Shown here: positions 1-64,000 of the stretch, one piece after another
Layout: the number at the start of each line of letters is the position of its first letter
How positions within the stretch are numbered: the stretch's first letter is position 1
NCBI RefSeq assembly: GCF_900141815.1
Contig: NZ_FQYR01000004.1
Coordinates: 124,001-188,000 of the forward strand
Length of the DNA stretch: 64,000 nt
From: Rubritalea squalenifaciens DSM 18772
GTDB lineage: Bacteria; Verrucomicrobiota; Verrucomicrobiia; Verrucomicrobiales; Akkermansiaceae
Direction of reading: 5' to 3'
The notes under the pieces: model-generated
The model's input: the letters and a program-made list of their open reading frames with translations, nothing else
Told to the model about the DNA's origin: nothing
Databases searched by the model: none
Position numbers and translations under genes: made by a program

Positions 1-70
1 CCGTATTGAAGTGTCATCCGCAGCAAAAATAGCACTTGCGGCAGGCAAGAAGCCGCCTAGTATTCTGGCA

Positions 71-259
71 ATGAAACTTTCCAAATCCATTTGCCTTGGT
101 CTTGCAGGTCTACTGACTCTCCTGAGCGCTTCCTGCGGCAGCCTTCCTGAGCCTCAAAAGGATCTCGGTCCAAAGAGCGAGCACAGCGACATCCCATGGA
201 ACCGCCGCCTCCCTGGTGAGGGACAAGGCGCCCTCGGTGGATTCGGTTCCCAGTACTGA
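71..259 (+). CDS. small putative lipoprotein
   Basis: A 62-residue protein. The N-terminus is basic (MKLSKS), followed by a hydrophobic stretch and a lipobox-like LSASC at about residues 19-23, so the mature protein would start at the Cys as a short lipid-anchored, Pro/Gly-rich peptide ending GGFGSQY. I do not recognise a family. The reading frame continues upstream to position 11, but the signal peptide starts exactly at the ATG chosen here. A strong terminator follows within 25 bases. It may be a structural envelope lipoprotein, but that is only inferred from the signal. Confidence 0.6.
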   Translation: MKLSKSICLGLAGLLTLLSASCGSLPEPQKDLGPKSEHSDIPWNRRLPGEGQGALGGFGSQY

Positions 260-282
260 GCCAAGCCACTAACTCTTTTCCT

Positions 283-312
283 AAAGCCGCACTGCTCCAG
301 TGCGGCTTTTTT
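283..312 (+). terminator. intrinsic terminator after the small lipoprotein
   Basis: Perfect stem GCCGCACT / AGTGCGGC with loop GCTCC, preceded by AAA and followed by six T. It isolates the lipoprotein from the next operon. Confidence 0.9.
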
Positions 313-384
313 ATGTTTAGAGGGAGCTATGGGATGACTTTCCTTGTGGAGATCGAAATCCTCGGGTAGTAGAGCTTTGTGAGT

Positions 385-774
385 ATGTTGACTATTAAAG
401 ATGAAGCGATGAATGGTAATGTCATTCGGCGTTTTACGATCAGAGATTTGTCCGAAGAGGTGAGTGTCCGGGAAATTATCAAAGCCCGCATTTACCAGGA
501 GGTGCAGGATTATAACCAAGCTTCCGAAGAAGAGGGATTCGAGGGGCTCATTAAACCTGGCGATGTGGAGGCTCAGTTAAACCCCAAGAAAGTTAAGCAG
601 AAAAAGGAAATCGACTGGGAGAAGCAATACGAAGTGGCATGCGATGCCTTTGAGAACAATGGGTTCTTTATTTTGATCGATGATAAACAGGCTGAATCCT
701 TGGAGCAGCGAGTGGTGCTCCATGTTGATTCGGAAGTGAGTTTCATCAAGTTAACAACATTGGTAGGAGGTTAG
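385..774 (+). CDS. small protein with a ubiquitin-like/MoaD-like C-terminus ending in Gly-Gly
   Basis: A 129-residue acidic and lysine-rich protein without signal peptide or membrane segment. Its last residues, SEVSFIKLTTLVGG, resemble the final beta-strand and diglycine tail of MoaD, ThiS and ubiquitin-type beta-grasp proteins. The N-terminus (LTIKDEAMNGNVIRRFTI) could form the opening beta-hairpin of that fold, followed by a helix around VREIIKARIYQEVQDYN. The ATG at 385 is preferred to an upstream GTG at 379. The stop overlaps the strong ribosome site GTAGGAGGTT of the DUF4132 gene, which starts 4 bases later, so the two are probably translationally coupled. No E1, JAB protease or sulfurtransferase lies nearby, so conjugation is unproven. 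The fold call is inference from pattern only. Confidence 0.6.
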   Translation: MLTIKDEAMNGNVIRRFTIRDLSEEVSVREIIKARIYQEVQDYNQASEEEGFEGLIKPGDVEAQLNPKKVKQKKEIDWEKQYEVACDAFENNGFFILIDDKQAESLEQRVVLHVDSEVSFIKLTTLVGG

Positions 775-777
775 ATA

Positions 778-3387
778 ATGCAGCAGACAAAAGAAGTATT
801 TCAGCAGTACTTTCCTGAGCATTTGGATTTATTATCCGGTGTCATCAATTCTAGTCCTGACTGTAAGTTGAGGCGAGCGGCCGGATATTCAGAGGTATTG
901 AAGGTATTCCCTGAGTGTAAGAAAATCGTTCAGAATTATGATGGGAGCGATGATGAACTCTGCTCGCGTCTATTGGATCTTGTTAATGAAGTGGTTAACG
1001 GATCACACAATGGAGCTGGAACAGTCATGGAAGAAATCCACACCCCCGAGGGGGCTACTTGGTGTGTAAAGTGGGTATCGCTTTCGATGCTGGGTTGTTT
1101 GCTGAGGAGAAAAGGGCTCTTGCTGAAACCTGAGAATATTAGAAGGATTATCGAGTTGTCTAACAGAATGTTCTATCTTGGTGATGCAGTGCCTTATGAG
1201 ACAGGTGTTATTCTGATCGAAAACCTCGGTTATTCAGTAGAGAAGAACCGGGAAGAGTTTGGGGAGTATTTGCTGCCAAGAGTTGATATGAGCAGAGACC
1301 ATTCTCTCTGTTATGATACCCGGAAGCGTATTTTGCGACTGCAAAAGCTAGTAGTTGACCCCAACCCAATTAGATTGGTTGGGGGAGATGCATGGTCAGT
1401 GATGTGTGTGGAAGACATGCATAATGGAGGTACCGAGCTTATTAATCAGTTGTTCGATTTGTTAGATACTGCAATGGGGAAAGCTAGACCTAGTGCTTCC
1501 TGGGTGAAGCAGTGTAAGGGGTTTATTGAAGAAAAGGATTCACAAAAGCTGGAGACTTTACTCTTGAAGTGGCTTGGAGCGGTCGATCAGCCAAAAGTCA
1601 GGATGCCGGATGGAGGGCAGTATCATGAGGAGGACCAGATCCGGCACACGTTACATGAATCTGATGCAGAATATCTTCGTGGCATATGCTGGGTAGCTTC
1701 TTTTCTTCCCAGTGAGGAGATGGCGCGTAAGTTATCTCAGGTAGTTTTTTCAGCTTATAGAAAACTTCCCTATATCGGTGCTAGATCTGTTAAAATCGGG
1801 AATGCTGCTGTTAATGCCCTTGGCATGATGAAGCATGAGGCGGCGCTCGCAGAACTCGCTAAGCTGAAGATTAAGGTGAAGTTCGGTACAGCCCAAAAAT
1901 TGATTTCTAAAGCCTTGGATGTGAAAGCCGAGGAAATGGGAGTGTCTCGCCACGAGGTTGAAGAGATGGCTGTTCCAGACTACGGGCTGTCTGAGGTGGG
2001 CTATGGTGAGTTTCCATTTGGTGAATTCAAAGCGATAGTAGAGATTCAAAAAGGAAACAAGGTAACTATCGTTTGGCGAAATGCGCAAAGCGAGAAAGTC
2101 CAGAAGTCCATACCGAGCGCGATTAAAGAGTCTTTTGCCGAGGAGATCAAAGAGCTGAAAGCCAAGACGAAAGATATTCAGAAGATGCTACCTGTACAGC
2201 AGGAGAGAATCGACAATTTGTATTTGCTTAAGCGTACCTGGAGTCCAGCTGTTTGGAGAGAGAGGTACATGGAGCATCCCGTTATTGGATGGGTGGCGCG
2301 CAGGCTTATCTGGTGTGTCAAAGATGAAGGGGAAGTTAAGTCTGTGATATGGAACGAGAGCGGATTTTTGAGCTACGATACTGATGCCTCAATAACTATC
2401 AGTAATGACGCTGAAATCACTCTCTGGCATCCCTTGGATGGAACTACTGATGAAGTCTTGGCCTGGAGGGATTATCTGATTGCTCATGAAATAACCCAAC
2501 CGTTCAAGCAGGCATTCAGAGAGATTTATCTTCTTACTGATGCTGAGAGGTCTACCGGGAGTTATTCCAACCGCTACGCTGCACATATCATCAAGCAGTA
2601 CCAGTTTAATGCTTTGTGTGGAGCAAGAGGTTGGAAGAATCGACTCAGACTGATGGTGGATGATGAGTACCCTCCAGCGATGAAATATCTTGATGAATGG
2701 GGCTTGAGGGCTGATTTCTGGATTGAAGGAATAGGTGAAAATTATGGAACCGATTCTACCGAATCGGGGGCCTACTTGCGTTTGGCGACAGATCAGGTGC
2801 GTTTCTATCAGATTGATGCCATTGAAAGTTCAGCTCATGCCTGCGGCGGTGGGTATTCTGCAAATCGAAATCAGGCATCGGATGAGCCTATTGCTCTGGA
2901 AAATATACCTGAGCTCGTTTTTTCTGAGGTGATGAGAGACGTGGATCTCTTTGTCGGGGTGGCGAGTGTCGGTAATAATGCCGAGTGGCAAGATGGAGGA
3001 GAAGAGGGGAGACGAGATTATTGGTACGGCTATTCTTTTGGCGACCTAGCTGAGACGGCGAAAACTCGCAAAGCTGTTCTGGAGCGCCTGATTCCCCGGA
3101 TGAAGATTGCTGATCGGTGCAGTTTTGAGGAGAAGTTCCTCATCGTCCGTGGAGATGTTCGTACTTACAAAATCCATTTGGGAAGTGCGAATATACTGAT
3201 GGAGCCTAATGATCAGTACCTTTGCATCGTGGCAAAGCAGGCTCCAACCACAAAGGCGGACAAGCTATACTTGCCATTTGAGGGAGACTCGAAGCTCAGT
3301 GTGATCTTGAGTAAAGCTCTCATGTTGGCAGAAGATGCGAAGATCAAGGACCCGACGATCCTTTCACAGATTAATACCAAGAGATGA
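778..3387 (+). CDS. DUF4132 domain protein
   Basis: An 869-residue cytosolic protein. The first ~400 residues are alpha-helical and repeat-like. The C-terminal ~300 residues resemble DUF4132: ITQPFKQAFREIYLLTDAE near residue 570, then RYAAHIIKQYQFNAL and RGWKNRLRLMVDD. This domain is also found at the C-terminus of E. coli MolR-type WGR proteins; its biochemistry is not established. The start has a near-perfect Shine-Dalgarno (TAGGAGG) overlapping the stop of the upstream Gly-Gly protein. Codon use is visibly richer in A/T than in flanking genes, suggesting acquired DNA. It ends 13 bases before the convergent rlmH with no terminator between them. Confidence 0.75.
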   Translation: MQQTKEVFQQYFPEHLDLLSGVINSSPDCKLRRAAGYSEVLKVFPECKKIVQNYDGSDDELCSRLLDLVNEVVNGSHNGAGTVMEEIHTPEGATWCVKWVSLSMLGCLLRRKGLLLKPENIRRIIELSNRMFYLGDAVPYETGVILIENLGYSVEKNREEFGEYLLPRVDMSRDHSLCYDTRKRILRLQKLVVDPNPIRLVGGDAWSVMCVEDMHNGGTELINQLFDLLDTAMGKARPSASWVKQCKGFIEEKDSQKLETLLLKWLGAVDQPKVRMPDGGQYHEEDQIRHTLHESDAEYLRGICWVASFLPSEEMARKLSQVVFSAYRKLPYIGARSVKIGNAAVNALGMMKHEAALAELAKLKIKVKFGTAQKLISKALDVKAEEMGVSRHEVEEMAVPDYGLSEVGYGEFPFGEFKAIVEIQKGNKVTIVWRNAQSEKVQKSIPSAIKESFAEEIKELKAKTKDIQKMLPVQQERIDNLYLLKRTWSPAVWRERYMEHPVIGWVARRLIWCVKDEGEVKSVIWNESGFLSYDTDASITISNDAEITLWHPLDGTTDEVLAWRDYLIAHEITQPFKQAFREIYLLTDAERSTGSYSNRYAAHIIKQYQFNALCGARGWKNRLRLMVDDEYPPAMKYLDEWGLRADFWIEGIGENYGTDSTESGAYLRLATDQVRFYQIDAIESSAHACGGGYSANRNQASDEPIALENIPELVFSEVMRDVDLFVGVASVGNNAEWQDGGEEGRRDYWYGYSFGDLAETAKTRKAVLERLIPRMKIADRCSFEEKFLIVRGDVRTYKIHLGSANILMEPNDQYLCIVAKQAPTTKADKLYLPFEGDSKLSVILSKALMLAEDAKIKDPTILSQINTKR

Positions 3388-3400
3388 ATCGACTGGTGGG

Positions 3401-3841
3401 TCATACCCGATGGTATGGCTCGCCGCGCTGGATGGTGGCGACCCGGTAGAGTTGTTCTAGCAGGACGACGAGGGCGAGCTCGTGCTGCAGGGTGAGTGGG
3501 GAGAGTGCCCAGACGAGATCGGCGGAGTCACGGAGTTCCGGGGTGTGCCCATCTGAGGCGCCGATCATGTAGGTGGCGCGCTTCTCGCCGCGCATTTCCC
3601 AGTCGGAGATTTTTTTGACGAGTTGCTCGGTGGTGAGTTGCTCGCCGCGTTCATCGAGCACAATGCGGATAGAGCCCTGGCTGGCCTCCAGGTGACGCTT
3701 GGAAACGTCTTCACTGCTGCCGTCCTTGATGTGCTTCAGCTCGTACTTGCCGTAGCGGGTGAGGCGCTTGAGGTACTCGGCGGTGCCGTCCTTGCAGTAC
3801 TTGAGGGCGGGCTTGCCGGCAGCAATGATGGTGTGGTGCAT
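3401..3841 (-). CDS. rlmH: 23S rRNA (pseudouridine1915-N3)-methyltransferase RlmH
   Basis: A 146-residue SPOUT-class methyltransferase that methylates pseudouridine 1915 in helix 69 of 23S rRNA using S-adenosylmethionine. Family hallmarks are present: LDERGEQLTTEQL in the middle, the SAM-binding knot loop YMIGASDGH, and the C-terminal knot LTLQHELALVVLLEQLYR followed by RGEPYH. It is slightly shorter than the usual ~155 residues. The first in-frame ATG gives MHHTIIAAGKP, in place of the common MKI-type start. It converges on the DUF4132 gene. Confidence 0.93.
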   Translation of the reverse strand: MHHTIIAAGKPALKYCKDGTAEYLKRLTRYGKYELKHIKDGSSEDVSKRHLEASQGSIRIVLDERGEQLTTEQLVKKISDWEMRGEKRATYMIGASDGHTPELRDSADLVWALSPLTLQHELALVVLLEQLYRVATIQRGEPYHRV

Positions 3842-3952
3842 GTGTGGTGTACTCGGTAAGGTGAAGGAGGGAGTGTAGCAAGCCGCGGAGAATTGAACAG
3901 GCTAAGCTGATTAACATTGTCGTGGCTGTGGTCTTACGGGCATAGTGTCGGT

Positions 3953-4510
3953 ATGAGTTATTTGCGTTTCGTTTTGTTGGGCTTGCTGCTAGCTGTGCCG
4001 GTTTCCGCTGGGGTGCTGGAGCAGAAGGTATCCTGGAGCGGCACAATGCGTAAGGTGACTGTGGGGGAAGTATTCGCCAGAATGCAGGGCTGGAGTGAGG
4101 CGGATCAGCTGGAGGGGCAGTTTGTATTTGAGGAGAGATTGCCAGAGGAGGTGAGAGCGGTGAAAATCGACCGCTTGAAGGTGGGCGCAGGCGAGGGGCT
4201 GACTTATCGTGAGTTTGCCAAAAAAGTCTTTAAGGAAGCAGGAAAGACCGTGGTGCTGAAAGAGACGGATCAGGGTATCGAGGTGACTTATCTCTATGGT
4301 AGGTCATTTAGTATGCATCCCAGTAAGTTACTCAAGTGGAGCAAGGCTGGAACTACTCCACAAGAGGGGCTGGAGAAGCTGTTAACGGAGGCTGGTATTA
4401 GCCTTTCTCAACATGCCAGTCTCTATGTGAGTAAACCCAAAAGTGTGCTTACGGTTAGGGGGACTGAAGCTGACATAGCAGTATTAGCCCGTTTTCTTGG
4501 TAGAAGGTGA
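3953..4510 (+). CDS. secreted protein of unknown function
   Basis: A 185-residue protein with a clear signal peptide (MSYLRFVLLGLLLAVPVSAG). The ATG at 3953 is chosen because the signal peptide begins there, although the frame stays open back to 3917. The mature part has two alternating strand/helix halves: TVGEVFARMQ...VKIDRLKV (about residues 33-75) and a tail SVLTVRGTEADIAVLARFL. This is reminiscent of short periplasmic STN/secretin-like modules, but the resemblance is weak. No catalytic motif was seen. It precedes lemA by about 90 bases. Confidence 0.6.
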   Translation: MSYLRFVLLGLLLAVPVSAGVLEQKVSWSGTMRKVTVGEVFARMQGWSEADQLEGQFVFEERLPEEVRAVKIDRLKVGAGEGLTYREFAKKVFKEAGKTVVLKETDQGIEVTYLYGRSFSMHPSKLLKWSKAGTTPQEGLEKLLTEAGISLSQHASLYVSKPKSVLTVRGTEADIAVLARFLGRR

Positions 4511-4599
4511 GCGATTACACAAAGGCGTCCCTTTTGTAGTGGAGTTTCGGGAGGAATGGTGCACTATGTTAGTACGAATAAACGAACCGTTAAAAAATT

Positions 4600-5196
4600 A
4601 TGTTTGGAGCCGTTACTATCATACTCATCATCATAGCAGTTATCGCTTTTGGAGCCATCTTTTGGGTGATGGGGGCCTACAATGGCCTGGTCAAGCACCG
4701 TAACCGCTACAAGAACGCGTTTGCGCAGATCGATGTCCAGCTGAAGCGCCGCCACGACCTGATTCCTAATCTGGTGGAAGTGGCCAAGAAGTACATGTCC
4801 CATGAGCGTGAGACTCTGGAGGCCGTGATCGCCGCCCGTAACAGCGCCGAGGGTGCCCGCAAAGGTGTCTCACCTGATAACGAGGGAGGCATGAAGGCCC
4901 TGATGGCTGCGGAAGGTGGCCTAGGTGCTTCCTTGGGAAGACTGTTCGCGGTATCCGAGGGATATCCTGACCTCAAGGCGAACCAGAATATGATGCAACT
5001 GAGCGAAGAACTCACCTCTACGGAGAACAAGGTGGGTTTCTCTCGCCAGGCCTACAATGATGCCGTCACTCTCTATAATACGAAGCGTGAAACTTTCCCG
5101 ACGAACATGATTGCTGGTATGTTCAACTTTGGCGAGGCGGTCCTCTTCGAGGTGTCCGATCCCGGTGAGCGCGAGGCGGTCAAAGTGGAATTTTAA
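4600..5196 (+). CDS. lemA: LemA family protein
   Basis: A 198-residue membrane protein with one N-terminal transmembrane segment (about residues 3-25) and the family signature YNGLVKHRNRYKNAFAQIDV, then QLKRRHDLIPNLVE and a long alpha-helical bundle. LemA proteins are anchored in the inner membrane with the helical domain outside; their molecular role is not well defined. They are often encoded beside M48/HtpX-type proteases, as here. No good ribosome site precedes the ATG; upstream sequence is A-rich (GTTAAAAAATT). A terminator-like hairpin separates it from the protease gene. Confidence 0.9.
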   Translation: MFGAVTIILIIIAVIAFGAIFWVMGAYNGLVKHRNRYKNAFAQIDVQLKRRHDLIPNLVEVAKKYMSHERETLEAVIAARNSAEGARKGVSPDNEGGMKALMAAEGGLGASLGRLFAVSEGYPDLKANQNMMQLSEELTSTENKVGFSRQAYNDAVTLYNTKRETFPTNMIAGMFNFGEAVLFEVSDPGEREAVKVEF

Positions 5197-5215
5197 TTTT
5201 ATTGTTGGTGTGTGT

Positions 5216-5248
5216 GCGCCTCTGCTTCTGTGAGGCAGGGGCGCTTTT
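5216..5248 (+). terminator. intrinsic terminator or attenuator between lemA and the M48 protease
   Basis: Ten-base stem GCGCCTCTGC / GCAGGGGCGC with one G-T pair, nine-base loop, then TTTT. The T tract is short, so some read-through into the protease gene 15 bases downstream is likely. Confidence 0.65.
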
Positions 5249-5262
5249 ATATTAGGAAATAG

Positions 5263-7176
5263 ATGAATTTCTACGAAGCTCAGGATGATGCTCTGCGGAG
5301 GACCAAATTGCTGGTCTTCTACTTTATCCTCGCCGTCATCGGGGTGGTGCTTGCTGTCTATGCGGTGCTTGGGGCCTTGATGGCTTATAACGGGCAGTCC
5401 TTCTGGGATGCCGGGCTGTTTCTAAAAGTCTCTTTGGGAACGACGGTGGTTATTTTACTGGGTTCTACCTTCAAGGGACTGCAGCTCAGTGCCGGTGGTG
5501 AGGTGGTGGCTCGTGACATGGGGGGGCGTCCTGTTGATCCGCATACGACGGATGTCGAGGAGCGCAAGCTGATGAATGTGGTGGAGGAAATGGCGATTGC
5601 CTCAGGTTTACCCGTTCCTCAAGTCTGGGTGATGGATGATGAGCCTGGGATCAATGCCTTCGCCGCGGGCACCGAACCGGGCAATGCTGTGATCGGGGTG
5701 ACGCGAGGTTGCATCCAGCGGCTGACTCGATCCGAGCTTCAGGGGGTCATTGCTCATGAATTCAGTCACATCCTGAATGGCGACATGAAACTGAATATGC
5801 GCCTGATAGGCTGGCTGTACGGGATCATGATGCTCTCTATCATCGGTAGGATCATGTTTGAGGCCTGGCGCTTTGCTGGAACGACTCGTAGGAGTAGCAA
5901 TGGCAAAGACAATGGAGCGGCGGTCGTTATCGCGATCATGCTGGCGGGGATTGCTCTCATCATCATTGGCTCGATCGGCGTGTTCTTTGGTCGCATGATC
6001 CAGGCGGCAATTTCCAGACAGCGAGAGTTTTTGGCGGATGCCTCTGCTGTGCAGTTCACTCGAGAACCAGAGGGGATTGCTGGTGCGTTGAAGAAGATTG
6101 GAGGTCAAGAGTATGGATCGGGCCTGCATTCTTCCAAAGCTGGTGAAGCGAGTCACATGTTCTTTGCGGATGGCGGCATGTTTTCCTACGGCATGGCCAC
6201 CCATCCACCCTTGGATGTCAGAATTAAGGCGATCGAAGCCCACTGGAATGGTGAGTTTGAGCAATCCGAACTGCCTCCTGTAGCGTCTCATCAGTATTCG
6301 AGAGATGAGCGAGTCAGCGGCTTCTCTGGCAGTGTCACCGCGCCGGAGATGCGTGTGGAAAGAAAGGACTGGGATCAGATCGGTGATCCGAGCACGACGA
6401 ACATTGCGACAGGGAGCATGATATTAAACAGTCTCCAGCCAACTTGGGTGGAGGCGTGCCGTGACCGTGAGCAAGCCCAGGCATTGGTGTTTGGTTTGCT
6501 CTTGGCCGTTGATGAGAAACTCAAGCTGGGCGAGCTGGAGTATCTGAACAAGTCGGCAGGAAGAACTGCCTGCGAGCTGGCACAGCAATGGCAAGTGGAG
6601 CTGGGCGATGAACATTCCTCCCAGAAGATTGCCTTGGTAGATCTGTCTATTCCTACCCTGCGCAGACTAACCAAGCCCGAGTACGAGAGATTCATAGGAA
6701 TCACCAAGTGGATGATCGCGAGCGATGGGCAGGTGGATATCTTTGAGTTTATGCTGCAGAAGGTGTTAGAGCGCCATCTGGATGCCCACTACGCCCCAAA
6801 GGGTACTCCTAAAATTCGCTACACAAAGCATGCCCAGTTATCGAACGAAATCAATGTGCTGATTTCTACGATGGCAGGCATCGGTGCCCGTGGCAGTGGC
6901 GATGTCCAGCTGGCTCACGAGTCAGCAAGCCAGGCCTTGCAAGAACATGGCGGAGTGGCGCTGCAGCTTTTGCCGCCTGATCAATGTGGTCTACGTCTAG
7001 TGGATACCGCGTTGGAGAAATTGGAACAAGCGACACCCACAATCAAACGTGATGTGCTACACGCCAGTGGGGTAGCCGTGATGCACGATGGGGTTTTGGG
7101 CAGTCGTGAGGCTGAGCTACTACGTGCGGCGGCCGATGCAATCGGCTGCAGTATTCCTCCTTTTGTGAAAGCTTAA
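5263..7176 (+). CDS. M48 family membrane metalloprotease with C-terminal TerB-like extension
   Basis: A 637-residue zinc protease. Two N-terminal membrane segments (about residues 15-40 and 50-70) are followed by the catalytic motif HEFSH at about 165-169 (AHEFSHILNGD), two more hydrophobic segments (about 180-200 and 220-245), and the third zinc-ligand region REFLADASAVQFT near 255. HtpX proteases end near 290-300 residues. This one continues with ~330 cytosolic residues that include ITKWMIASDGQVDIFEFM near 485-505, the pattern of the acidic metal-binding turn of TerB-like domains. The extension probably regulates the protease or recruits partners. LemA and this protease form the commonly seen pair. 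Confidence 0.88.
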   Translation: MNFYEAQDDALRRTKLLVFYFILAVIGVVLAVYAVLGALMAYNGQSFWDAGLFLKVSLGTTVVILLGSTFKGLQLSAGGEVVARDMGGRPVDPHTTDVEERKLMNVVEEMAIASGLPVPQVWVMDDEPGINAFAAGTEPGNAVIGVTRGCIQRLTRSELQGVIAHEFSHILNGDMKLNMRLIGWLYGIMMLSIIGRIMFEAWRFAGTTRRSSNGKDNGAAVVIAIMLAGIALIIIGSIGVFFGRMIQAAISRQREFLADASAVQFTREPEGIAGALKKIGGQEYGSGLHSSKAGEASHMFFADGGMFSYGMATHPPLDVRIKAIEAHWNGEFEQSELPPVASHQYSRDERVSGFSGSVTAPEMRVERKDWDQIGDPSTTNIATGSMILNSLQPTWVEACRDREQAQALVFGLLLAVDEKLKLGELEYLNKSAGRTACELAQQWQVELGDEHSSQKIALVDLSIPTLRRLTKPEYERFIGITKWMIASDGQVDIFEFMLQKVLERHLDAHYAPKGTPKIRYTKHAQLSNEINVLISTMAGIGARGSGDVQLAHESASQALQEHGGVALQLLPPDQCGLRLVDTALEKLEQATPTIKRDVLHASGVAVMHDGVLGSREAELLRAAADAIGCSIPPFVKA

Positions 7177-7237
7177 GTTTCATAAGAAGGGTCATAGGGG
7201 TGGCAAGTGCGGGCTTGTTGGTTTACTCTCCCACCAG

Positions 7238-8155
7238 ATGTCCGAGCTGCACGAAAAAACGCAAAAGGCTGACCAGAGCTATGTCATGGCCTGGTCCCTC
7301 TGGGTGGGGGTTTTCCTGATGCTGGTGAAGCTGGTAGCGGCCTATTTGACGGGCTCAGCAGCGATCTATGGAGATGCCGCCGAGAGTGTCGTGCATGTGG
7401 TGGCAGTGGCCTTTGCAGCCTACAGTGTGCGTCTGGCCTGGAAGCCTGCTGATGACACGCATCACTATGGTCACGACAAGGTGAGCTTTCTCTCCAGTGG
7501 CTTTGAGGGCGGCATGATTTCTGTAGCTTCCATGTTTGTTGTCTTTGAAGCGGTGAGAAGATGGATAGAAGGCGTACCCGTTCACCGGGTGAGCGAGGGC
7601 CTAATGTTGACCGGCTTTGCGGCACTCGTGAATCTGGTGTTAGGTCTGTGGCTGATAAGGAAGGGAAAGAAAATGAAGTCCCAGATTCTACGTGCCAATG
7701 GTTTGCATGTTTTAGCAGATGTCTGGACTAGTGCTGGAGCGGTTGTAGGGCTTTTGCTCGTGCAGGCTACGGGAGACCGGATGTGGGACTCGCTGGCGGC
7801 TTTGGTCGTGGGGGGATTGGTCTTCAAGTCAGGGATTGTCCTCGTGAAGGAAAGCCTGGGAGGTTTGATGGATACTGTGGATCCGGAAATGGATAAGCGG
7901 GTGAGGGAGGAGCTAGAGAGAGAATGCCAGAAACGGGGACTCACCTATCACAATTTACGGTTGAGACATTCCGGCAGGATCTACTGGGTAGAGTTTCACT
8001 TGGTGGTGGATGATGGGCTCAGTGTGAAGATTGCCCATGAGATCGCTAGTGAGGTGGAAGCTGCAGTGGCCAAGATTTTGGAGCCTGATGGCAGGGTGAT
8101 TTCCCATATTGAGCCGTTTTCCGAGGAGGATAGAGAGCGGTCCTGGGAGCGGTGA
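7238..8155 (+). CDS. cation diffusion facilitator (CDF) transporter
   Basis: A 305-residue metal/proton antiporter with about six membrane segments in the first ~200 residues and a cytosolic C-terminal domain. The site in the fifth segment is intact as HVLAD. The paired site in the second segment reads ESVVH where zinc transporters such as YiiP have D-x3-D, so metal choice may differ (iron, cobalt or manganese). A histidine-rich loop HHYGHD lies between segments 2 and 3. It is followed by a regulatory region ahead of the RND operon, so it is probably the last gene of its transcript. Confidence 0.88.
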   Translation: MSELHEKTQKADQSYVMAWSLWVGVFLMLVKLVAAYLTGSAAIYGDAAESVVHVVAVAFAAYSVRLAWKPADDTHHYGHDKVSFLSSGFEGGMISVASMFVVFEAVRRWIEGVPVHRVSEGLMLTGFAALVNLVLGLWLIRKGKKMKSQILRANGLHVLADVWTSAGAVVGLLLVQATGDRMWDSLAALVVGGLVFKSGIVLVKESLGGLMDTVDPEMDKRVREELERECQKRGLTYHNLRLRHSGRIYWVEFHLVVDDGLSVKIAHEIASEVEAAVAKILEPDGRVISHIEPFSEEDRERSWER

Positions 8156-8183
8156 TCCTCTGATGACTGACGAGTCATCGGTT

Positions 8184-8207
8184 TGTTCTAACGAATATTT
8201 TAGAACA
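8184..8207. promoter_or_regulatory. palindromic operator candidate upstream of the RND efflux operon
   Basis: Perfect 8-base inverted repeat TGTTCTAA-N8-TTAGAACA, 50 bases before the first efflux gene. Size and symmetry fit a dimeric repressor operator such as a TetR-family site. A second small hairpin (GATGACT / AGTCATC) lies just upstream at 8162-8179. No regulator gene is adjacent. Confidence 0.55.
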
Positions 8208-8222
8208 TAGTTCTTCCCTCAT

Positions 8223-8250
8223 TTGGGCGAAGTATGGTTTACTGTAATAT
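8223..8250 (+). promoter_or_regulatory. candidate sigma-70 promoter of the RND operon
   Basis: TTGGGC (-35) and TAATAT (-10) separated by 16 bases. The -10 ends only 6 bases before the ATG at 8257, so the transcript would be leaderless or have a leader of a few bases if the next ATG (8263) is used. Confidence 0.4.
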
Positions 8251-8256
8251 CTTCCC

Positions 8257-9696
8257 ATGTGTATGAACCATTGCTGTAGAGTTAGTTTTCAAAATGTCCT
8301 CGGATCTGTCCTGGTGCTGATAAGCGTGAGTAGCTGCACGATGGTAGGACCGGATTATCACTCGCCTAACACGGTGACACCGGACAAGTGGCACCAGAGT
8401 TTGCCGGGAGCGACGAGTTCTAACCGGGCTGAGATTCAGGCTTGGTGGCGCAATTACAACGATTCCAAACTGAACCGCTTGATAGGCTTAGCAGAAGGGA
8501 AGAACCTGACTCTGGCACAGGCTAAGGAAAGGATAGAGCAGGCTAGAGCGGCGCGCACAGTGGCACGCAGCGGACTATTTCCCTTCGTTGATGGTACAGG
8601 TGGCTACACCCGCAGCCGAACGACTGAGAATGGAAGCTCATCCTTTGGAGGCGTAAGTTCGGATACCTACTCGCTGGGCTTTGATACGGGGTGGGAGATT
8701 GATTTCTGGGGGAGAAACAGACGATTGGTGGAAGCGGCTGCTGCGAATGAGGCGGCTTCAGTGGAATTCATGAGAGATGCTTTGGTTTCGCTCTACGCAG
8801 AAGTCGCGGTGACTTACCTCGAGATTCGTACGGTGGAGGAACGTATCCAGATCACGCGGAGGAATTTAGGAACTCAGAAAGATTCCGTGAAGCTGGCCCA
8901 GGAGAGACTGGATGCCGGTTTGGTGCCGGAGCAGGATGTTACTCAGGCGCAGGCGAATCAGGCCAATACAGAGGCGACCATACCTCAGCTCAGGCAGCAA
9001 AGAGCGGCAGCACTCAGTCGCTTGGCGGTCTTGCTGGGAATGTACCCGGGTGAGGTAGACCGCTTGATAGGCACCAGTGCCAAGATCCCGATGCCCGCCA
9101 AATCCGTGACGAGAGGTTTGCCAGCGGATCTCTTGAGAGCCAGGCCCGACCTGCGTGCTGCCGAGCGAAGCCTGGCTGCCGCGACAGCTAACATCGGGGT
9201 GCAGAAGGCTGAGCTTTATCCTCAATTCACCTTGGGGGGCACCTTTGCCTTGCAGGCGGCGAGCTCCAGAGACGTGCTGGAATCAGGGTCTCGCAACTAT
9301 GGCTTTGGTCCAGGCTTCCGCTGGCAGCTGTTCTCCGCTGGTCGGGTGAAGAGCTTGGTAAAGATTGAAGAATCGCGAACCCGGGAAGCCTATCACGCTT
9401 ATGAGAATGCGGTGCTAACCGCGGTTTCCGAAGTGGAGAGTTCGATGGCTGAACTATCGGAAGAGCGCAATCGTCTGGCTGCTCTCGACCGCGCCCTGGA
9501 GGCTGCAAAGAAGAGTAATGATTTGATCAAGCGCAACTACAAGAACGGCTTGGTACCTTTCCAGAATGTTCTCGATGCTGAACGCGTGGTTCTCCAGACA
9601 GAGGATAACCGAGCATTCAGCCGAGGAAAAATCGCAGCGGCCTACGCCCGGCTATACAAAGCCCTAGGTGGAGGCGCTCGTGTCCAATCCAAATAA
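8257..9696 (+). CDS. RND efflux outer-membrane lipoprotein, TolC/NodT type
   Basis: A 479-residue outer-membrane channel subunit. The lipoprotein signal has its Cys in SVSSCTMVGPDY near residue 28, then the conserved GPDYxxP-like start and two repeated helical-barrel halves. Typical motifs are WWRNYND, LAQERLDAGLVPEQDV and LPADLLRARPDLRAAERSL. ATG 8257 or 8263 are both possible; the latter gives MNHCCRVSF. It is the first gene of a three-component pump with the fusion protein 15 bases downstream. It exports small molecules across both membranes. Confidence 0.93.
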   Translation: MCMNHCCRVSFQNVLGSVLVLISVSSCTMVGPDYHSPNTVTPDKWHQSLPGATSSNRAEIQAWWRNYNDSKLNRLIGLAEGKNLTLAQAKERIEQARAARTVARSGLFPFVDGTGGYTRSRTTENGSSSFGGVSSDTYSLGFDTGWEIDFWGRNRRLVEAAAANEAASVEFMRDALVSLYAEVAVTYLEIRTVEERIQITRRNLGTQKDSVKLAQERLDAGLVPEQDVTQAQANQANTEATIPQLRQQRAAALSRLAVLLGMYPGEVDRLIGTSAKIPMPAKSVTRGLPADLLRARPDLRAAERSLAAATANIGVQKAELYPQFTLGGTFALQAASSRDVLESGSRNYGFGPGFRWQLFSAGRVKSLVKIEESRTREAYHAYENAVLTAVSEVESSMAELSEERNRLAALDRALEAAKKSNDLIKRNYKNGLVPFQNVLDAERVVLQTEDNRAFSRGKIAAAYARLYKALGGGARVQSK

Positions 9697-9711
9697 CCTA
9701 CCCACCATACC

Positions 9712-10908
9712 ATGAGTCACTTCAGCAAAACTCTCCCCCTCAGTCTGCTGTTAGCTGTTAGCTGTCTAAATTCCTGTAAAAAGGAAGCTCCACCACAAGC
9801 TCCACCACCTTCTCCAGTGACCGTGGCTAATCCTGATTTGCGGGAGGCGATCGTCTATGCAGAGTTCCCGGCGACCATCGATGCAGACAAGACCATCGAG
9901 ATCCGCGCTCGCGTTCGTGGAGTCATGGAGAAGCAGTACTTTACCGATGGTCAATTGGTGAAAAAAGATGAACAGTTGTTCCTGATAGAGCCGGAGCCCT
10001 ATCAGCAGGCGGTAGATGCCGCTGAGGCTGACCTGAGCAGGGCGAAAGCCGCTCAGGAGCTTGCCCAGAAACGCTATGATCGACTGGCTCAAGCCCTGAA
10101 GCAAAATGCGGTCTCTCAAATTGAGACGGAGATCGCTGCTGCCGAGTTGTCCCAAGCAGCAGCTGGAGTGAAGCAAGCCGAGGCCAAGCTGGAGAATGCC
10201 AAGCTGGACCTCAGCTACACCAAAGTGATTTCCCCGATATCTGGGCGTACTTCCAGAGCGTCTGTGAGTGAGGGGAACTTAGTTGGTTTTGCTGAACCCA
10301 CACTATTGACCACGGTGGTGGATGATACGAGGGTCTATGTGTACTTTGAAGTACCGGAGCGCCAGATGATTCGCTATTTCCATGCGCGTTCTGATGAAGA
10401 TGCTGCCAAGCGATTGAAAGAGCTGAAGATCAGATTGAAGCTGGCTGATGGATCGATCTACGAGAAGACGGGATCGATCGACTTTGTGGATAACCAGATT
10501 GATCCTTCCACGAGGACGAACAAGGTGCGGGCAATATTTCCCAATCCCAAAGGCTTGTTAGCTTCAGGCTTGTACGGTCTGGTGGGGGTGCCGATTTCTC
10601 CTGATCCGGATAAGCCCAAGGAACCCAAGGCTCTGGTGGTTCCGACGGAATCAATCCTGAGAGATATTGCTGGTTCTTTTGTCTGGGTAGTCGGTGAAGG
10701 AAATAAGGTGGAACGACGAGGGGTGGAGCCAGGGAAGATCTTACCACTGGATCAAACCGAAGGGAAAAAGATGAGTGTCATCCTCAAAGGGCTCGATGCA
10801 TCGGATAAGGTGATTGTTGCCGGTCTGCAGCGAGCCAGAGAGGGGGCGGTAGTCGCGCCGCAAGAGGCGCCCAAGCCTGCTATGGAAGAATCTAAGGAGG
10901 GTGAGTGA
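9712..10908 (+). CDS. RND efflux periplasmic membrane-fusion protein
   Basis: A 398-residue HlyD/AcrA-type adaptor. The lipoprotein signal ends in CLNSCKK, so it is probably lipid-anchored. Domains in order: lipoyl half IEIRARVRGVMEKQYFTDGQ, a coiled-coil hairpin (about residues 95-160) rich in Ala/Lys/Glu, second lipoyl half KVISPISGRTSRASVSEGN, beta-barrel, and a membrane-proximal C-terminus. The stop TGA shares a base with the ATG of the pump gene, so the two are translationally coupled. Confidence 0.93.
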   Translation: MSHFSKTLPLSLLLAVSCLNSCKKEAPPQAPPPSPVTVANPDLREAIVYAEFPATIDADKTIEIRARVRGVMEKQYFTDGQLVKKDEQLFLIEPEPYQQAVDAAEADLSRAKAAQELAQKRYDRLAQALKQNAVSQIETEIAAAELSQAAAGVKQAEAKLENAKLDLSYTKVISPISGRTSRASVSEGNLVGFAEPTLLTTVVDDTRVYVYFEVPERQMIRYFHARSDEDAAKRLKELKIRLKLADGSIYEKTGSIDFVDNQIDPSTRTNKVRAIFPNPKGLLASGLYGLVGVPISPDPDKPKEPKALVVPTESILRDIAGSFVWVVGEGNKVERRGVEPGKILPLDQTEGKKMSVILKGLDASDKVIVAGLQRAREGAVVAPQEAPKPAMEESKEGE

Positions 10909-13900
10909 TGTTCAGCGCATTTTTTATCCGACGTCCGGTTTTTGCGGCAGTGATTTCAATCGTCATCGTCGTGCTTGGTGCCATTTCCTTGGTGAGCATG
11001 CCGGTCTCGCGTTATCCAGAGCTGGCTCCCCCCACGATCCAGATCTCTGCGGTGTATCCCGGAGCTGATGCCCAGACCGTGGCGGACGCCGTGGCTGCGA
11101 CGATTGAGAAGGAAGTCAACGGGGTGGAGGGGATGCTCTATATGAGCTCCGTGAGTGCGAATGATGGTTCGATGAACCTGACGGTAACCTTTGAACCGGG
11201 CACGGATCTGGATATTGCCAACGTCTTGGTGCAAAACCGGGTGACCAAGGCCGAGCCACGTTTGCCTAACGAGGTGCAGCGTACTGGGGTGACCGTGAGA
11301 AAACGCTCCACCGATACGGTGATGTTCATTGGTTTGACTTCGCCAAATGGGACATATGATGCGGCTTTCCTTTCAAACTATGCCAACCTGAACGTACGTG
11401 ATGAATTGCTCCGGGTGGAGGGTGTGGGGGATGTGATGGTCTTTGGTGCTGGCGAGTTTGCCATGCGCCTTTGGTTAGACCCTGATCTGCTAAGGGCGAG
11501 AAATCTCTCAGCGAATGAAGTGGTGGATGCCGTGCGTGAGCAAAATATCCAGGTGGCTGCTGGTAGAGTGGGGGCGGCTCCCAGTCCGGCGGGGACAGCC
11601 TACGAGTACGTGCTGAGTACTCAGGGGTGGCTGGCGACAGTGGAAGAGTTTGAAAATATTGTCGTCCGCACGGAGGGCGATGGTGGCTCAATCCGCCTTC
11701 GTGATGTGGCGAGAGTGGAGCTGGGTTCAGATACTTATAATTTTAAATCACGCCTGAATGGTGAGGAGTCATGTACTATGGCGATTTATCAGATCCCGGG
11801 GTCCAATCTGATCGATGTGGCCGCAGGGGTACGTGAGAAACTGGCTGAGCTGGAGAAAGCCTTCCCCGAGGATGTGGCGAACAAGGTCGTGTACGATTCC
11901 ACTGCCGTGATCAATGCTTCGATCAAAGAGGTGGTGATCACGCTTTTTGCCACGCTCGTGCTGGTGGTGCTGACGGTCTATATATTCTTGCAGAGTCTTA
12001 GGGCGACACTGGTACCCTTGGTGACGATTCCGGTTTCCTTGATTGGTTCTTTCACCGTGTTGCTGGCACTGGGCTTCTCCTTAAATATTCTCACCCTGTT
12101 TGGTTTAGTTCTCGTGATTGGTATTGTGGTGGATGACGCGATCATTGTGGTAGAGAACGCGACGGTTCACCTGGAGAAAGGTCTGCCAGCCAAAGAGGCG
12201 GCGATCGAGGCCATGAAGGAGGTCTCCGGCCCCGTGGTGGCGACGACTTTGGTGCTGTTGTCGGTCTTCGTGCCTACGGTGATTCTTTCTGGGATTACGG
12301 GAACCATGTTTAAGCAGTTCGCTATCACGATTTCGGTGGCGACTGTATTCAGCTCTATCAATGCGCTTACACTGAGTCCTGCACTCTGTGGTATCTTGCT
12401 CAAGAAAAGCGAGGGTGAGCCTCGGGGTATTTTCAAGTGGTTCAACAAGACGGTGGAGAGCTGTAACAGCTTCTATCGAGTACTCGTGAGAGGTGTGATC
12501 AAAGTGGCTTTGTTGGGCGTGATTGCTTATGTGGGGGTGACTTATCTTGCGGTGAAAGGTTTGGGGGGATTGCCCACAGGATTCGTGCCGCAGGAGGATG
12601 AAGGGTATTGCATGGTCGGGGTACAGCTTCCGGATGGTGCCACACTGGAGCGGACCTCTGATGTGATGAAGCAGGTGGACCAAGTGGCCAAAAGCATTCC
12701 CGAGATTGTGGATTGTCTCACGATCACAGGTTATTCTGTGGTGGATGGTGCAGCCTCCGCGAATACAGGCTTTGCCGTGATTACCTTTAAATCATGGGAT
12801 GAAAGGGGGGCTCCGGAGCAGCACCAGACCGCGCTGTTAGCAAAGCTGCAGAAAGGACTCATGGGGATTCAAGAGGGGGGAGCTTATGCCTTCCCGATGC
12901 CCTCACTCCCCGGAGTTGGGGTGTCCGGCGGCTTTACCTACATGCTGCAAGATAAGCAGGGTGCTGGGGCGGAGCAGCTCCAAGCCGTGGCGACTGAGAT
13001 GATCGCTGGCGCCAATCAAGATGCCCGCCTGAACTCGGTGCGTACGACTTACCGGGCCAGTGTGCCACAGATCTTTGTGAATATTGACCGCGAGCAGGTT
13101 AAAAGGACGGGAACCTCCATGACTGCAGTGAATGAGACCATGCAGACCTATTTAGGGTCCACGTATGTGAATGACTTTTCCTTATTTGGGCGTGTCTTCA
13201 AGGTGACGGCTCAGGCGGATGCACCATTCCGGGCAGAGCCATCGGATATCAATTCTCTGCAGGTGCGAGGAGCGGACGGGAAGATGATTCCTCTGGGGGC
13301 CGTGGCCGAGCTGGAGGAAATTCTGGGGCCTCAGACGGTGGTGCGCTTTAACATGATGCCTTCGGTCAAAATCATGGGGAACCCCGCCCCGGGAGTGAGC
13401 TCAGGTGCAGCTATGAATACGATGGAGCAGCTGTCTGAGCAGGTTCTTCCCCAGAGCATGGGCTATTCATGGTCCGAGCTTTCCTTCCAGGAGAAGCTGG
13501 CAGCGGGGAGTGGACTGGGGATGGTCTTTGGCTTTGCGATCCTAATGGCCTATCTGGTTTTGGCTGCTCAGTATGAAAGCTGGACCTTGCCTGTATCTGT
13601 TTGTCTCTCGGTGCCGCTTGCTCTCTTGGGTGCGGTGGCTGCTGTGATGATACGAGATATGGAGAACAACGTGTATACCCAGATCGGTATCATTCTCCTG
13701 ATCGCCTTATCGACCAAGACGGCCATCTTGATCACCGAATTTGCCAAGGTGAAGCGGGATGAAGGTATGAGTCTTAAAGATTCGGCGACCGAGGCGGTGA
13801 AGCTCCGTTTCCGTGCGGTAATGATGACTGCGCTCTCGTTCATCCTAGGTGTTCTGCCCCTACTGATCGCGTCTGGGGCTGGAGCGGAATCCCGCAAGGT

Positions 13901-14045
13901 GCTTGGTACGGCGGTCTTTGGTGGCATGCTGGCGGCCACCTTGCTCAGTATGATTGCTGTGCCACTCCTCTACTACGTGATTCAGGGAATGGTCGAGAAA
14001 GTGACGGGCAAGGCTGAGAAGGAAATTCCAACTGACGAGTCATGA
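10908..14045 (+). CDS. RND efflux pump, HAE1/AcrB family
   Basis: A 1045-residue inner-membrane drug/proton antiporter, normal length for the family. It starts MFSAFFIRRPVFA as AcrB-like pumps do and has two repeats of one plus five membrane segments with large periplasmic porter domains. The proton-relay Asp pair is present in segment 4 (GIVVDDAIIVVENA, about residue 405). A Lys of the relay is visible in segment 10 (ALSTKTAILITEFAK). The ATG at 10908, preceded by AAGGAGGGTGAG, is preferred to the GTG at 10905. It overlaps the downstream ion-channel gene. Confidence 0.95.
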   Translation: MFSAFFIRRPVFAAVISIVIVVLGAISLVSMPVSRYPELAPPTIQISAVYPGADAQTVADAVAATIEKEVNGVEGMLYMSSVSANDGSMNLTVTFEPGTDLDIANVLVQNRVTKAEPRLPNEVQRTGVTVRKRSTDTVMFIGLTSPNGTYDAAFLSNYANLNVRDELLRVEGVGDVMVFGAGEFAMRLWLDPDLLRARNLSANEVVDAVREQNIQVAAGRVGAAPSPAGTAYEYVLSTQGWLATVEEFENIVVRTEGDGGSIRLRDVARVELGSDTYNFKSRLNGEESCTMAIYQIPGSNLIDVAAGVREKLAELEKAFPEDVANKVVYDSTAVINASIKEVVITLFATLVLVVLTVYIFLQSLRATLVPLVTIPVSLIGSFTVLLALGFSLNILTLFGLVLVIGIVVDDAIIVVENATVHLEKGLPAKEAAIEAMKEVSGPVVATTLVLLSVFVPTVILSGITGTMFKQFAITISVATVFSSINALTLSPALCGILLKKSEGEPRGIFKWFNKTVESCNSFYRVLVRGVIKVALLGVIAYVGVTYLAVKGLGGLPTGFVPQEDEGYCMVGVQLPDGATLERTSDVMKQVDQVAKSIPEIVDCLTITGYSVVDGAASANTGFAVITFKSWDERGAPEQHQTALLAKLQKGLMGIQEGGAYAFPMPSLPGVGVSGGFTYMLQDKQGAGAEQLQAVATEMIAGANQDARLNSVRTTYRASVPQIFVNIDREQVKRTGTSMTAVNETMQTYLGSTYVNDFSLFGRVFKVTAQADAPFRAEPSDINSLQVRGADGKMIPLGAVAELEEILGPQTVVRFNMMPSVKIMGNPAPGVSSGAAMNTMEQLSEQVLPQSMGYSWSELSFQEKLAAGSGLGMVFGFAILMAYLVLAAQYESWTLPVSVCLSVPLALLGAVAAVMIRDMENNVYTQIGIILLIALSTKTAILITEFAKVKRDEGMSLKDSATEAVKLRFRAVMMTALSFILGVLPLLIASGAGAESRKVLGTAVFGGMLAATLLSMIAVPLLYYVIQGMVEKVTGKAEKEIPTDES

Positions 14046-14698
14046 TGGACAGGAAACGGCTTGGGAAATCTGGTGGGCTGTTAGTCGGGCTGTTGCTTCT
14101 TATTCTGATTTCTGGGGTTTCTCCCGGAGGGAATGGCTATCTGCTGGATCTACTGATCTGGGTTTATTACCTGCTGGTATTCTGTATTGGCGGCTATCTG
14201 CTGTCAGCGAGCAAACATTGGCTGAAAGTATCCCTGTGTCTGGCGATTCCTACTTTCTTGATAGGTGTTCTTAGTTCAGTGGTGGAGCCTAGTATGACAC
14301 TGCGGCTTGTGGCGCACTCTGGGGCACTGCTCTTGCAGGCTTTGATGATTCTCGTGGTCATCAAGTTTTCTCTCTTCGATGAGACTTCTGGTGAAATAGG
14401 TCGGCTGGTGGCAGGCGTCTGCGGCTATCTGATCTTTGCCCTGCTCTGTGCTAACTTATATGGGATCTGTGAGACGGTCTTGCCTGGAGGTTTCCATAGC
14501 AATGACGGTAGGCCGGTAACCGAGGAAAGTGGAACGCTGCTCTATTTCAGCTTGGTTACCCTGACGACTCTGGGATACGGAGATATCTCTCCGGCCACCA
14601 ATTTGACTCGAACGCTATCGGCGCTGGAAGCGGTATTAGGATCACTCTATCTGGTGATCTTCATTGCGTCACTCATTCCACGCAAAGGAGGAAAGTAG
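14042..14698 (+). CDS. small ion channel with potassium-type pore
   Basis: A 218-residue membrane protein with about five hydrophobic segments before a pore loop. The sequence TLTTLGYGDISPATNLTR near 180-197 matches the selectivity filter of potassium channels (T-x-G-Y-G-D). There is no voltage-sensor Arg ladder and no cytosolic RCK domain. Its ATG overlaps the stop of the RND pump gene (ATGA type), so it belongs to the efflux operon. The pairing may balance membrane potential during proton-driven export; that is inference. It converges on yicC with a 3-base gap. Confidence 0.8.
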   Translation: MMDRKRLGKSGGLLVGLLLLILISGVSPGGNGYLLDLLIWVYYLLVFCIGGYLLSASKHWLKVSLCLAIPTFLIGVLSSVVEPSMTLRLVAHSGALLLQALMILVVIKFSLFDETSGEIGRLVAGVCGYLIFALLCANLYGICETVLPGGFHSNDGRPVTEESGTLLYFSLVTLTTLGYGDISPATNLTRTLSALEAVLGSLYLVIFIASLIPRKGGK

Positions 14699-14701
14699 AG
14701 C

Positions 14702-15577
14702 TTACTCGACGTTCTGGATTTGCTCGCGGACTTTTTCCAGCTCGGTCTTGGACTTGACCACGTGCTGGGCGAGTTGGGCGTCGTTAGCCTTGGAGCCGAT
14801 CGTGTTGAACTCACGGTTGATTTCCTGACAAAGGAAGTCAAGTGAGCGCCCGACAGGGGCATTCGTATCCAGATACTCGCGGAATTTGGCAAAGTGGGAA
14901 TGGAGGCGAGTGATTTCCTCCGTGATATCACAGCGCTCGGCAAAGATGCCGATCTCCTTGAGCACGCGGTCATCAGCCAGATCGATCTCCAGGCCACTTT
15001 CGCGAAGGCGCATGTGAAGATTGTCCCGGTAGCGTTTGACGACGCTTGGGGCACGCTCGGTGATGGCTGCTACCTCCTGCTCGAGGGTTTCGATACGAGT
15101 CAGCGTATCTTTCTTAAGGTCATCACCTTCACGTGTACGCATCTCGACCAATTTCTCCACAGCCTCTTGCAGGGCTGGGAAGAGGGCTTCACGGATCAGA
15201 TCCAGCGAGAGATTGTCCTCATCGAATCGGATGATGTCAGGCACTCGGAGAATATCAGAAGAGGTGATTTCCAGAGGGTGGCCAATGTCGTGGCTGAGGG
15301 TCTTGAAGGCATCTGATAGGGCCTTGGCACGGGCGGTATCGATCTGAATCGGCGAGGGTGAGTTCTCCGTACGATCGATGGAAATACTGATATTGACCCG
15401 CCCACGAGAGACTGATTCCAAGACATGTTTACGGATTTCCGGCTCAAGTTCCGCATAGGAGCGCGGGAGTTGGACGACGACCTCTCCCTGCTTGCGGTTC
15501 ACAGAGCTGGCCTCGACGCTAGCTACAATGCTGTCAGTGGCGTGCGAGGCACGGCCGAAACCTGTCATGGATTTCAT
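14702..15577 (-). CDS. yicC: YicC/YloC family endoribonuclease
   Basis: A 291-residue protein with the typical start MKSMTGFGRASH and C-terminal signature GRSLDFLCQEINREFNTIGSKA, then a final helix KTELEKVREQIQNVE. Members are hexameric endoribonucleases involved in RNA turnover. Full length compared with the family (about 290 residues). It lies downstream of tatC on the same strand, 37 bases away. Confidence 0.93.
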   Translation of the reverse strand: MKSMTGFGRASHATDSIVASVEASSVNRKQGEVVVQLPRSYAELEPEIRKHVLESVSRGRVNISISIDRTENSPSPIQIDTARAKALSDAFKTLSHDIGHPLEITSSDILRVPDIIRFDEDNLSLDLIREALFPALQEAVEKLVEMRTREGDDLKKDTLTRIETLEQEVAAITERAPSVVKRYRDNLHMRLRESGLEIDLADDRVLKEIGIFAERCDITEEITRLHSHFAKFREYLDTNAPVGRSLDFLCQEINREFNTIGSKANDAQLAQHVVKSKTELEKVREQIQNVE

Positions 15578-15614
15578 AGAATAATCTAACTCTTCTGGGG
15601 TTTAAAAAGAGATT

Positions 15615-17135
15615 TTAGCGTGGATTGTTCGGGTTGAAAAGATCTCCTTGTGGGTCATCGTCACTATCTTCATCGTCAGAGCTTTCCTCTTCATCAGGGC
15701 TGTCAGCCTCTTCAGAATGCTCTTCGTCAGCACTGGCTCCAGGATTGTAATCGATCTCGTAGGGATCATAGAGGTCAGAGGCATCTGACTGATGACCGAA
15801 GGCTCTAGGCGCATCATCATCATTGTCTTCCTCAAGACCTTCGACCACGCCGTCGTCGATTTCTTCCCCTTCATCCTCATCTTGCTCGGCAGGATCTTGG
15901 TCGAAATATGCAGGGTCGTAGTCGTCCTCGTAGGTGCGGTACGGAAGGTGCTCTTCATCCTCATCTTCTGAGCCTGCTGCGACAACGCCAGCGGCAGGCG
16001 CAATGCGTGGAGTTGCCTCATTTTCGCGAGCGTAATGGGATGTCTCTTCCTCTTCTTCGGCGATCTCTTTCTTACGCTGTAAGAAGGCCAGCCAGATACA
16101 GATCTCATAGAGGAGGATCATAGGCACGGATAGCATGGAAAGAGTGAGCGCATCTCCTGTCGGGGTGATGATTGCCGCAATTACTACGATAGAAACAATG
16201 GCGTAGCTGCGGGTGTTGCTCATGGAAGTGTAATCAAGCAGGCCGATCTTGACGAGAGTCATTACGACTACAGGAAGCTCGAACGCTAGGCCGAAGATCA
16301 GAGTGAACTGGGTGGCGAATGTGATATAGTCACCGATACGCCATTCGTTCTCTACCCCCATGGAGGATGAGTAGGTGTAGAAGAAGTCCAGGGCTTCAGG
16401 AAGCACCCAGAAATAGCAGAACAGGACACCTGTCAGGAAAAGGCCAAAGCCGATGACCATGGCTGGCCAGAGTGCTTTCTTTTCATTTTCTTTGAGGCCG
16501 GGAAGGATGAATTGCAGGGTGAAATAAAGCAGGAATGGGAAGGAGACGATGATACCGGCAAAGAAGGCCAGCTTCAGGGACAGCATGAAGGTTTCTGTAG
16601 GTTTCAGAGAGCGCATGTAGACGACGTTGTTCTTGGCGCCCACGGTCGCGTTAGGTCCTTTCTCAAGGAGCAGAAGCACGGTGTCTTTTTTCTTCTGGTC
16701 GGTATCGGGGAGATTCTTGATGAACTCCGGTCGTTTCTCGGCATCCGGAATAGCGAGTGCGGCTCGATAGTAGGCAGCGCATTCCCCGTAGTAGCGCAGC
16801 TCTTCATTGTCGAACTGCTGGAGGTAAAGTTCCTTCTGGGCGTCTGTCAGGCTGGAGGCATTTTGAGCCACCACTTTGGCCTGTTCCCAGACGTCTGGAG
16901 TGATTGTCTCCGGAAGTTTGTCTTGCTGAGATTTCTCCCAGACCACCTCGATAGGGTGACGCAAGACATCCATCAAGGTGTCCTTGAAGACGTAGCAGGC
17001 AATCGTCGAGATAAGGAGGGTGATCACGATTTGGGTGATCATGACGCGTAGGTCTTCCAGGTGCTCGAGAAATGGTTTCTCGAGACCGTCATTCGCTTTG
17101 TCGCGAAGATTGAATGCTTTTTTAAGGAGGAACAT
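15615..17135 (-). CDS. tatC: Sec-independent translocase subunit TatC with enlarged loop and acidic tail
   Basis: TatC binds twin-Arg signal peptides in the inner membrane. The N-terminal FLEHLEDLRVMI and the segments FPFLLYFTLQFILPGLKENE and TFATQFTLIFGLAFELPVVV are characteristic. The protein has 506 residues against about 250 usually. Two parts account for the excess. The first periplasmic loop is enlarged (about residues 52-180, helical and charged). The C-terminal cytosolic tail of roughly 150 residues is dominated by Glu and Asp, apparently disordered. No tatA/tatB lies nearby. Confidence 0.93.
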   Translation of the reverse strand: MFLLKKAFNLRDKANDGLEKPFLEHLEDLRVMITQIVITLLISTIACYVFKDTLMDVLRHPIEVVWEKSQQDKLPETITPDVWEQAKVVAQNASSLTDAQKELYLQQFDNEELRYYGECAAYYRAALAIPDAEKRPEFIKNLPDTDQKKKDTVLLLLEKGPNATVGAKNNVVYMRSLKPTETFMLSLKLAFFAGIIVSFPFLLYFTLQFILPGLKENEKKALWPAMVIGFGLFLTGVLFCYFWVLPEALDFFYTYSSSMGVENEWRIGDYITFATQFTLIFGLAFELPVVVMTLVKIGLLDYTSMSNTRSYAIVSIVVIAAIITPTGDALTLSMLSVPMILLYEICIWLAFLQRKKEIAEEEEETSHYARENEATPRIAPAAGVVAAGSEDEDEEHLPYRTYEDDYDPAYFDQDPAEQDEDEGEEIDDGVVEGLEEDNDDDAPRAFGHQSDASDLYDPYEIDYNPGASADEEHSEEADSPDEEESSDDEDSDDDPQGDLFNPNNPR

Positions 17136-17230
17136 AGTGGGATGGCGTACTTAGCCGAGGAAGTCCTGCGGAAATCTGTTTAGCCCCTGATACTGTGATT
17201 GAACATGGTTTTTTTCGCTGAATCTCTAAC

Positions 17231-17890
17231 CTACTCTGAGGGGATCTCCGTTTCAACAAGATGTGTAAGAGAAGGTATGGTATGAGTCGCGAGGGAGAAA
17301 TCCAGGCATGAGGTCAGTCTGGAGGGGACGGCGATGGTCTGGCAGCCTGCGGCGATAGCGGCTTTGACTCCATTCAGGGAATCCTCGATGACCAGGCAAT
17401 CGGCCGGATCTAGCTCCAGTCTGCGGGCTGCTTCCAGATAAAGGTCAGGGGCCGGTTTGATGCGTGGGGCATCCCCTTTGCAGACGATCGTTTGGGTAAA
17501 CTTGATCAGGTCCAGTTGCTCCAGCCAGCTGTCGACCCAGTCATGAGAGGAAGAGGAAACGACAGCGACAGGAATGCCTTTGTCGCTGAGCAGTTGGAAC
17601 AGTTCGTTGACGCCCGGGAGTGCGACTGGATTTTCCAAGGCAGCCAGGATTTCAACCTGACGAGCCGGGTTGATTGTGTGCCAGTCATAAGACTTGCCGG
17701 TCAGATCCTCGAGGTGCTTCTCAGGAGACCAAGTATCGAAGTCCGAGCCAATGCATTGAACATAGGTCGGGATGGGCAGGTCGTGGCCCTCGGATTTGAA
17801 GAGATCCAGCCAAGTCTGGTAGATCGGCCATTCGGAGTCGAGGATGACTCCATCGAAATCGAAAAGGACTGCTTTTGCTTTAGTGAGCAT
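17231..17890 (-). CDS. HAD-superfamily phosphatase, beta-phosphoglucomutase-like
   Basis: A 219-residue HAD hydrolase. Motif I is LFDFDGVILDS (nucleophile and acid/base Asp), motif II AVVSSSSHDW, motif III Lys in KPAPDLYLEAARRL, and motif IV CLVIEDSLNGVKAA. An alpha-helical C1 cap lies between motifs I and II. The frame stays open upstream to 18109, but the upstream residues look random and motif I follows directly after the ATG at 17890. Substrate cannot be told; sugar phosphates are usual in this subgroup. Confidence 0.88.
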   Translation of the reverse strand: MLTKAKAVLFDFDGVILDSEWPIYQTWLDLFKSEGHDLPIPTYVQCIGSDFDTWSPEKHLEDLTGKSYDWHTINPARQVEILAALENPVALPGVNELFQLLSDKGIPVAVVSSSSHDWVDSWLEQLDLIKFTQTIVCKGDAPRIKPAPDLYLEAARRLELDPADCLVIEDSLNGVKAAIAAGCQTIAVPSRLTSCLDFSLATHTIPSLTHLVETEIPSE

Positions 17891-18052
17891 GGCAGAGCCG
17901 AGGTAGCAGAGGATTTCGGGATGGGGAAGAGAAATACCACTGATTTGCGGCTGTAAGTCAGTGAAGTGGACAGTTTTTGACGGATTGCGGAGTGGAAAAT
18001 GAGGATTAGGTGGGGATTGTAAGAAGAATCTGGTATATATCGTCTCTGATTT

Positions 18053-20233
18053 ATGCGGTTTTTTCTGACACTCTATCTCGGATTGATGCTCTCTGCCGCA
18101 GCCGAACACGGCTTTGCTGAGAGGATTAATGGTGCCTTAAGCAAGGACTATGCAAAACAGTCTGCTGCTATCAGGAATCTTAACCTGAAGCCCTACTGGG
18201 CGGAGGACGGTTCTTCTTTTATCTATCGCAAGGAGATAAAGGGGGGACAGCGCTACATCATTGTGGATGCGAAGACAGGAGAGCAGAAGGAGGCTTTCGA
18301 TCACAAGATCATGGAGGCGTTCTTTGCTGCGCAGGATAAAAAGATGGAGCTGCATCACATGGTGTTTGGGGAGGGGTATTTTGAGTTTCGTATCAAAGGT
18401 GATAGAGAGACTTACCAATGGGATGGTGAGCAGGTCATTAAGGTGGACTCCCCCAGGAAAAAGCAGCAGGAGGAGCAGGAGCGCATGCACCATGGGCCAG
18501 TTTCTCCAGACGGGAAGTGGCGGGTGGACTTCCGCGAACATAACGTCGTTCTGGTGGAGCTGGAAAAAGGAGAGAAGGTTCTGACCTCAGATGGGAAGCC
18601 TGACCATTACTATGCCCAGGTAAAGTGGGCTCCTGACTCCAGCCGCCTTGCGGTGATGAAAGTAAAAGCCGGGCAGAGGAGGATGGTCACGGTGGTAGAG
18701 AGTTCTCCCAAAGATCAGCTCCAGCCGAAAGTGCACAGCTGGCGATATGACAAGCCGGGCGATGTGATCGATACCAGAGCGCCTTGGGTCTTTTATGTAG
18801 ACGGGAGAGACCCGCTGGCACCAGATCTCTCTCTCATTGAGAATCAATTCAGCCTAGGCAAGGTCTGGTGGCGAAGCGACAGCAAGCGTATTTCCTATGA
18901 CTATGTAGAGCGAGGCTACGGGAAGTACTATGTGCTGGAGGCTGATACTGAGGCTAGGTCTCATCGTATAGCCGTCAGGGAAGAGAGTGATACTTATATT
19001 TTTGTAGGCGGGAATAGCTACCGTTATGATGTAAATGACGGGGAAGAATATATCTGGGCATCAGAGCGTGATGGCAGGAACCATCTCTATTTGATCGATG
19101 GTAAGACCGGCGCGGTAAAGAACCAGATTACCAAAGGAGAGTGGGTGGTGTTTGATGTAGAGCGTGTGGATGAAGACAACCGCAGAATCCTTTTTATTGC
19201 TGGTGGTATGGAGAAAGGAAAGGACCCTTACTATCGCAAATACTACTGGATTAATTTTGATGGCACTGGGCTTGTAGAGCTGACACCTGGAGATGGGACT
19301 CATGAACTGTTCCTTTCACCAGATGATCAGGTATACATAGACAAGTACTCCCGCTATGACATGGCTCCAGTCTATGAGCTGAGAAATCTCAAGACGGGGA
19401 GCTTGATTAAGGAGATCCTCCGGGTAGATCTAGAAGAGTTGAAAGCCACTGGCTGGCAGGCTCCCATCGCCTTCACGGCGAAGGACCGTGACGGGAAATT
19501 TGATGTCTGGGGCTATGTACTGTTTCCCAAGGATTTTGATCCCACGAAGAAATATCCGGTGATTGAGAATATCTATGCGGGCCCCCATGACCAACATGTC
19601 TACAAGCCTTTCACCGTCTGGAGAGGTGCGATCACTGACTTGGCTCACCGAGGCTTCATTATGGTGCGCATTGATGGCAAGGGGACTGGAAAGCGTTGCA
19701 AGGAATTCTCTCATTTCTGTTATAAAAACATTGTGGATGCTGGCTTTCCGGATCGTATCAAGTGGATGAAAGAGGCGGCGAAAAAGTATCCGCAGATGGA
19801 CCTGGAGCGAGTGGGTATCTATGGAGGTTCAGCTGGTGGGCAGAATTCGACTGGGGCTTTGCTGTTCCATGGAGACTTCTACAAAGTGGCAGTCTCTGAC
19901 TGTGGATGCCATGACAACCGTATGGATAAGATCTGGTGGAACGAGCAGTGGATGGATTGGCCGATTGGTCCTCACTATGCAGAGCAGTCCAATGTGACTA
20001 ACGCTGCCAAGCTTAAAGGTCGTTTATTGCTTACCGTAGGCGAGATGGATCGGAATGTAGATCCGGCAAGTACCTATCAATTGGCTAGCGCGTTGTTGAA
20101 GGCGGGTAAGGAGTATGAACTGATTGTTGTGCCTAGTGGTGGTCACGGGGCTGGGGAGCAGCTTTATCCTCGCTGCCGCCGTGTTCAGTTTTTTGAGAAG
20201 TGGTTAGGCGCGCCTACTCCCATGAGTCACTAG
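18053..20233 (+). CDS. secreted S9 family (DPP IV-like) serine peptidase
   Basis: A 726-residue protein with an N-terminal signal peptide (MRFFLTLYLGLMLSAAAEHG), a beta-propeller (about residues 35-450) and an alpha/beta-hydrolase domain. The triad is visible: Ser in GGSAGG near residue 593, Asp in GEMDRNVDP near 666, His in GGHG near 698. It likely removes N-terminal dipeptides or oligopeptides in the periplasm. It has its own promoter region divergent from the HAD gene and a terminator behind it. Confidence 0.9.
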   Translation: MRFFLTLYLGLMLSAAAEHGFAERINGALSKDYAKQSAAIRNLNLKPYWAEDGSSFIYRKEIKGGQRYIIVDAKTGEQKEAFDHKIMEAFFAAQDKKMELHHMVFGEGYFEFRIKGDRETYQWDGEQVIKVDSPRKKQQEEQERMHHGPVSPDGKWRVDFREHNVVLVELEKGEKVLTSDGKPDHYYAQVKWAPDSSRLAVMKVKAGQRRMVTVVESSPKDQLQPKVHSWRYDKPGDVIDTRAPWVFYVDGRDPLAPDLSLIENQFSLGKVWWRSDSKRISYDYVERGYGKYYVLEADTEARSHRIAVREESDTYIFVGGNSYRYDVNDGEEYIWASERDGRNHLYLIDGKTGAVKNQITKGEWVVFDVERVDEDNRRILFIAGGMEKGKDPYYRKYYWINFDGTGLVELTPGDGTHELFLSPDDQVYIDKYSRYDMAPVYELRNLKTGSLIKEILRVDLEELKATGWQAPIAFTAKDRDGKFDVWGYVLFPKDFDPTKKYPVIENIYAGPHDQHVYKPFTVWRGAITDLAHRGFIMVRIDGKGTGKRCKEFSHFCYKNIVDAGFPDRIKWMKEAAKKYPQMDLERVGIYGGSAGGQNSTGALLFHGDFYKVAVSDCGCHDNRMDKIWWNEQWMDWPIGPHYAEQSNVTNAAKLKGRLLLTVGEMDRNVDPASTYQLASALLKAGKEYELIVVPSGGHGAGEQLYPRCRRVQFFEKWLGAPTPMSH

Positions 20234-20255
20234 TTCACGGCAATTCTTTTAGTCA

Positions 20256-20289
20256 ACGGGCTGTCTCTCACGAGAGCAGCCCGTTTTTC
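20256..20289 (+). terminator. intrinsic terminator after the S9 peptidase
   Basis: ACGGGCTG-T-CTCT / AGAG-CAGCCCGT stem with loop CACG followed by five T. Confidence 0.88.
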
Positions 20290-20385
20290 TGTTGGTCAGA
20301 TTTCTCCAGAATGCCTGGTGTGGTAACTGAGGGATAAGGACTTAAGAGCTGCCTGGTGGATTCAGTAGGTGAAAATTATCAAAAA

Positions 20386-20399
20386 TGTTCCTCCGAACA
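20386..20399. promoter_or_regulatory. LexA (SOS) box of recA
   Basis: TGTTCCTCCGAACA is an exact TGTTC-N4-GAACA palindrome, the LexA motif reported for Verrucomicrobia. It sits about 11 bases upstream of a -35-like TTGACC (20410-20415). A weaker second copy, TGTTC-ATTTC-GATCA, lies at 20419-20433 over the presumed core promoter, so two LexA dimers might bind. Confidence 0.85.
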
Positions 20400-20506
20400 C
20401 CTTTTTGGTTTGACCTAGGTGTTCATTTCGATCATGGTGCTGCCATCTAGAACGGGCCGGAAATGCGGTTCACTTTTTTATAACAATTACCTAACTAACG
20501 ACGATT

Positions 20507-21550
20507 ATGGCAGCTAAAGACGCAGTGAAAGATGGCCCAGATGAAAAGCTTCTCGCAGCACGCAAGAAGAACCTGGATCTGGCTATTACCCACATCCAGA
20601 AGGAATTCGGTGAAACCGCGATCATGCGCATGGGTGATGAGCACCGTGTTGACGTGGATGTGATTCCTACAGGCAACTTGCTGATTGATAGAGCACTCGG
20701 GGTCGGCGGTTTCCCGCGAGGCCGAATCGTAGAAGTCTATGGCCCTGAATCTTCAGGTAAGACGACTCTTACGCTGACTGCCATTGCGCAAGCTCAGAAA
20801 AAAGGTGGTCTTGCAGCCTTCATTGACGTGGAGCACGCGCTCGATCCTGAGTATGCACGCCGACTTGGTGTAAACTTGGATGACCTTTTGGTTTCCCAGC
20901 CATCTTCCGGTGAGGAGGCTCTCCAGATTTGTGAGGCTCTCGTTAGATCCAATGCGATTGATGTGATCGTGCTCGACTCTGTAGCCGCTTTGGTAACCAA
21001 GCAGGAACTGGATGGCGAGATTGGTGATTCCACCGTAGGTGCACAGGCTCGCTTGATGAGCGCAGCTATGAGAAAGCTCACCGGTCTGATCTCCAAGGCT
21101 CGCACCGTCTGCATCTTCACCAACCAGATTCGTGAGAAGATTGGTGTCATGTTCGGTAGCCCAGAGACGACTCCTGGTGGTCGTGCGCTGAAGTTCTTCG
21201 CTTCCGTTCGTGTAGATATCCGCCGTATCGGCCAGATCAAAGCAACTGATGGAACGGTGCAGGGGAACCGCACCAAGATCAAGGTGGTCAAAAACAAGGT
21301 GGCACCTCCATTCACTGAGGCTGAATTCGACATCATGTACAATGAGGGTATTTCCTCTACAGGATCACTCTTGGATCTTGCGCTGGAATACAATCTCGTG
21401 ATGAAGCGCGGTAGTTGGTTTAGTTATAACGGAAACCAGCTGGCACAAGGGCGTGATGCAGCCAAGGAGGCGCTCAAGGCTGATGAGGCTCTCTATGATG
21501 AAATCGAAGGTCTTGTTAAAGAGGAGCTAGCCAATCGCAAAGGCAAGTAG
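20507..21550 (+). CDS. recA: recombinase RecA
   Basis: A 347-residue strand-exchange ATPase and LexA co-protease. Walker A is GPESSGKTT, Walker [13 protein letters not shown]2 region [19 protein letters not shown]. Normal length, with a short, weakly acidic C-terminus. The upstream SOS box indicates LexA control. No recX follows; the operon ends in a strong terminator. Confidence 0.98.
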
Positions 21551-21579
21551 TCTCCATTGACATTTTTATCGTGTAACGT

Positions 21580-21609
21580 GGCCGGCGCCTTGTGCGTCGG
21601 CCTTTTTTT
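21580..21609 (+). terminator. intrinsic terminator of recA
   Basis: GGCCGGCGC / GCGTCGGCC stem (one G-T pair) with loop CTTGT and seven T. Confidence 0.9.
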
Positions 21610-21628
21610 ATGCTAGCGCTTAGAAGTG

Positions 21629-21976
21629 ATGCTCAACGAGGAAACCGAGAAGTGGCGGGTGCTCTTTGTCTGTGGACGTAATCAATGGCGTAGTCCCACA
21701 GGTGAAAAGCTGTACGAAAATGATCAGAGGATGTTAGTGAGATCAGCTGGCTTAAGAGCTTCTAGCAGGCGTAAGCTGGCAGCGGCTGACATAGAATGGG
21801 CTGATGTGATCTTTGTCATGGAGGCTGAGCAGATGAAGCGGATTCGAGAGGGCTATCGCGACTTACTTGGTGGAATCCAATTGGTGAATCTGGAAATTCC
21901 AGATGAATACCAGTACATGGATCCAGAATTAATCGAGTTACTGAGAGCTGGAGTCGAGTCCTGGTGGGAGGAATAA
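21629..21976 (+). CDS. predicted low-molecular-weight protein-tyrosine-phosphatase-like protein
   Basis: A 115-residue protein. The phosphate-binding loop CGRNQWRS fits C-x5-R-S directly after a hydrophobic strand (WRVLFVC), as in small predicted tyrosine phosphatases. A later Asp-containing strand (NLEIPDEYQYMDPEL) could supply the general acid. A GTG at 21626 immediately precedes the ATG used here. It sits alone between two terminators. Substrate unknown. Confidence 0.78.
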   Translation: MLNEETEKWRVLFVCGRNQWRSPTGEKLYENDQRMLVRSAGLRASSRRKLAAADIEWADVIFVMEAEQMKRIREGYRDLLGGIQLVNLEIPDEYQYMDPELIELLRAGVESWWEE

Positions 21977-22013
21977 AAAAGCGCGACGGATCAGAGTCCG
22001 GCGCGCTTTTTTT
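21975..22013. terminator. bidirectional terminator between the phosphatase and oxidoreductase genes
   Basis: AAAAAAGCGCG-A-CGGA / TCCG-GCGCGCTTTTTTT hairpin with loop TCAGAG. T tracts on both strands serve the two convergent genes. Confidence 0.9.
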
Positions 22014-22031
22014 AAATGAGTATGAGGTGAC

Positions 22032-23285
22032 TTAGGCGTGTTCGATAGTTACAGCTCTGCCTCCGTCAAGGCGGGAGATCTCGGCGCTGAAACCAATGAG
22101 ATGACCTTCGATGGCGTTTTCAATCAGGCTGGAATCATCACCGCGACCAGCAATGATGTGGTCGACCTCATTGATAAGGCCGTAGTCACCACCGCCGTGG
22201 CCCATGTAGCCAGCATTGGAAGCTTCTCCGAGTTTGATGTGTTCGAAGTCGAGGCTGTGGTGATGACGAATCACGATGTCAGAACCGAAGTGAGATTTAA
22301 CCACGTCGCCGCCGCGAAGTGTGGCCTTGGTGCCGAAGATTTCAATTTGTCTGCCCAGATCGAAAGCGGTCATGGTGAGGGAGGCCGTACGTCCATTCTC
22401 GAATTCCATGTTGACCACTTGATGGTCGACTACGTCATTGTCGCACTTGTAAACGCAGCGTCCCCAGTCTGATGTCTGGAGCCAGCCGAGAACCTCTGGT
22501 TTGGTGCGGTTCTCAGGGTCTGGGTAGACCATGTCTAGCCAGCGCTCTTTATCGCCGAGGTAGCGGTGGGCATCATACTGGCACTTGCCGATGTGCGGGC
22601 AGCCATCAGTACAGCGGGCTGTAGCGCCCTCGGGTGCGCAGGATTCCTTGAAGTAAGCGAGGTTGCCATAGGAGCTGACTGATTTACAGCGTGAGCCCAT
22701 GAGCCAGGAGATGATGTCCGTGTCATGGCTGCACTTCGCGATGATCATCGGCGTGGAGTCCTCAGCCTTACGCCAGTGCCCACGTACGAATGAGTGTGCC
22801 TGGTGGAAGGGTTCCACGCCTTCACTGGCCTTGATGGAGATGATGTCGCCCAATGCGCCGCTTTTTACGATGGAGTGGACCTTCTTATAGAACTGGGTGT
22901 AGCGAAGTACGAAGCAGAGGATGATGACTCGGTTGTGCTTCTTGGCTAATGCTGCCAGTTCGCGGACTTCCTCGATGCTTTGCGCGGCAGGTTTCTCAAG
23001 GATAAGGTGGTAGCCGAGTTCGAGGGCTTTCTTGGCGGGCTCGAAGTGGTAGTTATCCTGAGTGCCGATCACCATGACGTCGGCCATCTTTGGCATGGAG
23101 AGTAGTTCGTCGGCTGAAGAGAAGCCCTGGAACTCAGGATTGTTTGAAATGGCGCGCATGGCTCCTACACGTGAAGGTTGTGGATCAGCACCAGCCACGC
23201 AGAGGTATCTCTCTGGCATTGTGGCTGCTATCTTCATGTAAGTTCTGGCTCTGGAGCCGCATCCGCATGTCGCAAAAGTTAGCAT
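22032..23285 (-). CDS. Gfo/Idh/MocA family oxidoreductase
   Basis: A 417-residue NAD(P)-dependent sugar oxidoreductase. The N-terminal Rossmann fold has GCGSRA near residue 8, then DVMVIGTQDNYH and the family motif LILEKPAAQSIEE (Lys of EKP near residue 97). The substrate domain carries a Cys cluster (CAPEGATARCTDGCPHIGKC, about residues 213-232) that may bind a metal or be structural; clusters of this kind are seen in some family members. Substrate not predictable. It stands alone, with a terminator behind it. Confidence 0.9.
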   Translation of the reverse strand: MLTFATCGCGSRARTYMKIAATMPERYLCVAGADPQPSRVGAMRAISNNPEFQGFSSADELLSMPKMADVMVIGTQDNYHFEPAKKALELGYHLILEKPAAQSIEEVRELAALAKKHNRVIILCFVLRYTQFYKKVHSIVKSGALGDIISIKASEGVEPFHQAHSFVRGHWRKAEDSTPMIIAKCSHDTDIISWLMGSRCKSVSSYGNLAYFKESCAPEGATARCTDGCPHIGKCQYDAHRYLGDKERWLDMVYPDPENRTKPEVLGWLQTSDWGRCVYKCDNDVVDHQVVNMEFENGRTASLTMTAFDLGRQIEIFGTKATLRGGDVVKSHFGSDIVIRHHHSLDFEHIKLGEASNAGYMGHGGGDYGLINEVDHIIAGRGDDSSLIENAIEGHLIGFSAEISRLDGGRAVTIEHA

Positions 23286-23576
23286 GTCTGTGTTCTGTGA
23301 GTGGTTATAGTGAAACTAAATTCCGTGATTTAACCTATGCTACGCATCTAGCTTCATGGTTTTAAAGTGAATAGGTTTAGATGATGCCGATTTCCGCAAA
23401 ATATAGACGGAGAGTGATTTAAAATAATTGAGGGGCGATTTTTGGGTGTTTTGTTCAGACTGTCTGGCGCTAATGGATTTATAGAACTCGGATGTTTAGG
23501 CTTTGATGAAAGGTTGTGGATTTTAATGAATCAGCCTTGAGGTGTGGCGTTACGCTGCGTAGTTTCAAAAGACTGA
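23286..23576. other. A+T-rich intergenic region before recJ
   Basis: 291 bases between the divergent oxidoreductase and recJ genes. It must contain both promoters, but I see no clear palindrome, terminator or RNA gene. Confidence 0.5.
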
Positions 23577-25280
23577 ATGGCTGAGGAAGAGAAACAATGG
23601 ATCATCAGGGAGGATCCGCCGAGAGCTGGGGCTGAGATGGGTGGTTTGCCGCCTATTCTGCTGAAGTTGCTTGGACAACGTGGAGTTGAGGGGGGAGAGG
23701 CCGTCGAAAAATTTCTGAAACCGCGTCTGAGAGATTTAAGTGATCCTTATCTTCTTCCTGACATGGAAAAGGCGGTTGAGCGCGTGCTCGCGGCGATTGA
23801 TGCGGGTGAGAATATCTTGGTCTACGGTGACTATGATGTGGACGGGGTGACTTCCGTGGCATTGATGTGTAACGTCCTGCGTGCTTACGGGGTAGCTCAT
23901 GACTACTTTATTCCTAAGCGTGGCGAGGAAGGCTACGGTCTAAGTGATACTGCCATCGACAACTTACTTGAGGATAAGGGCAAGCCGGATTTGATCATTA
24001 CCGTGGATTGCGGCACGGCCTCGATAGATGAGATCGAGCGTATCAATAGTCTGGGGATAGATCTGATTGTGGTGGATCACCACGAAATGTCCGTGAGAGG
24101 TAAACCCGAGTGTATCGCAGTGGTGAACCCTAAGTTGGGTGATGATTTCCATTACCTCTGTGCAGCCGGTGTGGTGTTCAAGTTGGCCCATGCCTTATTA
24201 AAGCGCCGTATGGTGGAGGGCTTTGACCTCAAAGAGTACATCGATATGGTCGCCGTGGCGACGGTGGCGGATATTGTTCCACTGGTGGAAGAGAACCGTT
24301 TGTTAGTTCGTCATGGTCTTCGTCTGCTTCCAGAGACCAAGCATGCTGGACTTCTCGCGCTACAGCAAGTGACGGGAATGAATGGCAATGTCAGTAGTAT
24401 GGATGTGGGCTTCCGTATTGGTCCTAGGCTTAATGCAGCAGGGCGTATGGATAAACCTGAGGATGCTCTGGCGCTGATGTTAGAGGCTGACCTCAAGGAG
24501 GCGCGAAAGTTGGCTGAGGCTCTTGACCTTTACAACCGAGAACGCCAACTCCATGAGAAGCAGATCCGTGATGAGGCGCTGGCCATGGTGGCTGAACGCC
24601 CGAATGCACAGGATGAGCCGGTCATTGTACTGGGTTCCCGTTCCTGGCATCCGGGAGTCGTTGGGATCGTGGCATCCCGGCTGATGCGGCAATTCTACAA
24701 GCCCACCTTCATTGTTTCTGTTGATGAAGAGGGGATCGGTAAGGGTAGTGGACGTAGTGTAGAGGGGATCTCTCTAGTGGAAGCTATTCAGGCCTGTCCG
24801 GATGACTTGATTGCAGGAGGCGGGCATGACATGGCGGCAGGTCTCAGTATCTTGGAATCTAAAATCGATGAATTCCGGGAAAACTTTTCAAAGTATGTGT
24901 TGGAGAACACAACCAAAGCACAACGAGCGCCGAAGCTTCATATCGATGCTGAGATCGGCTTCGATGAGTTGTCGCTCGAGTTCATGGATAGCTATGACCT
25001 TCTGCAGCCCTTTGGCAGCCAGAATCCTCAGCCCGTGTTCATGAGTCGCAATGTGTGGCTGACCGAGGCGCCTAGGCACCTCAAGAACAAGCACATCAAG
25101 CTGTTTCTGAGACAGGGCTTTGTGGAGCATGATGCTATTTTCTTTGGTGGCGGTGAGCGTTCACTGCCAGACCCGCCTTGGGATGTAGCATTCACGATTG
25201 ACCGTAATACCTTCCGGGGGAGAACGACTCTGCAGATGGTCATCCAGGATGTGCGCTCTGCTGAACAGCAATCTGAGTAA
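23577..25280 (+). CDS. recJ: single-stranded-DNA-specific exonuclease RecJ
   Basis: A 567-residue 5'-3' exonuclease of the DHH family acting in recombination and mismatch repair. Motif I DYDVDGVTS, motif II TVDCGTAS, motif III DHHEM, and the DHHA1 motif GGHDMAAGL near residue 420 are all present, followed by an OB-fold (about 445-560). Ends 3 bases before the recG start, so the two genes form an operon. Confidence 0.95.
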   Translation: MAEEEKQWIIREDPPRAGAEMGGLPPILLKLLGQRGVEGGEAVEKFLKPRLRDLSDPYLLPDMEKAVERVLAAIDAGENILVYGDYDVDGVTSVALMCNVLRAYGVAHDYFIPKRGEEGYGLSDTAIDNLLEDKGKPDLIITVDCGTASIDEIERINSLGIDLIVVDHHEMSVRGKPECIAVVNPKLGDDFHYLCAAGVVFKLAHALLKRRMVEGFDLKEYIDMVAVATVADIVPLVEENRLLVRHGLRLLPETKHAGLLALQQVTGMNGNVSSMDVGFRIGPRLNAAGRMDKPEDALALMLEADLKEARKLAEALDLYNRERQLHEKQIRDEALAMVAERPNAQDEPVIVLGSRSWHPGVVGIVASRLMRQFYKPTFIVSVDEEGIGKGSGRSVEGISLVEAIQACPDDLIAGGGHDMAAGLSILESKIDEFRENFSKYVLENTTKAQRAPKLHIDAEIGFDELSLEFMDSYDLLQPFGSQNPQPVFMSRNVWLTEAPRHLKNKHIKLFLRQGFVEHDAIFFGGGERSLPDPPWDVAFTIDRNTFRGRTTLQMVIQDVRSAEQQSE

Positions 25281-25283
25281 GTG

Positions 25284-27314
25284 ATGAATGCGGCGGAACC
25301 TCTCACTAACGTGGACTGGCTGGCAGGGAAGGAAATCGTTGCCCTTGGTTCGGCTGGGTTTCTAACGGTTCAGCATTTGTTGGATCACTTGCCGCGTCGC
25401 TATGAGGATCGCAGAAGGTTTGATGCCTTCCCTGCTCAAGCGACTGGTAAGCCAATGTGCTTGAGAGGGGTAGTGATTGATAGTGCGAAAAAGCGCTTTG
25501 GGGGACGCAAGCAGATGTATGAGGTGGTCGTGGAGTCCGAGAATGCGACAGCCTTCTCGGATGGGACGATTATCTGCCGTTGGTTCAATATGCCCTACAT
25601 CTCTAACATGCTGATTGTGGGGCACGAGATAGTCTTTTTCGGTAAGCCAAAAGATGTGGCGGGCAAGCTGGTGATTGATCACCCGGACTTTGAGATCATC
25701 AAGGATGCTGGCGACGATAGTGTACATGTGGAGCGTATCGTGCCTGTGTACCGGAATGTCTCGGGTATCGTGCAGCGGCGTTTGCGCGAGATCATTTACC
25801 GCTTGGTCAGGGAGGTGGATGCTGAATCCCTTGTGCCTTTGTATGAGGTAGATGAGAGTTACCCGCGAGCGGATGCTTATCGGGAGGTGCATTTCCCCAC
25901 AGAGATGGAGCAGGCGGATGCTGCAAGGCGCTACTTTGCCTTGGAGGAGTTCTTCAAGCTTCAGCTCAATGTGGCGTGGCGTAAGAAGCGCTATGAAGAG
26001 CAGCTTGGCAGGGTCTTGGGTAAGAAGACACAGCTGCTGAAGGATTTTTATGAGAGCTTACCGTTTGATCTCACCAATGCTCAGAAGCGCAGTGTGAAGG
26101 AGATCGTAAAGGATATGCGGGAGGCGAAGCCGATGCATCGACTCCTGCAGGGTGATGTAGGATCTGGAAAGACCTTCGTGGCGATGTGTGCTGCTTTATT
26201 GGCGATCGAGAGTGGTGCTCAGGTGGCCCTGATGGCGCCTACTCAGATTCTTGCGGAACAGCATTATCTAACATTTCGGAAGTGGCTGGATCCGCTCGAT
26301 ATTCGCGTGAGTTTGCGGACTGCTTCCCGTAAGGAAGATGGAGGCATGGAGTTGGCTGGTGGGGCTCAGTTAGTCATTGGAACTCATGCTTTGCTCTATG
26401 AGAACGATGATTTTACTGACCTTGGTTTGGTGATCATTGACGAGCAGCACAAGTTTGGTGTGGAGCAGCGCAGTCGATTGATCCGACAGGGTATGATGCC
26501 TGATGTGCTGGTGATGACGGCTACGCCGATCCCCAGAACCTTGACTCTAACCATCTATGGGGATCTTGAGGTATCCGTGCTCGATGAGCGTCCAGCTGGC
26601 AGAGGCAAGATCGTTACTGGCCTGAGACCGAAGGCCAAGGTGACTGATGTCACCAAGTTCCTGAAGCAACAACTGGATGAAGGGCGTCAGGCCTATCTCG
26701 TCTATCCTCTGGTGGAAGAGAGTGAGAGTTTGAAAGTGGGAGCAGCGACCGTGGAGCATGAAAAGTGGCGTGATCGCTTGAAAGCTTATGAGGTAGGTTT
26801 GTTGCACGGTAAGCTGAGTCCGGAGGAGAAAGAGCTGGTGATGCGTGATTTTCGGGATGGAAGGATTGATGTGTTAGTCTCTACCACGGTTGTGGAGGTT
26901 GGGGTGGATGTCCCGAATGCCAACTTGATGGTGATCTATCACGCCGAGCGTTTTGGTCTTTCCCAATTGCACCAGCTGCGCGGGCGTATCGGCCGCGGTG
27001 AGCATAAGAGTTATTGTATTCTCATAACCGATGGGAAAAGTGAAGACGCGATGGAGAAGCTTGGCGTCATGGCGGAGACCGATGACGGCTTCAAGATTGC
27101 CGAGGCGGATCTGCGTCTGCGTGGACCTGGTGATGTGCTGGGTACCCAGCAAAGTGGTCTTGCTGATTTACGTTTCCCTGAGTTTCTGGCGGACACAGAG
27201 TTGGTCCGTGAGGCGCGAAGGCTTGCGGACTCGCTATTGACTCAGGATTCAGATCTGAGCGATCACGCTGATCTGCGCGAGGTGATTGTCGAGCAGATGG
27301 AGAGAAGTTCCTAG
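25284..27314 (+). CDS. recG: ATP-dependent DNA helicase RecG
   Basis: A 676-residue branch-migration helicase that remodels stalled forks. An N-terminal wedge/OB domain (to about residue 245) is followed by the SF2 motor: Walker A GDVGSGKT, motif II IIDEQH, motif III TATPIPRT, motif VI QLRGRIGRG. The ATG at 25284 is preferred to the overlapping GTG at 25281. Downstream partner of recJ, with a terminator after it. Confidence 0.96.
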   Translation: MNAAEPLTNVDWLAGKEIVALGSAGFLTVQHLLDHLPRRYEDRRRFDAFPAQATGKPMCLRGVVIDSAKKRFGGRKQMYEVVVESENATAFSDGTIICRWFNMPYISNMLIVGHEIVFFGKPKDVAGKLVIDHPDFEIIKDAGDDSVHVERIVPVYRNVSGIVQRRLREIIYRLVREVDAESLVPLYEVDESYPRADAYREVHFPTEMEQADAARRYFALEEFFKLQLNVAWRKKRYEEQLGRVLGKKTQLLKDFYESLPFDLTNAQKRSVKEIVKDMREAKPMHRLLQGDVGSGKTFVAMCAALLAIESGAQVALMAPTQILAEQHYLTFRKWLDPLDIRVSLRTASRKEDGGMELAGGAQLVIGTHALLYENDDFTDLGLVIIDEQHKFGVEQRSRLIRQGMMPDVLVMTATPIPRTLTLTIYGDLEVSVLDERPAGRGKIVTGLRPKAKVTDVTKFLKQQLDEGRQAYLVYPLVEESESLKVGAATVEHEKWRDRLKAYEVGLLHGKLSPEEKELVMRDFRDGRIDVLVSTTVVEVGVDVPNANLMVIYHAERFGLSQLHQLRGRIGRGEHKSYCILITDGKSEDAMEKLGVMAETDDGFKIAEADLRLRGPGDVLGTQQSGLADLRFPEFLADTELVREARRLADSLLTQDSDLSDHADLREVIVEQMERSS

Positions 27315-27338
27315 CAGGTTCCTGTCAGGGCAGAAATA

Positions 27339-27374
27339 AAAAACCTCTGCAGACAGATCTTCTGCAGAGGCTTT
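27339..27374. terminator. bidirectional terminator between recG and aminopeptidase P
   Basis: AAAAACCTCTGCAGA / TCTGCAGAGGCTTT, ten-base perfect stem with loop CAGATCT. The A tract on the left makes it strongest for the minus-strand gene. Confidence 0.8.
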
Positions 27375-27393
27375 CGTGAGATGTCAGGCTGTA

Positions 27394-28686
27394 TTAGTTG
27401 CCGGCCATGACGGCTTCGATCTCATCGGCCTCGATAGGGATATTGGCCATGAGGTCGATGTTTTCGGTTTCACCGATCAGGTAGTTGTTCTCGATGCGGA
27501 TACCGATATTTTCCTCGCGGATATAGATGCCGGGCTCGATGGTGAAGACGTTGCCCACTGCGAATGGCGTGTTCGGTCGAGAGACGTCGTGAACATCGAC
27601 TCCAAGGTGGTGGGAGGTGCCGTGTGGGAAGTACTTTTTCACCAGTGGCTTGGACTCATCCTGGGCTTTGGCTTCTTCTTCAGAAATAAGTCCTAGGCTG
27701 ATGAGTTCCTCTTCCATGAAGCTCATCACCTGCTTCTGATAGTCGGAAGGCAGGGTGCCTGGGCGGAGGATTTCGTTGGCTTTGCGCATGACGCGTAACA
27801 CGGCGTCATACACCGCACGCTGGCGCTCGGTAAATTTGCCGTTCACAGGCACCGTGCGGGTCATGTCGGCATTCCAGTTGGCATATTCAGCCCCCACATC
27901 CATGAGGACGAGGTCGCCATCCTGAAGAATGCAGTTGTTTTCGATGTAGTGAAGAACGCAGGCATTATGCCCGCCACCAATGATTGGAGTGTAGGCAAAG
28001 CCTTTCGATTTGCTGCGGACAAACTCGTGGATGTACTCGGCCTCGACTTCCCATTCGCCAACGCCTGGCTTGATGAAGCCGAGAACGCGGCGGAAGCCGG
28101 CTTCGGTGATGTCGCAGGCCTTTTGCATGACCTCGATTTCGATCGGGTCTTTGATCGGGCGCAGCTGATGCATCAGGGGTGAGAGGCGCTCGTACTTGTG
28201 GAGCGGGTATTCTTTCTTAATTTTCTCGATGAAGCGATCGTTGCGGGTCTTGACGGTAGTGTCCGCGCGCAGGTGCTCGTTGATGGAGAGGTAGACGTGG
28301 TCAGCCTGTTTGAGAAGGTTGTGGAGTACGGCCTCGAAGTTGTTTGTCCATTGGACGTTCTTGATGCCGCTGATTTCGGTAGCGCGTTCTTTGGTGTATT
28401 TCTCTCCTTCCCAAACAGCGATGAATTCGTTGGTTTCGCGGACAAATAGAATCTCGCGCTGAGCGTCGCTAGGGGCATCTGGATAGAGAACCAGGATGGA
28501 TTCCTCTTGGTCCGCTCCGGTGAGGTAGATCAGATCGGCGTTCTGCTTGAAGGGCATGGTGCCATCCGCATTGGTTGGCATGACGTCATTGGAGTGGAGG
28601 ACGACAATGCTATTGGGCTTGAGGAGTTTGGCGAGGTTCTCTCGGTTTTTGCTAAAAAGTGCTGGGTCGATTGGTTCGTAGCGCAT
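27394..28686 (-). CDS. pepP: Xaa-Pro aminopeptidase (aminopeptidase P)
   Basis: A 430-residue M24B metallopeptidase that removes N-terminal residues before proline. The N-terminal creatinase-like domain (to about residue 170) precedes the pita-bread catalytic domain. Metal ligands are visible in MDVGAEYANWNADMTRTVP (two Asp), GTSHHLGVDVHD (His), TIEPGIYI (Glu) and IRIENNYL (Glu). The standard start MRYEPIDPALFSKNRENL fits family alignment. Cytosolic. Confidence 0.93.
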   Translation of the reverse strand: MRYEPIDPALFSKNRENLAKLLKPNSIVVLHSNDVMPTNADGTMPFKQNADLIYLTGADQEESILVLYPDAPSDAQREILFVRETNEFIAVWEGEKYTKERATEISGIKNVQWTNNFEAVLHNLLKQADHVYLSINEHLRADTTVKTRNDRFIEKIKKEYPLHKYERLSPLMHQLRPIKDPIEIEVMQKACDITEAGFRRVLGFIKPGVGEWEVEAEYIHEFVRSKSKGFAYTPIIGGGHNACVLHYIENNCILQDGDLVLMDVGAEYANWNADMTRTVPVNGKFTERQRAVYDAVLRVMRKANEILRPGTLPSDYQKQVMSFMEEELISLGLISEEEAKAQDESKPLVKKYFPHGTSHHLGVDVHDVSRPNTPFAVGNVFTIEPGIYIREENIGIRIENNYLIGETENIDLMANIPIEADEIEAVMAGN

Positions 28687-29024
28687 GGTGCTTCCGTGAT
28701 TTTTGCTGTGATTAGAAGAGCGAGGTTTTGATGGGCAGGAGGCTAGGTGATTAAGCGTCTCACATCAAAGGAAATAGCGGGTTTCTTTTTCTCTTATGCG
28801 GGAGGCCTTGTTCGTGTCTGTTGTCTACGGTTTGACCTTTGTGGATGAGTGGGTGCAATGGATGAATAGAATTATGGTTTTGCCATGAATTGGATCCGTG
28901 AATGTGGGCGTTTTACGACATCTCATTTGCCGTTTTTCGTGATGAAATAAGGGCATGACAGAGATTGTGAAAAAATTCACAAAGTCGGGCTTGCGGGATT
29001 TGGGGAGTCCACTTATGGAGCCGC
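28687..29024. other. intergenic region between pepP and ndh
   Basis: 338 bases separating divergent genes. The only clear structure is a perfect palindrome at 28965-28982, described separately. I see no tRNA, no terminator and no plausible small gene. Confidence 0.5.
28965..28982. promoter_or_regulatory. Rex-type or CRP-type operator upstream of ndh
   Basis: TTGTGAAAAAATTCACAA is a perfect TTGTGAA-N4-TTCACAA palindrome ending 42 bases before the ndh start. It fits the consensus of the NADH-sensing repressor Rex, known to control ndh in Bacillus. It also fits TGTGA-N6-TCACA of CRP-type activators. The NADH dehydrogenase behind it favours Rex, but the sequence alone cannot decide. Confidence 0.65.
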
Positions 29025-30314
29025 ATGGCTCTGAGCGAAGTTAAAAAAGTGGTGATTATCGGCGGCGGATTTGCCGGACTGGAGTGTGCAAGGCAGCTTG
29101 CCAACAAGCCGACTTTTGAGGTGACTCTTCTGGATCGTACCAACCACCATCTTTTCCAGCCACTGCTTTATCAGGTTGCCACAGCGACGCTCGCAGCCCC
29201 GGATGTCGCCCGTTCCCTGCGTAGCATCCTGGCGGATGCGGACAATGTAACCGTGCTGATGGACGAGGTTTCCGACATTGATTCCGATGGCAAGAAGGCG
29301 GTCGGTAAATCCGGTAAGAGCTACGAGTACGATTATCTCGTGGTAGCTGCTGGTGGTAAGACAAGTTTCTTTGGCAATGACCAGTGGGCTGAGCACACAC
29401 TCGGTCTCAAGTCCCTGAGTGATGCCTACTCCGTGCGTAAGCAGGTACTGGAAAATCTGGAAAAAGCAGAGCTGACTGAAGATCCTGCTGAGCGTGCGCG
29501 TCTGATGACGATTGCGATCGTAGGTGGTGGTCCTACTGGAGTGGAGCTTTCCGGTGCATTTGTAGAGCTGATTCAGCGCTCCATGAGCCGCAATTTCCGT
29601 CGTCTCGATACCCGTGACCTGAAGGTAGTTCTGGTGGAGGCGGGTCCTCGTATTCTTCCTCCATACGATGAGGAAAACTCAGCCTACGCGAAAAAGCGTC
29701 TGGAGAAACTGGGTGTCGAGGTTCTTACAGGTACTATGGTGACTGACGTGCAAGCTGGTAAGCTCATCATGAAGGATGGGGAGATCGAAGCGGGAGTCAT
29801 TCTCTGGGCTGCTGGTGTGCAGGCTGAGGCGATTACCCAGAAGCTCCCTTGTGAAGTGACACGTGCAGGCAAAGTGACTCCAGAGGCGGATCTCTCTCTC
29901 CCAGGTCATCCTGAAATTTTTGTGGCCGGTGACCTTGTGCAGATGAAGGACATCAAGGACAAGATGGTGCCAGGTGTAGCTCCGGCTGCTTCCCAGATGG
30001 GTCGCCACATCGGTAAGGTGCTTATTGCTGGCATGAAGCCTGAGAATAAAGGTAAGGCGCGTGCTGGCTTCGAGTACTGGGACAAAGGTGCCATGGCGAT
30101 CATCGGTCGCTCGCATGCTGTGGTGGAGTTCGGAAAGATCAGACTTACCGGTTTCATTGCCTGGATGGCTTGGCTCTTCATACACATTCTTTTCCTTGTG
30201 GGCTATCGCTCCAAGATCAGCGTATTGATTCACTGGGCTTGGAACTACATCCATGATTCTCCAGGTGTTCGCGTGTTCGCTATGAAGCGAGGCGAGGAGC
30301 TTGCTGAGAAGTAG
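29025..30314 (+). CDS. ndh: type II NADH:quinone oxidoreductase (NDH-2)
   Basis: A 429-residue non-proton-pumping NADH dehydrogenase. FAD site VVIIGGGFAGLECARQLA at the N-terminus, quinone/FAD motif HHLFQPLLYQVATATL, NADH site IAIVGGGPTGVELSG near residue 165, and second FAD motif EIFVAGDLVQ near 300. C-terminal amphipathic/membrane segment FIAWMAWLFIHILFLVGY anchors it to the membrane. The palindrome just upstream suggests redox or catabolite control. Confidence 0.94.
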   Translation: MALSEVKKVVIIGGGFAGLECARQLANKPTFEVTLLDRTNHHLFQPLLYQVATATLAAPDVARSLRSILADADNVTVLMDEVSDIDSDGKKAVGKSGKSYEYDYLVVAAGGKTSFFGNDQWAEHTLGLKSLSDAYSVRKQVLENLEKAELTEDPAERARLMTIAIVGGGPTGVELSGAFVELIQRSMSRNFRRLDTRDLKVVLVEAGPRILPPYDEENSAYAKKRLEKLGVEVLTGTMVTDVQAGKLIMKDGEIEAGVILWAAGVQAEAITQKLPCEVTRAGKVTPEADLSLPGHPEIFVAGDLVQMKDIKDKMVPGVAPAASQMGRHIGKVLIAGMKPENKGKARAGFEYWDKGAMAIIGRSHAVVEFGKIRLTGFIAWMAWLFIHILFLVGYRSKISVLIHWAWNYIHDSPGVRVFAMKRGEELAEK

Positions 30315-30354
30315 GCTTGATCTAGCTAGGCGCGACCGCTAAAGCTCTCGGGCT

Positions 30355-31479
30355 ATGTCGCGCCTTGATGATATCCAGAATCTGCTAGACGGTATTGAAG
30401 AAAGACTCGGTGTACGTATCCTGTACGCCGTGGAGTCAGGTAGTCGTGCTTGGGGATTTGCCTCGCCGGACAGTGACTATGATATCCGTTTTATCTATGC
30501 TTGGCCTCAAAGCGAGTATGCCAAGATAGGTGAGGTGCGTGACACCATTGAGCTTCCGATCGAGGATGATCTGGATGCTGGTGGCTGGGATGTGCGTAAG
30601 GCTCTCTCTCTTTTGAAGAAATCAAACGGACCCTTGGTGGAGTGGTTGCACTCGCCAATAGTCTATCGAGCAGAGGAAGGTTTTCTCGATGAGTGGCGAA
30701 GGGTGCTAGGCGAGGTGTTTTCTCCCTATGCACAGGTATGTCACTACCGTGGTCTGGCTCGGCAAATGTGGATGGGGAGCCTGCAGGGTGAAAGCGCCAA
30801 GGCGAAGAGCTATCTCTACTGTTTGCGGGCTACAGCTTGTGCTGAGTGGGTGTTGCAGAGGCAAACTCCACCTCCGGTGGAATTCTCCGAGGTGCGTGAG
30901 GTTCTGCCGGATCGTCTGACGAGTGAGCTGGAGCAGATGCTGGAGGCGAAAGCTCAAAGTGGTGAGAAGGATACAGGAAGGCGTTATGAGGTGATCGATG
31001 CGTATCTGTCTGAAAAATGTTCGGAGAATGGAGGGCTTGAGGAGTTGTCTAAGCCGCCCACGGAGGCGTCAGTGCTGGATGAGCTCTATGTGAAAACGAT
31101 TTCTAAGCCAAAGCATCCAGAGTTACTTTTCAAGGAGAGCTATACACTTGATCGAGTTCGTAAAAAGGACATGCTGGTCTTTGAGGCCGTTGCTGGGAGT
31201 AAGGCATTCGGGACTAATGTAGAGGGTTCAGATGAAGACCTTCGCGGTATTTTTATAGCTCCACCCTTGTTCCATGGTGGGCTGGATCAGATCCAGCAGG
31301 TTCAGGATGCAAAAGGAGATGAGGTGTATTTCGAGCTGGGTCGCGTAGTCGATCTTTTAATCTCTAACAATCCTAACCTGATGGAGCTGCTGGCGATGCC
31401 TGAGGATTGTATTCGTTACCGTCATCCGGTGATGGACTTGCTGAAGCCGGAGTTGTTTCTCTCCAAGCGTTGTGAGTAG
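30355..31479 (+). CDS. RlaP-type nucleotidyltransferase, N-terminal part (first domain plus half of a second)
   Basis: 374 residues up to an amber codon. The first DNA-polymerase-beta-like domain has GSRAWGFASPDSDYDIRF near residues 29-46 (GS helix cap and D-x-D metal site). This fits the YcgL/RlaP family (COG3541), linked by earlier genomic work to RNA-ligase systems. A second domain begins near residue 245 and has its own GSKAFGTNVEGSDEDLRG near 281-298. It then stops at TAG (31477-31479) in the middle of the conserved core. The same frame continues with SFGGYALGQIKKARGLNKK, normal family sequence, into the next entry. So this is one ~611-residue gene broken by a nonsense codon, or one read through. 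It lies 40 bases after ndh. Confidence 0.75.
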   Translation: MSRLDDIQNLLDGIEERLGVRILYAVESGSRAWGFASPDSDYDIRFIYAWPQSEYAKIGEVRDTIELPIEDDLDAGGWDVRKALSLLKKSNGPLVEWLHSPIVYRAEEGFLDEWRRVLGEVFSPYAQVCHYRGLARQMWMGSLQGESAKAKSYLYCLRATACAEWVLQRQTPPPVEFSEVREVLPDRLTSELEQMLEAKAQSGEKDTGRRYEVIDAYLSEKCSENGGLEELSKPPTEASVLDELYVKTISKPKHPELLFKESYTLDRVRKKDMLVFEAVAGSKAFGTNVEGSDEDLRGIFIAPPLFHGGLDQIQQVQDAKGDEVYFELGRVVDLLISNNPNLMELLAMPEDCIRYRHPVMDLLKPELFLSKRCE

Positions 31480-31536
31480 AGCTTTGGCGGTTATGCGCTG
31501 GGGCAAATCAAGAAGGCACGTGGTCTAAACAAGAAG

Positions 31537-32193
31537 GTGATGAATCCTGAGCCCGAGCAGAGAAAGACGCTGAGTGACTTCTGTTACGTGCTTGAGGGGC
31601 AGGGTAGTCGGCCTCTCATGGAGTGGCTGGACGAGCAGGGTATGGATCAAGCTGATTGTGGGTTGGTCGCGGTGAATCACTCGCCGGGGACTTATGCTTT
31701 GTTCCATGACTCTGAGATCCATTATCGTGGCATCTTCTCTCCGAGAGATCCTGATGCGGTGCTATGCAGTAGTGTGCCCAGAGAGGTGAAGCCTGTGGCC
31801 TGGGTGTCTGTCAACGAGGAAGCCTTCAAAGCGCATTGCAAAAACCACGAAGCCTACTGGAAGTGGGTGAAGAATCGCAACGAACAGCGCTACCTCACCA
31901 ATGCCCAGCATGATAAGGGCTATGACTCAAAGAATATGATGCACACGCTTCGCTTGTTAGATATGGCGGAGGAAATCGCGAAGGAGGGTGTGATTCGAGT
32001 CCGTCGCCCCAATCGTGAGTTTCTGCTCAACGTTCGTTCAGGTGCCTACGAGTACAACGAACTGTTGGCGATGGCCGAAGAAAAAATGCAGCGCATCAGT
32101 GAGGCCTACGCCAAGTGTTCTCTCCCTGAGGAAGTAGATCTTGCCAAAGCTGTCGAGCTTCTTGCTGAGATGAGGTCTGTATTTCAGAGGTAG
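31537..32193 (+). CDS. RlaP-type nucleotidyltransferase, C-terminal part after in-frame amber
   Basis: 218 residues from the first GTG/ATG after the amber. In-frame coding sequence actually resumes at 31480. It holds the helical C-terminal half of RlaP: RKTLSDFCYVLEGQGSRPLMEWL, a middle section, and QHDKGYDSKNMMHTLRLLDMAEEI, a conserved helix of this family. On its own it lacks the catalytic GS and D-x-D motifs and would be inactive. Translation from 31537 would be only a fragment; read-through of TAG would restore the second domain. It converges on marC with a 1-base gap. Confidence 0.6.
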   Translation: MMNPEPEQRKTLSDFCYVLEGQGSRPLMEWLDEQGMDQADCGLVAVNHSPGTYALFHDSEIHYRGIFSPRDPDAVLCSSVPREVKPVAWVSVNEEAFKAHCKNHEAYWKWVKNRNEQRYLTNAQHDKGYDSKNMMHTLRLLDMAEEIAKEGVIRVRRPNREFLLNVRSGAYEYNELLAMAEEKMQRISEAYAKCSLPEEVDLAKAVELLAEMRSVFQR

Positions 32194-32194
32194 T

Positions 32195-32830
32195 CTATCC
32201 AGTCAGGATATTTCTGATGATCGGTGTGATGCCTTTCACGAAGAACTCAACCGCAATGATCATGACGATGAGTCCCATTAGTCGCATCATGACGTTAATG
32301 CCGGTTCTGCCTAAAAGTTTCACGATCTTTGAGGAGCTGAAGAGGATGAGGTAGGTGCACAGGCTGACGATGAAGATGGCGCCGAAGAGGGTGAGCTGTT
32401 TGTTCAGTGAATCGGCTTCATTCATCAGTACGATGGCGTTGGTCAGGGCTCCCGGGCCACAAAGCATCGGGATTGCCAGTGGGGTGATGGAGATGTCATT
32501 GACGTAGGAGGCGACTTCGGACTCTTCAGTTTTGATGGATGCCAGTCGTGCATTGAGCATGTCCATGCCCATGATGAAGAAGATGACTCCTCCTACGACT
32601 CGGAAGCTGTCGATGGAGATGTCAAAGAATGCGAAGAGGAGGTTTCCTGCCAGGGCGAAGCTGCAGATGATGATGAATGCGGCAATGCAGGATTTCTTGG
32701 CAGTCCTGATGCGTTCTTTGGATTCTAGTTCGCTAGTCAGCCCCAGAAAAATCGGCATGGCGCCGATCGGGTTGATAAGGGTAAAAAAGGATGTGAAGGC
32801 CAGTAGACCGTAGGTGAGTAGATCATTCAT
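32195..32830 (-). CDS. marC: MarC family integral membrane protein
   Basis: A 211-residue protein with six predicted membrane segments and the family features FFTLINPIGAMPIFLGLT near the start and AIPMLCGPGALTNAI in the middle. MarC proteins were once linked to multiple antibiotic resistance; their true function is unknown. It starts only 9 bases after the rtcR stop on the same strand, so it is likely co-transcribed with that regulator. Confidence 0.9.
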   Translation of the reverse strand: MNDLLTYGLLAFTSFFTLINPIGAMPIFLGLTSELESKERIRTAKKSCIAAFIIICSFALAGNLLFAFFDISIDSFRVVGGVIFFIMGMDMLNARLASIKTEESEVASYVNDISITPLAIPMLCGPGALTNAIVLMNEADSLNKQLTLFGAIFIVSLCTYLILFSSSKIVKLLGRTGINVMMRLMGLIVMIIAVEFFVKGITPIIRNILTG

Positions 32831-32839
32831 GATGGATGA

Positions 32840-34450
32840 TTATTGGGAGAGTTGGTCGAAGCTGAGGTCGAACTTGGCGAGGTACTTGCGGATGCGGTCG
32901 CCGTCATTGGTTGATTTGCGCTTTTCACGGGAGACGGAGAAGAGCTTGCGGCCGGCTTCGCTCAGGGACTTGCATTGACGGCAGGTCTCGATGACGTAGG
33001 CGAGTTGGGGGCGATCGAAGGGGTCGATCTCCGCGATGGCGTCTGTAGGCAAGTAATCAGAAAGTTTGGCTAGATGGTCGTCTTCCGATCCAGGTCTGAG
33101 CCAGCTTTGCTCGAGGCGTTCGCATTCTTGCTCCACTTCCTCGGTGCGGATTCTGCCGCGCGGAGCGAGAGTGGCCATGCGGGTGACGGCGGCATTGAGA
33201 TCGCGGAAATTGCCACGCCAGCTACTCTTGGGAGATTTGGCGAAATCGAGGAAAGTCTGCTGGGCTTCCTTGTTGAAGGTGATGGTGTTGCCTGTTTTCT
33301 CTCGGTGCCGGCGTAGTTCGTAGTCGAGGTTGGGGGCAATGTCTTCTCGTCGTTCAGCAAGGCCGGGGAGCTGAAAGGTCCAGAGGTTGATGCGAGCCAA
33401 TAGGTCTTCACGAAATCGTCCCTCCGCTACATCGGTCCGGAGATCGCGATTGGTTCCTGCGATGAGTTGGAAGCTGGACTTGACCGGAGTGTCCGAGCCC
33501 ACGGGAAGCCACTTGCCTTCCTCGATGGCACGTAGGAGCACGGCTTGCTCGTCTGGGCCGAGTTCTCCAATTTCATCTAGGAAAAGAAGGCCTTTGTGGG
33601 CTTCACGTAAGAGTCCGGGGCGGTCTGAGGCGGCTCCAGTGAAGGAGCCTTTCTTATGACCGAAGAGGGTGCTCATAGCCATGTCGCCGCGCAGGGTAGC
33701 GCAGTTGACCTCGACAAAATTGCCGCTCAGTCCGCCGCGTTGTTGGCGAAGTTCGAAGATGCGGCTGGCTAGATGGCTCTTGCCCGCTCCAGTAGGACCA
33801 GTCAGAAGGATGGGGGCATCGGAGCGCAGGGCAACGAGTTCGATCTGGTCGATGAGGTAGTTGAATGCTTGGTTCTTTGTGTCGATGCCGGATTTGAGGA
33901 AGTCGCGAGCCTCGGCTTGTTCCTCGGCGAAGCGGGTGGCGAGCTTGTCGTATTTGGAGAGATCCAGATCGATGATCTGGTAGGTGCCTTGCGGCATGTC
34001 GTGGGTGCTGCGCCTGTTAGGCGGGCTCGTCTGGATGAGTTTGCCCGGGAGGTGGCGTGACTCGGCCAGTAGGAAAAGGCAGATCTGGGCCACGTGGGTG
34101 CCCGTGGTCATATGGATGAGAAGGTTTTGCTTCTCGGTGTCAAAGTGGTGACGGCCAGCAAAGCTGTGTAGACTGCCGAATACTTCTTCGAAGTCCCATG
34201 GGTCGTGTAGGTTGATCACCTCCGGGATGACGGTGGTCTCCGGGGAGATTTGTGCGATGTCCTCGGTGACGAGCTTGGCCAGCTTTTTGCTGTGGTTGTC
34301 GTGAATGAGAATCAGCTCATCGATGACCAGATCGTGCTGTTGACACAGAGCCACATTGGGTCGCCATTTGGTCCAGCGGTCGGAGTATTTTCTGTGATCA
34401 AGCTGGGTGCCTAAAAAGCTGATGGCGATATTTTTTTTCACGGCTGGCAT
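32840..34450 (-). CDS. rtcR: RtcR, sigma-54 activator of the RNA-repair operon
   Basis: A 536-residue transcription activator. The N-terminal RtcR/CARF domain (about 1-180) starts KKNIAISFLGTQLDHRKY and contains LLIHMTTGTHVAQI, matching the ligand-sensing fold. In Salmonella this domain senses tRNA fragments ending in 2',3'-cyclic phosphate. The AAA+ domain (about 205-440) has Walker A TGPTGAGKS, the sigma-54-contact loop GSFTGA (Ala of GAFTGA replaced by Ser), Walker B LLFLDEIGE and an Arg-finger region. A C-terminal helix-turn-helix follows (IETCRQCKSLSEAGRKLFSV). It is divergent from the Ro60-Y RNA-rtcBA operon whose sigma-54 promoter it should activate. Confidence 0.95.
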   Translation of the reverse strand: MPAVKKNIAISFLGTQLDHRKYSDRWTKWRPNVALCQQHDLVIDELILIHDNHSKKLAKLVTEDIAQISPETTVIPEVINLHDPWDFEEVFGSLHSFAGRHHFDTEKQNLLIHMTTGTHVAQICLFLLAESRHLPGKLIQTSPPNRRSTHDMPQGTYQIIDLDLSKYDKLATRFAEEQAEARDFLKSGIDTKNQAFNYLIDQIELVALRSDAPILLTGPTGAGKSHLASRIFELRQQRGGLSGNFVEVNCATLRGDMAMSTLFGHKKGSFTGAASDRPGLLREAHKGLLFLDEIGELGPDEQAVLLRAIEEGKWLPVGSDTPVKSSFQLIAGTNRDLRTDVAEGRFREDLLARINLWTFQLPGLAERREDIAPNLDYELRRHREKTGNTITFNKEAQQTFLDFAKSPKSSWRGNFRDLNAAVTRMATLAPRGRIRTEEVEQECERLEQSWLRPGSEDDHLAKLSDYLPTDAIAEIDPFDRPQLAYVIETCRQCKSLSEAGRKLFSVSREKRKSTNDGDRIRKYLAKFDLSFDQLSQ

Positions 34451-34495
34451 GCTTGGTGTGGAGTTGTGTTGTGGGAGTGTGAATGAATATATAAA

Positions 34496-34513
34496 ATTAT
34501 CTATATGGATAAT
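34496..34513. promoter_or_regulatory. inverted repeat, candidate RtcR enhancer site
   Basis: ATTATC-N6-GATAAT in the A+T-rich rtcR-Ro60 spacer, about 120 bases upstream of the sigma-54 -24 element. That is the usual distance for an enhancer-binding protein. Only position and symmetry support the assignment. Confidence 0.3.
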
Positions 34514-34633
34514 AAAGGATAAAATTCGGGTCGATTTATGTTATGTGTATTTTGGGGTGAATCATTTTTTGAGCGGAATAATCCTATATATAATAAGGGT
34601 TTGGAGGTTTTTGGGTGGGGTGGTCTTCCAAGG

Positions 34634-34650
34634 TTGGCACGGCGGGTGCA
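34634..34650 (+). promoter_or_regulatory. sigma-54 promoter of the Ro60-Y RNA-rtcBA operon
   Basis: TTGGCACGGCGGGTGCA matches TTGGCAC-N5-TTGCA with one mismatch. The GG (34636-34637) and GC (34648-34649) are at exact -24/-12 spacing. Transcription should begin near 34661, leaving a leader of about 106 bases. The divergent gene is the sigma-54 activator rtcR, which makes this assignment strong. Confidence 0.85.
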
Positions 34651-34689
34651 AATAGAGATGGCACAACAGCAAAACATTTCGTCTGCGGG

Positions 34690-34738
34690 CTGCGGTGATG
34701 GCAGAGGAGGATGCAAGGGCATCCAACCATTACCGCAG
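34690..34738 (+). ncRNA. structured leader hairpin in the Ro60 mRNA
   Basis: Twelve-base stem CTGCGGTGATGG / CCATTACCGCAG (one G-T pair) encloses a second perfect hairpin, GGATGC-AAGG-GCATCC. It lies between the sigma-54 start and the Ro60 ATG. It could control translation, or be a non-canonical Ro-bound RNA. It lacks the CGAATGCC motif of the Y RNAs. Confidence 0.6.
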
Positions 34739-34766
34739 TGAGGACGAAGAAACCAGAAACAAGATC

Positions 34767-36344
34767 ATGGCTAACAAATCATTATTTCAATCCCTGCGCG
34801 GATCCTTATTGCCGCGGACTGACACCGTAAATGGTGCAGGTGGTGTGGCCTACAAGTTGGGCGACGAAGCTGCCTTGGCACAGTATGTGGCAACAGGCTG
34901 CTTGAACGGAACCTTCTACTACAGTGCCGAAGATCAGCTGGAGAAGATCCTGGAGCTGGCTTCCAAAGTGGATGATCTGTTTCTGGCGAAGACTGCGGTC
35001 TATGCGAGAAAGCATGCTTACATGAAAGACACTCCAGCCATCCTGTGCGCGGTCTTGTCTGTGAGAAATGTGGAATTGCTGAAAGAGGTTTTCCCATTAG
35101 TGATCGATAACGGCAAGATGCTGAGAAACTTTGTGCAGATCATGCGCTCCGGTGTGGTGGGTAGAAAGTCCCTGGGTACTGCTTCCAAGAAGTTAGTGCA
35201 GAAGTGGCTGAATACCGCCAGCGACGACAAAATCATGGCAGCGTCCGTAGGTCAGAGCCCGTCTTTGGCAGATGTGATCAAGATGGTTCACGCCAAGCCA
35301 AGTGATAAGAGTCGTGAGGCCTATCTGGGTTATTTGATTGGCCGGGATGTCGAGTTCGATATCTTGCCTGAGAAGGTGAAGGCTTATGAGAGGTGGAAGA
35401 AATTCAGCTTCAGGCCTGTACCGGATGTTCCATTCCAGATGCTGACCGCCCACGAGTTGAGCTGCAAGCAGTGGAGGGGAATCGCAAACAATGCTCCATG
35501 GCATATGACCAGGATGAACCTGAATACTTTTCAGCGTCATGGTGTGCTTGAGTCCAAGGATCTGGTCGAGAAGATCGCGAAGCGTCTGGAGGACGCGGCT
35601 GAGGTGAAGAGAGCGAGAGTGTTCCCTTATCAGCTGATGGCCGCCTACATGAACGTGAACGATGAGATTCCGAACCGAATCAAGGATGCTCTGCAGAACG
35701 CTATGGAAGTAGCTCTGGAGAATGTGCCTGAGTTCACTGGCAATGTGGTGGTCTGTCCTGACTTGTCAGGCTCCATGCATAGCTCGGTGACCGGCTACAG
35801 AAAGGGCGCGACCAGTAAAGTGCGTTGTATCGACGTGGCGGCGCTGGTAGCAGCTGCGATCCTGAAGAAGAATCCAGACGCTACTGTCCTGCCATTCGCT
35901 GGAGATGTCTGCAATGTGAAGCTGAATCCACGGGACTCTATCATGACTAATGCCAAAATCTTGGCCAGTCAGCCAATGGGGGCGACTAACTGTAGTGCGC
36001 CGCTGAAGTGGCTGAACAAGAGGAAGAGCAAGGTTGATATGGTGGTTTACGTTTCAGATAACGAGTCCTGGTTGGATTCCAATCGATGGGGCTACGCAAA
36101 CGGATACGCTACTGCGACCATGCAGGAGTGGGCCGAGCTGAAGCGCCGAAACAAGCATGTGAAGATGGCGTGTATCGACATTACCCCGCATGATGGAACT
36201 CAGGCCAAGTCCCGTGAGGATGTGCTGAACATCGGCGGCTTCTCGGACCATGTGTTCACTTTGTTGTCTCAGTTCTCGAAAGATGAATTGAGTGAAGGTC
36301 ACTGGATCGATGTGATCAACAGTATCGAAATATCTAACAAATAA
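34767..36344 (+). CDS. rsr: Ro60 homologue (TROVE-vWA RNA-binding protein, Rsr)
   Basis: A 525-residue ring-shaped RNA-binding protein. The alpha-helical TROVE/HEAT domain (about 1-315) starts NKSLFQSLRGSLLPRTDTVN and contains LAQYVATGCLNGTFY. A von Willebrand A domain (about 325-525) has an intact MIDAS DLSGS near residue 332, Thr in PMGATNCSAPLKW and Asp in YVSDNES. In bacteria Ro binds Y RNAs on its outer surface and misfolded RNA ends in its central cavity, working with exonucleases in rRNA maturation and decay. The ATG at 34767 is chosen because bacterial homologues begin MANK. Upstream starts at 34695/34698 fall inside the leader hairpin. Five Y RNAs follow immediately. Confidence 0.95.
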   Translation: MANKSLFQSLRGSLLPRTDTVNGAGGVAYKLGDEAALAQYVATGCLNGTFYYSAEDQLEKILELASKVDDLFLAKTAVYARKHAYMKDTPAILCAVLSVRNVELLKEVFPLVIDNGKMLRNFVQIMRSGVVGRKSLGTASKKLVQKWLNTASDDKIMAASVGQSPSLADVIKMVHAKPSDKSREAYLGYLIGRDVEFDILPEKVKAYERWKKFSFRPVPDVPFQMLTAHELSCKQWRGIANNAPWHMTRMNLNTFQRHGVLESKDLVEKIAKRLEDAAEVKRARVFPYQLMAAYMNVNDEIPNRIKDALQNAMEVALENVPEFTGNVVVCPDLSGSMHSSVTGYRKGATSKVRCIDVAALVAAAILKKNPDATVLPFAGDVCNVKLNPRDSIMTNAKILASQPMGATNCSAPLKWLNKRKSKVDMVVYVSDNESWLDSNRWGYANGYATATMQEWAELKRRNKHVKMACIDITPHDGTQAKSREDVLNIGGFSDHVFTLLSQFSKDELSEGHWIDVINSIEISNK

Positions 36345-36371
36345 TAATCTTAAAACTAGAAAGGAAATACT

Positions 36372-36501
36372 TATTGGCGAATGCCTTGAGGATTACATGG
36401 AGACCAGAGGATGTCGGTTCGAATCCGGCCTCAGTCATCGACTGGGTGGAGTGATGGCTGCTCGTTGGTGGATAATCTTCATACATGTTTTGTCGCCAAT
36501 A
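36372..36501 (+). ncRNA. Y RNA 1 (YrlA-like, tRNA mimic)
   Basis: Ends pair over nine bases (TATTGGCGA / TCGCCAATA). The Ro-type 5' strand motif CGAATGCC-N4-GGATTACAT and 3' motif TTTGTCG are present. Inside lies a permuted tRNA. T-arm 36413-36429 (GTCGG, loop TTCGAAT, CCGGC). Acceptor-like stem CTCAGTC / GACTGGG closed by a three-base loop. Two-base linker TG. D-arm GAGT / GCTC whose loop keeps a GG pair. The anticodon arm is replaced by the Y stem. It starts 27 bases after the Ro60 stop. Confidence 0.85.
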
Positions 36502-36518
36502 CTGACTAGAGACAAATT

Positions 36519-36657
36519 TACATCGAATGCCTGTGGAACTACATCCCTTCTGGAGGACGAGGTCGTGGGTTCGAATCCCACCCGGGCTCGCCAATAATAT
36601 GGCCCGGTAGCTCAGTTCGGTAGAGCGCGTAAACGTTTCACATCTTTTGTCGATGTA
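36519..36657 (+). ncRNA. Y RNA 2 (YrlA-like, tRNA mimic)
   Basis: Terminal stem TACATCGA / TCGATGTA. 5' motif CGAATGCC-N4-GAACTACAT, 3' motif TTTGTCG. The clearest tRNA mimic of the set. T-arm 36565-36581 (GTGGG, TTCGAAT, CCCAC). Acceptor CCGGGCT / GGCCCGG joined by a 12-base A/T-rich loop. TA linker. D-arm GCTC-AGTTCGGTA-GAGC at 36610-36626, identical in layout to real tRNAs. The order T-acceptor-D rules out an ordinary tRNA gene. The terminal stem has different bases from unit 1 but stays paired, so the pairing is conserved by covariation. Confidence 0.87.
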
Positions 36658-36671
36658 TCCATTTTCACCCC

Positions 36672-36791
36672 TGGCGAATGCCTTGAGGACTACATTTAAT
36701 CTATTGGTCGTTGGTTCGAGTCCAACCACAGCTCAAGCTGTGTAGCTCAGTTAGGTAGAGCAGTAGCACGTCTTCATCAACCTTGTCGCCA
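36672..36791 (+). ncRNA. Y RNA 3 (YrlA-like, tRNA mimic)
   Basis: Terminal stem TGGCGA / TCGCCA. 5' motif CGAATGCC-N4-GGACTACAT, 3' motif CCTTGTCG. T-arm 36710-36726 (GTTGG, TTCGAGT, CCAAC). Acceptor stem CACAGC-TCAA-GCTGTG closed by a tetraloop. TA linker. D-arm GCTC-AGTTAGGTA-GAGC at 36745-36761 with the GG pair needed for T-loop contact. Confidence 0.87.
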
Positions 36792-36806
36792 TTCCATTAA
36801 TATTTC

Positions 36807-36937
36807 GCACCGAATGCCAGCGGAACTACATCATTCTGATTGACGTATTGTGGGTTCGAATCCCGCCCGGGAGCCCAGCGCTTCTCGGTAGTGTAAAAGG
36901 TAACACGCGAGCGAGTTTCACTAACCCTTGTCGGTGC
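36807..36937 (+). ncRNA. Y RNA 4 (YrlA-like, tRNA mimic)
   Basis: Terminal stem GCACCGA / TCGGTGC, again changed in both strands. 5' motif CGAATGCC-N4-GAACTACAT, 3' motif CCTTGTCG. T-arm 36850-36866 (GTGGG, TTCGAAT, CCCGC). Acceptor CCGGGAG / TTCTCGG with wobble pairs. TA linker. D-arm GTGT-AAAAGGTA-ACAC at 36891-36906. The D-stem differs from GCTC/GAGC on both sides, which is compensatory change and supports a selected structure. Confidence 0.85.
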
Positions 36938-36956
36938 ACCCTATTTCCAAAATCTC

Positions 36957-37050
36957 GGCGAATGCCGGCAGGACTACATCAGGTTATAGCTGGTTCAAAT
37001 CCAGCCCTGTGACGCGAGTTGCAGTGAAGCTCTTGCCAGATCTTGTCGCC
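36957..37050 (+). ncRNA. Y RNA 5 (short, lacks the D-arm)
   Basis: Terminal stem GGCGA / TCGCC. 5' motif CGAATGCC-N4-GGACTACAT, 3' motif TCTTGTCG. T-arm 36989-37005 (GCTGG, TTCAAAT, CCAGC) and acceptor-like stem CTGTGAC-GCGA-GTTGCAG are kept. The D-arm seen in the other four is missing, making this one 94 bases long. It ends 31 bases before the rtcB start. Confidence 0.8.
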
Positions 37051-37081
37051 ACCTATTTAACTTTAAACCATAAACAGAAAA

Positions 37082-38563
37082 ATGATTCACGTAACAGAAG
37101 AAGCAGTCGGGTTTATTCCTGCTAGAAATACATCACTCACTCCGATCACGGTGATCGGGACGGAGGCGATCCGAGACGGGTTTGACGGTACTTGTATCGC
37201 GCAGGCTCTGAACTCTAGGGAGGCTCCGGGAGTTTCCGAGCTAGTGCTTAACCCGGATGCCCATGCGGGCTACGGCGCGCCAGTGGGATGTGTGATGGTG
37301 TCACCGACGCATATTTATCCAGGACCAGTAGGTGTGGATATCAAGTGCTCCATGTCACTCCTGCAGACGGATGTGCATGAAGATGATATCCGTGACAAAA
37401 CGGTCCGTAGAGAGCTGATTGAGGCGATCTGCGAGCGTACTCCGACAGGTGCGGGGAAGTCCCAGAGATCTGTGGCAAAAGGCCGTGTGATCACCGAAGA
37501 GCTGGGCCGCAAGATTTGCATCGAAGGTGCATCCGTGGAGGTCTGCGAGGCTCTGGGGATTCCGCCTGAGTGGGCGGAGCGATGTGAGGACAGCTCTCAT
37601 CGTGGTCACGACCGTACTACGGAAGCATTGGCGAAGCGGCTTGAGGTACTTTTCGAGAACAACAAGTTCAAGGAAAGGTTCCCGGGCAAGATGCGCCAGC
37701 TGGGTACTTACGGTGGTGGAAACCATTTCGGCGAGGCCGAGATAGTGGATATCGTGAATACGCCTGAGGCGAAGCGTGCGGCGGAAGTCTTTGGGCTTAA
37801 GCAAGATCACGTGGCTTTCCTTTCTCACTGCGGGTCCCGTGGACTGGGTCATGACCTCGCGTCGAACCAGTTCAAGGTGTTAGAAAAGATGTTCGATACC
37901 TGGGGGACTCCGTATCCGGCTGACGACAAGAAGCTGGTCTACGCCCCGCTAGGGACGCAAGAGGCCAGCGACTACCTTGATGACATGGCCATCGCCGCGA
38001 ACTTTGCGACGGTGAACCATATGCTCATCAACGCTCTGGTGTTAGAGGCCTTCCAGGAGGTGCTTCCGGGAACTATGGGGAACCTCGTGTACTTCATTTC
38101 CCATAACATCGCGCGGCATGAGAAGGTTCGGGACAAGTTCCAGTGGGTTCACCGTAAGGGAGCCACACGTGCCTTCCCGGCGGGTCACTTTGCGCTCAAG
38201 GAGACGCCTTTCTACGAGACGGGTCACCCGATTCTCCTACCGGGGAATCCGAGGGACGGTTCGATGGTGATGGCGGCTCTGCCTGGTGCTGAAAAGTCCT
38301 GCTACTCCGTGAATCACGGTGCAGGGAGAAGCATGGGGAGAAGGGCAGCCTTCCGAAATCTCGACCAGAAGACGGTGGATGCAGACTTCGAGGACTACGA
38401 CATCTTGCATAACAGCCGTGCCTACCCGAGGGATGAAGCGCCGGATGCGTACAAGGACTTCCAGGAGGTGTTGGCATCGGTGGAAAAAGCCGGCCTGGCT
38501 CACGGAGTGGCGAGACTCAAGGCTCGTTTCGTGATCAAGGACGCCAGTAAAGCCGACGACTGA
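37082..38563 (+). CDS. rtcB: RNA-splicing/repair ligase RtcB
   Basis: A 493-residue GTP- and Mn-dependent ligase that joins 2',3'-cyclic-phosphate or 3'-phosphate ends to 5'-OH ends. Motifs in order: NPDAHAGYGAPVG, metal-binding Cys in GVDIKCSMSL near residue 88, GGGNHFGEAEIV, LSHCGSRGLGH, and the guanylated His in NHGAGRSMGRR near residue 411. Family length is about 400-480, with variation in the middle. A poor ribosome site (AAACAGAAAA) precedes the ATG, so translation may depend on how the upstream Y RNA 5 folds or is processed. Confidence 0.95.
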   Translation: MIHVTEEAVGFIPARNTSLTPITVIGTEAIRDGFDGTCIAQALNSREAPGVSELVLNPDAHAGYGAPVGCVMVSPTHIYPGPVGVDIKCSMSLLQTDVHEDDIRDKTVRRELIEAICERTPTGAGKSQRSVAKGRVITEELGRKICIEGASVEVCEALGIPPEWAERCEDSSHRGHDRTTEALAKRLEVLFENNKFKERFPGKMRQLGTYGGGNHFGEAEIVDIVNTPEAKRAAEVFGLKQDHVAFLSHCGSRGLGHDLASNQFKVLEKMFDTWGTPYPADDKKLVYAPLGTQEASDYLDDMAIAANFATVNHMLINALVLEAFQEVLPGTMGNLVYFISHNIARHEKVRDKFQWVHRKGATRAFPAGHFALKETPFYETGHPILLPGNPRDGSMVMAALPGAEKSCYSVNHGAGRSMGRRAAFRNLDQKTVDADFEDYDILHNSRAYPRDEAPDAYKDFQEVLASVEKAGLAHGVARLKARFVIKDASKADD

Positions 38564-38578
38564 GTGTGTGTCGTCTAT

Positions 38579-38609
38579 CAGGGGGGAGATTTCTAGAGTC
38601 TTCCCTCTG
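38579..38609 (+). other. hairpin between rtcB and rtcA
   Basis: Eleven-base stem CAGGGGGGAGA / TCTTCCCTCTG with two G-T pairs and a nine-base loop. No T tract follows, so it is not a terminator. It could protect the 3' end of a processed rtcB mRNA or be an RNase III site. Confidence 0.5.
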
Positions 38610-38646
38610 GTAATATAAACGATTCTAACAATATTTCTATAAGACA

Positions 38647-39651
38647 ATGATTCAAATTAACGGACAAGACGGAGGCGGGCAGGTTTTGCGCTCGGCACTA
38701 TCGCTTTCGATGGTGACGGGAGAGCCGTTCCGGATGGTGAATATCCGGGGCAAGCGGCCCAAGCCGGGACTGAAGCGTCAGCATCTGACCTGCGTGCAGG
38801 CGGCTGCGGCGATTTGTGATGCCGAGGTGGGGGGAGTGGAGATGAACTCGACATCCATCACCTTTACTCCGGGAGCAGTAAAGCACGGGGAGTATGCCTT
38901 CGCGATTGGCTCCGCGGGTAGCACGACGCTGGTATTCCAGACTCTTTTGCCTGCGCTCATGTTGGCGGATGGAGAGAGTGTGGTGAAGGTGGAAGGGGGG
39001 ACTCATAATCCCATGGCTCCATCAGCTGATTTCATTAGCAAGGTGTTCCTGCCTGCCGCTGCGAAGTGGGGCGTGAATGCCGAGATGACTTGCGAGCGCG
39101 TGGGTTTTGCGCCTGCAGGTGGCGGGAGGGTTGTTTCCAGAATCAGACCTTCAATTCTAACACCTCATGATCTAACCGAGCGTGGAGAGATTCAGCGTAA
39201 AGAGATCACCTCCATGGTGGTGGGGATTTCCGGAGAAATCATGAAGCGTGAGGTGAAGGCCGCACAGAAGAAGCTGGTGTGGGAGGATGCTGAGATTGTG
39301 CTCGAACAGGTGAATGATGCCGACGGTACGGGGAATTGCTTCGCCGTGCACGTGGACTTCGCCAACCTGAGTGACCGTTTTACTGAGTACGGCTCCTATG
39401 GAGTATCTTCTGAACGAGTTGCTGGCAATGCGGCCAAGAATGTGAAGCGCCACCTCTCCAGTGAGGCTGCTGTGAGCGAGCATCTGGCGGATCAGCTTAT
39501 CCTGCCGATGGCTCTGGCCGGGGCAGGCTCGTTTACGGTGCGTCGTCTAACCAATCACCTGAAGACTAATATCGCAGTCGTGCACAAGTTCCTCGATGTC
39601 CGTTTTGAGGTGGAGGAACTTGAGGGAGTGATCAGAGTGGGAGTGGCTTAG
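38647..39651 (+). CDS. rtcA: RNA 3'-terminal phosphate cyclase RtcA
   Basis: A 334-residue enzyme that converts RNA 3'-phosphates to 2',3'-cyclic phosphates through an adenylated-His intermediate. It can thereby recreate RtcB substrates. Signature features: INGQDGGGQVLRSALSLS at the N-terminus, KVEGGTHNPMAPSADF in the middle, and the C-terminal TNHLKTNIAVV with the adenylated His near residue 303. An in-line insert domain spans about residues 180-275. Last gene of the operon; its stop overlaps the convergent PDZ gene end by four bases. Confidence 0.95.
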   Translation: MIQINGQDGGGQVLRSALSLSMVTGEPFRMVNIRGKRPKPGLKRQHLTCVQAAAAICDAEVGGVEMNSTSITFTPGAVKHGEYAFAIGSAGSTTLVFQTLLPALMLADGESVVKVEGGTHNPMAPSADFISKVFLPAAAKWGVNAEMTCERVGFAPAGGGRVVSRIRPSILTPHDLTERGEIQRKEITSMVVGISGEIMKREVKAAQKKLVWEDAEIVLEQVNDADGTGNCFAVHVDFANLSDRFTEYGSYGVSSERVAGNAAKNVKRHLSSEAAVSEHLADQLILPMALAGAGSFTVRRLTNHLKTNIAVVHKFLDVRFEVEELEGVIRVGVA

Positions 39652-41105
39652 TCGAGCCACTCTTTTTTCCTGTTGCCTAACATCCAAAGGGTGTCGTCAC
39701 GGTATGAGGTAAGGAGGAGAATGTTAGTGAAGTTGGCCACTTGTTGGTAGCCGAGGTAGGAATCTCCCCCGTGGTTACCTTTCTGGCCGTAGTAATAGGA
39801 GCCCTGGCGCCAGTTCTCTGGGGTGGAGAGGGCAAACATCCATTGATGGTAGCGCATGTGCTCTTCCCATTTCTGGTAGTGGGTGGCCTTGAGGCCGAAG
39901 GTGCCGTAGATGATACCCATGCTGGTCATGGCGTGGGCATCCGTGAATTCCTTGTAGTGGTCGCCAAGCCAAGTACCCATGTCTGTGAGTCTAGGGAGCC
40001 GAAGATTGCCGATACGCAATGCGCAGGCCAGGCTGCCTGTGCGGCCACCTCCCTGATGTCCTGAACGGGCACTGAAGTTGTAGCCGATGGCGTGGTTGCC
40101 AGCCGTGGCAGTATCCAGGCATTTCATGGAGAGGTCCCAGACTTCTTTATCGAGCTTACATCCGCAATGGGCGGCGAGTGCCCACATGAGGTGGGCATGA
40201 GTATTGATGATGACGAGGCCTTTGCCTTCATAGGGGAGATTGGTGCCACCGTGCCCGTAGCGTCCTGTAGGTGGGTCGATTCTGCTAGCCATGCGGTCGC
40301 AGCAGTCCTGAATGGCTTTGAGTACCGATTTATCTCCAGTGGCTAGATGGTATTCGGCGAGGAAAATGCCAACCTGGCAGACCATCCAGTTAGAGCCTTG
40401 GTCTGTCTGGAGTGTTTTTCTGTCAGGTGATTTTCCGCGCAGCTCGTATTTGTCGCTGAGAAATCTGGCAGTCTGTTTGGCCGCTCTAGCAGCTTTCTTG
40501 TCGTTGCTGGCGAGTAGCGCTAGACCTGAAAACGCAGTGCAGTAGTCGTTGCCAAAAGAGCCGTTGTCTTTCTGAAGCTCCATCAGGCGCTCGGAAGATG
40601 CTTCGATAATTTCTCTGGCAAAGCTGTCTTCGTGCGGGAAGGTGGTGGTGAAGTTGCTTCTCTTGGGGAGTTTGATTTCCAAGTCTACGACCTTGCCATC
40701 TTTTTTGAGCACCTTGAAGACGAGTTCCTTCTGTGAGGATGCCTGGGCTTCCAGGATAGCATTGCCGATCACTTCCGGAGGTCCGTAGCCGCCGGTGCTG
40801 TTGGCCCTCTGATACTCAGGGCATTTCTTGCCGTTCACCTCAACGATCTCGTCTCCGATGTCGAGTCCGGAGCGCTGGCCCGGCCCGCGCTTCATGAGTT
40901 CGACTACTACTGGGCGGCCTGAGCCCCACTTGATTCTGACAACGGCGCCGATTGGGCCGAGTGGCACATCATGGGTAGCTTCTCCCTTGGTATTTTGTAG
41001 TGAAGGAAAATAGTCACGCTGAGCTAGCGCGGTGGTAGGAAGGGTCATGCCTGCTGCGAGTACGGCACAGCAGGTGATTAAGCGTTTTGAAGAGAGCAAA
41101 GACAT
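39648..41105 (-). CDS. secreted PDZ-domain protein with alpha-toroid domain
   Basis: A 485-residue exported protein. Signal peptide MSLLSSKRLITCCAVLAAG...ALA, then a PDZ domain (about 45-150: RGPGQRSGLDIGDEIVEVNG). The rest is an alpha-helical domain with repeated aromatic/Gly motifs (LQKDNGSFGNDYCTAFSGLALLAS, INTHAHLMWALAAHCG) typical of prenyltransferase/squalene-cyclase-like toroids. It fits the DUF6288-type proteins of planctomycetes and verrucomicrobia, as I recall them. Function unknown; there is no protease motif. Confidence 0.75.
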   Translation of the reverse strand: MSLLSSKRLITCCAVLAAGMTLPTTALAQRDYFPSLQNTKGEATHDVPLGPIGAVVRIKWGSGRPVVVELMKRGPGQRSGLDIGDEIVEVNGKKCPEYQRANSTGGYGPPEVIGNAILEAQASSQKELVFKVLKKDGKVVDLEIKLPKRSNFTTTFPHEDSFAREIIEASSERLMELQKDNGSFGNDYCTAFSGLALLASNDKKAARAAKQTARFLSDKYELRGKSPDRKTLQTDQGSNWMVCQVGIFLAEYHLATGDKSVLKAIQDCCDRMASRIDPPTGRYGHGGTNLPYEGKGLVIINTHAHLMWALAAHCGCKLDKEVWDLSMKCLDTATAGNHAIGYNFSARSGHQGGGRTGSLACALRIGNLRLPRLTDMGTWLGDHYKEFTDAHAMTSMGIIYGTFGLKATHYQKWEEHMRYHQWMFALSTPENWRQGSYYYGQKGNHGGDSYLGYQQVANFTNILLLTSYRDDTLWMLGNRKKEWLD

Positions 41106-41239
41106 AGCGTGTATGATTTCTTCGTATAAAATAGGTCCACGTTACAAAAAAGCCGAATTTTTCGTAAATAAGTTATTATTAGAGGGAGAGCTGTGGTCCA
41201 GCCTGATAGATGGCAAGCTTTGGGACGGGTGAAAAAACG

Positions 41240-42319
41240 CTAATGGTTTGTCTTGTCACAGAGGATCTCAATGGAGAGATCGTCCAAGAAGATCGTGGTT
41301 TTTGTCCGGTTATCGATGGAGAGGGTGAGAGGCTCTCCATTGATATTGAACTCTTGGCCGACTTTGGATTCCACCATCACGTCGCTCGGCGTCAGAGCCA
41401 TGTCCTCAGGATCATCAGGAAGGATGAAGTCAGCTTCAAAATTCATCCAATTCTGACCTTCCAATGGGATCATCACGTGCTTGGGTTCGTACTGAACCAT
41501 TTCAGGGATAATGCTTTGAACAACGCGGAGAGCGAGCCTCAGTGATGCTGGCTCACTGGTGTCTTCTGCCATGACTTTGCCTCTGACACGGATATGGAGG
41601 CCTGGGCTTACCCGGAGCGGTGTGTCATCGGACATTCTGAGACGCTGGGTGAGATAGCTCTTGGGCTTGAGCATGGCCACGTTGGTGCCTGAGGGAGCGG
41701 TGATCTTGCCCTCGCTGAATCTGGAAATATCACAGATGCCAGCCCGGGTCGTCATGAAGAGATCTTGCCAGTCAATGAGCATGTAGCTGAAGGCGTCTTC
41801 ATCTTCGGCTAGACTCGTGCTCTCGAAGTCTGCGTTTCTCAGTACGAGGTGAGGAGCCGTGGTGGAGGCACTGTTTTTCTGGTTGTTCCAGACCAGGTAG
41901 CACACGAGGGCGAGAATGAGGGTCAGAGTCAGAGCTCCAATGATGAGAATCCGTTTTTTGAAGTCTTTGGAATCGACTCTTTGAGGGGGGATCTCGATAG
42001 TTGTGCCTGTACTCGGATTGCCCACCTGGGTGACTTGACTTTCGCGCAGCACAAAGCGTGGCAGACCGTGCTTTCGTTCGAAGACAAAATGTCTCTTCTG
42101 AATGACTTCTACCCGGATAGGTTCCAGTAGTTGCTGCATGTCAGCGTGGAAGCCGATGCGGTCGGCGCAATAGTCCATGGCTTGTTCGTCATTGAGCAAG
42201 CGTTCCTCCAGCGCGCATTTTTCCTCCTCACTGAGCCGGTCCTCGATGAAGGCATCCACCAAATGCACCAAAGTGGCATCATTCTCAGGATCAGTGGAGG
42301 ATGGTGTGTCTTGCGGCAT
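41240..42319 (-). CDS. membrane-anchored anti-sigma/FecR-like regulator
   Basis: A 359-residue protein. N-terminal ~75 residues form a short helical, anti-sigma-like domain (LVHLVDAFIEDRLSEEEKCALEERLL). A transmembrane helix near 125-147 (ILIIGALTLTLILALVCYLVW) leads to a ~210-residue periplasmic beta-rich domain. The start at 42319 (MPQDTPSS) is preferred to the longer frame because it lies 2 bases after the sigma gene stop. Adjacent coding with an ECF sigma factor suggests it holds that sigma inactive until an external signal. Confidence 0.7.
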   Translation of the reverse strand: MPQDTPSSTDPENDATLVHLVDAFIEDRLSEEEKCALEERLLNDEQAMDYCADRIGFHADMQQLLEPIRVEVIQKRHFVFERKHGLPRFVLRESQVTQVGNPSTGTTIEIPPQRVDSKDFKKRILIIGALTLTLILALVCYLVWNNQKNSASTTAPHLVLRNADFESTSLAEDEDAFSYMLIDWQDLFMTTRAGICDISRFSEGKITAPSGTNVAMLKPKSYLTQRLRMSDDTPLRVSPGLHIRVRGKVMAEDTSEPASLRLALRVVQSIIPEMVQYEPKHVMIPLEGQNWMNFEADFILPDDPEDMALTPSDVMVESKVGQEFNINGEPLTLSIDNRTKTTIFLDDLSIEILCDKTNH

Positions 42320-42321
42320 GG

Positions 42322-42993
42322 TTAGGAAGAGAGCTGGTTCTGGATACACTTGCGCAGCGAGGTGCGGATGCGTTCCAGTTGTTTGTAGATAGCATCCATC
42401 GAGCGGTTCATGCGAGAGGCTATTTTGGCGAGAGCGTCAGCCTGGTCGGATTCGTAACGCGCCTGAATGATCTCGCGTTGCTTGTCTGAGAGAAGATCGA
42501 GGCAGTGCCTCATGGCATCGAGGCGAGTGGACAGTCTGTTGGCATTGCGCTGTTCGTGCTCGGCCACCTTCATGGAGAGCTTCTTGGTGATGTCCGGGGA
42601 GAGGGAGGTCTTAAGGTTCGGCTTGTTCTTTTTCAGCCAGCTTAGCCCTTTGAAGCGAGCGCAGGTAAAAGCAAGTCTTCGAAAATCCTCGATATCCCAG
42701 GATGGATCACGTTTCTTCCAGAGCACGATGCATGTTTCCTGCAGGCAATCCTCTACTGCGGCGGGATCTCTCACGATGGTAGAGAGGAAGGCCCGCAGTG
42801 ACGGTTGAGCTGCAAGGTAGAGCTGGGTGAACTGTTTGACCTCGGCGTGTTTGGGGCCGAGTGAGTCTAGAGCTGCTTCACTCTGAGCGGCTTGCCAGAG
42901 AGCTGGGTGGGTAGAGACTTCACTATTCGGCGAGAATGGCGACTTGGTGTCGTCGCCGTTCGGCTCGCTGAGGTGAGTGGAGTCTTGGTTCAT
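42322..42993 (-). CDS. ECF-type RNA polymerase sigma factor
   Basis: A 223-residue sigma-70-family factor. Region 2: AFLSTIVRDPAAVEDCLQET, then LWKKRDPSWDIEDFRRLAF and ARFKGLSWLKKNK. Region 4: LDLLSDKQREIIQARYE and SMDAIYKQLERIRTSLRKCI. An extra ~50-residue N-terminal extension is polar. The downstream gene, 2 bases away, is its likely anti-sigma. It lies opposite the PVC-type cytochrome gene. Confidence 0.88.
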   Translation of the reverse strand: MNQDSTHLSEPNGDDTKSPFSPNSEVSTHPALWQAAQSEAALDSLGPKHAEVKQFTQLYLAAQPSLRAFLSTIVRDPAAVEDCLQETCIVLWKKRDPSWDIEDFRRLAFTCARFKGLSWLKKNKPNLKTSLSPDITKKLSMKVAEHEQRNANRLSTRLDAMRHCLDLLSDKQREIIQARYESDQADALAKIASRMNRSMDAIYKQLERIRTSLRKCIQNQLSS

Positions 42994-43314
42994 TGGTTTC
43001 AGTATACTAGCTCGTGGGAGGAATCATTTCCAAAAATGATACCGCCGCAGACTAGGAGGAGATGCGCTAGGACGACAAGTGCTCTCTACTCTAGGGTCTT
43101 GGGAAAAGGGAGGATGTGTTGGCTTGTGTCATAATCATGCCAATTTGCAGGAAATGCGAAAATAAATGTCAGAAGCGATCATCTTGAGAAATGTCTTAGT
43201 AGAATGGCTCATCTGCGCCTCTCATGGACTCACTCCAGAATCATTGTGGTCCAAGAGGAGGTGAGGTAGACTTACTTCCTAAGTAGATAGCCACCGATAC
43301 AGAAGATTTAGCTT
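42994..43314. other. intergenic region between the ECF sigma factor and PVC dehydrogenase genes
   Basis: 321 bases for two divergent promoters. The only clear element is a perfect hairpin ATCATTT-CCAA-AAATGAT at 43023-43040, just upstream of the sigma gene, possibly an operator. No RNA gene or small reading frame was convincing. Confidence 0.5.
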
Positions 43315-46300
43315 ATGAGAAAATCGACGATAAAACAGAACTGGAAACGCCATTGTGCTGTCGCTGGGCTTGCTGCTCCCGTGGTAGTAGCGGGCATCGC
43401 CATAGCAGATGCCGGGAAGTCTGGTGAAAAGGGGGCCGGGAAGCCTCAGATTTTGGCGCAAAGTGAGGTCATCAAGGCCAAAGACGAGAAGCGTAGCAAG
43501 AGCTTTGAAGTGGACGTCACAGGTTTGCAGACTGTCATGCTTAAGGCTGAGGATGTGGATGGCAACAGCTATGACTGGATCAGCTGGTATGACCTGGCTT
43601 TCGTGACTGCTGACGGTAAAAAACTCGCGATCGGCGAGAAAGATATCAAGAGCCAGCAGCAGGGTTGGGGGAAATTAGGCGTCGATCAAGCTGCGGATGG
43701 CAAGTCTCCGCTTAAGGTTGAAGGCAAGCAGGTTAAAGGCTTTGGGGGACATGCTCCGTCCGTGATTACACTCAATGTGCCAGAGGGTGCCGTGAAGCTC
43801 ATGGCCACGGGTGCTCTGGATGACGGTGGAGCACTGGCTTCTGATAAGGCATCGGTTAAGTTTAGGGTGATCAACTCCGATCTCGGATGGGTGCCTAGTG
43901 AGGCTCCTCAGATCGTGGATGTTTCCCGTTTCAGCGTACCTGAAGGACTGGAAGTCACTCTATGGGCGCAGTCTCCAATGCTCTACAATCCGACCAACAT
44001 GGATGTCGACCACAAAGGGCGCATCTGGGTAGCTGAGGGTGTGAACTACCGTAGCAAGGGAGGACGCCGACCTGAGGGAGATAGAATCGTGGTGCTCGAA
44101 GATACGGATGGTGATGGTAAAGCTGATTCCAGTCACACCTTCTTGCAGGACCCTAGTCTGGAATGTCCTCTGGGTGTTGCTGTGTTTGACAATGTGGTGA
44201 TTGTTCCTCAGCCGCCTCATCTTGTGAAATACACGGATGTGAACCGCGACCTGAAGTTTGACCCGAAGGTCGACAAAAAGGAAATCATGATGACTGGCTT
44301 TAATGCTGCCCAGCATGATCACTCCCTTCACTCAGTAACCGCTGGCCCTGACGGGAAGTGGTACTTCAACAATGGTAACTGCGGAGCGATCTTTACCGAC
44401 AAGTCTGGTAAAACCTTCCGCATGAATGGTGTCTACCGCGGAGGTGGTGGCCGCTATTTCGTGGATCAGCACAAGCTTGGCGGTGCTGCCAGTGATGACG
44501 GCTATGTCTGGACTTCCGGTTTTGGTGTGAGGATGAACCCTGACGGCACCAATGTGGAGATCATGGGGCATGGTTACCGTAACAGCTATGAGCAGACCGT
44601 GAACTCCATGGGTGATGTTTTCCAAAATGATAACGATGACTACTCAGCGTGCCGTAACTCCTATGTGTTAGAGTACGGTAGTGCCGGTTACTTCACCTTG
44701 GACGGTCAGCGTACATGGCAGACGCAGCAGCGCCCTGGAGATCCGGTTTCTAGCGCTCACTGGAGACAAAAGGATCCAGGAACCTTCGAAGTCGGTCATG
44801 TCTACGCTCCCGGTTCACCGACCGGTGTGACGTACTATGAGAATGGGGCACTCGGTGAGAAGTGGTCTGGTACCTACCTTGCCAGTGACGCAGCGAGAAA
44901 TGTGATCTTCGGGTTCAAGCCAAAGGCGAGAGGTGCAGGCTTCGAGCTTGATCCTATGGACTTCATTACCACGAATCTGGATAAGGCTTATGTAGGTGCT
45001 GACCACACCAGTAAATTACGCCAGCTAAAGGATGCCTCAGATGAGAAGGTGCTTTTCCGCCCATCTGATGTTTGTGTAGGACCTGATGGAGCCTTGTATG
45101 TAGCTGACTGGTACGACGGTCGTGTCGGTGGTCACGCTACCATTGATAACAGCTGCTCCGGAGCCATCTACCGTATCGCTCCTAAAGGCTTTAAACCGCA
45201 AGTCCCAGAGTTCGACCTGAATACCATTGAAGGGCAAATTACCGCGCTGGAAAGTCCTGCGGTGAATGTCCGTCATCTTGGTTTCTTGCGTCTGAAAGAA
45301 GGTGGTGAAAAATCTCTGCCTGCAGTCGAGAAGTTACTTGCTCACCCTAACAAGTGGGTGGCATCTCGTGCAATCTGGTTGCTGCCTTATCTGGGTAAAG
45401 ATGGGCACGCGAAGTGTGAGACTTTGTTGAATTCGGATAATCCAGAAACACGGATGGTCGCCTATCGTGCCCTGCGTCGTGCTGGGGTAAACATTCTGCC
45501 TTACGCAGAGAAACTCGCCAGTGATCCTGATGCAGCGGTACGCCGTGATGTGGCCCTCTCCTTGCGTCCGTACACGGCGGATGAAAGCGCAAGCATCTTT
45601 GTGGCTCTCGCCAAAGCTTGCGATACTCAGGACAAAAACAGTGTCGAGGCCATCGGTCTTGGTGCGGTGAAGAAGGAAGATGCTGTCTGGAAGGCGATCA
45701 AGGCTGCCATGGTGTCAGGTGGCTCTGAGACCTGGAGTGATTCCTTTGCGAAACTAACCTGGCGTCTCTGGCCGGTTTCCGGCGTAGCAGATCTGAAGGC
45801 TCGTGCCTTGAGTAAAGAGCTGAGCAAAGAGCAGCGTATGCTGGCCGTGGAGACTCTCTCTTTCATCAACGATCGTGGTGCAGCGGATGCTCTGCTGGAT
45901 GTCGCGGCTGCGGACAGCTCCGTGAAAGACTGGGCTGCTTTCTGGCTGCTTCGACGCGGTACTGGTGAGTGGGCTCATATGAAGCTCTCCAAGCAACTCA
46001 AGGAGCGTGGTATCTACGACCCTGAGAATATCAAACTGTCCCCAATCGTGGTGCCGGCTGCGACTCCTCAGGATAAACTCATCAAGGTGGAGGATGTGAT
46101 GAAGCTGACTGGCGATAAAGCCAAGGGCGCTCAGACGATCATGCGCTGTGTGATGTGTCACAATATCAACGGAGCTGGTCCTGACTATGGTCCCGGTCTC
46201 AAAGGATGGGGCGCTACACAGGCCAAGGAGGCGATCGTCCGCAGCATCGTAGATCCTTCCGCAGACCTGGCTCATGGCTTCAAGGGACAAGAGATTACTC

Positions 46301-46512
46301 TGAAGGATGGCCAGAAGATTCACGGTCTGATCACGAGTGTGGCTGACCCACACATCATCACCTCTACAGGTGGCGTGACTCAGCTGGTGCCAAAGAACCG
46401 CATTAAGCAGGTAAAGTGGATGAAGCGCTCCCTAATGCTGTCAGCCGATCAGCTTGGTCTCTCCGCGCAGGATGTAGCGGACATCACAGCCTACCTCCAG
46501 AGCTGGAAGTAA
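43315..46512 (+). CDS. PVC-type secreted dehydrogenase with haem-binding CxxCH domain
   Basis: A 1065-residue periplasmic protein. Domains in order: signal peptide (to about residue 32), NPCBM-like carbohydrate-binding domain (about 55-190), beta-propeller membrane-bound-dehydrogenase domain (about 205-640; KGRIWVAEGVNYR, DGALYVADWYDGR), HEAT repeats (about 645-880), and a cytochrome c domain with CVMCH near residue 945. The last 40 residues hold KNRIKQVKWMKRSLM, then LSAQDVADITAYLQSW. This architecture is typical of Planctomycetes-Verrucomicrobia-Chlamydiae genomes and is usually linked to carbohydrate or sulfated glycan use. Substrate unknown. Confidence 0.9.
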   Translation: MRKSTIKQNWKRHCAVAGLAAPVVVAGIAIADAGKSGEKGAGKPQILAQSEVIKAKDEKRSKSFEVDVTGLQTVMLKAEDVDGNSYDWISWYDLAFVTADGKKLAIGEKDIKSQQQGWGKLGVDQAADGKSPLKVEGKQVKGFGGHAPSVITLNVPEGAVKLMATGALDDGGALASDKASVKFRVINSDLGWVPSEAPQIVDVSRFSVPEGLEVTLWAQSPMLYNPTNMDVDHKGRIWVAEGVNYRSKGGRRPEGDRIVVLEDTDGDGKADSSHTFLQDPSLECPLGVAVFDNVVIVPQPPHLVKYTDVNRDLKFDPKVDKKEIMMTGFNAAQHDHSLHSVTAGPDGKWYFNNGNCGAIFTDKSGKTFRMNGVYRGGGGRYFVDQHKLGGAASDDGYVWTSGFGVRMNPDGTNVEIMGHGYRNSYEQTVNSMGDVFQNDNDDYSACRNSYVLEYGSAGYFTLDGQRTWQTQQRPGDPVSSAHWRQKDPGTFEVGHVYAPGSPTGVTYYENGALGEKWSGTYLASDAARNVIFGFKPKARGAGFELDPMDFITTNLDKAYVGADHTSKLRQLKDASDEKVLFRPSDVCVGPDGALYVADWYDGRVGGHATIDNSCSGAIYRIAPKGFKPQVPEFDLNTIEGQITALESPAVNVRHLGFLRLKEGGEKSLPAVEKLLAHPNKWVASRAIWLLPYLGKDGHAKCETLLNSDNPETRMVAYRALRRAGVNILPYAEKLASDPDAAVRRDVALSLRPYTADESASIFVALAKACDTQDKNSVEAIGLGAVKKEDAVWKAIKAAMVSGGSETWSDSFAKLTWRLWPVSGVADLKARALSKELSKEQRMLAVETLSFINDRGAADALLDVAAADSSVKDWAAFWLLRRGTGEWAHMKLSKQLKERGIYDPENIKLSPIVVPAATPQDKLIKVEDVMKLTGDKAKGAQTIMRCVMCHNINGAGPDYGPGLKGWGATQAKEAIVRSIVDPSADLAHGFKGQEITLKDGQKIHGLITSVADPHIITSTGGVTQLVPKNRIKQVKWMKRSLMLSADQLGLSAQDVADITAYLQSWK

Positions 46513-46538
46513 GCGCTTTCCCAACTCAAACATTTACC

Positions 46539-46570
46539 AAGCAGAGGGTCACGAGACTCTCTGCTTTTTT
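46539..46570. terminator. terminator after the PVC dehydrogenase
   Basis: AAGCAGAG-GGTC / GACT-CTCTGCTT hairpin with loop ACGA, followed by T6. Stem touches the stop codon of the convergent membrane-protein gene, so it may serve both. Confidence 0.8.
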
Positions 46571-47216
46571 ATTTCTTGAGCGGCGGTAGTTGGCTGCGCT
46601 CGAACAGCAAGGAGCCAGCACCTGTGATGATCTGTAGCAGGCCGAAACCAAAGATCATGTAGAAGTTGGCGAGGTGGAAGGTGTCGACCTCCATCTTGCC
46701 AAGGCTCATGCTGACGAACCAAAAAGCCAGACCAAGCGCGAGAGTTAGGATGCTGAGGATGCGGATGGATTTAGGCACGAAGAGACGGATGGAGAAGAGC
46801 GATAGGGAGTAAAAGACGAGAAGTAGGGGGGAGGTAAACATAGCGGAATCCACATTTTCAGTGACGACAGAACTGGTAATAATTGCTCCAGAGAGCAGTG
46901 ATGGTAGCATGGAGCGGAGGACGGTTTTAAAGCCGGGGCTGAGGATGTTCTGGTTCGTAGCGTTGGAGTAGCGACTGACAAAGACAACTAGCGCGATCAG
47001 CGTGAGGATAAGGACTATTGCCCAAGGAAGGAGCCATGCTGAGGGCGTGACTGTGATTGAGGCTATATCGTCAGTGATCAGGCGGTTGTAGTAGATAGAG
47101 GAAGCAGTGCCGATGACGACAGAGAAAAGACCACCCAGTAATAGGACGGGAGCAGTGACGCGGCTGTGTTGATCAGCTTGGCGCATGAGCCGGGTGGTGA
47201 TGTCGATGTGTTCCAT
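46569..47216 (-). CDS. integral membrane protein of unknown function
   Basis: A 215-residue protein with about six hydrophobic segments (for example VTAPVLLLGGLFSVVIG, WLLPWAIVLILTLIALVVFV, ILSILTLALGLAFWFV). The start MEHIDITTRLMRQADQHSR gives a short cytosolic N-terminus. No family recognised. It is separated from the upstream Bax-inhibitor gene by that gene's terminator. Confidence 0.6.
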   Translation of the reverse strand: MEHIDITTRLMRQADQHSRVTAPVLLLGGLFSVVIGTASSIYYNRLITDDIASITVTPSAWLLPWAIVLILTLIALVVFVSRYSNATNQNILSPGFKTVLRSMLPSLLSGAIITSSVVTENVDSAMFTSPLLLVFYSLSLFSIRLFVPKSIRILSILTLALGLAFWFVSMSLGKMEVDTFHLANFYMIFGFGLLQIITGAGSLLFERSQLPPLKK

Positions 47217-47257
47217 GAGCGAGACGTTAGGAAGAGCGGTGATGAAACACGAGCATG

Positions 47258-47290
47258 AAAAAAGCGCCCGGGATAACCCAAGGCGCTTTG
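47258..47290 (-). terminator. terminator of the Bax-inhibitor-1 family gene
   Basis: On the minus strand, AAAGCGCC / GGCGCTTTTTT with a loop of about 13 bases, ending in six T. Confidence 0.85.
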
Positions 47291-47317
47291 GTGAAATCTA
47301 CTTGGAAATGCTTCTGC

Positions 47318-48025
47318 TTAATCGTTGCTTGAGAGAGACATCAGGATCTGGATCACATACCAGAACAGCAGGGCGATGCTGGCGAAAAGGCTAAGTGATG
47401 CCGCCACGTACTGGTTAGAGCCGTAGTGATGGAGGACATCCGAAGTGTCCTTGAGAATGGCAACACAGGCAAATACGACCATGAAGGCGCAGAAGATGAT
47501 TCCTAAATTAAAGCCAATGAAAATTGAGGCTACGATCAGGCCTAAGGCCACAAATCCACCGATCTTCAAGAACCCTCCGAGAAATGAGAAGTCTTTCTTG
47601 GTTGTGAAAGCAATGAAGGTCACGCCCAGTGTCATCGCGGCTGTGATAATTGCAGCTTGAGTAATGATCTCAGGAGCATAGGCGGTGGCAAAAAGCATGA
47701 CTGGCAGGAACAGAACAGCATAGGCAGTGGAGAGTAGTGCCAAACCTGCATATTGTATGCCTTTGGATGTGCCGCTGTGTGCCCATTTCTGAGCGACCAT
47801 TGAGGCCACCATGAATAGACCGATAACGATAAGCCAGCTGAACCCAGTGGTCATGGTTGTAGCGAGGGCTCTCATTGCTGGTATCTGCAGGAAAACGTAC
47901 TCTAGCAGTGCGAAGAGGCCAATAGCTCCAGCAAGGTGCATGTATGTCTTCTTGATGAACTCAGAGCGAATGTCTACCGGCTGTGCAGCAACGCTGTATG
48001 GGGATGCGTAAGGATTGTCGTACAT
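47318..48025 (-). CDS. Bax inhibitor-1/YccA family membrane protein
   Basis: A 235-residue protein with seven membrane segments. The start MYDNPYASPYSVAAQP has the short polar N-terminus usual in the family. The final segments contain CVAILKDTSDVLHHYGSNQYVAASLSLFASIALLFWYVIQIL, with the pore-lining Asp region characteristic of BI-1. Homologues are pH-dependent calcium-leak channels or FtsH modulators. The frame extends 18 codons upstream, but those residues are atypical. Confidence 0.9.
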   Translation of the reverse strand: MYDNPYASPYSVAAQPVDIRSEFIKKTYMHLAGAIGLFALLEYVFLQIPAMRALATTMTTGFSWLIVIGLFMVASMVAQKWAHSGTSKGIQYAGLALLSTAYAVLFLPVMLFATAYAPEIITQAAIITAAMTLGVTFIAFTTKKDFSFLGGFLKIGGFVALGLIVASIFIGFNLGIIFCAFMVVFACVAILKDTSDVLHHYGSNQYVAASLSLFASIALLFWYVIQILMSLSSND

Positions 48026-48115
48026 TGTTTTTGGTCTGTCTATTTTGTCGAAAAATAGGCTAGTTTCCGTTTCCAGCAACAGAAATCGGAAAAAATCGGT
48101 GTTAGGAGGTGTGGC

Positions 48116-49513
48116 TTAGAATGGCAGGCCTTTGCCGCCTTTGCCTCCACCCATGCCGCCAAGGCCGCCGAGAAGGTCTTTCATGTCTCCCATGCCGCCC
48201 ATTTGCTTCATCATCTGTTTCATCTTGCCCTTGGAGCGCATCATCTTGCGCATCTCACCGAACTGCTTAAGCAGTCGGTTGACCTCAATGATGGTGGTGC
48301 CGGAACCTTTGGCGATACGCTTGCGGCGAGTGCCTTTGATGATTTCAGGGCGCTCGCGTTCTTTAGGAGTCATGGAGAGTACGATGGCCTCCATGTGCTT
48401 GAACTTGTCTGTGTTGAGGGCATCGGCAGGAAGCTGTTTTTTGAGCTTCTTCATGCCTGGAAGCATGCCGAGTAGTCCGTCAAGTGGCCCGAGATTTTTG
48501 ATCATGGCCATCTGGTCGAGGAAGTCGTTGAAGTCGAACTTGCCTTCCTGCATCCGCTTGGCGGATTTCATGGCCTTCTCTTCGTCGATCTTGTCGGCTA
48601 CTTGCTCGACCATGGAGACTACGTCACCCATGTCGAGGATGCGGCCCGCCATTCGCTCGGGGTGGAACTCGGAGAAATTCTCCAGTTTCTCACCTTCACC
48701 GATGTACTTGATCGGTTTGCCAGTGACACCACGCATGGATAGGGCGGCACCACCACGGGCATCACCATCCAGCTTGGTCAGGACGATACCGGTAATACCA
48801 ACGGCTTCATCGAAATGATTGGCTACGGAGACTGCCTGTTGACCGGTGGCAGCGTCTGCTACGAGCAAGGTCTCTTTCGGATCGAGGAATTTGTGGAGAT
48901 CCTTGAGTTCCTCAATGAGCTTTTCGTCGATTTCCTGACGACCGGCGGTATCGAAGATGAGAACGGTGCCGTTCTGGTCTTCAGCCCACTTGAGAGCGTC
49001 TTTAGCGACTTTGACGAGATTGGTTTCAGAAGCGTCTGGCTTGTAGACTGGGACATCAATCTGAGCACCGAGTGTGCCGAGCTGCTCGATCGCTGCCGGG
49101 CGGTAAAGGTCACAAGCGATGAGGAGAGGGCGTCTGCCTTCTTTCTTCAAGCGCATCGCGAGCTTGGCAGACGTGGTGGTCTTACCTGCACCGTTGAGAC
49201 CGACCATCAGGATGCGCGCCGGCGGGTTCAGATCGAGAGGTACTTGGTCGCCACCCAGGAGTTCAGTCAGTTCGTCGTGGAAAATTTTGACGATCTGTTC
49301 ACCTGGCTTGATGGACTTCATCACCGTCTCACCAAGGGCCTTTTCCTTCACCTTGTTGATGAAGTCTTTGGCGATAGAGAATTCCACGTCAGCTTCCAGC
49401 AAGGAGAGGCGCACCTCGCGCAGGGCGTCAGAGATGTTTTTCTCCGAGATCTTGCCGTGGCCACGGAGTTTCTTGAAGGTGTTCTCGAGAGAGTCTGAGA
49501 GTGAATTGAACAT
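48116..49513 (-). CDS. ffh: signal recognition particle protein Ffh
   Basis: A 465-residue GTPase that recognises signal sequences with SRP RNA. N domain (about 1-95), G domain with VGLNGAGKTTTSAKLA (G1) and FDTAGRQ (G3), TKLDGDARGGAA, and a Met-rich M domain from about 300 with MLPGMKKLKKQLP and a Gly/Met-rich tail (GGMGDMKDLLGGLGG). Full length. Confidence 0.97.
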   Translation of the reverse strand: MFNSLSDSLENTFKKLRGHGKISEKNISDALREVRLSLLEADVEFSIAKDFINKVKEKALGETVMKSIKPGEQIVKIFHDELTELLGGDQVPLDLNPPARILMVGLNGAGKTTTSAKLAMRLKKEGRRPLLIACDLYRPAAIEQLGTLGAQIDVPVYKPDASETNLVKVAKDALKWAEDQNGTVLIFDTAGRQEIDEKLIEELKDLHKFLDPKETLLVADAATGQQAVSVANHFDEAVGITGIVLTKLDGDARGGAALSMRGVTGKPIKYIGEGEKLENFSEFHPERMAGRILDMGDVVSMVEQVADKIDEEKAMKSAKRMQEGKFDFNDFLDQMAMIKNLGPLDGLLGMLPGMKKLKKQLPADALNTDKFKHMEAIVLSMTPKERERPEIIKGTRRKRIAKGSGTTIIEVNRLLKQFGEMRKMMRSKGKMKQMMKQMGGMGDMKDLLGGLGGMGGGKGGKGLPF

Positions 49514-49556
49514 AAATTGTATAGGCGTTTGGTAAAATGGTCGGCGGGGAGAAATG

Positions 49557-50870
49557 CTAGTTGGAGCTCTTGTTCTCCGGATCTTGGGGGATGATTTCGT
49601 TTGATTTCTCTTGAATGGCTTGTGGGAGCGATGGGGCAGTCTTTGGCTGGTAGGCGGCTTCGCGGTTGATGACGAAGGTCCAGCGCATCGGCATTTCCAT
49701 ATCAGGCTTCTCCTGTAGTTTCCACTGCACAGAGACGTCGCAGGTGGGTTTGCGCAGACGACGGTTCACTTTCCAAGAGAATTTTTTCGTGGCGGGATCA
49801 AATTTGGCAGGAACCAGGCCAAAGCCTGACACTCTCATGACCAGTGACTCAGGGTCGAGACCCTCCACTTTAGAGAGGTCCGCACTGATGAGTGGAAGTC
49901 TATCTTCCGTGCTGCCCCCGGGAGCAGGTGTGACCGGATGCGGTGTCGTCTGGATGATGGCGCCAGCAGATCCCAGGGAGTTGCCGGTAGCCCGGAATGA
50001 GGTGGCGTACTCAAAAATGGAATCGTGCGTGCCCAGAATGATGTAGCGCGGGATCTCCATGTTGTTGGTGTCTTGTTTGACCTTGCCAGGCTTGACGGTG
50101 AACAGGTGCTTATAGCCGACCATCTCGGCAGTATCAAACATCTCTGGAGTGTGGAATCCACCGGGATAGGCGTAAGTAATGATCGGGGAGCCAAACTTGG
50201 CTTCGAGAAATTTCTTGGAGTCACCCATCTCCGCATTCAGGAATTTCTGGTATTCCTCCGGTCCTTTGCGCTGGGCCTTGCGTACGGTGGATGGGTAAGG
50301 GTGTGAGGTCGAGTGTGAGCCGACCGATGCCCCGTACTTCTGCATCTCGGCGATCATTTCACTGGTGAGCGCCTTGCCTCCTCCGTCGACATAGTTTTTG
50401 TAAAGGAAGAGGGTGAAGGGGAATTCGAACTCTTTCAGGATAGGATAGGCGTCTGTATAAACCGACTTCCAGCCATCATCGATGGTGATCAAGATAGAAC
50501 GGTCGGGCAGAGTTTTCTTCCCCTGTTTCCAGGCGATGAAGTCCTCAAGCGTGATGACATTCAGGCCAAGGTCTTTGATGGCCTGCATTTGCAGCCGGAA
50601 CTTGGCGGTAGGGATACGCATTTCTGTCGCTTTCTCCGTTGCAGAAAATTCATGGTAGCCGAGCACGGAGATCCGGGTGGCGTCCTCCGTTTCGTCTGAG
50701 ACGGTAGGATCGGAGGTTTCGGGAGAAGCGGTGGCCGGAGCCGAAGAAGGGGTCGCGGGTGTCTCGGCCTGAGTCTCCGCAGGACCAGGGCTGGATGCAG
50801 AATCTTGTCCCAGCAGCGCCGAAAAGGGCAGTAGGGCAAGAAGTAAAGCTGTAGGGAAAAGTCTTTTCAT
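49557..50870 (-). CDS. secreted polysaccharide deacetylase family protein
   Basis: A 437-residue protein. Signal peptide MKRLFPTALLLALLPFSAL, a Pro/Ala/Thr/Ser linker (about 22-70), then a NodB-like domain with ILITIDDGW (catalytic/metal Asp pair) and SHSTSHPY (two metal His). The later YAYPGGFHTPEM fits the Arg/Pro-rich motif. A ~150-residue C-terminal beta-rich part is of unknown role. It probably removes acetyl groups from peptidoglycan or exopolysaccharide in the periplasm. Confidence 0.88.
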   Translation of the reverse strand: MKRLFPTALLLALLPFSALLGQDSASSPGPAETQAETPATPSSAPATASPETSDPTVSDETEDATRISVLGYHEFSATEKATEMRIPTAKFRLQMQAIKDLGLNVITLEDFIAWKQGKKTLPDRSILITIDDGWKSVYTDAYPILKEFEFPFTLFLYKNYVDGGGKALTSEMIAEMQKYGASVGSHSTSHPYPSTVRKAQRKGPEEYQKFLNAEMGDSKKFLEAKFGSPIITYAYPGGFHTPEMFDTAEMVGYKHLFTVKPGKVKQDTNNMEIPRYIILGTHDSIFEYATSFRATGNSLGSAGAIIQTTPHPVTPAPGGSTEDRLPLISADLSKVEGLDPESLVMRVSGFGLVPAKFDPATKKFSWKVNRRLRKPTCDVSVQWKLQEKPDMEMPMRWTFVINREAAYQPKTAPSLPQAIQEKSNEIIPQDPENKSSN

Positions 50871-50922
50871 GGGTGCGACGTAAGGAAGCATACGTGAGCT
50901 TCCCCATTTGAAAAGTCACTTA

Positions 50923-51336
50923 TTAGCCAAGGTCGCGTGGGATAAAGACTTTGTTGGCATAGACTACGCAGAAGGCAAACATGGTGAAGGCAACGGCGAT
51001 ACCTCCTATGAAGAGGTAGTGACGTACCTTTTTGGAGGGGTTTCTTTTGCCTACGGCGCAGATATAAAATTCAAGCAAGGGGCCAAAGAAGTAGAGAAAG
51101 TTCCCCACGAGTGCACAGGATACTGCCCCTCGGATGAGATCCATTTCGGTGAGATGGAGTCGATTCGCGGCGTAGATGAGGATGCCGATGCCGGGAAAAA
51201 GTAGAATCAGGTTGAACCAGACACGAAGTTTCTCCCAGGAGGTGACCACAATATTGATCGGGGTCAGAGAAAAGTCTGGTTGGAGGTCGGCCTCTGAATA
51301 GTACTGGGGTGCTGTGTATGGATTCGGTTGGCTCAT
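50923..51336 (-). CDS. small membrane protein of unknown function
   Basis: A 137-residue protein starting MSQPNPYTAPQYYSEADLQ, with three or four hydrophobic segments (VWFNLILLFPGIGILIYA, AVSCALVGNFLYFFGPLLEFYI, LFIGGIAVAFTMFAFCVVYA). The N-terminal N-P-Y-x-A-P motif is often seen in short DUF-type membrane proteins of this phylum. The ATG at 51336 is chosen because this motif follows it. No function can be assigned. Confidence 0.6.
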   Translation of the reverse strand: MSQPNPYTAPQYYSEADLQPDFSLTPINIVVTSWEKLRVWFNLILLFPGIGILIYAANRLHLTEMDLIRGAVSCALVGNFLYFFGPLLEFYICAVGKRNPSKKVRHYLFIGGIAVAFTMFAFCVVYANKVFIPRDLG

Positions 51337-51435
51337 GATGTGGGTGATGCTTATCTGGAGAACTAAGTTATTTCTACACATGATGGTGCTTGTCTTGCAA
51401 GGGGGGAGGAATAAGCTGCGTAGGTCTGCTGAGGG

Positions 51436-52698
51436 ATGACACCGTTTCTAAGAAAATTTTTGGGATTAAATTGGCCGCTTGTACTGATTATGTTCGGGCT
51501 GCTGATCTATGGTGTCTATGGCATTGAGAGTGCTGCTCGGCACCTTTCCGTGGGCGGCGAGGATATTGCCAATAGACAGCGTAACTGGATTTTTGTCGGG
51601 GCTGCTGTGTATTTTGTGACCGCATTGATCGACTATCGTTGGATAAAATATCTCGCGATACCTATGTATTTGGTGGGTTTAGGTCTGATGGGAGCTGCAT
51701 TAGCTGTGGGGAATGAGGTTCACCAGCTGAATCTGGGGGGGCTTAATTTCCAGCCGGCCCAGTTTATGATCGTAGCCGGCTTTATCATGCTTGCCAGCAT
51801 GCTTCAGGAGTTGCCGAAGTGGCACCCTTTGCTTGGACTCCCTATCGTGAAGGTAGCGGTGATCGGAATATTTTCAGTGGTTCCCTTTGCTATGGTGGCG
51901 ATGATGGGTGATATGGGATCCGCGCTCGTATGGCTCCCCGTGGTGGGAGTGATCATGCTCGTGGGTGGGGTTCCTTTCAGGTATCTGACTTTCATGGTGT
52001 TGATCGGTCTGGCGGCTGTTCCTCCTTTGTTTTTTATCGTGCTGCCCAAGCAGAGTGAGCGTGGTACAGCGCGTATCGAGTTGTACCTGGACATGCTCAA
52101 TAATCGTGAGGTGGATATCTCTGGTGATGCCTACGCTCCGCACTATGTCTCCATGGCGGTGGGCAAGGCTGGTTGGAAGGGTACGGGCTGGAATGCGGGA
52201 GAAGATAAAGGCTCACTGCACGCCAAGCGCTACATTCCTTGGAAGACAGCGCACAACGACTTTATTTTCGCCGTGCTCGGTGAGGAGCAGGGCTTTCGTG
52301 GAAGCCTGTTGCTAGTGACTGCCTTTGGGGTGATGCTGATTCTCTGTTTGTTTATCGGTTTTTATAGCCGGGATCTGAGTGGTCAGGTTTTGGTGGCCTC
52401 CGTGGTGGCTTTGTTTTTCGCGCACATCTTTGAGAACATCGGTATGTGCATTTTGCTGACACCAATCACAGGGATTCCGCTCCCGCTGATCTCCTACTCT
52501 GGAACCTTCGTGGTGATGTGTATGTTTATGCTGGGGCTTGTGCAGAGTGTCTGGGTGCACCGCAAGATTCAGACGGAGGTGGATGAAGATGAGCAGGTCA
52601 CCTTGTCCAAGAGGGGGAGTAAGCCGGTAGTCGGTAAGATACGTGGGGCGGAGCGCAGCAACCCGAATGAGGGTGTGCAACGCGGTGAGGCGAAGTAG
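51436..52698 (+). CDS. rodA: rod-shape peptidoglycan polymerase RodA (SEDS family)
   Basis: A 420-residue membrane glycosyltransferase with about ten segments. SEDS motifs seen: FIMLASMLQELPKWHPL, GDMGSALVW with its Asp, GWNAGEDKGSLHAKRYIPWKTAHNDFIFAVLGEE near residues 255-285 (matching the conserved extracellular loop containing the catalytic Asp), and FENIGMCILLTPITGIPLP with the family's TGIPLP motif. A ~45-residue basic cytosolic tail ends it. Its partner PBP2 is not in the window. rsuA-like gene starts 16 bases later. Confidence 0.93.
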   Translation: MTPFLRKFLGLNWPLVLIMFGLLIYGVYGIESAARHLSVGGEDIANRQRNWIFVGAAVYFVTALIDYRWIKYLAIPMYLVGLGLMGAALAVGNEVHQLNLGGLNFQPAQFMIVAGFIMLASMLQELPKWHPLLGLPIVKVAVIGIFSVVPFAMVAMMGDMGSALVWLPVVGVIMLVGGVPFRYLTFMVLIGLAAVPPLFFIVLPKQSERGTARIELYLDMLNNREVDISGDAYAPHYVSMAVGKAGWKGTGWNAGEDKGSLHAKRYIPWKTAHNDFIFAVLGEEQGFRGSLLLVTAFGVMLILCLFIGFYSRDLSGQVLVASVVALFFAHIFENIGMCILLTPITGIPLPLISYSGTFVVMCMFMLGLVQSVWVHRKIQTEVDEDEQVTLSKRGSKPVVGKIRGAERSNPNEGVQRGEAK

Positions 52699-52714
52699 GA
52701 GTTTTTATTAGATC

Positions 52715-53404
52715 ATGGATAGACTGGATAAATTTATCGCGACGCACTCTGAGGCGACGCGTTCACTGGCCAAAATGGCAATTAAGGCCGGACGGGTCTT
52801 GGTGAATGGTGAGGTTGTCAGAGATCAAGGCAAGAAGGTCTCTGAGCAAGATGAGGTGGAAGTAAATGGTGTGGTGATCACGAAGAGTGGCGATGTTTAT
52901 CTCGCCCTCTATAAACCGGTGGATGTCGTTTGTGCGACCAAGGACGAGGAGTTTGAGACAGTGATCGATCTGGTGGATGGATTCACGCATAAGGATCTGC
53001 ATATTGCCGGACGCTTGGACAAGGATACCACGGGATTGGTGCTGCTTACCAGTGACGGTCAATGGAGCCATCGCGTGACTTCTCCCAAGCATGCCTGCGA
53101 AAAGGTCTACCGCTTTGAGACGGCCGATCCTATTGATGAAGACTATGTGGAGCAGTTTGCCAAAGGTATCATGCTCCGAGGTGAAGATAAGGCGACTCTT
53201 CCAGCAAAGCTGAAAATACTCGGCGAGAGGGAGGGCTTACTCACATTGACTGAAGGCAAGTATCACCAGGTGAAGCGCATGTTCGGTGCGATGGGGAACA
53301 AGGTGGAGAGTTTACACCGTGAAAGCGTAGGCGGGATTGGACTCCGTGACTTGGAGCCAGGTGAGTTCTATGAACTCAGCGAGGACGAAATCTCCCGGTT
53401 CTAA
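52715..53404 (+). CDS. 16S rRNA pseudouridine synthase, RsuA family
   Basis: A 229-residue enzyme: S4 RNA-binding domain (about 1-58: DRLDKFIATHSEATRSLAK) followed by the catalytic core with Asp in AGRLDKDTTGLVLLT near residue 103, and EGKYHQVKRMFGAMGNKV. The length and Asp motif fit RsuA, which modifies U516 of 16S rRNA, better than RluB/E/F; the exact target remains an assumption. Follows rodA by 16 bases. Confidence 0.88.
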   Translation: MDRLDKFIATHSEATRSLAKMAIKAGRVLVNGEVVRDQGKKVSEQDEVEVNGVVITKSGDVYLALYKPVDVVCATKDEEFETVIDLVDGFTHKDLHIAGRLDKDTTGLVLLTSDGQWSHRVTSPKHACEKVYRFETADPIDEDYVEQFAKGIMLRGEDKATLPAKLKILGEREGLLTLTEGKYHQVKRMFGAMGNKVESLHRESVGGIGLRDLEPGEFYELSEDEISRF

Positions 53405-53411
53405 CAAAGGC

Positions 53412-53840
53412 TTAATCCAGTCCCTGAGTCATGGCCTCAAGCCTCTTGTTTTGCTCGTCCAAGAGAAATTCGGAGCGTTTGAAGTCGATGAGGGTGGTGA
53501 GCTTCTTTGCCTCCTCGCGTGAGCGTTCGTCAATTTCGAGGACCATTTTTCCCATTTCCACTCCGGGAATCTCCTCTACGAGTGCAGGATTGGAAATGCG
53601 TAGGATGATGTCACGGAACTTCCACCATTTCTTGCGGAACTCCACATGCTCGATCTCTGAATAAGGAAGCTTGATGTTCTGGACCTCTTGGTTGCCTCCA
53701 CGGAAGACGTTGCCTTTGATCCGCCAGTCTAAATCTACATGGTCAGGCATGAATCTGATTTTGCCTTCGACATGGTTTTTTCCGAGATGGTCCGTGGCGG
53801 GGATATGGAACTGGATGGAGACTGGATCAATACTGAACAT
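53412..53840 (-). CDS. conserved hypothetical protein
   Basis: A 142-residue soluble protein without signal or membrane segment. The first ~90 residues look like a beta-rich, PH-like small domain (EGKIRFMPDHVDLDWRIKGN, LPYSEIEHVEFRKKWWKFRDIILRI). The C-terminal ~45 residues are a charged coiled coil (DERSREEAKKLTTLIDFKRS). Function unknown. It ends 8 bases from the convergent rsuA-type gene. Confidence 0.6.
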   Translation of the reverse strand: MFSIDPVSIQFHIPATDHLGKNHVEGKIRFMPDHVDLDWRIKGNVFRGGNQEVQNIKLPYSEIEHVEFRKKWWKFRDIILRISNPALVEEIPGVEMGKMVLEIDERSREEAKKLTTLIDFKRSEFLLDEQNKRLEAMTQGLD

Positions 53841-53882
53841 CGTAGTGAAACTAGGCTATAGAGGGTGAAATGAGGATGATAA

Positions 53883-54335
53883 TTATTCGCGATTTTTGGA
53901 ATCCATGAAGATGGTCACGGGGCCGTCGTTGATAAGGGCGACTTTCATGTCAGCACCGAACTCGCCAGCCTGGCAGGGTTTGCCGATCTGGGCGGTCATT
54001 GCCGCGAGGAATTCCTCATAGAGTGGAATGGCCTGTTCGGGGCGGGCCGCTCTGATGAACGATGGGCGGTTTCCTTTTTTGGTGGCGGCATGGAGGGTGA
54101 ACTGGGATACCACGAGTACTTCGCCATCAATGTCAGTCAGCGAGAGATTCATGAGGTCGGCATCGTCCGCAAAGATACGCATTTTGCCGATTTTACCGGC
54201 GAGCCAGAGAGCGTCTTCTGGCGTGTCCGCTTCTTCGATTCCCAGGAGGATGAGAAATCCACGGTTGATGGAGGCGGTGACTTGTTGGTTGATAGTGACT
54301 GAGGCTTCAGAGACGCGCTGAATGATGACTCTCAT
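53883..54335 (-). CDS. dtd: D-aminoacyl-tRNA deacylase
   Basis: A 150-residue homodimeric proofreading enzyme that hydrolyses D-aminoacyl-tRNAs (and Gly-tRNA-Ala). Start MRVIIQRVSEASVTINQQ, motif SQFTLHA, GNRPSFIRAA, and the Gly-cis-Pro GPVT of NDGPVTIFMDS near the C-terminus. Normal length. The yqgE start lies downstream of its promoter side, five bases from this gene. Confidence 0.95.
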   Translation of the reverse strand: MRVIIQRVSEASVTINQQVTASINRGFLILLGIEEADTPEDALWLAGKIGKMRIFADDADLMNLSLTDIDGEVLVVSQFTLHAATKKGNRPSFIRAARPEQAIPLYEEFLAAMTAQIGKPCQAGEFGADMKVALINDGPVTIFMDSKNRE

Positions 54336-54340
54336 GATGG

Positions 54341-54901
54341 TTAATTAAGAAAAGGATCTTCTGGTGTGAGGGAGACGACTTGGTGGTAGGAAGATAGGTG
54401 GGAGAGCACGTAACTCCAGAGCGAATTGTCCTGAGTTTTATCCATGAGGTCTCTTGGAGGTGCAGCGGTAAACCAAGACTCGCTATCCAGCTCGCCGGCC
54501 AGTTGACCTTTGCTCCAGGCTGAGTGGCCTACGAAGGCTCTCAGGTAGGAGTCGCCCGTGTGGTGGAGGATGATGGCATCCTCGGCGCTGACCTCTGTAT
54601 CGAGCACGAGTTTGCTGCCTTCCCAGCTGAAACTGACGAAGTGGAGTTGCTGGTCCTGGACCGGGCCGCCATAGTAGACGGGAATATCTTTGAGGGGCTT
54701 GAGTTCCTTTGCGTCCACCAGATCTCCGACGTTGCGCCCTGTGTGGTGGTTCAGGATGAAGCCTGCTGAACCTCTCTCTCTGTCGTGCTCAAACATGTAG
54801 ACCACGCTCTTATTGAAAATGCCGTCCCTCAGAGCTGGATCAGCCAGAAGGAGATTGCCAACGATCTTAGGGAGAGGAATGCTGATGGGTGGTCTTAACA
54901 T
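54341..54901 (-). CDS. yqgE: YqgE/AlgH family protein
   Basis: A 186-residue protein: GNLLLADPALRDGIFNKSVVYMFEHD, GFILNHHTGRNVGDLV, VYYGGPVQDQQLHFVS and HSAWSKGQLAGEL match the family. Cytosolic, function uncertain. It runs into dtd on the same strand with 5 bases between, forming a small operon. Confidence 0.92.
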   Translation of the reverse strand: MLRPPISIPLPKIVGNLLLADPALRDGIFNKSVVYMFEHDRERGSAGFILNHHTGRNVGDLVDAKELKPLKDIPVYYGGPVQDQQLHFVSFSWEGSKLVLDTEVSAEDAIILHHTGDSYLRAFVGHSAWSKGQLAGELDSESWFTAAPPRDLMDKTQDNSLWSYVLSHLSSYHQVVSLTPEDPFLN

Positions 54902-55017
54902 GGTTGCTGCCCTGAGTTTACCCTCGCTTCAGCTGAGACGGAAGGGGAGATTTGCTGACGTATTCGGTATTTTAGTATATGCGTTTGCAAATTTGCTATG
55001 CTTGATTAGGACTCTTG

Positions 55018-55039
55018 AGCGTTCGGATAGCCGAACGCT
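55018..55039. promoter_or_regulatory. perfect palindrome before the MATE transporter gene
   Basis: AGCGTTCGG-ATAG-CCGAACGCT, nine-base arms, ending 7 bases before the ATG. It could be an operator, or an mRNA hairpin that would hide the ribosome site. No T tract follows. Confidence 0.6.
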
Positions 55040-55046
55040 TGTCTAT

Positions 55047-56477
55047 ATGAGTGAATCGATACCAGTGAGTCAGGAGGCTAAAGAGTCGGCAGTGCCGGTT
55101 ACTTTAGGCGGAAGACTTGCTGGGCTTTCCTTGCCCCGGCAGATCATCGCTTTGGCTCTTTGGCCCTTGCTTCAGAACATGATGGGGACTCTGGTAAGCT
55201 TTGCTGACCGTATTATTGCGGGCCGCATGTTTGTAGGAGAAGAGCTGGTGGCCGCCATGGATACCATGGGCTTGGCCATGTATGTAGGCTGGCTGATGAT
55301 GATCATGCAGGGGGCGATCGCTACTGGAGCCCAAGCCTTGGCTGCTAGAGGTTTTGGGGCCGGTGATCAAGAACTGGTGGAAAAGGCCACAGGGCAGTCA
55401 ATGGTGCTGGGCACTTTGTCTGGTTGTGTGAGTGGTCTTCTCTTGTGGTTGTTCAGGGGGCAGCTGATCTCCATGTTTGGACTCACGGAAATCGCGGCTC
55501 ATTATGCGAACCAGTACATTACCTGGATTTCTCTGGCGGCCCCATTGAGTGGAATTTTATTTGTGTGTAATGCCTGCCAGAGAGCTGGAGGTGACACGCT
55601 TACCCCGTTTTACGCCATGGTGGTGGTGAATATCGTGAATGTCGCCATGAGTGTCGGGCTCATGCTCTATGTGCTCCCTGCGGAGCAATATGGAGTCAGT
55701 GGCCTGGCGCTGGGAACTGTCGGTGGCTGGCTGGCTGGAGCCCTCGTGGTGCTTTACACATTACGCCCTGCGGCTGAGGGCAAGGCTGTCGTAGTTATCC
55801 GGCGTGAAAATCTGCGATGGGAGAGCAAGACTATCAAGCGGGTGGTGAAAGTGGGCATTCCCCAGTTCGTGGAAATCATCGGGATGTGGGCGATCCATGC
55901 CTATGGTGTCCGAGTGGTGGCAGGTCTTGAGACGGAAGGTATGGTGGGAGCGCACGGCATGGTTGTGCAGATAGAAAGTTTGAGCTTCATGCCGGGATTT
56001 GCACTTGGTATGGCGGCCTCTACGCTGGCTGGTCAGTACTTGGGAGCCCAGAGCAAGGAATTGGCCAGGCATGCGGTACGTGTCTGCTGGGGGCTTGCGG
56101 TCTTGACCATGGGGCTGGCGGGTATTTGCCTGATATTGTTTGCTGAGCCTTTGGTGGCACTGATGAGTCCTGGCGGTGGTGCTCAGGCTGAAGCTGCGGT
56201 TCGAGTACTCAGAATTATTGGATTCGTGCAGCCATTCTTTGCTACGGCCATGGTGATGAAGATTTCCATGCGCGGAGTAGGGGCTACGAAGACCGTGATG
56301 GCTGGCTCGTTCAGCGTGATGATCTGTATTCGGATCGGTGTCTTGACCTATGCTGCACAGCATTGGAATCCGGATTTGACCATGGTGTGGATGATCATGT
56401 CTGCCGATCTGGTCGTGCAAGCGATTGTCTTCGTGATCCTGCATTTCCGTGGTAAATGGCTGGATACTGAAGTCTAG
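55047..56477 (+). CDS. MATE family efflux transporter
   Basis: A 476-residue transporter of twelve membrane segments, two related halves of six, exporting drugs or metabolites in exchange for sodium or protons. The first conserved segment reads QIIALALWPLLQNMMGTLVSFADRIIAG; the symmetrical one begins RVVKVGIPQFVEIIGMWA. The frame is open upstream to 54813, through yqgE on the other strand. The ATG at 55047 is chosen because the upstream part does not resemble the family. Confidence 0.92.
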   Translation: MSESIPVSQEAKESAVPVTLGGRLAGLSLPRQIIALALWPLLQNMMGTLVSFADRIIAGRMFVGEELVAAMDTMGLAMYVGWLMMIMQGAIATGAQALAARGFGAGDQELVEKATGQSMVLGTLSGCVSGLLLWLFRGQLISMFGLTEIAAHYANQYITWISLAAPLSGILFVCNACQRAGGDTLTPFYAMVVVNIVNVAMSVGLMLYVLPAEQYGVSGLALGTVGGWLAGALVVLYTLRPAAEGKAVVVIRRENLRWESKTIKRVVKVGIPQFVEIIGMWAIHAYGVRVVAGLETEGMVGAHGMVVQIESLSFMPGFALGMAASTLAGQYLGAQSKELARHAVRVCWGLAVLTMGLAGICLILFAEPLVALMSPGGGAQAEAAVRVLRIIGFVQPFFATAMVMKISMRGVGATKTVMAGSFSVMICIRIGVLTYAAQHWNPDLTMVWMIMSADLVVQAIVFVILHFRGKWLDTEV

Positions 56478-56533
56478 AACACCTTGTTTATTAGCTTGCT
56501 AGCTCCAAAATATGGGCTAGATCTGTGGGCAGT

Positions 56534-57022
56534 ATGAAATTGAAATTACTCTGCTGCGCAATCGCTGTGATGGCACTGCCTATGTGGGCCACAGCTGAAC
56601 CTGAAACTGAGGCAAAGACCCCAGCAGCCAAGGGAGCTGATACTGTGGATGCTCTGGCGAATGAGACTATGGCTAAGCTGAATCAGTTGATTGTCATTCT
56701 TGAGAGCGTCAAGGATGAGGCTAGTGCAGATAAAGCGGTGAAGGACATCGACCAGGTTGGTAATGACATGCTGGCAATTTCCAAGCGGCTTTCCAAACTT
56801 GATAAGCCTAGTGACCAGAAGAAGGCGGAGCTGGAGAAGAAATTTGCTGCTAAGGTGCAGGAATTTGGCCCGCGTGCTGGTGCCGCTATGATGAATATGC
56901 TCGAGAGGGAAGAGCTGGCGATCAAAGTCGGTAAAGCGATGGAAGGTGTCGGTGAGAAGATGGAGCAGGCTGGTAAGGTCTTCGAAGACTACTTCGGGAA
57001 TGGTGAAACCCAAGAGGGGTAA
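56534..57022 (+). CDS. secreted alpha-helical protein of unknown function
   Basis: A 162-residue protein with signal peptide MKLKLLCCAIAVMALPMWATA. The mature part is rich in Ala/Lys/Glu, predicted as long helices or coiled coil (AKLNQLIVILESVKDEASADKAVKD and so on). No Cys or catalytic motif in the mature part. A GTG start at 56525 is possible. Terminator follows 20 bases later. Not recognised. Confidence 0.6.
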   Translation: MKLKLLCCAIAVMALPMWATAEPETEAKTPAAKGADTVDALANETMAKLNQLIVILESVKDEASADKAVKDIDQVGNDMLAISKRLSKLDKPSDQKKAELEKKFAAKVQEFGPRAGAAMMNMLEREELAIKVGKAMEGVGEKMEQAGKVFEDYFGNGETQEG

Positions 57023-57041
57023 CCTTCATGATGATTTACTT

Positions 57042-57076
57042 AAAAGCGCCGGTAGAGTGACTCTGCCGGCGCTTTT
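57042..57076. terminator. bidirectional terminator
   Basis: AAAAGCGCCGG-TAGAG / CTCTG-CCGGCGCTTTT with loop TGA, sixteen pairs, A and T tracts on both sides. Serves the convergent genes on either flank. Confidence 0.9.
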
Positions 57077-57079
57077 GTG

Positions 57080-57700
57080 TTAATTGATTTTCTTGAAGCG
57101 GATGCGGGCCTCGAAGTTTTCCTCGCCACCCGGTTTTTTGACGGGGTAGGCTAGCCAGAATCCTTTCTCATCCCAAGTCATGACATAGGGGACTGGCTTT
57201 TCATTGCCTGTCAGGTTGAGTGGGATGGTGAGCTGTTTGTCCGATTGCTCAGTCGGTTGGAAGTATTGCTTTCGCTCGGAAGTCCCGTCATCGATCTTGA
57301 AGACTTTTCCGTCAAAATCGATAAGCAGAAGAGGCCAGACGGTGATCAGTGCTTCGGCATCCAGATCGGTACCGTAATTTCGCTCTACCAGAGATTGCTG
57401 AGAAAGCGCTTTATCGATGGCAAAAGTGCCAATGATCGCTTCGGGAGCCTTCGCTGTGACCTCGATGACTGGCTCTTCCGGTGGAGCTTCTGGGATGTCG
57501 TCTGGTTTCTCCTCAGGCTTCGGTTTAGGATCTGGAGCCGTTAGTTCGGCGGCTGGCTGGCTGGCTGCAGGGGAGGCGGCGGCAGATTGATTGGTTGATG
57601 ATTTCTGGTCCTGGATCTGTCCTAGGCGGTACTCTTTAATCAAGATGATGCCGAGAAACGCGAAGACGGATACCAGGGTTAAAGCGATGATCTGCCGCAC
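57080..57700 (-). CDS. single-pass membrane protein with proline-rich linker
   Basis: A 206-residue protein: N-terminal membrane anchor (IIALTLVSVFAFLGIILI), a Ser/Ala/Gln then Pro/Glu-rich spacer (about 32-80), and a ~120-residue periplasmic beta-rich domain with EAIIGTFAIDKALSQQSLVE and LTVWPLLLIDFDGKVFKI-like strands. No known family identified. Follows the outer-membrane protein gene on the same strand by 17 bases, so they are possibly co-expressed. Confidence 0.6.
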   Translation of the reverse strand: MRQIIALTLVSVFAFLGIILIKEYRLGQIQDQKSSTNQSAAASPAASQPAAELTAPDPKPKPEEKPDDIPEAPPEEPVIEVTAKAPEAIIGTFAIDKALSQQSLVERNYGTDLDAEALITVWPLLLIDFDGKVFKIDDGTSERKQYFQPTEQSDKQLTIPLNLTGNEKPVPYVMTWDEKGFWLAYPVKKPGGEENFEARIRFKKIN

Positions 57701-57717
57701 GGTAATAGGGTGTTACG

Positions 57718-58419
57718 TTAGAAAGAAACAGCGAAGTAAACTCCCCCATAGAAGGAGTCGTTGCCGAGATCGTCTCCATCCAACAGAATGGACGTAGCGA
57801 TATAGGGGGATACGGAAACCGATTCGTTGATGTCGTAGGTGTAGGCTAACTTGGCGAAAACGTCATTGAAGCCTTCTCGTCCGTAGTAACCATCAACCGC
57901 GCTGACGCCGCCTCGTAGTGTCACGAAGGAGTGGTCGTTGATGCTGTAGTAGTATGAGCTGAAGAGCTCGCCATACCAACCGTCAGCACCTGTGTCGTAG
58001 CTCACGGATGCACCGAGATCCACGCATTTGTTGATGTGCCATGTGGCGCTACCAAAGATATCAAAACCATCTTCAAAGAATGAATCATCATAATCATGGA
58101 AGGTGGTTCCCAAAGCATAGGTCATGTCGCCGATGTCCTTGCGGAGATCCAAGTAGATGCCGAACTCGTTGAAGTCACCATCGTCTAACTCGTTGTTGTA
58201 CCAAGCGGTCGCATTGATAGAGAAATCGTTGGCTAAGCTCACTCTTGAGCTGAGTTGAAAGTCGATCGTGTCGTTAGCAAGCTCGAAACCGCGGTGTACG
58301 TACTCGGAGCGGTAGGAGGTAAGCGCTTCGATGCCGTAGGGGATGCTCAGGTCAGCGTAGGCACTCATTGAGGTGCCGGCAATCAGGGCGCTAGTTAGGA
58401 AAGTCTTGAGATGATTCAT
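57718..58419 (-). CDS. outer-membrane beta-barrel protein
   Basis: A 233-residue protein with signal peptide (MNHLKTFLTSALIAGTSMSAYA) and alternating amphipathic strands rich in aromatic residues (for example SSRVSLANDFSINATAWYNNE, YTYDINESVSVSPYIATSIL). It ends in VYFAVSF, a terminal Phe typical of BAM-recognised barrels. Acidic loops (DDSFFEDGFD) may bind cations. Specific role unknown. A stable hairpin lies 22 bases upstream of its start. Confidence 0.75.
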   Translation of the reverse strand: MNHLKTFLTSALIAGTSMSAYADLSIPYGIEALTSYRSEYVHRGFELANDTIDFQLSSRVSLANDFSINATAWYNNELDDGDFNEFGIYLDLRKDIGDMTYALGTTFHDYDDSFFEDGFDIFGSATWHINKCVDLGASVSYDTGADGWYGELFSSYYYSINDHSFVTLRGGVSAVDGYYGREGFNDVFAKLAYTYDINESVSVSPYIATSILLDGDDLGNDSFYGGVYFAVSF

Positions 58420-58440
58420 TTTGATAAAAGCAAATGTACT

Positions 58441-58469
58441 AGCCTAGGTATGCTGGGCATCCCTAGGCT
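58441..58469 (-). other. stable hairpin in the leader of the barrel gene
   Basis: AGCCTAGG-t-ATGC / GCAT-c-CCTAGGCT with loop TGG. It follows the PatB-type gene by 27 bases and precedes the barrel gene. No T tract on the minus strand, so it could be a weak terminator, a processing site or a regulatory element. Confidence 0.5.
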
Positions 58470-58495
58470 TGTCAAATTCAAAGCATGTTCTGCGT

Positions 58496-59647
58496 CTAGG
58501 CTGTAACCTTGATTTTAGAAAATGCCTGCTGGATTTTTTCCAGTCCTTCTTGGACGCGTGAGTGAGGACAGCCATAGTTGAATCGCACGTGTCCAGGAGC
58601 CCCAAATGGAGCGCCGTCAGAGAGGAAGAGTCCCGCCTCTTTCTCCAGGAAGTGAGCCGGGTTTTCGAGGCCGAGTGGTCGGCAGTCGAGCAGGGCCAGA
58701 TAAGTGGCCTCGTTGAATGGTACGCTGACTCCTTCAAGGTCATTGGTGACGAAGTCGGTCAGAGTGTCGCGGTTCTTGCGCAGGTAGGCGAGCAGCTCTT
58801 GGCGCCATGGTTCGCCGTGCTTGTAGGCGGCCTCAGCGGCATAGAAGGATAAGCAATTGATTTCCGGGAGAGTATGTCCTCTCGCCGCCAGGAACTTGCG
58901 GCGGATCGTGTCGTTCTCAATGACGGCGACTGCGTAGCCCATGCCTGCAATGTTGTAGGTCTTGGATGGGGACTGAAGGACAATGAGTTTCTCTCGCAGC
59001 TCTTCCGGCAGGTGGACGGCAGAGAAGAATGGCTGCTCGTCTTCGTTCAGAACGAGATCACAGTGAATCTCATCGGAGACGAGGAGAAGATCATGGTGCT
59101 TGCAGAACTCTGCGACCTTGATGATTTCCTCTTTGGTGAAGTTGCGCCCGAGCGGATTCTGAGGGTTGCAAAGCAGAAAGACTTCGGTGTTTTCAGTGAC
59201 TGCTTTCTCCATGCCTTCGAAGTCGAATGTCCACTTGCCGTCTTGTTCAATGTGTGGAACGGCGATGGTGTCGATTTTGGCATCGTGGCCCACACCGAGG
59301 AAGGGGTAGTAGACCGGGGTGCAGGTGAGTAGGGCATCACCTGGCTGGGTGAATGCTCGCGCAGCCAGTGAGAGGGCGGGTACGAGACCTCCTAGATGGA
59401 TAAGGTGATCGGCTGAGAGGGTGTAGTTGTGCCTGCTAGAGAAGTATTGGATCACTGCTTCGACGACTCCTTCATGCGCTTGCGCATAGCCAAGAATGCC
59501 GTGGTCCACGCGCTTGCGAATGGCATCCAAAATGACGTCTGCGGATGCAAAATCCATATCGGCCACCCAATAGGGATCCAGTTCAGGACGTCTGTCCCAC
59601 TTGATGCTACCAGTGCCGCGACGAGAAATGATGGTGTCGAAGTTCAT
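58496..59647 (-). CDS. patB: PatB/MalY-type cystathionine beta-lyase/aminotransferase
   Basis: A 383-residue pyridoxal-phosphate fold-type I enzyme. N-terminus FDTIISRRGTGSIKWDR is typical of the MalY/PatB group; NPQNPLGRNFT is the cofactor-stabilising loop; Lys in SPSKTYNIAGMGYA (about residue 230) is the cofactor anchor; RFNYGCPHSRVQEGL holds the carboxylate-binding Arg. Such enzymes cleave C-S bonds of cystathionine or related thiols. Symbol is approximate; aminotransferase activity is possible. Confidence 0.85.
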   Translation of the reverse strand: MNFDTIISRRGTGSIKWDRRPELDPYWVADMDFASADVILDAIRKRVDHGILGYAQAHEGVVEAVIQYFSSRHNYTLSADHLIHLGGLVPALSLAARAFTQPGDALLTCTPVYYPFLGVGHDAKIDTIAVPHIEQDGKWTFDFEGMEKAVTENTEVFLLCNPQNPLGRNFTKEEIIKVAEFCKHHDLLLVSDEIHCDLVLNEDEQPFFSAVHLPEELREKLIVLQSPSKTYNIAGMGYAVAVIENDTIRRKFLAARGHTLPEINCLSFYAAEAAYKHGEPWRQELLAYLRKNRDTLTDFVTNDLEGVSVPFNEATYLALLDCRPLGLENPAHFLEKEAGLFLSDGAPFGAPGHVRFNYGCPHSRVQEGLEKIQQAFSKIKVTA

Positions 59648-59703
59648 ATGTGCTGACTGTGGCCTTTCTAGGGCTTGGTTTGAAGTGTAATTTTTATGGA
59701 TAG

Positions 59704-59733
59704 AAAAAAGCCACCCGGTTGAGGGGTGGCTTT
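59704..59733 (-). terminator. terminator of ald
   Basis: On the minus strand, AAAGCCACCC / GGGTGGCTTTTTT with a six-base loop. Located between ald and the patB promoter region. Confidence 0.88.
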
Positions 59734-59763
59734 GATGAGAGAAAGGTGGGACGCCTTGTTAAA

Positions 59764-60879
59764 TTAGTCGATGCCGAGGACTGCTTTGGCAGAAGTGTAT
59801 TCCATGCCGTGTGCGGAAGCAACTGGCTGGCAAGTGACTTTGCCCTGCATGCAGTTGATGCCGCCGATGAGTGCTGGGTGCATCTCTGCGGCTTTCTTTA
59901 CGCCTTGCTCGGCGATCAGAGTCGTCCAGCGGTGAGTCACGTTATTGAGGGCCTGAGTGGCAGTACGTGCATAAGCGCCAGGCATGTTGGCCACACAGTA
60001 GTGAAGTACGCCTTCTTCGAAGTAAGTTGGGTTCTCGTGTGTGGTGGCGCGTGTGGTTTCTGAGCAGCCGCCTTGGTCCACAGCGATATCCACGAAGACG
60101 GAGCCTTCTGGCATCAGCTTGAGCATCTTACGGTTGATGAGTTTTGGTGCGGCAGCGCCTGGAACCAGAACGGCACCAATGACCAGGTCAACACGAGGAA
60201 GCAGTTCTGCAAGGTTGGCTTCACTGGAGTAGACGGTGCGAGCACCTTCCATGGTGATGTCGAGGAAACGCATGCGGTCAAAGTCCACCTCAAGGATGGT
60301 TACATCTGCGCCAATACCTTGGGCGACTCGGGCTGCATTGACACCAGCGGTACCCCCGCCGATCACAACTACGCGCCCAGGAAGAACGCCGGGAACGCCG
60401 CCGAGAAGGACCCCACGGCCGCCATTGTGCTTGGCTAGATGATAGGCGCCAACGATGGAGGACATGCGGCCTGCGATTTCGGACATCGGCTCGAGCAGTG
60501 GGAGACGTCCGTTGACTTCCACTGTCTCGTAGGCAATGCCAGTGCAGCCAGAGGCTGTGAGTGTCTCAGTGAGTGTCTTGTCTGCTGCAAGGTGAAGGTA
60601 AGTGAAAAGAGTGTGGCTCTCGTTGAGCATGGCTACCTCAGATGGCTGAGGTTCCTTGACTTTCACGATGAGACTCGCGTTCTCGAAAACATCCTTGGCG
60701 GTGTCTACGAGGGTTGCACCATTGGCCTCATACTGATCGTCAGTGTAGCTGGAGCCTTCACCTGCGCCCTTTTGGACGAAAACGGTGTGTCCACGGCGCA
60801 CAAGATCGCCAACAGAGGCTGGGATCATGGCTACGCGGTGCTCCTGGTTTTTAATTTCAGTTGGAATACCGATATTCAT
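59764..60879 (-). CDS. ald: alanine dehydrogenase
   Basis: A 371-residue NAD-dependent enzyme interconverting alanine and pyruvate plus ammonia. Start MNIGIPTEIKNQEHRVAMIP carries the substrate Arg; KVKEPQPSE the catalytic Lys; HLAADKTLTE the catalytic His. The Rossmann motif is VVVIGGGTAGVNAARVA near residue 170, and VDIAVDQGGCSETTRATTH follows. Full length, single-gene unit with its own terminator. Confidence 0.95.
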   Translation of the reverse strand: MNIGIPTEIKNQEHRVAMIPASVGDLVRRGHTVFVQKGAGEGSSYTDDQYEANGATLVDTAKDVFENASLIVKVKEPQPSEVAMLNESHTLFTYLHLAADKTLTETLTASGCTGIAYETVEVNGRLPLLEPMSEIAGRMSSIVGAYHLAKHNGGRGVLLGGVPGVLPGRVVVIGGGTAGVNAARVAQGIGADVTILEVDFDRMRFLDITMEGARTVYSSEANLAELLPRVDLVIGAVLVPGAAAPKLINRKMLKLMPEGSVFVDIAVDQGGCSETTRATTHENPTYFEEGVLHYCVANMPGAYARTATQALNNVTHRWTTLIAEQGVKKAAEMHPALIGGINCMQGKVTCQPVASAHGMEYTSAKAVLGID

Positions 60880-61046
60880 AGATGGAGTGTGGTAATGTGT
60901 AGTGAGAGCAATGCGGAGTGAATATTACCATTCCCGATTGCGGGAGAGCTATAACGCCACGAATGACTTATGGAAGGAATTTCTCTCAGGTTTTGACGAT
61001 TTGTGTAAAATGACAGTCCTTTATGGATAATTGCACCACAGGGGCA

Positions 61047-61080
61047 TAAAAAACGCCGACTGTTTCCAGCCGGCGTTTTG
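61047..61080 (-). terminator. terminator of secDF
   Basis: On the minus strand, ACGCCGgCTGG / CAGtCGGCGTTTTTT hairpin with a three-base loop and six T. Confidence 0.88.
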
Positions 61081-61104
61081 AAATCGATCTTAGTCTCTGT
61101 CAGT

Positions 61105-63612
61105 TTACTTCCTGCCAGCAGGATTCACCTCGGCTTCGAGGTTGGCATCCAGAAGCTCGCGGCGGAGGTTGATGCCGCGGATCTTGGAGAAGATGTAAAC
61201 GATCGGAGAGGCGATGAAGATGGATGAGTAAGTACCCACGATCACACCGAGCATAATGGCCAAGGAGAAGGCTTTCAGCGAAGATCCACCGAAGATGAAG
61301 AGCACGAGTACAGCCATGAATGTGGTCATGGAGGTGATGATCGTACGTGATAGGGTGGCGCTGATGGCATTGTTCATCACGTCGCGGATCTCGCCGCGCT
61401 TGGTCTGGAGGTCTTCACGGATACGGTCGAATACCACGATGGTGTCGTTAATGGAGTAACCGGCGATGGTCAGGAAGGCGCCCACGTGAATGAGGGAGAG
61501 CTCCTGCTTGAAGATGACTAGGATACCAAGCGAGATCAGAATATCGTGGACCAGTGCGAGGAAGGCACCGACCGCGAAGGAGAACTCGAAGCGGAGGGTG
61601 ATGTAGATCAGGACGGCAAAAATACCGAATGCCAGTGCCCAGATCGCGTTGGCGAGGAACTCACCACCGAGAGTCGGGGAGACACTCGTTGTACTGGAAG
61701 GAATCTTGTAATCCTCGACCATTTTACCGGAGTTCTTGTCCTCGATCTGAACCTCCTCGTCGAAACCAGGAAGGTTGGCACGGATAGCTTGCTTAACGAT
61801 CTCGGAATCCTCACGGCTGGATTTGATCGCGATATTGGAGCCTTGGCCAGTAACCGTCTCGATTTGGGATGAGACGTTCTTTTCAGTTTCGACGTTATTG
61901 ATGATAGCGTCCACTTCGGTTTGAGTGATGGTGACGCCCTCTGGTACCTCGAATCGGGTGATCTCACCACCTACGAAGTCGATGCCGAGGTCTTCCTTGC
62001 CCTTGAGGGCGAGGGAGCCGATGCCGCCGACGATGAGGACGGCTGAGAGGGAAAAGGCGATCTTACGCTTGCCAAGGAAGTCAATATAGCGCTCAGGGAT
62101 CAAGTTCAGGAACTTGACCTTCTTGAGTGCTCCTGTGTCTGAACTCCACCAGAAGAGAACTCTGGTGCAGAGGAGGGCGGCAATCAGGGTGCCGAGAATA
62201 CCGATGGTGAGAGTCACAGCAAAGCCCTTCACGGAGCCGGTGGCTTTCCAGAAGAGGATCAGAGCGGTGAGGAGCGTAGTGATGTTCGCATCAAAGATTG
62301 CGGAGAAGGCTTTGTCGTAGGCGGCTGAGATAGCGGCACGTACGGACTTGCCTTTGGCGAGTTCCTCACGGAGGCGCTCGTAGATCAGAACGTTAGCATC
62401 CACAGCCACACCGATAGTCAGGATGATACCTGCAATACCTGGCAGTGTGAAAGAGGCTCCGAAGAGTGCCATGGCGCCGAAGAGGACGATGATGTTCATC
62501 ACAAGACCGACCAGGGCGATGATGCCTGAGTAGCGGTAGTAAAGGATGACGAAGAGGATGGTGATCAGGAGGCCAGCAATACCAGCATTGATACCCTGCT
62601 TGACGGTTGCTTCACCGAGTGTGGCGGAAACGGAGCGCTCGTCGATGACTTCAATCTCGTTCTCCATTGGGTTGGCTAGAGCCTTGGCAAGGCGCTCACA
62701 CTCCTCGAGGTTGTCGAGGCCGCTGATGACGAAAACTTTGGAGAGGATATCCGCATTGAGGACGGCGTCGTTCATGACTTGGCCGTCAAGAATGGAGACG
62801 ATGTGGTCTTGTCCACGCTGGAGAGAACTAGTGAAGTCCTCCATCTTTGTAGTACCTTCACTGGTGAGAGTGATTTGTACCTCAGTATTGGTGGCGTAGT
62901 TCGGAGTCGCGCGGGCGATGTCCTTACCTCCGAGAGCCGCACGGCGCTCAACTAGAACGTAGGTGGTGAATTCTTCTCCAGTCTTAGGGTCCTTCTGGGT
63001 GTATGGGAAGGCGCGGGCACCTGGGACAATCTCTTCCTTGTCGAAAACCTGCTTAGCAAGGATTGGATTGTGCTGGTCGTGGCGCTTGTGGAGAGTGAGC
63101 TTGGCAGTAGTTGTCAGGAGTTCCTTGAGACGGTCTGCTTCTGCGGTGGAAATTTTCGGGATCTGGATCTCGATGCGGTTACCCTGGATGGTTACCGGAG
63201 CATCGAGAGTACCACTTTCGTTGAGGCGGTTTTCCAAGATAGTCTTGGCAGTATCCATCGCCTCCGGAGTGATTTCTACGGTCTCTTCCTGTCCAGTTTC
63301 TTCGTTGAAAACCTTGTTTTCCTTCACTTCGATGATGAAGGATGTACCGCCGACGATTTCAATACCGGCCTGGAGGTTGTTGGCTTCTTTGAAGGTCTTC
63401 TCTCCGGTGGCTACCAGATAGAGGTTCTTCGGAGAAATGATGGCGAAGAGGGAGAGAACGGTGATGGCGGTAACGATGACGGTGCCGACGTTACGCTTCA
63501 CCTTTTCTTTTTCCGTGGCGAGGTACCAGAACAGGAGGATGAGTAGAGAGACCCCTGAGAAGAGGACCATCGTGGTGTCGCTGCCTGTGCCTGCTGCTAA
63601 TGAATTGATCAT
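61105..63612 (-). CDS. secDF: protein translocase subunit SecDF (fused)
   Basis: An 835-residue fusion of SecD and SecF that uses proton flow to help the Sec channel release exported proteins. SecD half: N-terminal segment(s), large P1 domain (about 75-330; LQAGIEIVGGTSFIIEV, LNADILSKVFVISGLD), then ILTIGVAVDANVLIYERLRE with its Asp. SecF half (from about 500): GIDFVGGEITRFEVP, then SINDTIVVFDRIRED. Two short periplasmic regions. A related P1 fragment is encoded just upstream at the window edge. Confidence 0.95.
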   Translation of the reverse strand: MINSLAAGTGSDTTMVLFSGVSLLILLFWYLATEKEKVKRNVGTVIVTAITVLSLFAIISPKNLYLVATGEKTFKEANNLQAGIEIVGGTSFIIEVKENKVFNEETGQEETVEITPEAMDTAKTILENRLNESGTLDAPVTIQGNRIEIQIPKISTAEADRLKELLTTTAKLTLHKRHDQHNPILAKQVFDKEEIVPGARAFPYTQKDPKTGEEFTTYVLVERRAALGGKDIARATPNYATNTEVQITLTSEGTTKMEDFTSSLQRGQDHIVSILDGQVMNDAVLNADILSKVFVISGLDNLEECERLAKALANPMENEIEVIDERSVSATLGEATVKQGINAGIAGLLITILFVILYYRYSGIIALVGLVMNIIVLFGAMALFGASFTLPGIAGIILTIGVAVDANVLIYERLREELAKGKSVRAAISAAYDKAFSAIFDANITTLLTALILFWKATGSVKGFAVTLTIGILGTLIAALLCTRVLFWWSSDTGALKKVKFLNLIPERYIDFLGKRKIAFSLSAVLIVGGIGSLALKGKEDLGIDFVGGEITRFEVPEGVTITQTEVDAIINNVETEKNVSSQIETVTGQGSNIAIKSSREDSEIVKQAIRANLPGFDEEVQIEDKNSGKMVEDYKIPSSTTSVSPTLGGEFLANAIWALAFGIFAVLIYITLRFEFSFAVGAFLALVHDILISLGILVIFKQELSLIHVGAFLTIAGYSINDTIVVFDRIREDLQTKRGEIRDVMNNAISATLSRTIITSMTTFMAVLVLFIFGGSSLKAFSLAIMLGVIVGTYSSIFIASPIVYIFSKIRGINLRRELLDANLEAEVNPAGRK

Positions 63613-63793
63613 AAGAATGGGTATATTCTGGTTTGGTGGCCGCGCTTGGGCACGACCTTTCCGAGCCCTTTATTAAAAAAGAGCTGGGAGTTCATGAACT
63701 TGTTTTGCCTCTGCGTCAATCGCTAGTTCCGATTTCCGGGGGGATTCGCTGGTTAGACGTGCGAGGGCGAGTAGAAGGAGAAAGTGCAAGGGG

Positions 63794-64000
63794 TTATTGG
63801 GTAACGCTCTTAAATTCAATGATGTCTATCTTGTTTGGGAGGGAGTTGCGTAAGGCTCTGCTGAATTGCTCACATTCTTCGAGGCTATCTAATCCGCTGA
63901 TGACAAATATTTTGGATAATTTCTCTGCGTTCAGGACTGCGTCAATCATGACTTTCCCATCGAAAATACAGACAATGTGATCCTCGCCCTGTTTGAGGGA
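63794..64000 (-). CDS. partial gene, SecD P1-domain paralogue (5' end outside window)
   Basis: The last 68 residues of a minus-strand gene cut by the window edge. They align without gaps to the SecD P1 region of the neighbouring secDF (shared: DHIV, VM-DAVLNA, LSK-FVISGLD, LEECE), roughly 60% identical by eye. The frame ends with stop at 63794-63796, right after the aligned block, so the protein has no following membrane segments. It could be a secreted stand-alone P1 domain or a decaying duplicate; the missing 5' half would decide. Confidence 0.75.
   Translation of the reverse strand, partial: SLKQGEDHIVCIFDGKVMIDAVLNAEKLSKIFVISGLDSLEECEQFSRALRNSLPNKIDIIEFKSVTQ

Follow-up and report, generated by a model that had tools for sequence, protein, structure and literature searches.

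In the window, the whole stretch of 64,000 nucleotides of Rubritalea squalenifaciens DSM 18772 analysed here, an RNA-repair operon predicted to be under rtcR/sigma-54 control holds an array of Y RNAs, its order being ro60, five Y RNAs, rtcB and rtcA. The five Y RNAs share one base, composed of the P1 stem and the CGAAUGCC...ACUACAU and UUGUCG core, and carry five different heads. These heads may be class-typed adaptors, each offering its own kind of tRNA top to tRNA-handling enzymes while damaged tRNA is repaired, a reading drawn from sequence comparison to which we would assign a probability of roughly 45%.

The regulatory gene rtcR (32840-34450, minus strand) is divergent from the operon and encodes a sigma-54 activator with a CARF-type sensor domain, scoring 792.6 bits on the NCBIfam RtcR model (cut-off 650) and matching the Pfam families RtcR and Sigma54_activat. 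All 20 of the array-bearing relatives that were examined for it also have the gene. A consensus scan located a predicted sigma-54-type promoter, TGGCACGGCGGGTGCA (34635-34650, plus strand, one mismatch), 132 bp 5′ of ro60, and a site of this type was detected by consensus scan no more than 500 bp upstream of Ro60 in 12 of 30 relatives, the window included, as against 1 of 90 control slices taken within the Ro60 gene. The ro60/rsr gene (34767-36344, plus strand) codes for a protein with TROVE and vWA domains (Pfam vWA_Ro60 1.2e-17 and TROVE 6.2e-8, both past the Pfam cut-offs) and with a DLSGS MIDAS-like motif in the translation. Its top PDB match is 2nvo, the Deinococcus Rsr (E=1.1e-26, residues 18-507), and its score on the NCBIfam Rsr equivalog is 102.8 bits, below the cut-off of 900, so that by its sequence the protein is placed as a homologue outside this narrow equivalog. 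The first base of the array lies 27 bases past the ro60 stop codon, and a scan of the array for internal terminators and sigma-70 promoters between the units yielded none above chance. The remaining genes are those of the RNA ligase RtcB (37082-38563, plus strand; Pfam RtcB 346 bits, PDB RtcB E=1.4e-61) and of the RNA 3′-phosphate cyclase RtcA (38647-39651, plus strand; NCBIfam RNA_3prim_cycl 354 bits, cut-off 250). The window also contains a gene of the RlaP family (RNA repair nucleotidyltransferase), at 30355-31479 and 31537-32193, split by an in-frame stop that is either a mutation or a sequencing error; in five relatives, the region matching its second half falls within one uninterrupted frame of about 617-668 aa, and in a sixth within one of 366 aa.

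A sequence-only reading of this DNA had placed five Y RNAs of the YrlA type in the gap from ro60 to rtcB, at 36372-37050, and this is borne out by Rfam YrlA matches and by covariation. The 5′ block described there, CGAATGCC-N4-G(G/A)A(C/T)TACAT, has exactly five copies in the whole window of 64 kb, all of them on the plus strand and none on the minus strand, with starts at 36378, 36524, 36675, 36811 and 36959 and thus spacings of 146, 151, 136 and 148 bases. The units are 94-139 bases long, as had been given, and all five copies have the reported TTGTCG near the 3′ end and complementary ends, which pair over 5-9 bp. The proposed search with a YrlA covariance model was run, and Rfam RF02553 matches all five units end to end, with 86.5 bits for Y3, 74.5 for Y2, 53.3 for Y4, 40.1 for Y5 and 31.0 for Y1 (E-values of 8e-20, 2e-16, 3e-10, 2e-6 and 9e-4, respectively, in a 6-kb search). 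The gathering cut-off of 69 bits is passed by Y2 and Y3 only, and tandem tRNA pairs of the host genome reach 34-41 bits on the same model, so Y1 and Y5 are assigned to the family by their core motif, their P1 and the place where they lie. Our own model, trained on 31 units, gives the five window units 55-112 bits; as these five were among the units used for training, the independent scores are those of Rfam. An earlier model, R1, missed P2 owing to a slip of the sequence alignment in that helix, and served for unit finding only. Several further candidates were rejected. Weak YrlA matches elsewhere in the genome proved to be tandem tRNA-Asp, -Gly and -Arg pairs, and thus all five YrlA copies found in the genome sit in the array. 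ARAGORN reported no tRNA in the window, and a tmRNA match at 36564 (16 bits) is merely a T-arm. An antisense ORF at 36334-36729 was not accepted as a gene as it carries GLEPTT/GIRTHDL peptides, which we take to be typical of spurious translation of the strand opposite a tRNA.

Each unit is built from the terminal P1, a P2 of about 7-8 bp directly inside, with one mismatch in Y4 and one unpaired end in Y5, and then the head. P1 pairs in all five units and covaries, and the core is of the Ro60 type, with predicted binding of Ro60. The circularly permuted order of T-arm, acceptor and D-arm claimed for the heads holds for Y1-Y4, once the helices are written out: these heads correspond to a tRNA in which the acceptor end is closed and the opening lies at the anticodon, the equivalent of the anticodon stem being paired as well in Y1 and Y3. 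Y1 (36372-36501, plus strand; 81.8 bits on our own model as a training-set member) has an initiator-type head and comprises P1 36375-36380/36493-36498, P2 36387-36394/36474-36481, the anticodon-stem equivalent 36403-36407/36465-36469, the T-stem 36413-36417/36425-36429, the acceptor 36430-36436/36440-36446 and the D-stem GAGT/GCTC 36449-36452/36460-36463, with A11:U24 and G as base 9. Its acceptor is fully paired, with no 1:72 mismatch, it is unlike host fMet at many positions, and its cloverleaf lies about 6 kcal/mol above its own computed minimum. The next three heads are elongator-type. In Y2 (36519-36657, plus strand), the T-stem at 36565-36569/36577-36581 is followed by a 7-bp acceptor (36582-36588/36601-36607), with GCCA just within its loop, and by the D-stem GCTC/GAGC (36610-36613/36623-36626). 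Y3 (36671-36795, plus strand), the best Rfam match of the genome, has its T-stem at 36710-36714/36722-36726, a 6-bp acceptor at 36727-36732/36737-36742 and the D-stem GCTC/GAGC at 36745-36748/36758-36761. The D-stem of Y4 (36807-36937, plus strand) is GTGT/ACAC (36891-36894/36903-36906), and its D region is nearest to tRNA-Gln(ttg) (GTGTAA..GGTAACAC) among the 36 different host tRNAs. It was also correctly seen that four units have a D-arm: the head of Y5 (36957-37050, plus strand) consists of a T-arm (36989-36993/37001-37005) and an acceptor-like hairpin (37006-37025), and since the D-arm is absent, Y5 is classed here as a minihelix-headed Y RNA and not as a full tRNA mimic.

Structural covariation, on which the first proposal had staked itself, was found to be strong across relatives. 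In an alignment of 31 units from 12 loci, made by sequence only, the covariation score is 0.615 compared with 0.159 after shuffling, a value reached by 0 of 500 shuffles; 95.8% of the cells pair (71.1% when shuffled), and two-sided changes are present in 17 of 21 pairs. When one strand is slid by 1-3 columns, pairing falls from 96% to 36-54%. Dead or neutral debris of tandem tRNA genes would agree with the low Rfam scores of Y1 (31 bits) and Y5 (40 bits) and with the resemblance of the units to tRNA gene junctions, but the strong covariation, the presence of the same Ro60-type core in five copies and conservation across phyla make this reading of the array very improbable.

The copy number was compared across relatives, and the earlier view that five copies in one operon are unusual was thereby refuted. 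The 69 loci listed, with 273 units, belong nearly all to Verrucomicrobiota with Ro60 and hold a median of 4 units (range 1-9), the unit counts being lower bounds where contigs end or units diverge, and these copy numbers, like the class counts below, being drawn mostly from one order. Of 289 genomes sampled across the order, 46 have a Ro60 relative. Within the family, our own model finds matches in 38 of the 172 genomes of good quality, although a few of the weakest, partial matches, from one genus, may be tandem tRNAs. In Alphaproteobacteria, 3-5 units were found in a matching rtcR/Ro60/gap/rtcB layout, and plasmids of Rhizobium and Methylosinus and one Novosphingobium plasmid carry 3-5 units behind the same Ro60 gene (4-5 on the rhizobial plasmids). 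On a contig from the viral collection IMG/VR, the gene of a Ro60 relative precedes three Y RNA-like units, of which one is full-headed (L212 4329-4621). In 2014, Chen and colleagues reportedly described probable Y RNAs close to Ro60 for over 250 species, every one of which had one or more that resemble tRNA; neither multi-copy loci nor the mimicry of tRNA is therefore new in itself. Relative to our incomplete coverage of the Y RNA literature, it is the division of the heads into classes that looks new.

The heads of the 273 units, parsed by our own rules and in part by eye, are distributed as 133 elongator-type, 66 plain hairpins, 24 minihelices, 19 initiator-type, 12 leucine-type and 19 unclassed. 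Position 11 of the D-stem is a pyrimidine in elongator tRNAs, and the initiator tRNAs of bacteria carry the pair A11:U24; among host tRNAs, A11 occurs in fMet only, an apparent G11 in Ser(cga) being an artefact of a one-base offset in the ARAGORN start. Of the 149 heads that were parsed, 129 have C:G as their 11:24 pair, 17 have A:U, 3 have U:A and none has G:C. From the A11:U24 tally, L206 unit 2 was dropped as a misparse, and inspection by eye added L092 unit 1, L136 unit 2 and L053 unit 6 to the class. The 19 initiator-type units come from 19 loci and include window Y1 (TGGAGTGATGGCTGCTC) and a unit from another genome of the same genus (L130). Furthermore, 14 of the 16 A11:U24 units with a correct parse have G as base 9, which lies outside the D-stem, and 129 of the 132 other heads have A there. 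The leucine-type D-arm, [TC]GCGGAA..ACGC, is present in 12 units, and an extra hairpin before the T-arm, at the position of the class II variable arm, accompanies it in 11 of them as against 37 of 149 other units (Fisher p=6e-6, which overstates independence because the units are related); under a stricter 4-bp hairpin rule the counts are 6 of 12 and 5 of 149. The minihelix class, with T-arm and acceptor and without D-arm, includes window Y5. Of the 69 arrays, 43 contain plain hairpins on the same base core, and none of the five window units is of this kind.

Some individual heads were recorded apart from these classes. L154 unit 2 has an Arg(cct)-like D-arm (TAGTTCA..GATAGAAC) and L211 unit 3 a Ser/Tyr-like one (TGGCCGAGTGGTC). 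There is also a second permutation register, in which heads opened at the D-loop keep an anticodon-arm-like hairpin (GGTAGAGC ... arm ... T-arm, acceptor, TAGCTCAG); it was identified by script at L052 3502-3630 and L216 6046-6178 and by eye at L219 6029-6162, L217 5896-6023 and L215 5997-6116. An Acidobacteria unit of this register has the arm TTGAT-tgaaaa-ATCAA.

In order to follow the descent of the classes, a tree was built with the acceptor and the D-arm masked; it is poorly resolved, with many forks open. Class labels cluster by descent even when the parts that define the classes are masked, the leucine label changing once on this tree (shuffled mean 11.7) and the initiator label three times (shuffled mean 15.5). 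As judged from these comparisons, the head classes look like old paralogues and not like recent copies. In one genus the order plain, initiator, elongator, mini, elongator, elongator, Leu recurs in two loci (L135, L136), and, with differences, in three more (L132, L137, L138); the order in the window is initiator, elongator, elongator, elongator, mini. Recent local duplication is unsupported for the window, as its units stand apart in the poorly resolved masked tree, where Y2 groups with units of other genomes (L151_2, L052_3, L152_4, L153_4) and not with its neighbours. The suggestion that the copies are specialised thus stands in so far as distinct tRNA classes are inherited as separate paralogues; the other part of it, that the heads are gates for different RNA targets or enzymes, is something we infer and would word as a possibility.

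A competing explanation is that only the generic tRNA shape matters, the heads tethering Ro60 to PNPase (RYPER) or gating the Ro60 cavity, the copies serving dosage and the classes going back to ancient tRNA captures. Elongator-type heads do dominate (133 of 273); the initiator and leucine classes come mainly from one family and are missing from many arrays, and many arrays have elongator, minihelix and plain heads only. PNPase tethering is also the bacterial mechanism demonstrated in the accessible literature (review PMC8394870). The YrlA model also picks up genuine tandem tRNAs, since the junction of such a pair consists of T-arm, acceptor 3′ strand, spacer, acceptor 5′ strand and D-arm, which makes capture from tRNA gene junctions plausible. 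Related to this, in one head subfamily the acceptor loop starts with N-CCA, resembling a tRNA 3′ end, in 14 cases, largely orthologues, compared with 2.7 expected from shuffled loops. Given the junction matches and this enrichment, it is reasonable to infer that Y RNA heads were captured from tandem tRNA genes. The class split could itself stem from old tRNA captures, kept only as paired stems stay paired, and a conserved class label does not imply a selected function. Against the generic shape, however, initiator and leucine units are separate old paralogues across genera, with a recurring order in one genus, and the leucine D-arm type and the variable-arm hairpin co-occur, and we consider this explanation rather unlikely. 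Tandem-tRNA matches to RF02553 were checked in this genome, and those in many other genomes of the phylum and in control species are probably alike; weak RF02553 matches with no Ro60 neighbour should not be taken as Y RNAs.

Three genomes show the head on another base. In one of them (G566), from the genus of the window, no TROVE gene was detected, and the operon (L131 64-3932) consists of rtcR, a Y-like RNA with an intact elongator head, a gene for a 695-aa protein and rtcB. The Ro60-type core of this RNA is gone, and GGCTATG..CTTCCTTC and GCTTTCC flank the head instead. The same base motifs occur in two other genomes, G190 (L098 4779-7090) and G574 (L163 1-500, partly diverged), where the Y-like RNAs adjoin homologues of the 695-aa protein. 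The G566 protein has no Pfam match, and one homologue gives a TerD domain match (8.7e-5); the AlphaFold model of the protein replacing Ro60 is weak (pLDDT 35 for the single sequence, 59 with 4 sequences), and a Foldseek search yielded no usable match. A further homologue, in G183 (L233), is divergent from an RtcR-like gene, and no RNA there matched the model. Because all three genomes keep the tRNA head with a replaced core, they support the view that base and head behave as separate modules. Slightly less confidently than the adaptor role of the heads, it can be proposed that the arrays are maintained panels of tRNA-class mimics (initiator, leucine, elongator, top half), each taking Ro60 to, or shielding, a different enzyme or tRNA class, with a swappable base that would have been re-matched to a TerD-like protein family instead of Ro60.

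According to the preferred reading, that of class-typed adaptors, tRNA cleavage would activate RtcR, which in other species is switched on by tRNA fragments with a 2′,3′-cyclic phosphate (PMC7790460). One long transcript would then be cut into separate Y RNAs, Ro60 would hold the Y RNA base, and the different heads would allow Ro60 particles to engage tRNA-recognising proteins of modification, repair, processing or decay by tRNA class. For YrlA, work in other species has shown modification by DusA and TruB as well as tethering of Rsr to PNPase (review PMC8394870). Ro60 would thus be drawn into the metabolism of damaged tRNAs by a small panel of class-typed adaptors and not by one generic adaptor. 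tRNA decay and nuclease inhibition have been raised as mere possibilities for the tRNA-like head of Y RNAs (PMC7790460). Alternatively, the heads could be decoys competing with tRNAs for tRNA-cleaving nucleases or toxins made during damage, with each class shielding a different tRNA. Class-typed heads would suit class-specific nucleases, toxins cutting initiator tRNA exist (VapC, cited in PMC7790460), and the tRNA-like domain of YrlA, itself uncut, was suggested as a possible competitive inhibitor of an anticodon nuclease (Hughes et al., PMC7790460). Yet the permutation removes the anticodon loop in the window, so only nucleases reading the tRNA body could be fooled, and we regard decoys as improbable, more so than an effect of generic shape. 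If the heads are typed by tRNA class, as in the adaptor reading, the role of the tRNA-like head becomes directly testable through head swaps, for which multi-Y-RNA arrays in culturable relatives (e.g. Persicirhabdus) are natural comparison sets.

Compared with known systems, the window heads resemble circularly permuted and tandem tRNA genes, in being likewise a tRNA opened at the anticodon and in that tandem pairs match YrlA, but they differ in having neither an anticodon loop nor a free 3′ end, and ARAGORN sees no tRNA in them. The likeness to the Deinococcus RYPER (Rsr-Y RNA-PNPase) is one of protein comparison only, the window Ro60 being closest in the PDB to Deinococcus Rsr. The plain hairpins of the relatives' arrays, which have the same base core, may be counterparts of Salmonella YrlB and plain Y RNAs. 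The operon logic, the base core and the permuted T-arm/acceptor/D-arm head are the same as in the Salmonella rsr-yrlBA-rtcBA operon and its YrlA (RF02553). On the other hand, the Salmonella yrlB-yrlA pair is replaced by five units in the window, and, unlike in Salmonella YrlA, the heads include initiator-type and minihelix forms in the window, with Y5 built without a D-arm, and leucine-type forms in its relatives.
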